Source: Sneathiellales bacterium
GTDB taxonomy: Bacteria; Pseudomonadota; Alphaproteobacteria; JANQFL01
DNA length: 34,588 nt
Assembly: GCA_028277845.1 (NCBI GenBank)
Contig: JANQFL010000086.1
Location: 1-34,588, forward strand
Direction of reading: 5' to 3'
The translations under genes and the position numbers were made by a program. How positions within the stretch are numbered: the first letter of the stretch is position 1; every line of letters starts with the position of its first letter. The notes beneath the pieces were generated by a model. The model saw only the letters and a list, made by a program, of their open reading frames with translations. It did not search any database and was not told where the DNA came from. Shown piece by piece: positions 1 through 34,588 of the stretch.

Positions 1-81
1 CTCGGCCATACCCCGGGTATGGCCGTCGCCGCCAGCCTTGGCCTTGGCGCCAATACGCTCCGTCAGAATGTTTCCATCTAA
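1..81 (+). CDS. 3' end of an unrecognised gene, cut by the window edge
   Basis: Frame 1 is open from the first base and stops at TAA 79-81, giving a 26-residue tail that ends LRQNVSI. It is read as a real gene end because a rho-independent terminator follows at 117-146 and because the same peptide tail recurs, diverged but in frame, at 1053-1136 (ending LRQNDSI). I do not recognise the family. The tail is small-residue-rich with no catalytic motif visible. It is convergent with plsY. The function cannot be inferred from this fragment. Confidence 0.5.
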   Translation, partial: LGHTPGMAVAASLGLGANTLRQNVSI

Positions 82-116
82 AGAGGAACTGCTCTAAACA
101 CCACCCAAAGAAAATG

Positions 117-146
117 GCCCCGTCCAATGGCGGGGCTGTTTTTTTG
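117..146. terminator. Rho-independent terminator between the left-edge gene and plsY
   Basis: GCCCCG (117-122) pairs with CGGGGC (131-136) around an 8-base loop. A run of seven T follows at 139-145 on the plus strand, with A-rich sequence on the other side. It would end the left-edge gene and could also act on plsY transcripts arriving from the right. Confidence 0.8.
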
Positions 147-198
147 CGCCATTTGGTTTGGCTTATTGCAGATGCGCCTCAGTGTCGGAGCACGCGTA

Positions 199-885
199 CT
201 AGGTTTGCGATTTCGTATTCGATTCTGGGCTGGTTTGCCCCAGGCGTGGCTCCATCCCTGCCAACAGGCGTAGAATGTTGGCGCGATGCCGCGCGACCAC
301 GTAAGTGCTTCCCGCTAACACCAGCAACTGATAAGGCAACGGTTGTTCCTGGCTGTAGATGAGGGCGATTGCAGTCAATGCCGCGAGCATCGAACTTAAG
401 GAAACAATCCGAGAGATTGCCAGCACGATACCAAATGCTGTCGCGGCACCCAAACCCACTGGCCAGGACAGCGCCAGCAGCACGCCCAGTCCCGTGGCGG
501 CGGATTTGCCGCCTGTAAAATTCAGCCAGACCGAACGGCTATGCCCCAACAATACCGCAAGTCCGGCCAAGCAAACTGCCGAAGAAACCCAGGTTTGCAG
601 ATCGAGCGCCATCGGCGGTTTAACGGACGGCAGCATAAAGAACCACGCAAAAAACCAGCGGGCAAGGACGACCGCCCCCATACCTTTAAGCACATCTACC
701 AAAAGCACCACAAACGCGGGCCATTTGCCCAGGGTGCGCAGTACGTTTGTTGCCCCGGTGGATCTCGAACCATGCTCTCGGATGTCAATACCCCTGAGCA
801 GTTTCCCATTTAGATAGCCTGTGGGAATGGAACCGACGAGATAGGCGATCGCCAGTCCAGCAATACTCACTATCCAGAAAACCAT
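199..885 (-). CDS. plsY: Glycerol-3-phosphate acyltransferase PlsY, cyanobacterium-like
   Basis: PlsY is an inner-membrane enzyme that acylates sn-glycerol 3-phosphate from acyl-phosphate, the first step of phospholipid synthesis. The family motifs are present: GSIPTGYL near the N terminus, GSRSTGATNVLRTLGK, the glycine-rich LNFTGGKSAATGLG, and RHRANI...LLAGMEPRLGQ near the C terminus. Several hydrophobic segments span the protein. I place the start at the ATG at 883-885 (228 aa) because GGGG lies eight bases upstream; a GTG three codons earlier has no visible ribosome site. The motif wording (IREHGS.STGATNVLRTLGK, GHS.SVWL.FTGGKS) resembles, from memory, cyanobacterial PlsY more than proteobacterial PlsY, which suggests transfer. 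It stands alone between two convergent or neighbouring terminators. Confidence 0.93.
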   Translation of the reverse strand: MVFWIVSIAGLAIAYLVGSIPTGYLNGKLLRGIDIREHGSRSTGATNVLRTLGKWPAFVVLLVDVLKGMGAVVLARWFFAWFFMLPSVKPPMALDLQTWVSSAVCLAGLAVLLGHSRSVWLNFTGGKSAATGLGVLLALSWPVGLGAATAFGIVLAISRIVSLSSMLAALTAIALIYSQEQPLPYQLLVLAGSTYVVARHRANILRLLAGMEPRLGQTSPESNTKSQT

Positions 886-1052
886 GAGTTTCACCCCGAC
901 GCACAGGTTTCAGCCAATCCTCAATTCTTCGTCTACCTGTTAGACTGTAATGGGTCAAACGCGGACCAGACCACGCTCTTCCTTCGTCGTCCGGTTTCAA
1001 CATGCAAACGGACGACTGAGATAGCTGGTTGGCGCCAAATCCGGCGGCTGCC

Positions 1053-1155
1053 GTCTCGGCCATACCGCCGGGTATGGCCGTCACCGCCAACCTTGTCCTT
1101 GGCGCCAATGCGCTCCGTCAGAATGACTCCATCTAAGGACGAAATGCTCTCTAGA
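1053..1155 (+). repeat. Diverged second copy of the left-edge gene tail
   Basis: Bases 1054-1155 align with 1-104 at high identity with a one-base indel near the start. The frame from 1053 to the stop at 1134-1136 encodes the same C-terminal peptide with several substitutions, including LRQNDSI against LRQNVSI. The similarity runs about 20 bases past the stop. The frame is closed upstream at 1017-1019, so this is either a gene-end pseudogene or a very short gene. Substitutions are spread out, so the copy is not recent. Confidence 0.65.
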
Positions 1156-1181
1156 ACGCATTTTTCCGTTACGAAAGCGGG

Positions 1182-1210
1182 GCCCCGTGTTAAGCGGGGC
1201 TTTGTTTTGT
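1182..1210 (+). terminator. Rho-independent terminator after the second tail copy
   Basis: GCCCCG (1182-1187) pairs with CGGGGC (1195-1200) around a 7-base loop, followed by TTTGTTTTGT. The stem equals that of the terminator at 117, but loop and flanks differ. Confidence 0.8.
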
Positions 1211-1300
1211 TGTATGAGCGGATATCCCCTCTATTTTGTCTGCCACGCAACGTGTCGAGTCACACCAAAGCCGGCGGGCAATAACGGGATATCCTGATTC

Positions 1301-2557
1301 ATGCGGGCGACTATCAAGTCGATTGCCTCACTTCTGCTCAGCCATGGCCTGCTCCTTCTCGGCAATGGCATGACCAGCATTCTTCTCGGACTCAGAAGCC
1401 GCCTGGAAGGGTTTTCGACGGAGACCACCGGTTTCGTTATGGCCGGGTTTTTTGTCGGGCTGCTTGTCGGTGCCCTCTACGCAGCCCGTGTTGTCGCCGC
1501 GGTCGGACATATTCGCGCCTTTGCGGCCTTTGCATCCGTCATGTCGGTTGCGGTTCTGGCCCACGTTCTTTACGTCGATGCCGTGCTTTGGTTCGGTCTG
1601 CGGGTGGTTGCCGGGTTCAGTATGGCCGGCATGGTGATGGTCGTTGAAAGCTGGGTCAACGAACGGGCCACCAACCAGACGCGCGGGCAAGTCCTGTCTC
1701 TGTATATGATTATCAATTATCTGGGCGCCGGCCTTGGGCAGTTGATGATATTGATCGGTGATCCGGCTCAGTTTCAGCTCTTTATCATCGCTTCCATGGT
1801 CTATTCCTTCGCCCTGGTGCCGATCTTGATGACCAGGGCCACCGCTCCGACCCCGTCATCGCCACGACGGATGCCGATCAGGGAGCTGTTCGGTATTTCA
1901 CCTATCGGCGTTCTCGGCACGGTCTGCTGTGGAATGATCAATTCGTCGGTCAACGGAATGGGCGCCGTTTTTGCGCGAGATGCCGGACTCAATGTCGCGG
2001 GGGTCTCGGCCTTTATGGCGGCGGTTATTTTGAGCGGCATTGCCTTTCAATTTCCCATTGGCCGTCTGTCAGACAGGTTTGACCGGCGCACGGTCCTTCT
2101 TGCGGCTTCCCTGGCGACGGCGCTCGCCGCCCTCACCGTTATTTGGGCAAGCGGCCAGTCTGCCTTGATATTGATTGCCAGCGGTGTCCTGTTCGGAGGG
2201 ATCAGTTTCACCATCCTGCCGTTGGTCTCCGCCCAGGTAAACGACCGGGCCGAGCGCGATCAGTTGGTGCAGGTCGCTGCCGGGTTGCTTATCGCCTATG
2301 GGATCGGCGCCAGTATCGGACCGGTTGTCGCCGCACAGCTGATGGCGTTGATCGGCCCCGCCGGGCTTTTTGTCCTGATTGCAGGCACCCATGCAACGCT
2401 GATTGTGTTTGTCATTTTCCGTATCTTCCAACGCCGCCGGGGAGCAAAAGCCAAAGCACCCTTCCTGCCGTTGGGGAGCATTGGTGTGTCAAGCAAGGAA
2501 CTCTACACGGCAGTCCTCAACAAAACCGAACAGAGCAACTCCGACCAAGCCAAGTGA
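1301..2557 (+). CDS. MFS transporter, YcaD-like
   Basis: A 418-residue major facilitator superfamily permease of the inner membrane; the substrate is unknown. About twelve hydrophobic segments alternate with short charged loops. The loop after the second helix is replaced by a short variant (AARVVAAVGHIRAF). The conserved loop in the second half is GRLSDRFDRRTVLL (about residue 250), the usual MFS cytoplasmic signature. VVESWVNERATNQTRGQVLSLY in the first half (split here only by position, about residues 113-134) is typical of the YcaD subgroup. The tail from about residue 380 is cytoplasmic. There is no strong ribosome site before the ATG. The gene is alone, and a bidirectional terminator at 2701 separates it from the caspase gene. 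Confidence 0.88.
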   Translation: MRATIKSIASLLLSHGLLLLGNGMTSILLGLRSRLEGFSTETTGFVMAGFFVGLLVGALYAARVVAAVGHIRAFAAFASVMSVAVLAHVLYVDAVLWFGLRVVAGFSMAGMVMVVESWVNERATNQTRGQVLSLYMIINYLGAGLGQLMILIGDPAQFQLFIIASMVYSFALVPILMTRATAPTPSSPRRMPIRELFGISPIGVLGTVCCGMINSSVNGMGAVFARDAGLNVAGVSAFMAAVILSGIAFQFPIGRLSDRFDRRTVLLAASLATALAALTVIWASGQSALILIASGVLFGGISFTILPLVSAQVNDRAERDQLVQVAAGLLIAYGIGASIGPVVAAQLMALIGPAGLFVLIAGTHATLIVFVIFRIFQRRRGAKAKAPFLPLGSIGVSSKELYTAVLNKTEQSNSDQAK

Positions 2558-2700
2558 TTGAATTCCGTATCGCCGGCGATCGAGGCCAGACGGCTCCGTC
2601 GTTCACGTCCCATTGAACCCAATCGGGCACGTTCGCAGACATCGGTAAGGGAATACCTGTTGCGGTGGTCCATAATCTGGAATGTCCCAATTCGTTCCGC

Positions 2701-2732
2701 AAAAAGGCCCCGCCTTGCGACGGGGCCTTTTT
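2701..2732. terminator. Bidirectional rho-independent terminator
   Basis: AAAAAGGCCCCG (2701-2712) pairs perfectly with CGGGGCCTTTTT (2721-2732) around an 8-base loop. The A/T arms serve both strands, so it can end the MFS gene (plus) and the caspase gene (minus). Confidence 0.9.
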
Positions 2733-2750
2733 GCTACGGTAGAAGCGGAA

Positions 2751-4958
2751 CTACTTCCTGACGAAGATAAAATCGCCGCCGTCGTGGCCCGACAACCGGA
2801 TATCCGAGTATTCCGGCGTCTGCATGGCGTTCAGCATGACCGGCCGGCGGACTTTGACGAACAGTTCGGTGCCGTCCATGTAGCCGGTATTGTCCTTGAG
2901 CGCCGAAATGAAGGCCTTGGCGAACACCGAATGGGCGCCGCCGCCGCCGTCGGCGACGGGCTCGAGGCCGCCCGACGCCAGCGCGACCCGGGCGCGTTTC
3001 TTGCTCATTTTGCGCAGATAGTCGGGGTTGCGCAGGGTGGTGGAGACCGAGCGGGTCAGGGTGCCGGAGAAGCAGCTGTCCACCACCAGCATGACGTGCT
3101 TGGCGCTCATGGCCTTGAGGGTGTCGGTGATGGTCGCGTTGGACACCCAGCTGACCTGGGTGTCGGGCGAGGCATCCACCGGCAGCCAGTACCCGCGTTC
3201 CGACGAATAGTCGAGAATGCCGTGACCGGCGTAATAGATCAGCAGATTGTCGTTTTCCGTCAGCTTCTTGCGGTAGTCGTCGAGCGCCATGACGATATCC
3301 GCCCGCGTGACATCGAGCAGCAAATTGACGTCGAAACCGTATTCGCCTTCGAGAATGCCGGCGACCGTCTTGGCGTCGTTGACCGCCGTCACGAGTTTCG
3401 GCAACGATTGGTATTTGTTGTTGCCGATGACCAGGGCGTGATAATTGCCGAACTGCACATTGGCCTTGGCCAACTGTGCCTTGGAAAGTTTCCGCGTCTT
3501 CTTCGGTTCGGCCTGGGCCGGTGCCGAGGCGACCTGGGTCGCCGCGTTCGGATCCCGGTCGGTGAGAAGTTCGGAAAAGACGTAGCCCGTCTTGTTGTCG
3601 GGCAACGCCACGAGATACCAGCCGCTGCCCTTGACCTTGCCGAGCACCATGACCGATTCGCCGTTCGACAGCTTGCCGATGGCGTCGTTGCCCGAACCCG
3701 GGCCGCCGCGCACATTGGCGTTGGCGATGGCGTAGTAGGTGCCGACCACCGGTTCGAATTCCGGGATGGCCGAAGGCGCCGCCGGGCTGGCCGGTTGTTG
3801 CGACGTGGGGGCGGGCGCCGGTGCGGCGGCGGGTTGCGGGCTTGGCGCGGGCCGCGGCGCAGGCGCGACCGCCGCCGGACGGTAGGACGGGTCCACCGCG
3901 GCCAAATCGACCGACGTCGGAACGTAGTTGGGATCGACCACGCCGCCGTCGGCTTCCATGGTGGCGGCGATCTGGCTGACAGACGGCGGTGGCGGGGCCG
4001 GTTCCGGAATGGCCCGGGTGCGCATGACCCGGTCGTCGATGGCCGCCATTTCCGAGGGTTCGATGCGATGGCGCATACGGCCGACGCCGTCCCGGCCGGC
4101 TTCCTCGATGTTCCTGATCCGGGCGTTGGATGCCATGCGGTACCAGAAGAAGGCTTCGCGGTAATCCTGTTCGACGCCACGGCCCGCTTCGTACAAACGG
4201 GCGATGTTGATCTGCGCCTTGGCCCAGCCTTGCTTGGCCGAGCGCAAATACCAGCCCGCGGCCGTTTCGAAGTTGCGGCGGACGCCGATACCCCGTTCAT
4301 AGGCCCAGCCCAAGTCGTTTTGCGCCCGCGCAAATCCGTGCGCCGCGGCCGTCTTGAACCAGGCGATGGATTTTTCCAGGTCACGCTGAACGGTACGGTC
4401 GCCCTTCTGATAAATCAGGCCGACATAGTATTCCGACAGTGGATAGGCGTTTTTCGCGGACGGCATGTACCAGCGCAGTGCCTCGGAATAATCCTTCTTT
4501 ACACCGGCGCCCTGGAAATACATGTCGGCCAAATGAGTCTGGGCGTTGACGTCGTTCAATTCGGCGCCACGCAGATACCACTTGTACGCTTCGGAGTAAT
4601 TCTGCAGGTCGTACTGGTAGGTGCCGCCGATGTTCGCGAATGCCGCGCTGTATCCCTTGTCGGCAACGGCGAACAAATAAGGCAGGCCTTCATCGCGCCG
4701 CTTGGCGCGAAGCAGGGCGCGGCCCAGTTGGAACTGAAACCGCAAAACGTCGGGGTGCTGTTCCACCGCCTGGGCGCAGGCCTGAATGGCGGCCCGCGCG
4801 TTCATCAGGTCCCATTGCACGCCGGGTGCGACGCGCTCGGTGTCGGCCGGGTGCGCGGCCAATGTGTCACAGTCATGAATACCCGGGTCGGCCGCATGGG
4901 CCGAAGCCGCGGCAAGAAGGAAAGTCAGTGCCGTCGATGTCAGCAACGCGCGTCGCAT
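2751..4958 (-). CDS. Exported caspase-like protease with Sel1 repeats and an SH3-type domain
   Basis: A 735-residue protein with a signal peptide (residues 1-22, ending AHA). Residues 75-280 hold Sel1/TPR-type repeats (for example YSEAYKWYLRGAELNDVNAQ). A Pro/Ala-rich linker covers 315-400 and a bacterial SH3-type domain covers about 405-465 (ANVRGGPG...GYV). A C14 caspase domain covers about 505-735. The catalytic dyad is intact: His579 in YYAGHG and Cys629 in VDSCFSG. The family is a cysteine peptidase (metacaspase/orthocaspase type); the Sel1 and SH3 parts usually mediate protein or cell-wall contacts. GGAGG lies eight bases before the ATG. The Gly-rich gene 104 bases upstream points the same way, so both may share the promoter region near 5527. 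The periplasmic or surface location and the substrate are inferred or unknown. Confidence 0.93.
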   Translation of the reverse strand: MRRALLTSTALTFLLAAASAHAADPGIHDCDTLAAHPADTERVAPGVQWDLMNARAAIQACAQAVEQHPDVLRFQFQLGRALLRAKRRDEGLPYLFAVADKGYSAAFANIGGTYQYDLQNYSEAYKWYLRGAELNDVNAQTHLADMYFQGAGVKKDYSEALRWYMPSAKNAYPLSEYYVGLIYQKGDRTVQRDLEKSIAWFKTAAAHGFARAQNDLGWAYERGIGVRRNFETAAGWYLRSAKQGWAKAQINIARLYEAGRGVEQDYREAFFWYRMASNARIRNIEEAGRDGVGRMRHRIEPSEMAAIDDRVMRTRAIPEPAPPPPSVSQIAATMEADGGVVDPNYVPTSVDLAAVDPSYRPAAVAPAPRPAPSPQPAAAPAPAPTSQQPASPAAPSAIPEFEPVVGTYYAIANANVRGGPGSGNDAIGKLSNGESVMVLGKVKGSGWYLVALPDNKTGYVFSELLTDRDPNAATQVASAPAQAEPKKTRKLSKAQLAKANVQFGNYHALVIGNNKYQSLPKLVTAVNDAKTVAGILEGEYGFDVNLLLDVTRADIVMALDDYRKKLTENDNLLIYYAGHGILDYSSERGYWLPVDASPDTQVSWVSNATITDTLKAMSAKHVMLVVDSCFSGTLTRSVSTTLRNPDYLRKMSKKRARVALASGGLEPVADGGGGAHSVFAKAFISALKDNTGYMDGTELFVKVRRPVMLNAMQTPEYSDIRLSGHDGGDFIFVRK

Positions 4959-5062
4959 CGTGTGAACCTCCGGTCAAACGTCGGTGAAACCACCCGTCGC
5001 TTGGGCGCGGGTATCAGGTGAAGTAATGGAAATCGCCGGTGACGGTGATCTGGCGCGTGCGG

Positions 5063-5329
5063 TTACCAACCGCCGCCGCCACCGCCTCCGCCACCGCCGC
5101 CTCCGCCGCCGTCACCGCCGCCGCCGTCACCGCCGACCTCGATGGAGGTGAAGCCGCCGGCTTCGGTGCCATCGGAGGCGGACCGGCCTTGCGGATTGTA
5201 CGGGTTCGCCAATTCGACGCCTGTTGGTACGGAGATTTGCAGGGCCGTGGCCGAGCCTGTAGCCAGAACGGCCGTGCCGGCCAGTGCGATGGCCGCCGCC
5301 AGGCTGATGCTGTGCACATACCTTCTCAT
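5063..5329 (-). CDS. Small exported Gly-rich protein
   Basis: An 88-residue protein with a signal peptide (about residues 1-29, hydrophobic AAAIALAGTAVLA core, then SATA). A short polar middle is followed by a C-terminal tail made almost only of glycine with a few Asp, ending in Trp. The DNA of the tail is a GGN-type microsatellite, so length variation by slippage is likely. AAGGGAG lies about six bases before the ATG. It precedes the caspase gene on the same strand. No family is recognised. A surface or matrix role would be guesswork. Confidence 0.75.
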   Translation of the reverse strand: MRRYVHSISLAAAIALAGTAVLATGSATALQISVPTGVELANPYNPQGRSASDGTEAGGFTSIEVGGDGGGGDGGGGGGGGGGGGGGW

Positions 5330-5348
5330 GGGATGCTCCCTTGTCCGA

Positions 5349-5375
5349 TCACCGCAAATTGTGCCCCTGCGGTGA
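5349..5375 (-). promoter_or_regulatory. Inverted repeat in the leader of the Gly-rich gene
   Basis: TCACCGCA (5349-5356) and TGCGGTGA (5368-5375) are perfect 8-base inverted repeats with an 11-base spacer. They lie about 20 bases upstream of the start codon at 5329. It could be an mRNA hairpin or an operator; there is no T-run, so it is not an ordinary terminator. Confidence 0.5.
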
Positions 5376-5526
5376 AGCTTCCATGCTACCTGCCGAACCG
5401 CGACCGTTCAATGACGGCTGTTGGCGAAAACCGAACATCACACGATGTTTACGCCCCGAATGGGCAGGTTCGTCACAGTATTGGGTGTTCTCGGGATGAA
5501 CTGTATGCCGAGACACACCCGCGCGG

Positions 5527-5542
5527 TGTGATAAATATCACT
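5527..5542. promoter_or_regulatory. CRP-type operator upstream of the Gly-rich/caspase genes
   Basis: TGTGATAAATATCACT matches the CRP consensus TGTGA-N6-TCACA at nine of ten half-site bases. It overlaps the stop codon of the gene 5538-6749 and lies about 200 bases upstream of the Gly-rich gene. A regulator with a matching recognition helix is encoded at 8828-9535. Confidence 0.6.
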
Positions 5543-6749
5543 CCGAGACTTCGATTTTCAGCTCCGAAGACGCCATGGACTTGACCGGTAAACGCCGAAA
5601 CACGGTCTTCACGTCCGCAAGCCCGATATTCGTGGTCGCCGCAAAACCTTCCTTCATCAGACCGGCGGGAAGGTCTGCGCGGACATCCCGGTCCGTGGCG
5701 TAGCAGAGAAACCGGGCGGTGCTGCCCTTGTCCGACAGTTGAAACGCCACCGGCAGCCGCGATCCCGGCAGGGAAACGGGGTGACTGGCCGCGATCCAGG
5801 AGTCGACCGAGTTGTCATAGGGGAAAAGCGTGACGAGGCCCTGCTTGTCGTCGAAGTAGAAACAATACAAATGGGCGTCGAAATTGCTTTGCAGCGTCAG
5901 TGTCGCCATCTCGCCCGGTTCATAGCGCGGTTGGCGGCCGCGGTCGCTCGTCAGGAACAGGCCGGGCGTCTGATGGGCGGCGGCCATCTGAGTCAGGATG
6001 GCATGCGCCTGTATGTCGCATCCGGCATCGGCGAGCGCTTTGATCGCATCCGCCGGTGCATTCGGAATCCGGTCGACGATGGAAATACTGAATCGCGTAC
6101 CGGCGATCTGGCCGGTCGGCTGAACGACATAGTCTTCGCCGTTTTGCAACGGCAAATCGTTCGGCCAGGGTGCCGTGTTCTGATCCTTGACCAAGGAAAT
6201 GCTGACGCTCTTTTTCGTTCTCGCGTTGCGCAAGGCAACGCTGCCGGCGGCACTGGCATCGGACCTGAATATCTGCGCACTCCTGCCTGACAGGCAGTAC
6301 TTTCCGCCCAGCGCGACGTCGATCGCATCGCTTGGGCGGTCGATGTTGTTGCCGCCGGCATAGGCCGAGCGGCTGGCACCCAAGGTGTTCGTCGTCCGCT
6401 CCGTCCGCTTGATCAGACTGGCCAATGCGGAAACCAGCGCACTGCCTTCGCCGGCCTTGCGCCCGGCCTGCGGAACGCCGTCGAAGGGGCCGGATATGAC
6501 AAGCGTTTTTCCGGATTGGTCGAGCAAGGTCAGCGACGCGCCGGCCGGTACGGTCACGCCGGCGCCGTCGGTTACCACATGTCCCGCGCCATAGCCGACG
6601 GCCGTCGACGCGACGACGATCATATCGGCCCGTGCCGCGTGGTATGTCGCCAGCGACATCGCCGACACGGCGGCCATCAAACCGATCGACGTGGCGACAC
6701 AACGCGTTTTCTTCGCAATTCTCACGGTGAACTTCGCTTGCTTTTCCAT
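5538..6749 (-). CDS. Exported FecR-like/DUF4384 protein
   Basis: A 403-residue protein. The N terminus has a basic stretch and a hydrophobic segment (about residues 18-41, ending ARA) that is a signal peptide or anchor. Residues 43-92 (VTVPAGASLTLLDQSGKTL) look like the beta-rich FecR-type domain. The C-terminal part from about 262 begins LFLTSDRG.QP.Y.PGE and is a DUF4384-type domain. The same domain, with similar wording, ends the CsgG-like lipoprotein at 9870. No catalytic residues are recognised. It is transcribed away from the divergent cyclase gene at 6885, with 135 bases between the two starts. The role in the envelope is inferred. Confidence 0.75.
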   Translation of the reverse strand: MEKQAKFTVRIAKKTRCVATSIGLMAAVSAMSLATYHAARADMIVVASTAVGYGAGHVVTDGAGVTVPAGASLTLLDQSGKTLVISGPFDGVPQAGRKAGEGSALVSALASLIKRTERTTNTLGASRSAYAGGNNIDRPSDAIDVALGGKYCLSGRSAQIFRSDASAAGSVALRNARTKKSVSISLVKDQNTAPWPNDLPLQNGEDYVVQPTGQIAGTRFSISIVDRIPNAPADAIKALADAGCDIQAHAILTQMAAAHQTPGLFLTSDRGRQPRYEPGEMATLTLQSNFDAHLYCFYFDDKQGLVTLFPYDNSVDSWIAASHPVSLPGSRLPVAFQLSDKGSTARFLCYATDRDVRADLPAGLMKEGFAATTNIGLADVKTVFRRLPVKSMASSELKIEVSE

Positions 6750-6884
6750 GCCTGAACCGTTTTAGGCTATCATCCGGCCGAATTCGCAACAACCTCGGGT
6801 GGCGGCGCGCGTGGCGGACATATCGATACCCCGGCTCCGATTGTCAACGGACGGCCCGTTCATGCCGCCGCGGGAGACACGCCG

Positions 6885-8825
6885 GTGATGCGCATCCGAT
6901 TGTCGGAATTGGCGGTACTGGCCGCCATCGGATTGGCCGTTGCCGGCGCCGTGATCTTGGCGCACGGGTATTTCGGTCCCTTGTCTTCGGCGGAAGCCCG
7001 CCTCGATGACATCCGCGCCGCCTACCTGACCCCGTATGAAGCACAGAACGAGCAGATCGTCATACTGCAGATCGACGAAGCGACGTTGTCGGGCTTTCCA
7101 TACCGGTCGCCGATCGACCGGGGTTTCCTGGCCAATGCGGTGACCATACTGGAAGCCGCCGGCGCCAAGGCGATCGGCATGGACGTGTTGTTCGACCGGC
7201 CAACGGAACCGGCCAAGGACGATGCCTTGCGCAAGGCGTTGCTGCAGGCGCGTGTTCCGGTCGTCGTTGCCTGGGCCAATCCGCCGGTCACCCTCAGTGC
7301 CAAACAGGTGGCCTATCACGAAGCCTTTCTCGACGGTGTCGCCAAGGGTTTCGCCAACCTGTCGAAGGACGCGGCCGATGACGTCGTGCGGACGGCGGTG
7401 CCGGTTCGCACCGGTGCGGCGGCGAAGGAGGGCATGAGCTTTCCCGCCGCCTTGGCCAGGGTTGCCGGTGCCGAACTGCCCGCGGAACCGTTCGCCATTG
7501 CCTACCGCCGGGGGCCGGACGCGGAAACGGCGCCCTTCAAGTCCTATCCGGCCAACGCCATCGCCCTGCTGCCCAAGGACTGGTTCGCCGGCAAGATCGT
7601 TCTGATCGGCACGAATCTGGACGACTCGGATCGCCATCGCACGCCGCTCGATGCGCGCACGCCTGGACAACTGTCGACCGGCATTTCGATCCATGCGCAG
7701 GTGTTGGCCCAATTGCTGGACGGGCGGCAGGTGTCGCGTAGCGGTTTGATGACGTTCGTTGTGCTCGTGCTGGCCGCCGCATTGCTCGGTATCACCCTGG
7801 CGATGCTGCCCGTCAATCCGTGGCTGGTTACGGCGGCCGCGGTCATCGTCGGTGCGGGGTACTGGGTCGGCACGTTTGCGGTATATCAAACCACCGGACT
7901 GTTCATCCCGGTTCTGCCGCCCACATTGGCGTTCGCCGGCACGCTGGGTCTCGGGGCGGCCTATGCCGGCCGCCGGGCCCGGGCGCAAAGGCGCTATATC
8001 CGAGACGCGTTCTCGCGCTATGTCTCGCCCGCCATCGTGGCGCGGCTGGAACACGACCCGGACCGGCTGAAGCTGGGCGGCGAACGGCGCGCCATGACGT
8101 TCGTGTTCACGGACCTGGCGGGATTCACTTCACTTTGCGAACGCACCGACCCGGCCGTGTTCGCGCCCGTGCTCAACGGCTATCTCGACGGCATGGTCGA
8201 TATCGTTCTGGCGCACGAAGGCACCATCGACAAAATTGTCGGCGACGCCGTCGTGGCGTTCTTCGGCGCGCCGGAAGATCAGCCCGATCATTGTGAACGG
8301 GCGGTCCGCTGCGCCTTGGCGCTGGACGTGTTCGCCCAGGACTTCGCCGCCAAGTCGCGGGCCGAGGGCATCGATCTCGGCGTCACGCGCATCGGCGTGC
8401 ACAGCGGCACCGCGACGATCGGCAATTTCGGCGGCAGTACGTTCTTCGACTACACCGCCCACGGCGATGCGGTGAACACGGCGGCCCGCCTGGAAAGCGT
8501 CAACAAGCACATCGGCACCCGCATCTGCGTCAGCGGTGAAACCGCAAAACAATGTGACGGAATTCCGTTCCGGCCCATCGGGGACTTGGTGCTGAAAGGC
8601 AAGGAAGAGGCGATCCCTTCGTTCGAGCCGTTGCACGGCCGGACCAATGGATACGCCGACTCCAATGCTTATGCTGAGGCCTTCGACAGTCTCGACACCG
8701 AAGACGCCGCGCGCGCGTTCTCGTCATTGTCGGGCGTGGCGCCCGACGATCCGTTGGTCCGGTTCCATCAGAAGCGGCTGCTGAACGGTGAGCGCGGCCG
8801 CAGAATCGTGTTCCGGGAAAAGTAG
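6885..8825 (+). CDS. CHASE2-domain class III adenylate cyclase
   Basis: A 646-residue inner-membrane sensor enzyme making cAMP from ATP. Order: one N-terminal transmembrane helix (about 8-27), an extracytoplasmic CHASE2 domain (about 40-280), three transmembrane helices (about 288-360) and a cytoplasmic class III cyclase domain (about 398-590). Metal-binding Asp410 (FTDLAGFTS) and Asp454 (KIVGDAV), purine-selecting Lys450 and Thr524 (DYTAHG), and the transition-state pair Asn531/Arg535 (NTAARLE) are all present. This argues for an active adenylate, not guanylate, cyclase. The start is GTG 6885 or ATG 6888, with GGGAGA nearby. It ends two bases from the convergent regulator gene. The CHASE2 ligand is unknown. 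Confidence 0.94.
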   Translation: MMRIRLSELAVLAAIGLAVAGAVILAHGYFGPLSSAEARLDDIRAAYLTPYEAQNEQIVILQIDEATLSGFPYRSPIDRGFLANAVTILEAAGAKAIGMDVLFDRPTEPAKDDALRKALLQARVPVVVAWANPPVTLSAKQVAYHEAFLDGVAKGFANLSKDAADDVVRTAVPVRTGAAAKEGMSFPAALARVAGAELPAEPFAIAYRRGPDAETAPFKSYPANAIALLPKDWFAGKIVLIGTNLDDSDRHRTPLDARTPGQLSTGISIHAQVLAQLLDGRQVSRSGLMTFVVLVLAAALLGITLAMLPVNPWLVTAAAVIVGAGYWVGTFAVYQTTGLFIPVLPPTLAFAGTLGLGAAYAGRRARAQRRYIRDAFSRYVSPAIVARLEHDPDRLKLGGERRAMTFVFTDLAGFTSLCERTDPAVFAPVLNGYLDGMVDIVLAHEGTIDKIVGDAVVAFFGAPEDQPDHCERAVRCALALDVFAQDFAAKSRAEGIDLGVTRIGVHSGTATIGNFGGSTFFDYTAHGDAVNTAARLESVNKHIGTRICVSGETAKQCDGIPFRPIGDLVLKGKEEAIPSFEPLHGRTNGYADSNAYAEAFDSLDTEDAARAFSSLSGVAPDDPLVRFHQKRLLNGERGRRIVFREK

Positions 8826-8827
8826 GC

Positions 8828-9535
8828 TCAGACGAAATAGTCGGCCAGGTCGTTGATGGTGTCGGCGTCGACGATGGTGATGGTGCCGCTGTCCATGGAG
8901 ATCAGGCCTTCCTTGTGCCAGGATCTCAGTTGGCGATTGATGTTCTCCCGCGACAGGCCGACCAGGCCGCCCAATTCGCGCTGGGTCAGTTTCAATTCGA
9001 TCCGCGTGCCCTCGTCGGTCTCCTGGCCGTAATTGTCGGCCAGCCAGACAAGGCGTTTCGCCAAACGGGTCGGCAGGGTCAGGAACGCGGAGTCCTCGAC
9101 CAGCTCCGTGGTCAGGCGCACCCGGTGGCACAACACTTCGATGAGCTTGATGGCCCAGTGGGGATGGGTTTCCAGGAACGGCAGGAAATCGCGCCTCTGC
9201 AGCACCAGAATATCCGACGCATCCATCGCCGTGGCGTTGGCCGTACGGTCCTTGCCGTCCAGAAGCGCGATCTCGCCGAAAAACGTGCCCGGATCGATGA
9301 TGTTGAGCACCACTTCCTTGCCTTCGCCCGAGAAATTGCTGATTTTCACCCGGCCGCTGATGACGCCCATGACGCTGATTCCGGGGTCGTTTTTCAGGAA
9401 AATGGTCTGGTTGGGCTTGTAGCTGCGGACCTGCACATGCGGCAGCAGGGCGTCCATTTCCTCGTCGTCGAGATGGTTGAACAGGCGGTTGTTCGCCATC
9501 ATCTTCCGGATTTCTTCGGTCCGTGCCCGGGCCAT
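8828..9535 (-). CDS. CRP-type cAMP-responsive transcription regulator
   Basis: A 235-residue CRP/FNR-family protein. Residues 16-125 form the cyclic-nucleotide domain. The phosphate cassette FFGEIALLDGKDRTANA (85-101) has the Glu, Arg97 and Thr98 expected for cAMP. The dimer helix carries Thr142-Thr143 where E. coli CRP has Thr-Ser. The HTH recognition segment SRENINR (195-201) keeps the Arg, Glu and Arg positions of E. coli SRETVGR, so a TGTGA half-site is expected. No N-terminal Cys cluster is seen, so it is not an FNR-type oxygen sensor. I chose the ATG at 9535 because AGGGGGA precedes it; an ATG 17 codons upstream has no ribosome site. It converges with the cyclase gene, two bases apart. 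Confidence 0.92.
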   Translation of the reverse strand: MARARTEEIRKMMANNRLFNHLDDEEMDALLPHVQVRSYKPNQTIFLKNDPGISVMGVISGRVKISNFSGEGKEVVLNIIDPGTFFGEIALLDGKDRTANATAMDASDILVLQRRDFLPFLETHPHWAIKLIEVLCHRVRLTTELVEDSAFLTLPTRLAKRLVWLADNYGQETDEGTRIELKLTQRELGGLVGLSRENINRQLRSWHKEGLISMDSGTITIVDADTINDLADYFV

Positions 9536-9691
9536 GCCGTGTCCCCCTGACGCTCCGGCGGTCCTTTTTTGCCGCCGCACATGCATTTAATCGGTTTGTC
9601 CGGGCGGGAGCAACCAAGCCCTTTGTCAAAACACCGCGCCTGGTGCAACATAGGGCCAAATAACGAACGCAACGATTGCCGAAGTCGTGGG

Positions 9692-9707
9692 TGTGATAAA
9701 AATCAAA
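9692..9707. promoter_or_regulatory. CRP/FNR-type operator between the regulator and CsgG-like genes
   Basis: TGTGATAAAAATCAAA has a perfect left half-site and TCAAA on the right. The core GTGATAAAAATCA is the same as in the box at 13313. It would also score as an FNR-type box (one mismatch to TTGAT-N4-ATCAA). Confidence 0.6.
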
Positions 9708-9795
9708 CGTGTGCTGTGATTCGAGGAACAGGACCGGCGCTGCAAAAGCGTCAGACTGTGGGCAAGGTTCAATCACCCGTGGGGCCGATGACAAG

Positions 9796-9818
9796 GACCG
9801 GCAAGTCGGTTGCCGGTC
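9796..9818 (+). promoter_or_regulatory. Leader hairpin upstream of the CsgG-like gene
   Basis: GACCGGCAA (9796-9804) pairs perfectly with TTGCCGGTC (9810-9818) around a 5-base loop, 51 bases before the ATG. No T-run follows, so a regulatory or stabilising structure is more likely than a terminator. Confidence 0.5.
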
Positions 9819-9869
9819 ATCGGTTCACGGGTCGGGAATAGGGGCCGTCCCGTCGCGGGCGGAAGTGCC

Positions 9870-11327
9870 ATGAAATCGACCGTACGAACAGCCGCCATCG
9901 CCTGTGCCTGCCTGGCCGTCGCCGGGTGTCAGACGACGCAGCCGACGACCAAAAGCGCCTTGAAGACGGCCACGCCCAAGTCACCGCCGGCGCGGACCAT
10001 CACCGGTTTCAGCGATGCGTTGAGCTGCATGGACGATCTTTTCGCCAAGCACAACGTCAACGGATTGACGGTGACCGCGCAAGACATTCCGGACCAGACC
10101 CAACGCACGGCGTCGGGCACCAAGGATATGCTGATTTCGGCCCTGTCGCGTATGTCGGCCCGCAGCGGCGCCTTCAAGTTTGTCGCCTATGGCAGCGATT
10201 TGTCGGACATTGTCGACCTGCAGGGCGCCCACAAGGGCAGCAGCAGTTTCGTCACGCCCGACTTTTTCCTGCGCGGCTCCATCAGCCAGTTGGACGAAGG
10301 CGTGCAGCAGAAATCGGGCGGCGCCGGCATCAACACGCCGGTGTTCAATCTCGGCGCCCAGGCCAGCCAGCTCGTGTCGGTGGTCGGCGTCGACATGAAC
10401 ATGGGCTGTGTCAAGAACCTGCAGATCATCCCCGGCCTGACGTCCAGCAATTCCGTTGCCGTGGTGCGGCAGGGTGCCGGCGCGAATGTCGGCGGCGTCC
10501 TCAATGCCCAAAGCATCAGCCCCATCGGTATCAACCTGGATTTCAGTGTCGATCAGAACGAGGGGACCCACCAGGCGGTCCGTACGCTGATCGAACTGGG
10601 CTCCATCGAACTGATGGGCAAACTGACCGGCGTGCCCTACAAGTCGTGCCTGTCGGCCGAGGCCAAGGCGGCGCTGCAGTCGGTGTCCGTGCCGGCCATG
10701 CTGCCGTGCAACGTGGCCTCCAACGGCGGTTCCAGCGCCAACGTGGCGGCCGCGCAACCCGAACCCGCTCCGCAACCCGTGGCCGCACCGGCGCAGCCCG
10801 CCGCGGCGCCGGTCCAGCCGCCGGCAGACACACAACCCGCCGCCCAGGCCGCCGCCCAGGACACCACCCAGGCCGCCCCCCAGGCCGCCGATACCGCCGC
10901 ATCCGATTTCGTGCTGACCAGCGACCGGGGCGACAATCCGAGCTACAAGCTGGGCGAAAGCATCACCCTGCGCCTGCAAAGCGCCCAGGACACGTACATG
11001 CACTGCTTCTATCAGCAGGCCAACAACACGGTGGTCAAGGTCTTCCCCAACCGCTTCCGCCAGTCGGCGGTCATCCGCGGCGGAGATATCGTCGCCATTC
11101 CCGACGGGCAGATGCCGTTCCGGCTGAAGTTCGACCAGCCGTCGTCCCGGGAAGCCTTCAGCTGCATTGCGTCGTCGACGGATTTGAGCGAGCGCCTGCC
11201 GCTGGAGATCGTCGAGCGCGATCTGGAGCCCATCCCCGTCAACAGCCTGGATGACATCACCGCGGTCTTCGATGAGGTCACCGAGGGCAACTACACGCAG
11301 CGCGATATCGTCATCCAGGTGCATTGA
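9870..11327 (+). CDS. CsgG-like lipoprotein with a C-terminal DUF4384-type domain
   Basis: A 485-residue lipoprotein: signal peptide with lipobox LAVAGC, Cys20 lipidated. Residues about 45-260 resemble the CsgG/HfaB family, with a conserved-looking core DFFLRGSISQLDEGV (131-145) and a paired SVVGVDMNMGCV strand pattern. CsgG forms outer-membrane secretion channels for amyloid or holdfast proteins; whether this one makes a pore is inference. A Pro/Ala/Gln-rich linker covers 290-345. The DUF4384-type domain (347-485) starts FVLTSDRGDNPSY, close to that of the protein at 5538. The start was moved 20 codons into the open frame to fit the lipobox; CGGAAG precedes it. The OmpA-type gene follows after 46 bases, probably in one operon. 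Confidence 0.83.
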   Translation: MKSTVRTAAIACACLAVAGCQTTQPTTKSALKTATPKSPPARTITGFSDALSCMDDLFAKHNVNGLTVTAQDIPDQTQRTASGTKDMLISALSRMSARSGAFKFVAYGSDLSDIVDLQGAHKGSSSFVTPDFFLRGSISQLDEGVQQKSGGAGINTPVFNLGAQASQLVSVVGVDMNMGCVKNLQIIPGLTSSNSVAVVRQGAGANVGGVLNAQSISPIGINLDFSVDQNEGTHQAVRTLIELGSIELMGKLTGVPYKSCLSAEAKAALQSVSVPAMLPCNVASNGGSSANVAAAQPEPAPQPVAAPAQPAAAPVQPPADTQPAAQAAAQDTTQAAPQAADTAASDFVLTSDRGDNPSYKLGESITLRLQSAQDTYMHCFYQQANNTVVKVFPNRFRQSAVIRGGDIVAIPDGQMPFRLKFDQPSSREAFSCIASSTDLSERLPLEIVERDLEPIPVNSLDDITAVFDEVTEGNYTQRDIVIQVH

Positions 11328-11373
11328 AGCACGGGATCGAAGCGGACGCGCACGCAAGAGAACGGATAGAGCC

Positions 11374-11988
11374 ATGACTTCAAGAACACGCCGATCGGCC
11401 GGAATGATGAGCAGCCTGTTTGCCGTGATGGCATTGACGTTCGGTACGATGATTTCGACACCGGCATCGGCCGAGGATCTGAAGGTCTTCCGTGACCGGC
11501 CGCCGACCAGCGAAGAGGTGTCCAATATTCTGTTCCCGGAACTGAACAAAGCGGGGCAGGGGCGCACCCGGGGCATCGACCGCGGAATCGTGTTCATCAA
11601 TAAGGACGCCAAGGCCCCCGATCAGGCGCCGGCACAACAACAGCAGGCGCGGGAATTCGGCATGGCGGTGGAATTCGCCTACGATTCGGCCGAGATCATG
11701 GACCAGTCGGCCCCGTATCTCGACAGTCTGGGCAATGTTCTCAGCAACAACCGGGCCATCGAGTTCTCCATTTATGTGGTCGGGCACACGGATGCCCGCG
11801 GCACCGACGACTACAACCTCGCGCTCTCGAAGCGCCGCGCGGAGTCCGTGAAGACCTATCTGGTTCAGGTTCATGGCGTCGATCCGGGCCGGCTGATCAC
11901 GGTCGGCAAGGGCGAAGCGGAGTTGATCGACCAGGCCGACCCCGACAGCGCCGCCAACCGGCGGGTGGAATTCAAGCGCATTCAGTAG
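11374..11988 (+). CDS. OmpA-type peptidoglycan-binding envelope protein
   Basis: A 204-residue exported protein. The signal peptide spans about residues 1-33 (TPASA/ED). A linker with a Gln-rich stretch (85-91) precedes the OmpA C-terminal domain (about 95-204). The diaminopimelate-contact residues are visible in VGHTDARGTDDYNLALSKRRAESV: Asp140 and the Arg pair 154-155; the end is NRRVEF. The family anchors outer-membrane complexes to peptidoglycan. No beta-barrel is present. The open frame extends 41 codons upstream into the preceding gene; the ATG at 11374 is preferred because the signal peptide starts there. It likely partners the CsgG-like lipoprotein just upstream. Confidence 0.9.
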   Translation: MTSRTRRSAGMMSSLFAVMALTFGTMISTPASAEDLKVFRDRPPTSEEVSNILFPELNKAGQGRTRGIDRGIVFINKDAKAPDQAPAQQQQAREFGMAVEFAYDSAEIMDQSAPYLDSLGNVLSNNRAIEFSIYVVGHTDARGTDDYNLALSKRRAESVKTYLVQVHGVDPGRLITVGKGEAELIDQADPDSAANRRVEFKRIQ

Positions 11989-12018
11989 AAAAACGCCTGT
12001 TTTCAGCCAAAAACCGGG

Positions 12019-12034
12019 TGTGACAATAAACACT
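12019..12034 (+). promoter_or_regulatory. Weak CRP-type half-operator
   Basis: TGTGACAATAAACACT has a perfect left TGTGA and a poor right half. It lies 97 bases before the basic-protein gene at 12131. It is kept because its position matches that of the perfect box at 13313 relative to the next, related gene. Confidence 0.35.
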
Positions 12035-12042
12035 GCCCATAG

Positions 12043-12126
12043 GTGCCGGGCGGCACGGTGAAAGCCGCCGGTACCGGCGAAACTCTCTCCTGTTCACGGG
12101 GCATGCCCCAGCGAAACCGGGAGAGA
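12043..12126 (+). promoter_or_regulatory. Structured mRNA leader that may hide the ribosome site
   Basis: Three stem-loops are stacked before the ATG at 12131. They are GTGCC/GGCAC (12043-12056), the palindrome GCCGGTACCGGC (12067-12078) and an outer stem TCTCTCC (12084-12090) with GGAGAGA (12120-12126). The outer stem encloses the palindrome GGGGCATGCCCC (12098-12109). GGAGAGA is the Shine-Dalgarno sequence, so the outer stem would block ribosome binding. No match to a known riboswitch is recognised. Confidence 0.5.
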
Positions 12127-12130
12127 CACC

Positions 12131-13192
12131 ATGATCCGCCAGACCGCCATCGTCCTCGCCGCCGTCGCGTCCCTCGCCGCCGCCACCGCCGCGAACGCCA
12201 ATGCGCCGTCACTGGGTGACGGTTTTCGCAATTTCGGCAACGCGTTTGCCAAGCAACGCACCGCCATCGATACGTTGAAACGCGGCCAGCGGGCACAGAA
12301 CAGCCGCATGGCCCTGCGCATGCAGACCCGCCCGGGCCGGCAGGCCGGCCGCGCCATCGAGGCCGTCCAGGATACCCTGCGGCACCGGGGCGACGTCGCC
12401 CGTCACGCCCGTATGAAAACCAAAGTCACCCGGACCCTGCAAACCACCGGCAGGAAAACCGTGACCTTCGCCAAGCAGGTAGGGGTCAAGACATATACGG
12501 TCGACCGTCCGATGACATCGACCCGGGACAGGTTTGCCACCCGCACCAAGGGCGCCGGCAACATGACCCGCAAGCAGGCCCAGGCGCTGAACAATACCCG
12601 CCGGATGCACAAGCGCGGCAAGGTTGCCCAGGTTGCCCGCCGCACGGCCAAAGCCGCCAACGTCACCCGGACCACGCGAGCGGCCAAATCCGCACGGGCC
12701 GTCAAGACTGTCCGCGTGGTCGGGCACGCCCGGAACGTCAAGCACACGGCCAAGACAGCCAAGCGTTCGTACAAAGTCGCCAAGACCGCCAGGACGATGA
12801 AGAATTTGAAAGCCTTGTCGGGCGGCGCCGGTCTGGCGGTGGCCGAGGGTGTCCTCGGCGCCGACATTCCGGATCCGTTTGAAGCCGCCGCCTGGACCGT
12901 GAACACTCTGAAGGACCCGAGGAACGCGCCGAAAGCCATCGCCAAGCTGGGTAAGGATGCGGTCAAGACCGTCGCCGACATCGGCAAGACCATCACCAAC
13001 CCCAAGAAGCTGGCGGAAAACACCGTCAAAACCGCCAAGGCCGTCGGCAAAGTCGCCGGAGATGTCGGCAAGGGCATCGGTTTCGCCATCAAACACCCCG
13101 ACAGGGCCGTAAAGATTGCCGCAAAGGACGTCGGCAAGGCCGCCGTAACCGTCGGATGCGCCATCATCAAACTGTTTGGCGGATGCAGGTAA
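12131..13192 (+). CDS. Exported, very basic Ala/Lys/Arg-rich protein
   Basis: A 353-residue protein with a clear signal peptide (residues 1-24, ending NANA). The rest is rich in Ala, Lys, Arg and Thr, with degenerate short repeats such as RTAKAANVTRTTRAAKSAR and almost no acidic residues before about residue 220. A less polar stretch (about 228-252, ALSGGAGLAVAEGVLGADIP) is followed by Lys-rich amphipathic helices (GKDAVKTVADIGKTI). The tail GCAIIKLFGGCR holds two Cys (343, 352). The next gene (13417) has the same plan and a similar Cys tail, so the two are probably distant paralogues. The composition suggests binding to polyanions, but the export signal argues against a chromosomal histone role. 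The function is unknown. Confidence 0.8.
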   Translation: MIRQTAIVLAAVASLAAATAANANAPSLGDGFRNFGNAFAKQRTAIDTLKRGQRAQNSRMALRMQTRPGRQAGRAIEAVQDTLRHRGDVARHARMKTKVTRTLQTTGRKTVTFAKQVGVKTYTVDRPMTSTRDRFATRTKGAGNMTRKQAQALNNTRRMHKRGKVAQVARRTAKAANVTRTTRAAKSARAVKTVRVVGHARNVKHTAKTAKRSYKVAKTARTMKNLKALSGGAGLAVAEGVLGADIPDPFEAAAWTVNTLKDPRNAPKAIAKLGKDAVKTVADIGKTITNPKKLAENTVKTAKAVGKVAGDVGKGIGFAIKHPDRAVKIAAKDVGKAAVTVGCAIIKLFGGCR

Positions 13193-13218
13193 CACCGGCT
13201 GAATTCGGAACCTTACGC

Positions 13219-13240
13219 AAAGGGCGCTTCGGCGCCCTTT
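13219..13240 (+). terminator. Hairpin terminator after the basic-protein gene
   Basis: AAAGGGCGC (13219-13227) pairs with GCGCCCTTT (13232-13240) around a TTCG tetraloop, 27 bases after the stop. The T-run is short (TTTGT), so termination may be partial. Confidence 0.75.
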
Positions 13241-13312
13241 GTACGTTCGGATGATGGAATCGGGTCTTGACGCCGAATTTAGAATAGTCCGAAGTCGCAA
13301 ATATTCATGATT

Positions 13313-13328
13313 TGTGATAAAAATCACA
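13313..13328. promoter_or_regulatory. Perfect CRP-consensus operator
   Basis: TGTGATAAAAATCACA is a full match to TGTGA-N6-TCACA. It sits 88 bases before the ATG at 13417. I could not place a convincing -10 box, so activation versus repression is open. Confidence 0.7.
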
Positions 13329-13416
13329 CTTGCGGTGTGTTGCACGGCACCGTCCGAAACCGTGCGGCGTTGTTTGATCCCGTTTGCAGAAAACCACAAA
13401 CCATCGGGGCAGGGAC

Positions 13417-15738
13417 ATGATCCGGGGCACGACAGCACTTCTCACCCTTTCCATCGCTTTGGCCATGCCTGCCGCCGTATCGGCGGACGGAACGACACCC
13501 GGAGGCTCCGGTTCGCCGGCCGGGTCCCAGGTTCCCGAACAACGCGAGTTCCAGAACGAACCGAACCGGAATGCGTTGCAGAAACAGGGCGAGGCGGCGC
13601 AAACAAAACGCAGCCAACTTCAGACCCAACGCCAGCTCCAGCAGCAGGGCGATGCCGCGCAGGCCAAACGCACGCAGCTGAAAGCCCAAAACCAACTGCA
13701 GAAGCAGGGCGATGCCGCGAAAGCGAAGCGGGCAAACATCCAGAACCAACGCCAACTGCAGCAGCAGGGCGATGCCGCACAAGCCAAGCGTTCGCAGTTG
13801 AAGGCCCGGAACCAGTTACAGAAGCAAGGCGACGCCGCGCAGGCGAAACGGACGCAACTGAAGGCCCAAAACCAACTGCAGCAGCAAGGTGATGCCGCCA
13901 AGGCCAAGCGCTCGCAAATTCAGACCCAACGTCAGTTGCAACAACAGGGCGACGCGGCGCAGGCCAAGCGCACACAACTCAAAGCCACCAATCAGCTGGA
14001 CGAAAGCGGCAAGGCCGCGCAGGCCAAGCGCAATCAGTTGAAGGCCCAGAACCAGCTGCAAAAGCAGGGCGATGCCGCCAAGGCCAAACGCACGCAAATA
14101 CAGACTCAGCGCCAGTTGCAGCAGCAAGGCGATGCCGTGAAAGCGAAACGCTCGCAGCTCAAGGCCGCCAACCAGCTTGACGAAAGCGGCAAGGCTGCGC
14201 AGGCCAAGCGGGCGAAGATCAAAGCGGCCGATCAGCTCAACCAGAAGGGCAAGGCGGCACAGGCCAAACGCGCCAAGATCAAGGCGGCCGATCAGCTCAA
14301 CCGGAAAGGCAAGGCGGCTCAGGCGAAGCGGGCCAACGCCAAGGCGCTGAACCAGCTTGACGAAAGCGGCAAGGCGGCCCAGGCCAAGCGGGCGAAGATC
14401 AAGGCGGCCGACCAGCTCAATCAAAAGGGCAAGGCCGCCCAGGCGAAACAGGCCAACGCCAAGGCGCTCAACCAACTGGACGAGAGCGGCAAGGCGGCCC
14501 AGGCCAAGCGCGCCAAGATCAAGGCCTTGAACCAGCTCGATGAGAGCGGCAAGGCGGCCCAGGCGAAGCGGGGCAAGAACGCCGCCAAGGCGGCCAAGGC
14601 CGCAAAGGCCGCCGACAAGGTCGACGATGCCGCCAAGGCCGCCAAGACGGCCAAGCGGACCAAGAACGCCGCCAAGGTGGCGAAGACGGCGAAACAAGGC
14701 AAGAACGCCGCCAATGCAGCCAAGGCGGCAAAAGCAGCCCGGACAGCGAAAACCGCCAAGACCGCCGTCAAGGTCGGTAAGGGTGCGCGCTTGGCCAAGG
14801 GCGCGGCCACGGTGGCCAAGGGCACGGCCGTCGGCATTATCGTCAGCGACATCACCGGCGCCGACCAGCTACTGGTCGACGGCATCACCGATCCCGGCGG
14901 CAGCCTGGGCAACGCCACCGACCGCAAACAGATCAACAATTACGCCCACAGCCGCATCGACTATTTCGAAAAGAACTACGTCCAGGGCGGCCACCTGAAA
15001 AAGGGCTTCGGCAAGGTCGACAAGCTGACCGGCGGCAAGATCTCGAAAGGCGCCAAGAAGGGCTTCAACGCGGCCAACAAGTTGACTGGCGGGCGCCTCG
15101 GCGTGGCCGGCAAGGCCGCCGGCAAGCAGGTCAAGCGCACGACCGAAGCCGGCATGGGCCTGTTGCGCAACAACTTCGACGACACCTACGGCACCATGCT
15201 GACCGCACCGGACATGGTCACCGGTTCCCGCGACGTAGCCCGCAACGTGCTCAAGTTCAAGCCCGTCGGCAATGCCGCCAGGGCGCTCGACCACGCCACC
15301 GGCGGGCACCTGTCCAAGGGTTACAAGAACGTCGACCGGCTGACCGGCGGCCGCGTCACCAAGGGCGCCAAGGCGGTCGGCAAGGCCTGGAACAAGGGCG
15401 TCGACTACGCCACCGGCGGCGTGCTCGAGGATGTCGGCGAAGGCGCCCGCAAGGGCGCCAAGGCCATCGCCAACACCAAGGCGGCCAAGGCCGTCGGCAA
15501 CGCGGCGACGACGGTGGGCAAGGCGATCATCAAGTCCAACCAGGCCCAGGCCGTCGCCAAGGCCGCGACCACGGTGGGCAAGGCCATCGCCAAAACCAAG
15601 ACCGGCAAGGCGGTGGGCAAGACCGTCAAGAAGATCGGCAAATCCAAGGTCGTCAAGAACGTCGGCAAGGAAGCCAAGAAGGCCGGCTGCGGCGTCGGCA
15701 ACCTGTTCAAGAAGAAAAAGAACAAGAAGAAGTGCTGA
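13417..15738 (+). CDS. Exported basic repeat protein with 17 twenty-residue repeats
   Basis: A 773-residue protein. The signal peptide (about residues 1-24) ends AVSA. From about residue 49 to 388 come 17 repeats of 20 residues built on a core xQLxxxGxAAxAKRxxLKAx. Early units are Gln-rich (QLQQQGDAAQAK); later ones are QLDESGKAAQAK or QLNQKGKAAQAK. A KAAKAAK-type stretch runs to about 465. A hydrophobic spot with SDITGADQLLVDGITDPGG follows at about 470-500. The rest has LTGG-containing and Lys-rich helices, with two Cys at the end (758, 773: GCGVGNLF...C). GGGGCAGGG precedes the chosen ATG. A CRP-consensus box lies upstream and a terminator lies at 15789. It is probably helical; the function is unknown. 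Confidence 0.82.
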   Translation: MIRGTTALLTLSIALAMPAAVSADGTTPGGSGSPAGSQVPEQREFQNEPNRNALQKQGEAAQTKRSQLQTQRQLQQQGDAAQAKRTQLKAQNQLQKQGDAAKAKRANIQNQRQLQQQGDAAQAKRSQLKARNQLQKQGDAAQAKRTQLKAQNQLQQQGDAAKAKRSQIQTQRQLQQQGDAAQAKRTQLKATNQLDESGKAAQAKRNQLKAQNQLQKQGDAAKAKRTQIQTQRQLQQQGDAVKAKRSQLKAANQLDESGKAAQAKRAKIKAADQLNQKGKAAQAKRAKIKAADQLNRKGKAAQAKRANAKALNQLDESGKAAQAKRAKIKAADQLNQKGKAAQAKQANAKALNQLDESGKAAQAKRAKIKALNQLDESGKAAQAKRGKNAAKAAKAAKAADKVDDAAKAAKTAKRTKNAAKVAKTAKQGKNAANAAKAAKAARTAKTAKTAVKVGKGARLAKGAATVAKGTAVGIIVSDITGADQLLVDGITDPGGSLGNATDRKQINNYAHSRIDYFEKNYVQGGHLKKGFGKVDKLTGGKISKGAKKGFNAANKLTGGRLGVAGKAAGKQVKRTTEAGMGLLRNNFDDTYGTMLTAPDMVTGSRDVARNVLKFKPVGNAARALDHATGGHLSKGYKNVDRLTGGRVTKGAKAVGKAWNKGVDYATGGVLEDVGEGARKGAKAIANTKAAKAVGNAATTVGKAIIKSNQAQAVAKAATTVGKAIAKTKTGKAVGKTVKKIGKSKVVKNVGKEAKKAGCGVGNLFKKKKNKKKC
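13561..14580 (+). repeat. 17 tandem 60-bp coding repeats
   Basis: Seventeen in-frame 60-base units without spacers. They encode the 20-residue repeats of the protein at 13417. Units differ at many wobble positions and in a few residues. Two unit types alternate irregularly, and the Lys content rises towards the 3' end. The spread of differences shows an old array kept by selection on the protein. Confidence 0.95.
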
Positions 15739-15788
15739 AGTCCGGCCGTTAAGCCGAACCCACCCGGTCCACACCGGCCGGAAAAAGG

Positions 15789-15826
15789 AAAAGCCCGCCA
15801 AGTCCTTGACAAGGCGGGCTTTTTTG
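15789..15826. terminator. Bidirectional terminator between the repeat-protein gene and tRNA-Pro
   Basis: AAAAGCCCGCC (15789-15799) pairs with GGCGGGCTTTT (15813-15823) around a 13-base loop, with T-runs on both strands. It can end the repeat-protein mRNA and the tRNA transcript. Confidence 0.9.
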
Positions 15827-15827
15827 C

Positions 15828-15904
15828 TGGTCGGGGAGAGAGGATTCGAACCTCCGGCCCCTGCCTCCCGAAGACAGTGCTCTACCAGGCTGAGCTACTC
15901 CCCG
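15828..15904 (-). tRNA. tRNA-Pro (anticodon CGG)
   Basis: A 77-base cloverleaf on the minus strand with an encoded CCA end (complement of 15828-15830). The acceptor stem is CGGGGAG/CTCCCCG, the D arm contains AGCTCAGCCTGGTAGAGC, and the T loop is GGTTCGAATCC. The anticodon stem CTGTC/GGCAG holds the loop TTCGGGA, so the anticodon is CGG, reading CCG proline codons. Confidence 0.96.
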
Positions 15905-15920
15905 ACAGCGGCGAGCGCCC

Positions 15921-15949
15921 TGTATAACGTCATCGCCCGCGCCCTGCAA
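15921..15949 (-). promoter_or_regulatory. Predicted sigma-70 promoter of tRNA-Pro
   Basis: On the minus strand TTGCAG (complement of 15944-15949) and TATACA (complement of 15921-15926) are 17 bases apart, about 17 bases before the tRNA 5' end. Confidence 0.6.
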
Positions 15950-16007
15950 GCGGCCTTTGCAGGGCGGAAAACAGGGTTGATTTCGGTGCGGAGCCGGGTC
16001 CCAGGGC

Positions 16008-17042
16008 TCAGTGCGCCCGTTCGATGCAGAACTCGATGACGTCGATCAGCGACTGCTTGACCGGGCCGTCGGGGAAGATGCCCAACGTGTCGCGGGCGAT
16101 GGCGCCGTAATGGCGCGCCCGTTCGACGGTGTCGGCGATGGCGCGGTGCTTTTCGATCAGCGTCTGGGCATGGGCCAGGTCGTCGTCGGTCTGCTCGCCG
16201 TCCTCCAGGGTGCGGTGCCAGAAGGCCCGCTCCTCGTCGTCGCCGCGCCGGTAGGCCAGGATTACCGGCAGGGTGATCTTGCCCTCGCGGAAATCGTCGC
16301 CGACGGTCTTGCCGAGCTCGGCCTGGCGGGCGGAATAATCCAGCGCGTCGTCGATCAGCTGGAAGATGATGCCCAGGTTCTTGCCGTAGCTTTCCAGCGC
16401 CTCGCACTCCACCGCCGGCCGGCCGGCCACGACCGCGCCCACGTGGCATGCCGCCGCGAACAGGGCCGCCGTCTTGCCGATGATGACGTCGAGATAGGCG
16501 TCCTCCGACGTGCTGGTATCGTTGCTGGTCATCAGCTGGGCCACTTCGCCCTCGGCGATGACCGCCGACGCCGTCGACAGGATGCGCAGCACTTCGAGCG
16601 AGCCGTCCTCGACCATCAACTGGAACGAGCGGCTGAACAGGAAATCGCCGACCAGCACGCTGGCCTGATTGCCCCACAAGGCATTGGCCGTCGCATTGCC
16701 CCGGCGCAGGTCGCTTTCGTCGACCACGTCGTCGTGCAGCAGGGTCGCGGTGTGGATGAACTCGACGCAGGCCGCCAGGTTGACGTGCCGGTTGCCCTCA
16801 TAGCTGCACAGCCGGGCCGACGCCAGCGTCAGCATGGGGCGCAGGCGCTTGCCGCCCGAGGCGATGATGTGTCCGGCCAGTTGCGGGATCAACGGCACCT
16901 TGCTGTCCATACGCCGCAAGATGACGTTGTTGACCTTGTCCAGGTCTTCCTTGACCAGTGCGAGCAGGCTATCCAGGGACGGTTTCGGTTTCCGTTTCCC
17001 GTGTTCACCTTCCAATGGTACGACGATAGCCACCGGTGCCAA
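16008..17042 (-). CDS. ispB: Long-chain polyprenyl (octa/decaprenyl) diphosphate synthase
   Basis: A 344-residue trans-polyprenyl diphosphate synthase. It condenses isopentenyl diphosphate on an allylic primer to make the ubiquinone side chain, in the cytoplasm. The first Asp-rich motif is DDVVDESDLRRG (104-115) and the second is LIDDALDY (229-236). GGKRLRP (63-69) binds isopentenyl diphosphate. Small residues (Ala, Thr) five and four positions before the first motif fit a long-chain product, but the exact length (C40 or C50) cannot be told. Length fits the family. The promoter at 17098-17127 precedes it; the divergent neighbour is the DUF2007 gene. Confidence 0.94.
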   Translation of the reverse strand: MAPVAIVVPLEGEHGKRKPKPSLDSLLALVKEDLDKVNNVILRRMDSKVPLIPQLAGHIIASGGKRLRPMLTLASARLCSYEGNRHVNLAACVEFIHTATLLHDDVVDESDLRRGNATANALWGNQASVLVGDFLFSRSFQLMVEDGSLEVLRILSTASAVIAEGEVAQLMTSNDTSTSEDAYLDVIIGKTAALFAAACHVGAVVAGRPAVECEALESYGKNLGIIFQLIDDALDYSARQAELGKTVGDDFREGKITLPVILAYRRGDDEERAFWHRTLEDGEQTDDDLAHAQTLIEKHRAIADTVERARHYGAIARDTLGIFPDGPVKQSLIDVIEFCIERAH

Positions 17043-17097
17043 TTCCTTTCAAACGCCAACCGATACACGATCTTGACGGAGAGATACGCTTGCGGCG

Positions 17098-17127
17098 AGC
17101 ATAGAAGTGGCATTTACGGTGGGTCAA
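17098..17127 (-). promoter_or_regulatory. Predicted sigma-70 promoter of the polyprenyl synthase gene
   Basis: On the minus strand TTGACC (complement of 17122-17127) and TATGCT (complement of 17098-17103) are 18 bases apart. The start codon is about 50 bases downstream of the expected start of transcription. Confidence 0.6.
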
Positions 17128-17173
17128 GCCTGCGCGGTGTCGCAGATGTCACGGTTATGCGAGTGATCGCCAT

Positions 17174-17407
17174 ATGGTAGAATTAATCAGAACGAATGAT
17201 ACGGTTTTGCTGTCCTGGCTGCAGGCGTTCCTGCGCGATGCCGGGATCGACTCCGTCGTTCTGGACCTTCACGCCAGCGTCATGGACGGCAGCGTCGGCG
17301 CGGTCCCCCGGCGGGTGATGATCGACAATGCCGATGAAACCCGGGCCCGGGCGCTGCTCAGGGAAGCCGGTGTTCTGAACAATGAACCGGAACGTCAGCC
17401 GGTCTGA
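17174..17407 (+). CDS. DUF2007 family small protein
   Basis: A 77-residue cytoplasmic protein with the DUF2007 pattern: a short strand (MVELIRTND), a helix (VLLSWLQAFLRDAGI), then VMIDNADETRARALLREAG near the end. The family resembles a ferredoxin-like or ACT-like fold and is sometimes called a putative signal-transducing protein; no reaction is known. It is the first gene of a plus-strand group and almost touches the methyltransferase gene. The same order beside the polyprenyl synthase is common in Rhodospirillales. Confidence 0.8.
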   Translation: MVELIRTNDTVLLSWLQAFLRDAGIDSVVLDLHASVMDGSVGAVPRRVMIDNADETRARALLREAGVLNNEPERQPV

Positions 17408-17411
17408 ATCC

Positions 17412-18155
17412 ATGGACCTGACCGAAGATGCCTTCCTGGGAGGCCGCGTCATGCTGCGCCAGCCGAGCAACGGCCCGCGCGCCGGCATCGACCCCGTGCT
17501 GCTGGCCGCGTCCATTCCGGCGGCGCCGGGCGATACGGTGCTGGATGTCGGCACCGGGTCGGGCGTGGTGGCCATGTGCCTGCTCGCCCGCGTCGCAGGC
17601 CTGTCGGTGACCGGCCTGGAACTGGACCCGCACATGGCCGCCCTGGCCCGGGACAATGCCGCGCACAACAGCGGCAACATTCTCGAAGGCGGGCGGTTCG
17701 AGGTGCTCGAGGCCAACCTCAAATCGGCGGAGTTCAAACTGGGCGTGAACCGCTTCGACCATGTCGCCGCCAACCCGCCCTATGGGCAGCCCGGCCGCGG
17801 CACCGTGCCGCCCAACGGCCGCAAGGCCAACGCCCATATCGAGTCCGAAGGCTCGCTGCCGGAGTGGATCGATTTCTGCATCCGCATGGCCCGGCCGAAG
17901 GGCACGGTGTCCATCGTGCACCGGGCCGACCGGCTCGATCACATCCTGGCCCACATGCACGGCCCGGTCGGGGACGTGACCGTTATCCCGCTATGGCCCC
18001 GCGAAGGCATGCCGGCCCGCCGGGTCATCGTGCGCGGCTGCAAGGGCACCGCCGGGGTGCTGACCATGACGCCGGGCCTGGTGCTGCATCGCGCGGGATG
18101 CCGCGATTTCACCGATCAGGCGGACGCCATCCTGCGCCGGGGCGGCGCTCTTTAG
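17412..18155 (+). CDS. TrmN6-like N6-adenine methyltransferase
   Basis: A 247-residue class I SAM-dependent methyltransferase. The SAM motif VLDVGTGSGVVA is at 43-54, the acidic end of strand 2 is GLELD (68-72), and the N6-adenine signature NPPYG is at 121-125. By family it probably methylates adenine 37 of tRNA-Val; other N6-adenine targets are possible. The open frame extends ten codons upstream to an ATG at 17382 that overlaps the DUF2007 gene; neither start has a clear ribosome site. It is probably cotranscribed with DUF2007. Confidence 0.85.
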   Translation: MDLTEDAFLGGRVMLRQPSNGPRAGIDPVLLAASIPAAPGDTVLDVGTGSGVVAMCLLARVAGLSVTGLELDPHMAALARDNAAHNSGNILEGGRFEVLEANLKSAEFKLGVNRFDHVAANPPYGQPGRGTVPPNGRKANAHIESEGSLPEWIDFCIRMARPKGTVSIVHRADRLDHILAHMHGPVGDVTVIPLWPREGMPARRVIVRGCKGTAGVLTMTPGLVLHRAGCRDFTDQADAILRRGGAL

Positions 18156-18224
18156 GCCGGTCCGGCGGCATTGGGGCAGGGCGGGCGTCTTGTTCACCGG
18201 CACCGGCGATCCTATGTTTGACCG

Positions 18225-19100
18225 ATGAGACAGAATCACTGGCGATCCAAGATCATCGGCAAGCTGACGCGCGGGCGCATGGGTGCGACGCCGCCCCACG
18301 TGGCGGTCATCCGCATGTCGGGCGTGATCGGCGGCGGCGGGTTCCGCCCCCGCGGCTCGGCCATCAACATGGAATCGATGGCCGGGCCCATCGAACAGGC
18401 GTTTTCCATGCGCGGCGTGAAGGCCGTTGCACTGGTAGTCAATTCCCCCGGCGGATCGCCCGTGCAGTCGTCGCTCATATACAAACGGGTCAGGGCGCTT
18501 TCAGCCGAGAAGGAAGTTCCCGTCTACGCCTTCGCCGAGGACGTCGCCGCATCCGGCGGCTACTGGCTGGCCTGCGCGGGCGAGGAGATCTATGCCGACG
18601 GCAATTCCGTGCTCGGCTCCATCGGCGTGGTCAGCAGCGGCTTCGGCTTCACCGACCTGATCGCCAAGATCGGCGTCGAACGGCGCGCCCACGCCCAGGG
18701 GGAGCACAAGATGATGCTCGACCCGTTCGTGCCGGAAAAGGAAGACGATGTTGAGCGGCTCACGGTGCTGCAAAAGGACATCCACGACAGTTTCAAGGAC
18801 CTGGTCCGCGAGTCCCGCGGCGACCGCCTGGATACCGGCAAGCTGGACGACATCTTTTCCGGCAGTATCTGGACCGGCGCGCGCGCCAGGGATCTCGGCC
18901 TGATCGACGGTATCGGCGATCTGCGCTCCGTGATGCGCGACAAATTCGGCGAGGACGTGAAGCTGCGCCTGGTCGGCGGCGGCAAGTCGTGGCTGCAGAG
19001 AAAGATCGGATTGGGCGACAGCCGCTTCGGCGATGGCTGGGCGGAGACCGCCCTCACGGCGATCGAAGACCGGCTGCTGTGGTCCCGATTTCGCCTGTAG
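18225..19100 (+). CDS. S49 family peptidase (SppA/SohB-like)
   Basis: A 291-residue serine peptidase of the signal-peptide-peptidase A family. The catalytic pair is visible: Ser110 in DVAASGGYW and Lys162 in QGEHKMMLDPF. VVNSPGGSP (71-79) is the usual oxyanion-side motif. Most SppA proteins have an N-terminal membrane anchor. This one starts with a short basic region and has no obvious transmembrane helix, so it may be peripheral or cytoplasmic. It belongs to the plus-strand group leading to glyQ. Confidence 0.9.
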   Translation: MRQNHWRSKIIGKLTRGRMGATPPHVAVIRMSGVIGGGGFRPRGSAINMESMAGPIEQAFSMRGVKAVALVVNSPGGSPVQSSLIYKRVRALSAEKEVPVYAFAEDVAASGGYWLACAGEEIYADGNSVLGSIGVVSSGFGFTDLIAKIGVERRAHAQGEHKMMLDPFVPEKEDDVERLTVLQKDIHDSFKDLVRESRGDRLDTGKLDDIFSGSIWTGARARDLGLIDGIGDLRSVMRDKFGEDVKLRLVGGGKSWLQRKIGLGDSRFGDGWAETALTAIEDRLLWSRFRL

Positions 19101-19163
19101 AAGGACCGCCGCCATCCGCCACGATGCTTGACCGCCAACCATGGCGCCTTATACAACGGGCGC

Positions 19164-19424
19164 ATGTTTGGCTTCGGTGTCGGAAAACTCCTCTTTACCG
19201 TCCTCGTGGTGGCGGCCGTTTGGTACGGCTTCCGGTATTTCACCGGGAAAAACTCCATTCTCGCCCGTAAAGGCGACAAGGACGGCGGCAATGTCGGCGG
19301 CGGCGGCGCGGGCAAGCCCCAGGTCGACGCCGAGGACCTGTCCGCCTGCCCGGTGTGCGGCACCTATGTGCGGACCGGCGACGCCTCGTCCTGCGGCCGC
19401 GGCGACTGCCCCTATCCCGGCTGA
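19164..19424 (+). CDS. Small membrane protein with a Cys4 zinc-ribbon-like tail
   Basis: An 86-residue protein. One transmembrane helix (about 7-26, LLFTVLVVAAVWYGFRYF) is followed by a Gly-rich linker and a C-terminal cluster CPVC...C....C typical of a small zinc ribbon. I moved the start 12 codons into the open frame so that the helix is N-terminal. The function is unknown. Its place just before glyQ is seen in related alphaproteobacteria as far as I recall. Confidence 0.75.
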   Translation: MFGFGVGKLLFTVLVVAAVWYGFRYFTGKNSILARKGDKDGGNVGGGGAGKPQVDAEDLSACPVCGTYVRTGDASSCGRGDCPYPG

Positions 19425-19565
19425 ATTCTTGGCTGTTTTCCCGGCTGATTTCCGCCGCTTTCTGCCGGCTTGACCCCTAGACACCCCCAAGGGTAAGTTG
19501 CGCCGCGCTGGCTGCCGCCTCGGCCGCCCGTTCCGCCCAATCCCGCTTTCATCACGGAGACCGTC

Positions 19566-20434
<869 letters not shown>

Positions 20435-20435
<1 letters not shown>

Positions 20436-22510
20436 TGTCTGAGCTGCTCCTGGAACTGTTCTCCGAAGAAATCCCGGCCCGCATGCAGGCGCGCGCCGCC
20501 GACGACCTCAAGCGTCTGGTCACCGACGGCCTCAAGAAGGCCGAACTAACATTTACTGACGCCCGGGCCTACACGACGCCGCGCCGGCTGGCGCTGGTCG
20601 TCGACGGCCTGCCCGAGGCCCAGCCCGACGTGAAGGAAGAACGCCGCGGACCCAAGGTCGGCGCGCCCGACAAGGCCATCGAGGGCTTCCTCAACTCGGT
20701 CGGCATGACGCTCGACCAGGTCGAGCAGCGCGAGATGCCCAAGGGCACGTTCTATTTCGCCGTGGTCGAGCGCCAGGGCCGGCAGACCAACGTGGTCCTG
20801 GCCGACCTGCTGCCCGAAGCGCTGGCGGCGTTGCCCTGGCCCAAGTCCATGCGCTGGGGCGCGGGCAGCCTGCGCTGGGTGCGGCCGCTGCACAGCGTGC
20901 TGTGCCTGTTCGGCGGCGAAACCGTGCCGTTCACCTTCGGCGGTATCGAATCAAGCAATACGACGTGCGGCCACCGCTTCATGGCGCCGGAGCCGATCAC
21001 GGTGACCGGCTTCGCCGACTACACCGACAAGCTCGCCGCCGCCAAGGTCATGCTCGATCCGGCCGACCGCCGCGATGTCATCCTGGCGGACGCCACCAAG
21101 CTGGCCGAGGCCGACGGCCTGACCCTCAAGGACGACAAGGGTCTCCTGGATGAAGTGGCCGGTCTGGTGGAATGGCCGGTCGCTTTGATGGGCCGCTTCG
21201 ACGACCACTTCATGGACGTGCCGCCGGAAGTGCTGGTGACGGCCATGCGCAGCCACCAGAAATATTTCTCCTGCCTCGACGCCGCCGGCAGGCTGATGCC
21301 CCGCTTCATCACCGTGGCCAACATGGTGGCCGCCGACGGCGGCAAGAGCATCGTCGCCGGCAATGAAAAAGTCCTCAGCGCCCGCCTGCACGACGCCAAG
21401 TTCTTCTGGGACCAGGACCGCAAGCGCACCTTGGCCAGCCGGGCGCCCGACCTGGGCGCCATGGTGTTCCACGCCAAGCTGGGCACGCTCGATCAGAAGG
21501 TCGACCGCATCCAGGCCCTGGCCGTCGACATCGCCGGCCACATCGACGGCGCCGACCGCGATCTGGTGCGCTCGGCGGCGCGCCTCGCCAAGGCCGATCT
21601 CGTCTCGGAAATGGTCGGCGAGTTTCCCGAATTGCAGGGCCTGATGGGCCGCTACTACGCGCTGCACGACGGCGAGAACCCGGCCGTCGCCGACGCCATC
21701 GCCGAGCACTATTCGCCCGCCGGTCCCAACGACGCCTGTCCGACGGCGCCGGTATCCGTTGCGGTCGCGCTGGCCGACAAGATCGACACCCTGGCCGGCT
21801 TCTTCGCCATCGACGAAAAGCCGACGGGCTCGAAGGATCCGTTCGCGCTGCGGCGGGCAGCGCTGGGCGTGATCCGCCTGGTCATGGAAAACGGCCTGCG
21901 TCTGCCCCTGCGCGCCGCGTTCGGTTCGGCCCTGTCGACCTACGGCGAACTGCAGCTCGCCGACGATGACAAGGCCCGCATCGTCGACGAGATCCTCGAC
22001 TTCTTCGCCGACCGTCTCAAAGTCCATCTGCGCGAACAGGGCGTGCGCCACGATCTCATCGCCGCGGTGTTCGCCCTGGGCGACGAGGACGACCTGGTGC
22101 GGTTGCTGGCCCGGGTCGACGCCTTGCAGGCGTTTCTCGGCAGCGACGACGGCGCCAGCCTGCTGGTGGCGTTCCGCCGCGCCGCCAACATCCTGCGCAT
22201 CGAGGAAAAGAAGGACAAGACGTCCTATGCCGGCGACGTTGTGGCCGAGCGGCTGTCCCAGGACGAGGAAAAGGACCTGCACCGCGGCCTGATCGAAAGC
22301 GCCGACAAGGCGCTCGGGCACGTCGGCAACGAGGACTTCGGCGCCGCCATGGCGGCCATGGCGACGTTGCGGGCGCCGGTCGATGCCTTCTTCGACCACG
22401 TCACGGTCAACTGCGACGATGCCGGCCTGCGGGAAAACCGCTTGAAGCTTCTGTCGGGCATTCCGGCGGCCCTGGGCCGCGTGGCCGACTTCTCCAAAAT
22501 CGAAGGGTGA
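20435..22510 (+). CDS. glyS: Glycyl-tRNA synthetase beta subunit
   Basis: A 691-residue beta chain that binds tRNA and is needed for charging with the alpha chain. The N terminus [14 protein letters not shown], the [16 protein letters not shown] stretch (about 70) and [13 protein letters not shown] (about 267-279) are typical. The C-terminal part is the HD-like and anticodon-binding region ([19 protein letters not shown]). Length is normal for the family. It overlaps glyQ and is followed after seven bases by ppdK. Confidence 0.97.
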
Positions 22511-22517
22511 TGGGACG

Positions 22518-25196
<2,679 letters not shown>

Positions 25197-25210
25197 GCGC
25201 TCCGCGCGCT

Positions 25211-25340
25211 CGGTCGCCGCGGACGGTTAAGCCACCGGCACCGATCGTCATCGCGAATTCGCCGCGTCCGTCGGCATGCCGTTGGCGACGGTGGGGCAGG
25301 CGGTGCCCTCGAGAACGCACCAATGCGGGACCTGATCCCG
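25211..25340 (+). pseudogene. Remnant of a RAYT transposase C terminus
   Basis: The frame reading REFAASVGMPLATVGQAV ... QCGT-stop matches the last 30 or so residues of the intact RAYT at 33362 (REIAAHLGIHLATVGRIV ... QSGT-stop). Earlier parts are missing or scrambled. The end runs into a REP-like end with core AATGCGGGACCTGATCCC. It sits directly after ppdK. Confidence 0.7.
25315..25338 (+). repeat. REP-like RAYT end, copy 1
   Basis: A 24-base end related to those at 27953, 33312 (inverted) and 34193; about 20 of 24 bases agree with the intact right end. The core is GGGACCTGATCC. Confidence 0.55.
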
Positions 25341-25473
25341 GCCCTGTGGTCGTAAGACCCGGCCCCAGTCATGCCGGCCCCTGTCATGATTGAATGACGC
25401 CGCTGGTAATGAAATCGCAAGTCTGTGAATATAAACTACCAGTTTTGGGAGTGTATCAGTCCGCAGGATAAGC

Positions 25474-26271
25474 ATGACCCGCTCGAAAAACCCCCAACCG
25501 CGCCTTCGCGATGTGCGCATGGTCTACCGGCTGCTCTGGGAGTGCACGGAAATCGGTTCCGATTCCAACGCCTGGCGGACCCATCTCCTGGACGGCATCA
25601 GCGCGATCATCGGCGCCCGTGTCGGGTTGTATATGCACGTTCACGACCCGCTGCAGGAAACGGAGCGATTGGAGGCCTCCATGGCCAGCGGTTTCCTCGA
25701 TACCGACCATCTGGCCTTGTGGCAGCACTATCAGGAAAACGATGCCCAGAGGGAGGACCTGTACCACCGCTCCTACTTTCACGACCACCGTCCGCCGTTG
25801 CGCACGCGCGTCCTCGACGAAGTGGTGGCGCCGCGGGAGTGGGAACGCTCGCTGCACTACAACGAATACGTCCGCCCCTGCGGCCTCGGCGACAGAATTA
25901 CCTCGTCGTTGCGCCTGCGGGGTGTCGAAGACGCCCCGTTGCAGACACTGGTTTTCCATCGCCATGCCAAGGACGGTGATTTTGCGGCGAGCGCCAAGTA
26001 CCTGGTCAATCTGCTGCACCATGAACTGTCGGAACTGCTTGGCAAAAAGCTCGCCCTCCCGGCAACCCTGCACGATACCGGAAGCCTGCCCCCGCGCATG
26101 GCCCAGGTGCTCGACCGCTTGTTGAGCGGACACTCCGAAAAACAGGTTGCCGCCCAACTCGGCATCAGCCCCCACACCGTCAATCGCCATGTGCAGCGGA
26201 TTTATCAGCACTTCGGTGTGAACAGCCGGGGCAAACTCATCGCCCTGCTGAACGGTGAAAACCCGTCCTGA
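25474..26271 (+). CDS. LuxR-type transcription regulator
   Basis: A 265-residue regulator. The C-terminal LuxR helix-turn-helix spans about 204-262 (LPPRMAQVLDRLLSG, then SEKQVAAQLGISPHTVNRHV). The N-terminal 190 residues have no recognised receiver; no phosphorylatable Asp pattern or autoinducer motif is evident, so the signal is unknown. AGGATAAG precedes the ATG. It is convergent with the PEP-CTERM gene. The two genes are flanked by the original and the duplicated ppdK end, so they may have arrived or been rearranged together. Confidence 0.85.
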   Translation: MTRSKNPQPRLRDVRMVYRLLWECTEIGSDSNAWRTHLLDGISAIIGARVGLYMHVHDPLQETERLEASMASGFLDTDHLALWQHYQENDAQREDLYHRSYFHDHRPPLRTRVLDEVVAPREWERSLHYNEYVRPCGLGDRITSSLRLRGVEDAPLQTLVFHRHAKDGDFAASAKYLVNLLHHELSELLGKKLALPATLHDTGSLPPRMAQVLDRLLSGHSEKQVAAQLGISPHTVNRHVQRIYQHFGVNSRGKLIALLNGENPS

Positions 26272-26332
26272 GTTGCCGGCCCGGGGCGGTCCCCGGGACC
26301 GTTGTCGCGGTGGACGGTGACTGGAATCGATC

Positions 26333-26360
26333 GGCGGCGGCTCCGGAACAAGCCGCCGCC
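26333..26360. terminator. Strong hairpin between convergent genes
   Basis: GGCGGCGGCT (26333-26342) pairs with AGCCGCCGCC (26351-26360) around an 8-base loop. A second perfect 7-base stem lies at 26280-26297. Neither has a T-run, so they are only possible terminators of the LuxR and PEP-CTERM genes. Confidence 0.45.
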
Positions 26361-26389
26361 TTCACGCACCGCCAATAACGAGAAACGGC

Positions 26390-27490
26390 CTACGCCGCTT
26401 TCCGTCTGCGCACCCACCCGATGGCCGCCAGGCCGGCCGGGAACAGGGCCAGGCTCATCGGTTCGGGCACGACGGTCGCCGCGGCGACGACGTTGTGCGG
26501 GCCGTTTACATGCTGATAGAGCGCGTTCGGATCGGACGTCATGCTGCTCTCGAAAGCCAGGATGAAGTCGGTCACCCCGTCGGCCAGCGGAATGGGCCCG
26601 TCGTAGATCATGATGTCGGACGCCAGGGTGAAGGCGCCGGTCGACGGATCGAACAGAAACCCGTTCAGGATCGCCTGCATCATGGCCACGTCGTCGATGC
26701 CCAGCAGCGCGTTGCTGGTGAAATCGACCACCATGTCCTGCAGGCCGGCGCCGGTCGTGCCGACGGCGATCACCAGATCGAACAGCCGGTCCACCACGCC
26801 GCCGATTTCGAGCGTGGAACTGAACGTGTGGCGCAGCTCGTTCGACACCGCTGTGCCTCCGGAATTGAGCGCGAATGTCATCCCGGCATGCAGCATGCTG
26901 TAGAACGTCAGGTTTTCGTCGCCGGTGAGGCCGGTCGCCACGAAGGGGTCCGTCACGGTTGCCGTTGCAAAAGCGGGGATGTCGGTATTCTGCTGGGTTT
27001 CGACCGTCGTATTCATGGTCGCGGAGATCCCGGTCACCAATTGCTTGTCGATCACGACGAGACTGGCCGTCGGCCCGGTCGGTGTTCCGGTGAATGTCGC
27101 TTCCGCGTTGGCGTAATCCGTGACCCGGCAGCACGGGTCGCCGTAGGTGCCCGATGCATTGGCCGAATCCGTCTTGGTTTTTTGCCCGGCGGTGATTCCG
27201 GTCACGCCATTGGAGATATGGACCTTGTCCTCGGTCGGGACATCGAACTCGTCGTAATCCTCGTAGGCGTAGGCGGAGCCGGTCATGCCGAATTGGGGGA
27301 TCACGGGGAAATTGCCGAAGAATGTCGGCGACAGGGGCGTGGAGGTCTGATTGGAATCCCCCTTGTTCACCCCGACACCCGTGGTGCCGTCGGCCGAATT
27401 GTTGATGACCGTCGCCTGCGCCGTTCCCGCCAGCAAAAGACCCGCCGCAAGGCAGGCCATCCGCAGGGGCCCTGTAATCAGATTTGACAT
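26390..27490 (-). CDS. PEP-CTERM sorting-domain protein
   Basis: A 366-residue exported protein. The signal peptide covers about 1-26 (LAAGLLLAGTAQA). The body is beta-prone, with many Thr, Val and Gly and no catalytic motif. The C-terminal sorting signal is complete: VVPEP, a hydrophobic segment (SLALFPAGLAAIGWV) and the basic end RRRKAA. Such proteins are processed by an exosortase and often go to the surface or exopolysaccharide matrix. No exosortase gene is in this window. A second in-frame ATG at codon 11 is an alternative start; the ribosome sites are weak. Confidence 0.88.
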   Translation of the reverse strand: MSNLITGPLRMACLAAGLLLAGTAQATVINNSADGTTGVGVNKGDSNQTSTPLSPTFFGNFPVIPQFGMTGSAYAYEDYDEFDVPTEDKVHISNGVTGITAGQKTKTDSANASGTYGDPCCRVTDYANAEATFTGTPTGPTASLVVIDKQLVTGISATMNTTVETQQNTDIPAFATATVTDPFVATGLTGDENLTFYSMLHAGMTFALNSGGTAVSNELRHTFSSTLEIGGVVDRLFDLVIAVGTTGAGLQDMVVDFTSNALLGIDDVAMMQAILNGFLFDPSTGAFTLASDIMIYDGPIPLADGVTDFILAFESSMTSDPNALYQHVNGPHNVVAAATVVPEPMSLALFPAGLAAIGWVRRRKAA

Positions 27491-27663
27491 GGTTCTGTAC
27501 TCGTTTGGTTGTTTACGTCATGCATGCACCTCCGTTTCCCGGCCCGCGATCAAACCGATCCGGCCAGCCTGCAAGGCGCCTCCTAGTCCACGCCAATTCT
27601 AGGGAGCGGCGCCGTTGGTGGAATTCCCGTAAACACACCAACGCCCGGCCACCCGGATGGTGG

Positions 27664-27839
27664 GGCGCGGCTGCCTCAAGATCGGCATCTGTGGCGAACA
27701 CGGCGGCGACTCGGCGTCGGTGCACGTCTACGCAGAGGTGGGGATGGATTATGTGTCGTGCTCGCCGTATCAGATGCCGATTGCGCGGCTGGCGGCGCCG
27801 CGAGTGCGGATCGCGGGGGAAAGGTCAGGCACGGCGTTG
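27664..27839 (+). pseudogene. Diverged duplicate of the ppdK 3' end
   Basis: The frame reads [16 protein letters not shown]...[22 protein letters not shown]...GTA, matching the last 58 or so codons of ppdK (from about 25022) with many synonymous and several coding changes. The stop is lost and there is no upstream ppdK sequence. The level of change suggests a different ppdK allele brought in by transfer, or an old duplication. The similarity runs on past the stop into the RAYT remnant. Confidence 0.85.
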
Positions 27840-27857
27840 CCGCTCCGCGCTCTCTGT

Positions 27858-27976
27858 CACCGCCTACAGCGAAACGACCGGCACCCATCGTTTTCGTGAA
27901 TTCACCGAGTACCTCGGCATGCAATTGGCGACGGCGGGGGGTGCGATTCACTATGCTACAATGCGAAACCTGACCC
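27858..27976 (+). pseudogene. Second RAYT C-terminal remnant
   Basis: The frame reads [18 protein letters not shown]...ATMRNLTP, aligning with the end of the RAYT at 33362 and with the remnant at 25211. The order ppdK end then RAYT tail is the same at 25022-25340 and 27664-27976. Confidence 0.7.
27953..27976 (+). repeat. REP-like RAYT end, copy 2 (left border of the island)
   Basis: A 24-base end starting ATGCTACAATGCG and closing CCTGACCC. It equals the inverted end at 33312-33335 at 23 of 24 bases. Confidence 0.75.
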
Positions 27977-27983
27977 CAGCTAC

Positions 27984-28415
27984 GTGCTCAACATAGCGCT
28001 CGGGCAACGCAAGCCGCGCGACGTGATCCATCATTCAGATCAGGGATCGCAATACACGTCCGTGGCCTTTGGTCTGCGCTGCAACGAGGCCGGCGTCCAG
28101 CCGTCAATGGGACCCGTCGGCGACGCCTATGACAACGCCATGTGCGAAAGCTTCTTCGCCACCCTGGAATGTGAACTGTTCGACCGGCGCAAGTTCAAGA
28201 CCAAGGCTGAGGCCCGTATGGCCATCTTCGAGTTCATCGAGGGCTGGTACAATCCTGGCCGGCGCCATTTCGCCCTCGGATACAAATCCCCTATCGACTT
28301 CGAAAGGAGCGTCACTGAACGACTAGAATCTGCTAGACCGCAACTGTCCACGAAACCGGGGCAACTCCAACTCCAAATAGTGGCTAGGCTTGTTCGAAAT
28401 TATCCACAAAGTTAA
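27984..28415 (+). pseudogene. IS3-family transposase (OrfB) C-terminal fragment
   Basis: 143 residues matching the end of an IS3-type DDE integrase: VIHHSDQGSQYTS with the second Asp, NAMCESFFATLE with the final Glu, and GWYNPGRRHFALGYKSP. The first catalytic Asp, the N terminus and OrfA are missing. The frame opens at a GTG seven bases after the REP-like end, so the element is cut at that junction. The frame runs out past the element's right end. It is inactive by itself. Confidence 0.88.
28345..28369 (+). repeat. Probable right end of the IS3-family element
   Basis: The 25 bases beginning TGTCCACGAAACCGGGG and ending CAACTCCA look like the terminal inverted repeat of this IS group, from memory. 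No left-end partner is found in the window. Confidence 0.55.
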
Positions 28416-28536
28416 AGGGAGCTCTTGACCTACGACTATTAAGAGTAAAAACTAATAAAAACAAAATCTGACCGACAAATGCGGTGCGTTTGCTAGCAAA
28501 GCAACTACAAGACATCCCGGTCGGGAAGGGGGCGGA

Positions 28537-29460
28537 ATGAACAATAAGACACTCGCCATTTCACTCGTCGGAATTGCTCTTCTCGTCTTGGCCGCCGCGA
28601 TTGGTGTGATATGGGTTACTCCACTACAAAAAGAATCCTCAAATCTTTTGGGGGTGACGGAACAAGCATCCGAGGTCGACTTACCGGCCGGGCAGAAACT
28701 GGCTACAGCGGCCGATCACTCACGAACAACCGCAAGCGAGCCTAGAGGGCAAAGAAACACAGTCGCCTCCGATTTATTTGGTTGGGCCTTTGTTTCGCTC
28801 TCGATCATGGCCGTCGTGACGCTGGCAGCAGTGGTTGTTGCTTTTTACCTGTACCGCTGGAGACGAGTAGTTCTCGATAAACAACATCTCGTCGTTCCGG
28901 AAGAGTTCAATTCCTGGATTATCAAAGTTAGCGAGGTCTTCAATGATCTAGCCAAGCAGGTCGGCTCGGCAATTAATCGTTTCGAACTCCAGGGACAAGC
29001 AACGCACAAAGGCGTTGCCGACTTGACCGAAACCTTCATGACATTGCAAGGCGCGATCGATGAACGTGAAGCTGAAATCCGCCGGCTCAAACACGGTTAC
29101 GATGCGGAAATATTTAGAAAATTCGTTTCGCGTTTCATTCGCGTCGATCAAGCGGTTGAGGATTTCCAAAAGATGGGGTCGGCAGATCAATCCGACCTCG
29201 AACAAATCCGCCGTTTGTTGGAAGACGCCTTTGCTGAATGTGGTGTGGAGTGTTTCCAACCACAAGTCGGCGAAGATTACCGCCATGCGGAAGGGGTGGC
29301 GGACAATCCAAAGTCAGAGATGGTCGATCGGCCAGAAGAGGCGTTCAAAATCGCAGAGGTATTGGAAAGCGGATACTTGATTCGTGGGACCGAAAGTAAC
29401 GATGTCCTCGTGCCAGCTCGGGTAAAAATCTACGCCTACCATGAAAGGGAGGGTTCGTAA
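28537..29460 (+). CDS. Membrane-anchored GrpE-like protein
   Basis: A 307-residue protein. Two transmembrane helices (about 6-29 and 83-106) surround a polar loop; a basic patch RWRR follows. A coiled-coil-prone stretch spans 125-215. Residues about 225-303 match the GrpE head: LEDAFAECGVECFQP, then EAFKIAEVLESGY, then DVLVPARVKIY. GrpE is the nucleotide exchange factor of DnaK; here it would act at the membrane on the Hsp70 encoded next. The stop TAA and the next ATG share one base, so translation is coupled. AAGGGGG precedes the ATG. AT-richer codons than the flanking genes suggest transfer. Homology is by motif reading; a profile search would settle it. Confidence 0.75.
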   Translation: MNNKTLAISLVGIALLVLAAAIGVIWVTPLQKESSNLLGVTEQASEVDLPAGQKLATAADHSRTTASEPRGQRNTVASDLFGWAFVSLSIMAVVTLAAVVVAFYLYRWRRVVLDKQHLVVPEEFNSWIIKVSEVFNDLAKQVGSAINRFELQGQATHKGVADLTETFMTLQGAIDEREAEIRRLKHGYDAEIFRKFVSRFIRVDQAVEDFQKMGSADQSDLEQIRRLLEDAFAECGVECFQPQVGEDYRHAEGVADNPKSEMVDRPEEAFKIAEVLESGYLIRGTESNDVLVPARVKIYAYHEREGS

Positions 29461-30959
29461 TGTCCGCTTTTGTCGGGATCGATCTGGGGACCACCTTTTC
29501 CGCAGTTTCAACGATAGATGAAACTGGCCGGCCGGTCATCGTTCACAATCAAGACGGTCAGAATATTACACCGTCATGTGTCGCGGAGACCTCTGATGGT
29601 GTAATGGAAGTAAGTGAATTTGCTCGGCGTCAGTGGGGCAACGCTCCAGATACCGCTGCGGCACGCTTCAAGCGCGATATGGGAACGACGATTACCCATA
29701 CGATAAACGGTAAGGATTTCACGCCTACACAATTAAGCACATTCATGCTCAAGAAACTTGTGTCGGACGCTGAACAAACAATTGGTCCGATCGGTGAGGC
29801 CGTCGTAACGATACCAGCGAACTTCGCTCATGAGGCGCGCGACGCAACTATGGCTGCCGCGAGTGCTGCAGGACTGAATGTAAAATACATTATCAATGAA
29901 CCGACCGCCGCTGCCTTGTACTACGCATACAAAAACGGTGAAGAACTAAGCGGTATCTATGCTGTCTATGATTTAGGCGGCGGAACGTTTGATGTTTCGA
30001 TCATTCGCGTTGGCGGCCAAGATGTCGAGGTGCTCGCTACTAATGGAGTCTCCAAACTCGGCGGAGACGACTTTGACCAAGCGCTAAGAAAGATCATTCA
30101 GACTAAATACAAAGACCTTACGGGTGAGCTCCTAGAGGAAGACGATTTTACGATAAATGACGCAGAGGAAGAAAAGAAGTCACTGTCAGCTCGCAAGAAG
30201 GTAACGGTAAGGGTTGCACGGCAGTTGATCGATATCTCTCGCGAGGAGTTTGAAGAAGCAATTTCCTCCTATATCACACAGACGGAAATGCTTTGTGAGG
30301 CGACGCTTGACGAAGCGGAGATAGATGCGTCGGATATTCGGGGCATATTTTTGGTCGGCGGGAGTACGCGAATTCCGATTGTGTCGGAAAGCGTAAAAAA
30401 AGTCTTCAAACGGGATCCGACTGCCACAGTCAATGTCGATGAAGTGGTGTCCTTGGGCGCTTCCCTGTATGCGGCGTACAAGGGCGATCGCTCCAAGCTT
30501 TCAGTCGTACAAAAAAATGCCATCGAAAAAATCAATGTAAGCGAATCCACAAGCAAATGTTTTGGAACGATTTCGATTAGTCACGATGAAGCGCGTGAAA
30601 CACCAACTTTGACCAATTCTATTCTTATACGCAAAGGCGAAAAGATACCGTGTTCCGTGACTGAGTCGTTTTACACAGTATACGCGGGTCAAGAGGCGGT
30701 CGATTGCCAGGTCACCGAGTCGACAGCGGCTGAATCTGATCCTCGATTCGTCAAGATCATTTGGGAGGGTGAATTGACATTGCCCTCAGGGCGGCCAGCT
30801 CAACAGGAAATCCAAGTAACGTTTGCTTACGACGACAACCAAATTATGAAGTGCTCGTTCGTCGACGTCGAAACCAAACGAGAGACTAAGATCGATCTCT
30901 CCATGGCATCTGGAAAGGAATCTGACACAAGCACAATTGAAAAATTTTTAGTGGAGTAA
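29460..30959 (+). CDS. Hsp70-family (DnaK-like) chaperone without the lid
   Basis: A 499-residue Hsp70. The ATPase domain has GIDLGTTFS (6-14), NEPTAAALYYA (146-156), DLGGGTFDVS (171-180) and FLVGGSTRIP (297-306). The linker before residue 365 lacks the usual DVTPLSLG wording. A short beta substrate-binding part (about 365-480) is present, but the alpha-helical lid of full-size DnaK (about 640 residues) is absent. It sits between a membrane GrpE-like protein and a membrane TerB protein, so it probably acts at the inner membrane as a dedicated, not general, chaperone. The next gene starts four bases after its stop. The base composition is lower in GC than the flanks. Confidence 0.92.
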   Translation: MSAFVGIDLGTTFSAVSTIDETGRPVIVHNQDGQNITPSCVAETSDGVMEVSEFARRQWGNAPDTAAARFKRDMGTTITHTINGKDFTPTQLSTFMLKKLVSDAEQTIGPIGEAVVTIPANFAHEARDATMAAASAAGLNVKYIINEPTAAALYYAYKNGEELSGIYAVYDLGGGTFDVSIIRVGGQDVEVLATNGVSKLGGDDFDQALRKIIQTKYKDLTGELLEEDDFTINDAEEEKKSLSARKKVTVRVARQLIDISREEFEEAISSYITQTEMLCEATLDEAEIDASDIRGIFLVGGSTRIPIVSESVKKVFKRDPTATVNVDEVVSLGASLYAAYKGDRSKLSVVQKNAIEKINVSESTSKCFGTISISHDEARETPTLTNSILIRKGEKIPCSVTESFYTVYAGQEAVDCQVTESTAAESDPRFVKIIWEGELTLPSGRPAQQEIQVTFAYDDNQIMKCSFVDVETKRETKIDLSMASGKESDTSTIEKFLVE

Positions 30960-30963
30960 GGCG

Positions 30964-32211
30964 ATGGAAGGGATTCTGACAATTGTCGTTATCTTCGTAG
31001 GCTGGATCCTCTTCCGTATGTTCTTGTCCGCCAGCGCCAGAACAGTGGGAGCCGCTGCAAAAGCGGCGGTCGGCAAAGGGACTTTCTCCGAGAATATGGA
31101 GTTGGCCTTTAAAGGTATGGGGCCGATTGAGGTTCGGTTTTATCCAGGTCGTCTTGGTGACGACGAAGATGGTCCGCTATTTAAGGCGATCGAGATGAAG
31201 GGTCTTTTTCCCTTAAACTCAAGGAAAAATGTGGCATTCGTGACGTCTGTTTTTGATGAAACAGATGAGGAAATTGAACCAGTTTTGTCTCCCATTGAAT
31301 TATTTCAAGAACCAGAGACCGTCGTTTATCAATTTTCATCAGAAATTGGTCAAGTTGATCCGGAAATGGGATTTGTTAGTTGGTCCCGTATCGGTGCTGT
31401 CTTTCCAGACCTGTTGGAGCCGCCGTACGGTGGCCGGCGCAAGCTTGTCGCTATCCTTCGGTTAGTTGACATCAACAATATGCCGGATATCGCTTATGGA
31501 TTTGTTGATCCGAATCACCCGGGGGTGCTGTGGCAAACGGCACTTCGATTTGAATACAGCTTTGATGAGAAGGGCTATAGAGAAGCAGCGGAGCATCGTG
31601 ATCAGGCAAAGGCACTATCCATTCAGATTGGTATGGCCGTGGCTATGGCTGATGGGTCATTAGATCACTCCGAAGGTGTCGTGCTTAAGGATTGGATCAC
31701 CAAAGCGATTTCGCCATATTCCGGCGAGAAACGTGAGAGCCTTAAAACCTTGTATAACGAATCTATGACCAGGGCCTATGACGTTGGCCAAAAAGGAGAG
31801 CTCAGTCTTAGTAATCTGACGGAGCAACTAAACGAAATAGCCGAAAAGTCGGTCCGTTACGAAACCATCGAACTCTGTTTTGACGTGATGGCTGCCGACG
31901 GCGTCATGGACGCGGAAGAGGTGCGAGTTATTCGGTTAGTGGCCGAAGCTCTTGACCTGGACTTCGATGAAATTGAAAAAATGCGGGACCAAAAGATTGT
32001 CGGTCTTGATACAGATTTATCCCACCAAGCCTCAATCGAAGAGATTCTTGGAATTTCGCCCGACTGGGATAAGGAGCATATAAAGCGACATTTGAGAACG
32101 GAATTCCAGAAATGGAATAATCGCTTAAGTGCATTGGCGGAAGGCGAGGAACGAGATAACGCTCAGCGCATGCTCGACATGGTAGCTGAGGCACGAAAGA
32201 AATATGAATAA
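30964..32211 (+). CDS. Membrane-anchored TerB-domain protein with a degenerate J-like tail
   Basis: A 415-residue protein. One N-terminal transmembrane helix (about 4-21) is followed by an unrecognised beta-rich domain (about 50-205). Two TerB-type helical repeats (219-249, GMAVAMADGSLDHSEG; 301-333, FDVMAADGVMDAEEV) follow. Residues 357-415 read like a J-domain (SIEEILGISPDWDKEHIKRH, then RTEFQKWNNR), but the HPD motif is replaced by NN at 385-386. The plan is close to DjlA, a membrane TerB plus J-domain cochaperone. Without HPD, stimulation of Hsp70 ATPase in the usual way is unlikely. It overlaps the protease gene by eight bases. Confidence 0.78.
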   Translation: MEGILTIVVIFVGWILFRMFLSASARTVGAAAKAAVGKGTFSENMELAFKGMGPIEVRFYPGRLGDDEDGPLFKAIEMKGLFPLNSRKNVAFVTSVFDETDEEIEPVLSPIELFQEPETVVYQFSSEIGQVDPEMGFVSWSRIGAVFPDLLEPPYGGRRKLVAILRLVDINNMPDIAYGFVDPNHPGVLWQTALRFEYSFDEKGYREAAEHRDQAKALSIQIGMAVAMADGSLDHSEGVVLKDWITKAISPYSGEKRESLKTLYNESMTRAYDVGQKGELSLSNLTEQLNEIAEKSVRYETIELCFDVMAADGVMDAEEVRVIRLVAEALDLDFDEIEKMRDQKIVGLDTDLSHQASIEEILGISPDWDKEHIKRHLRTEFQKWNNRLSALAEGEERDNAQRMLDMVAEARKKYE

Positions 32212-33277
32212 CTTTGTATCTGCGGCGCGAAGATTAGCGGAGAGCATACGTTATTCCGGTGACATAATGCGTCACTATCTGGACAATGAGCAATTGGCCG
32301 CAGATCGAATTCTGGAATCGGTCTACCAAAACGATCTAAGCATATCTACAGAAGTGACGCCCGGCCTTGCCGATCGGCTAAGTAAAGTATGTTCTAGGTT
32401 GCGGTTACCGGACGAATCGGTGGTCGCGTTCGTGTATGCTTCACCCGATATTCAAGCCGAGTGTTTTTCGGGAGATTCTCAGTGCTGTTACGTGCGGTTC
32501 TCTTCTGCTTTGGTCGATTTATTGGACGCCGACGAGTTCATGTTCGTTGCTGGTCACGAGATTGGTCACTTTCTTCTTGGGCACGGCCTGGCGCGTAATG
32601 AAAGTTCACGCGATAGCGTTGAGTTTTTTATTCAACAAAGAGCGCAAGAGATTTCCTCGGATCGCCTAGGACTAATTGGTTGTCAGTCGCTAGAGGTCGC
32701 AATTCGGGCAATGATGAAAACTGTTTCTGGATTGAATGACGAACATCTCCGATTTGATGTCGGCGCGTTTCTTCGGCAATTAGACAAGACAACGACACCA
32801 AGTGGGAACTACCGTTCTACTCATCCCTCCATATTTGTTCGTTGCAAGGCACTATTGTGGTTTTCTCTCAACAGCGGATTCAGCCGTCGGAGCGGTGAGT
32901 TTAATAGAGAGGAACTGGCCAAATTGGATCGCCGCATTCAAATCGACTGTGACAGATATGTCGATGGTCCAGCACGCAAAGTCATCGCTAACGCTGAAGA
33001 AAATCTCCTTCTTTGGGTAGTCGCGAATCAGATCGTCGAAGATGGGGTATTGGACAAGAATGAACAAAAATTGGCGGCGAGCGTAATTGGTAAAAAAAAT
33101 CTTGAACGCTTGAAATCGTACTTATCAGAAATCTCGAAGTCAGATGTTCATGACGAAGTATATGAGAAACTTAAACAAGCTCGTGAAGAGTTGGAGCGAA
33201 TCATCCCTTCGAGATTTGAAGCTACTTATCGAGAAATTGAAGACAAAGTTTCATTGACTTTCAATGGGCCAAGGTAA
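32204..33277 (+). CDS. M48-type zinc metalloprotease with a TerB-like tail
   Basis: A 357-residue protein. The zinc site is HEIGH at 118-122 (AGHEIGHFLLGH), with Glu149 in QEISSDRLG as the likely third ligand; THPS at 206-209 is a usual M48 feature. No signal peptide or transmembrane helix is seen, so it is probably cytoplasmic or recruited to the membrane by partners, unlike membrane-bound HtpX. Residues about 264-305 (EENLLLWVVANQIVEDGVLDKNE) resemble a TerB repeat, as in the preceding gene, a likely docking link. It overlaps that gene by eight bases and ends the island operon. Confidence 0.8.
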   Translation: MNNFVSAARRLAESIRYSGDIMRHYLDNEQLAADRILESVYQNDLSISTEVTPGLADRLSKVCSRLRLPDESVVAFVYASPDIQAECFSGDSQCCYVRFSSALVDLLDADEFMFVAGHEIGHFLLGHGLARNESSRDSVEFFIQQRAQEISSDRLGLIGCQSLEVAIRAMMKTVSGLNDEHLRFDVGAFLRQLDKTTTPSGNYRSTHPSIFVRCKALLWFSLNSGFSRRSGEFNREELAKLDRRIQIDCDRYVDGPARKVIANAEENLLLWVVANQIVEDGVLDKNEQKLAASVIGKKNLERLKSYLSEISKSDVHDEVYEKLKQAREELERIIPSRFEATYREIEDKVSLTFNGPR

Positions 33278-33311
33278 CGATGTTTCTGACGCGGTCTTTA
33301 TAGCGCGTTCA

Positions 33312-33335
33312 GGGTCAGGTCTCGCATTGTAGCAT
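33312..33335 (-). repeat. Inverted REP-like left end of the RAYT element
   Basis: GGGTCAGGTCTCGCATTG and the bases after it are the reverse complement of the end at 27953-27976 except for one base. With that copy it frames 27977-33311. Confidence 0.75.
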
Positions 33336-33361
33336 CAGGCCGATGAGCCTATACTTCCGCC

Positions 33362-34213
33362 ATGGCCCGGCCGTTGCGCATAGAATTTCCCGGCGCGCTG
33401 TATCACGTCACGACGCGGGGTGACCGGCGCGAGGCGATCTTCGAGGACAACGCCGACCGGAAAGCGTTCCTGGCCATCCTTGAAGAGGCGGTGACGCGGT
33501 TCGACTGGCTCTGCCACGCCTATTGCCTGATGAACAATCACTATCACCTCGTCGTGGAAACGCCGGATGGCAATCTGTCGCGGGGCATGCGGCAGCTCAA
33601 CGGGATGTTCACCCAGGCCTCGAACCGGCGCCATCGGCGGGCCGGGCATCTGTTCCAGGGCCGCTACAAGGCGGTCCTGGTCGACAAGGACGGTTATCTG
33701 CGCGAACTGGCACGTTATGTGGTGCTGAACCCGGTGCGGGCCGGCATGGTCGGGCGCCCCGGCCGCTACGCCTGGAGCAGCTATCGCGCCACGGCGGGAG
33801 AGGTGGCCCCGCCCCGCTGGCTGGCGGCGGATGCCGTGCTGGCCCTGTTCGGCAAACAGCGTGCCGCCGCCCGCAGGCGCTATGCCCGCTTCGTCGCCGA
33901 TGGCATGGGTGAAGACGGGCCATGGGGCGACCTGCGCCGGCAGATCTATCTGGGCGACGAAGCGTTCGTCGAACGCATGCAGGGCAAGGCCGGAGCGGCG
34001 GGCGACGGATTGAGCGTCCCCAAGGCGCAGCGCCGCAAACCCGCGCCGCCCTTGCATGAGATTATGGCCGCGCATGCCGACCGCAACGCCGCCATCGTCG
34101 CCGCCTACGCCACCGGCGCCTACAGCTATCGCGAAATCGCCGCGCACCTCGGCATTCATCTGGCGACGGTGGGGCGGATTGTGCGGTCCGCTATGCTACA
34201 AAGCGGGACCTGA
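33362..34213 (+). CDS. REP-associated tyrosine transposase (RAYT)
   Basis: A 283-residue transposase of the IS200-like HUH class. The HUH motif is HYH at 60-62 (CLMNNHYHLVVE). GYLRELARYVVLNPVRAG (111-128) is the RAYT signature helix; Tyr112 or Tyr119 is the likely nucleophile. The N terminus RPLRIEFPGALYHVTTRG is typical. A C-terminal extension ends in a helix-turn-helix (REIAAHLGIHLATVGRIV). Length and motifs look intact, so it may be active. RAYTs act on REP-type hairpins and are mostly single-copy. GC is high, unlike the island before it. Confidence 0.92.
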   Translation: MARPLRIEFPGALYHVTTRGDRREAIFEDNADRKAFLAILEEAVTRFDWLCHAYCLMNNHYHLVVETPDGNLSRGMRQLNGMFTQASNRRHRRAGHLFQGRYKAVLVDKDGYLRELARYVVLNPVRAGMVGRPGRYAWSSYRATAGEVAPPRWLAADAVLALFGKQRAAARRRYARFVADGMGEDGPWGDLRRQIYLGDEAFVERMQGKAGAAGDGLSVPKAQRRKPAPPLHEIMAAHADRNAAIVAAYATGAYSYREIAAHLGIHLATVGRIVRSAMLQSGT

Positions 34214-34216
34214 CCC
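34193..34216 (+). repeat. REP-like right end of the RAYT element
   Basis: ATGCTACAAAGCGGGACC plus CTGACCC. It overlaps the RAYT stop codon and is inverted relative to 33312-33335. Confidence 0.75.
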
Positions 34217-34240
34217 CAATTCTTGTGACCCCAATTCTTG
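34211..34240 (+). repeat. Two tandem 15-base repeats at the RAYT edge
   Basis: TGACCCCAATTCTTG occurs twice without spacer. The first copy starts inside the RAYT right end, so it may mark the edge of the target. Confidence 0.85.
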
Positions 34241-34260
34241 CTGAGCCGACCGCTTCAACT

Positions 34261-34293
34261 CGGCAAAATGTGCCGTCTGGGTAAGTTTTGCCG
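34261..34293. promoter_or_regulatory. CGGCAAAA inverted repeat upstream of flagellin
   Basis: CGGCAAAA (34261-34268) and TTTTGCCG (34286-34293) are perfect inverted repeats; a further direct CGGCAAAA lies at 34432. They lie about 100 bases upstream of a sigma-54 promoter, where an activator should bind. Resemblance to FlbD-type sites of Caulobacter is a guess. Confidence 0.4.
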
Positions 34294-34387
34294 GGCAACA
34301 ATTTCCACATTCTAAATGATAGTAAACAGTAAACATGATTTTCTCTTTATAAACAATTGGTTGTAAATCTTATGCGGTATGTTGCTT

Positions 34388-34403
34388 TGGCATAGGCATT
34401 GCA
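34388..34403 (+). promoter_or_regulatory. Sigma-54 promoter of the flagellin gene
   Basis: TGGCATAGGCATTGCA has GG and GC exactly ten bases apart and fits the TGGCAC-N5-TTGCA type with one changed base. Transcription would start near 34414, about 60 bases before the ATG. Confidence 0.75.
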
Positions 34404-34474
34404 AGCCTGATTCCTCGGAATAGTTCGTCATCGGCAAAACGCTGATTACTTTACATGGTATAAGGGGAGCCAAA

Positions 34475-34588
34475 ATGGCTTTTTCAGTTAATACCAATCA
34501 GGGGGCGATGATCGCCCTCCAGAACCTGAACACCACGGGCATGGCCCTGGAAAAGACCCAGCTCCGTATTACCACGGGTCTGAAGGTC
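34475..34588 (+). CDS. Flagellin, N-terminal part (cut by the window end)
   Basis: The first 38 residues, from ATG 34475 to the window end: MAFSVNTNQGAMIALQNL, then TGMALEKTQLRITTGLKV. This is the conserved D0/D1 start of alphaproteobacterial flagellin, the filament subunit exported by the flagellar type III system; no signal peptide is expected. AAGGGGAG precedes the ATG. A sigma-54 promoter lies upstream, so it should be a late flagellar gene. Confidence 0.95.
   Translation, partial: MAFSVNTNQGAMIALQNLNTTGMALEKTQLRITTGLKV

What the first reader, a model, noticed from the sequence alone, without database searches (positions are those of the whole stretch)
5527..13328. A self-contained cAMP-CRP circuit controlling exported proteins
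In one block lie a CHASE2 adenylate cyclase with all catalytic residues, a CRP-type regulator with a cAMP-type pocket and a CRP-like recognition helix (SRENINR), and CRP-consensus boxes in the block's own intergenic regions. The boxes are TGTGATAAATATCACT at 5527, TGTGATAAAAATCAAA at 9692, a weak half at 12019, and the perfect TGTGATAAAAATCACA at 13313. The downstream genes encode signal-peptide or lipoprotein products: Gly-rich protein plus caspase, CsgG-like plus OmpA, and two basic proteins. The suggestion is an envelope sensor that raises cAMP and directly switches a surface or matrix programme. Residues and boxes are seen; the circuit is inference.
Basis: partly seen in the sequence, partly recalled or inferred. 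Interest (0 to 1): 0.85.

Follow-up and report, generated by a model that had tools for sequence, protein, structure and literature searches.

The report
CRP regulon of exported basic proteins
A bacterial gene block carries a membrane-sensing cAMP-making enzyme, a cAMP-receptor-type gene switch, and the switch's DNA landing sites in front of genes for exported proteins; the same sites also sit in front of similar exported-protein genes elsewhere in the genome, so this is a real regulon but not a sealed-off local circuit.

Summary
The block encodes a CHASE2 class III cyclase with adenylate-cyclase catalytic residues and a CRP-family protein with an R-E-x-x-x-R recognition helix and intact cNMP pocket. 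TGTGATAWWWATCA occurs exactly three times in the 5.39-Mb genome, all in this block. The 'weak' 12019 box is also supported: two paralogs of its gene on contig C8 carry TGTGACAATTAACACA at the same distance from ATG. A near-match on C12, found by DNA pattern alone, again precedes an exported lysine/arginine-rich protein. Box-to-ATG distance in these five genes is 96.5-107.5 bp. Across 36 CRP homologs, TGTGAN6TCACA is enriched next to crp, and the recognition Glu is kept in 35. A genome of another family has the same CsgG/CRP/CHASE2-cyclase order and orientation, with a box. 'Self-contained' is wrong: the regulon leaves the block, the genome has 32 class III cyclase domains, and a second CRP-like protein has an RE..R helix. 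The principle is known from Sinorhizobium CyaD/K-Clr. New are the DNA specificity, the CsgG-like/DUF4384/caspase setting and the basic-protein regulon. cAMP dependence and binding are inferred.

The parts
2751..4958 (-). Exported Sel1-repeat / SH3 / caspase-like (C14) protein, downstream of the Gly-rich gene
   Evidence: Pfam Sel1 1.9e-34, Peptidase_C14 7.5e-27, SH3_3 3.5e-14
5063..5329 (-). Gly-rich 88-aa protein with signal peptide (corrected ORF)
   Evidence: translation
5527..5542 (.). CRP-type box TGTGATAAATATCACT, centre 205.5 bp upstream of the Gly-rich ATG; overlaps 3' end of the DUF4384 gene
5538..6749 (-). Exported protein: N-terminal domain of the kind found beside CHASE2 cyclases plus DUF4384; proposed periplasmic partner of the cyclase
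   Evidence: DUF4384 4.9e-10; homologs next to most of the top CHASE2 cyclase relatives
6885..8825 (+). CHASE2 - transmembrane - class III adenylate cyclase
   Evidence: CHASE2 3.5e-31, Guanylate_cyc 1.5e-20; aligned to CyaB 3r5g: metal Asp, Lys/Asp base-selecting and Asn/Arg residues kept
8828..9586 (-). CRP-family regulator (likely start 9535); convergent with the cyclase, divergent from the CsgG-like gene
   Evidence: cNMP_binding, HTH_Crp_2; best solved relative 7pza, S. meliloti Clr; R-E helix and pocket conserved in homologs
9692..9707 (.). CRP-type box TGTGATAAAAATCAAA between divergent crp and CsgG-like gene
   Evidence: L092 has TGTGAAGCAGTTCACG in the matching intergenic region
9870..11327 (+). 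CsgG-like lipoprotein with C-terminal DUF4384
   Evidence: DUF4384 8.9e-18; Foldseek top hits CsgG, E 1.5e-6
11329..11988 (+). OmpA-family exported protein
   Evidence: OmpA 4e-21
12019..12034 (.). CRP-type box TGTGACAATAAACACT, centre 104.5 bp upstream of basic protein 1 ATG
   Evidence: paralog promoters on C8 carry TGTGACAATTAACACA at 102.5-103.5 bp
12131..13192 (+). Exported basic protein 1 (net charge about +56); two paralogs on contig C8
13313..13328 (.). Perfect box TGTGATAAAAATCACA, centre 96.5 bp upstream of basic protein 2 ATG
13417..15738 (+). Exported basic protein 2 (773 aa, net charge about +112) with 20-residue tandem repeats

Best explanation
A periplasmic or envelope signal is read by the CHASE2 domain, probably with the neighbouring exported DUF4384 protein as partner, and sets adenylate cyclase activity. 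cAMP loads the neighbouring CRP-family regulator. The loaded dimer binds TGTGA-N6-TCACA-type boxes with an AT-rich core and probably activates transcription of: crp and the CsgG-like/OmpA genes; the Gly-rich/caspase genes; the two basic exported proteins of the block; and at least three further basic exported proteins on contigs C8 and C12. In effect it is a cAMP-CRP regulon for a surface or secreted protein programme, with its sensor, switch and a CsgG-like outer-membrane lipoprotein encoded together but its targets partly dispersed. Shown here by sequence: domains, boxes, their genome-wide rarity, their fixed distance from ATG, and comparative footprints. Inferred: that this CRP binds these boxes, that cAMP from this cyclase is the ligand source, the direction of regulation, and the nature of the signal.
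For: (1) Boxes: TGTGATAWWWATCA is exact only here in 5.39 Mb. The pooled pattern TGTGAYAAWWAWCAMW has six exact matches: four here, two before C8 paralogs of basic protein 1; one of its three 1-mismatch matches (C12:72188) precedes a barely similar but again exported, highly basic protein. Box-to-ATG distance in these five genes is 96.5-107.5 bp. No other exported basic protein appeared among 244 gene calls from the same genome. (2) Regulator: among 36 homologs, TGTGAN6TCACA lies within about 350-400 bp of crp in 5 (perfect) and 11 (up to 1 mismatch), against 0 and at most 3 for the other 29 arm permutations; recognition R-E kept in 35 of 36 and the cNMP pocket largely kept. (3) Linkage: G354 has CsgG-like / CRP (49%) / CHASE2 cyclase (35%) in the same order and orientation, plus OmpA and caspase, with a box between CsgG-like and crp. 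In G232 and G347 boxes lie 92.5, 103.5 and 109.5 bp (the last with 2 mismatches) before exported repeat-protein genes near the CsgG-like gene; 3 of 10 upstream regions hit against at most 1 for permuted arms at 1 mismatch. (4) Precedent: S. meliloti CHASE2 cyclases CyaD1/D2/K act through the CRP-like Clr on targets including a periplasmic protein (PMC5498481, PMC10127613, PMC13001267).
Against: No expression or binding data. cAMP is diffusible and 31 other class III cyclase domains exist, so this cyclase need not be the source. A second RE..R CRP-like protein on C12 has a TGTGACGGCCGTCACA box 82 bp upstream of its called start and could read the block boxes. The window CRP is the only member of its class-wide family found in this genome, so it might be the general CRP rather than a dedicated one. 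The pooled pattern was written after seeing the sites. At 2 mismatches one permuted arm scores higher than TGTGA. G347 has no box between crp and the CsgG-like gene.
Confidence: 0.62

Rival explanations
1. The window CRP is this bacterium's general cAMP receptor with a genome-wide regulon; the block is only where its strongest sites and its gene happen to lie, and cAMP comes from many cyclases.
For: Nine perfect TGTGAN6TCACA sites in the genome against one for the reversed control, including before a cyclase on C76 and a lipoprotein operon on C89; 32 cyclase domains; only member of its family in the genome.
Against: The elsewhere sites mostly have GC-containing cores, and the AT-core type is nearly confined to the block and basic-protein genes; conserved linkage to a CHASE2 cyclase and CsgG-like gene in G354.
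Confidence: 0.3
2. The boxes are read by the second CRP-like protein on contig C12 (RETVAR helix) and not by the block's CRP.
For: It has an RE..R helix and a perfect palindrome 82 bp upstream of its called start.
Against: Its own site and the C76 site have a GC core (TGTGACGGCCGTCACA), unlike the block boxes; homologs of the block CRP have TGTGAN6TCACA footprints next to their own genes.
Confidence: 0.15
3. The boxes are FNR/FixK sites (TTGATN4ATCAA) controlling an oxygen response.
For: The genome has an FNR-like protein with an N-terminal Cys cluster on C97; the 9692 site is one mismatch from the FNR consensus.
Against: The other boxes differ on both half-sites, and the C8/C12 boxes (TGTGACAATTAACACA, TGTGCCAAATAACACA) do not fit FNR.
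Confidence: 0.04
4. The boxes are chance AT-rich palindromes in intergenic DNA.
For: The loose consensus is no commoner in the window than expected.
Against: Exact core found only here genome-wide; paralog and cross-genome positional conservation.
Confidence: 0.03

Closest known systems
Sinorhizobium meliloti CyaD1/CyaD2/CyaK - Clr cAMP pathway (PMC5498481, PMC10127613, PMC13001267)
   Same: CHASE2-domain cyclases raise cAMP, which activates a CRP-like regulator that switches genes including a periplasmic protein (SMc02178) and a FecR-domain protein; Clr (7pza) is the best-scoring solved relative of the window CRP and has the same TT ligand motif.
   Different: Clr reads GTNNCNNNNGNNAC with an SRPKVNR helix; the window CRP has SRENINR and TGTGAN6TCACA boxes. 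The window packs cyclase, CRP and targets together, and the targets (CsgG-like/DUF4384, caspase, basic repeat proteins) differ.
Escherichia coli CRP (CAP)
   Same: R-E-x-x-x-R recognition helix, cNMP pocket, TGTGAN6TCACA boxes.
   Different: Predicted targets are exported proteins; the neighbouring cyclase is a class III CHASE2 enzyme, not class I; scores below the NCBIfam CRP cut-off (91.5 vs 266 bits).
Magnetospirillum mtxA - CHASE2 adenylate cyclase gene cluster (PMC4439547)
   Same: A gene for an exported protein is directly followed by a CHASE2 adenylate cyclase gene.
   Different: No CRP or boxes reported there; sequence relation between MtxA and the window's 5538-6749 product was not tested.
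CsgG curli pore / HfaB holdfast anchor lipoprotein
   Same: Predicted fold of the CsgG-like protein matches CsgG structures best; weak HfaB profile hit.
   Different: Fused to DUF4384; no CsgA/E/F genes recognised; low overall model confidence (pLDDT 58).

Membership tests
cNMP-binding CRP (Crp/Fnr superfamily) | cNMP-binding domain plus Crp-type winged HTH | tested here: met
   Pfam cNMP_binding 1.1e-21, HTH_Crp_2 1.6e-16
cNMP-binding CRP (Crp/Fnr superfamily) | Ligand-pocket residues (GE, R-S/T, TT/TS on the central helix) | tested here: met
   FFGE, RT, TT present and largely conserved in 36 homologs; same TT as Clr (PMC10127613)
cNMP-binding CRP (Crp/Fnr superfamily) | Cognate TGTGAN6TCACA sites | tested here: met
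   footprints next to homologs, 5/36 perfect vs 0 for 29 permutations; by comparative footprint, not by binding
cNMP-binding CRP (Crp/Fnr superfamily) | cAMP (not cGMP) dependence of DNA binding | not testable with these tools
   needs purified protein
E. coli CRP equivalog (NCBIfam NF008732) | Score above the curated cut-off | tested here: not met
   91.5 bits vs cut-off 266: works like CRP, not a member of that equivalog
S. meliloti Clr | Clr recognition helix and GTNNCNNNNGNNAC box | tested here: not met
   SRENINR vs SRPKVNR; TGTGAN6TCACA boxes
CHASE2 class III adenylate cyclase | CHASE2 sensor plus class III catalytic domain with metal, base and transition-state residues | tested here: met
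CHASE2 class III adenylate cyclase | Makes cAMP rather than cGMP | not testable with these tools
   Lys/Asp base-recognition pair suggests ATP; enzyme assay needed
CsgG secretion lipoprotein | Lipobox cysteine and CsgG fold | tested here: met
   invariant Cys20; Foldseek top hits all CsgG; hairpin tips are low-confidence
CsgG secretion lipoprotein | Secretes an amyloid or other substrate | not testable with these tools
   no CsgA-type gene recognised
FNR/FixK | N-terminal Fe-S cysteines | tested here: not met
   window CRP lacks them; C97 paralog has them

The most novel reading that the evidence does not exclude
A cAMP-CRP-controlled secretion programme in which a CHASE2 cyclase and its exported partner sense the envelope, and CRP co-induces a CsgG-like outer-membrane pore and its own exported repeat-protein substrates (lysine/arginine-rich in this lineage, GGxxIGGNA-repeat in others), i.e. 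a new curli-like matrix system with lineage-specific substrates.
Probability: 0.2. Interest if true: 0.8.

Novelty: new variant of a known kind. Interest (0 to 1): 0.55.

Why it matters
CHASE2 signals are mostly unknown and few CHASE2 cyclases have assigned outputs. Here a compact module, conserved in at least one other family, gives a testable line from CHASE2 cyclase to CRP to named promoters, with boxes at a fixed place before exported proteins. It would also give a function to DUF4384/CsgG-like/caspase clusters and to an uncharacterised set of highly basic exported proteins.

Tried and rejected
Loose-consensus count in the window: no excess, so the tight core was used. Genome-contig search with the CRP: only distant hits. 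Fold search with the 5538-6749 protein: only low-TM Ig-like matches, no identification. Box search around CHASE2-cyclase/partner loci: a modest excess of TGTGA arms only (13 vs mean 3.7, next 9). Basic protein 1 homologs in 288 other genomes of the class: none. FNR and chance explanations rejected (see rivals). No paper in the library holds both CsgG and DUF4384.
Full report
What is there. The window is one whole contig (C114) of a 5.39-Mb, 124-contig genome; only class-level relatives were held, and no tool named the organism. From left to right the block holds: an exported Sel1/SH3/caspase protein (2751-4958, -); an 88-aa Gly-rich exported protein (5063-5329, -); an exported DUF4384 protein (5538-6749, -); a CHASE2 class III cyclase (6885-8825, +); a CRP-family regulator (8828-9586, -); a lipoprotein with DUF4384 (9870-11327, +); an OmpA-family protein (11329-11988, +); and two highly basic exported proteins (12131-13192 and 13417-15738, +).

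The enzyme and the switch. The cyclase aligns to solved class III cyclases through the metal-binding Asp residues, the Lys/Asp base-selecting pair and the Asn/Arg transition-state residues, consistent with ATP as substrate. The regulator's best solved relative is 7pza, which is S. meliloti Clr (PMC10127613). It keeps the ligand-pocket pattern, but where Clr has SRPKVNR the window protein has SRENINR, i.e. the E. coli-type R-E-x-x-x-R. It scores far below the E. coli CRP equivalog cut-off (91.5 vs 266 bits).

Are the boxes real? By a loose consensus the window is not enriched. By their actual core they are striking: TGTGATAWWWATCA has three exact matches in the genome, all in this block. The perfect 16-mer with up to two mismatches has five places genome-wide, three here, p about 1e-5 for the clustering. 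The fourth, weak, box at 12019 would not stand alone. But basic protein 1 has two paralogs on contig C8 (about 43-44% identical), both preceded by TGTGACAATTAACACA, and the 12019 box TGTGACAATAAACACT sits at the same distance from its ATG.

The regulon leaves the block. Pooling the sites (TGTGAYAAWWAWCAMW, written after seeing them) gives six exact matches in the genome: four here and two on C8. One of only three single-mismatch matches, C12:72188, lies 107.5 bp upstream of another exported Lys/Arg-rich protein that has only marginal sequence similarity to the others. The reversed control also gave three single-mismatch matches, so that match counts because of its gene and position, not because of its number. 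Box centre to ATG is 96.5, 102.5, 103.5, 104.5 and 107.5 bp for the five basic-protein genes. Among 244 gene calls sampled from the same genome, the only exported, strongly basic proteins were the C8 pair themselves; the sample is a small part of the genome. C42:45627 and the perfect C89:9407 site also precede exported or lipoprotein genes.

Does this CRP read such boxes? In 36 homologs (35 other genomes of the class; G354 gives two), TGTGAN6TCACA occurs near crp in 5 loci (perfect) or 11 loci (up to one mismatch). The other 29 permutations of the arm give 0 and at most 3. The recognition R-E is kept in 35 of 36. In the CRP tree the window protein falls with this class-wide family, and the genome's other Crp/Fnr proteins lie on long branches whose placement is unsure.

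Is the arrangement conserved? In G354, of another family, CsgG-like, CRP (49%) and CHASE2 cyclase (35% over 564 aa) have the same order and relative orientation, with OmpA and a caspase protein alongside and TGTGAAGCAGTTCACG between CsgG-like and crp. In G347 the CRP (47%) is again divergent from the CsgG-like gene. There, and in G232, exported repeat proteins near the CsgG-like gene have boxes 103.5, 109.5 (two mismatches) and 92.5 bp upstream of ATG; at one mismatch permuted arms reach at most 1 of 10 regions against 3. G354 and G347 also carry an MscS-type channel with a cNMP-binding domain nearby, a second likely cAMP effector. Separately, most of the top CHASE2-cyclase relatives have an adjacent exported protein homologous to the N-terminal domain of 5538-6749. 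That protein is therefore better read as a partner of the sensor than as an output; this is inference.

CsgG. Pfam has no CsgG hit, but the AlphaFold2 model (mean pLDDT 58, pTM 0.41) matches CsgG structures first (E 1.5e-6). The family is also weakly hit by the HfaB holdfast-anchor profile. The fold assignment is plausible; the model's details are not reliable.

Mechanism. Most likely: envelope signal, CHASE2 cyclase (with exported partner), cAMP, CRP, boxes, exported proteins including a CsgG-like outer-membrane lipoprotein. Sequence supports the parts, the boxes and their positions. Binding, ligand, source of ligand, sign of regulation and signal are inferred. 'Self-contained' fails: targets lie on at least two other contigs, cAMP has up to 31 other possible sources, and a second RE..R CRP-like protein exists.

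Relation to the known. S. meliloti uses CHASE2 cyclases CyaD1/D2/K and Clr to switch genes including a periplasmic protein and a FecR-domain protein (PMC5498481, PMC13001267), so the principle is known. The DNA specificity, gene setting and basic-protein regulon differ. I rate it a new variant of a known kind.

Noticed in passing
L092:14019-15464 and L093:6505-7974: MscS-type channels with a C-terminal cNMP-binding domain lie near the CRP/CsgG-like genes in two relatives; none was seen in the window block.
   Followed up: partly
G000 contig C8 (L214:10205-11215 and 13165-14193, -): Two closely related (84%) exported basic proteins, paralogs of window 12131-13192, sharing promoter and box.
   Followed up: yes
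L090:10593-11036, L091:10487-10894, L093:5992-6315 and 8163-8492: Small exported GGVxIGGNA-repeat proteins of unknown family near CsgG-like/DUF4384 genes; possible secreted matrix proteins.
   Followed up: partly
G000 contig C12 46619-46634 and contig C76 13177-13192: A second CRP-like gene and a TPR-cyclase gene each have the identical palindrome TGTGACGGCCGTCACA upstream, hinting at a separate GC-core CRP regulon.
   Followed up: partly
window 13577-14578: 60-bp (20-residue) tandem repeats inside basic protein 2.
   Followed up: partly
window 15831-15904 (-): A tRNA gene just downstream of the block.
   Followed up: no
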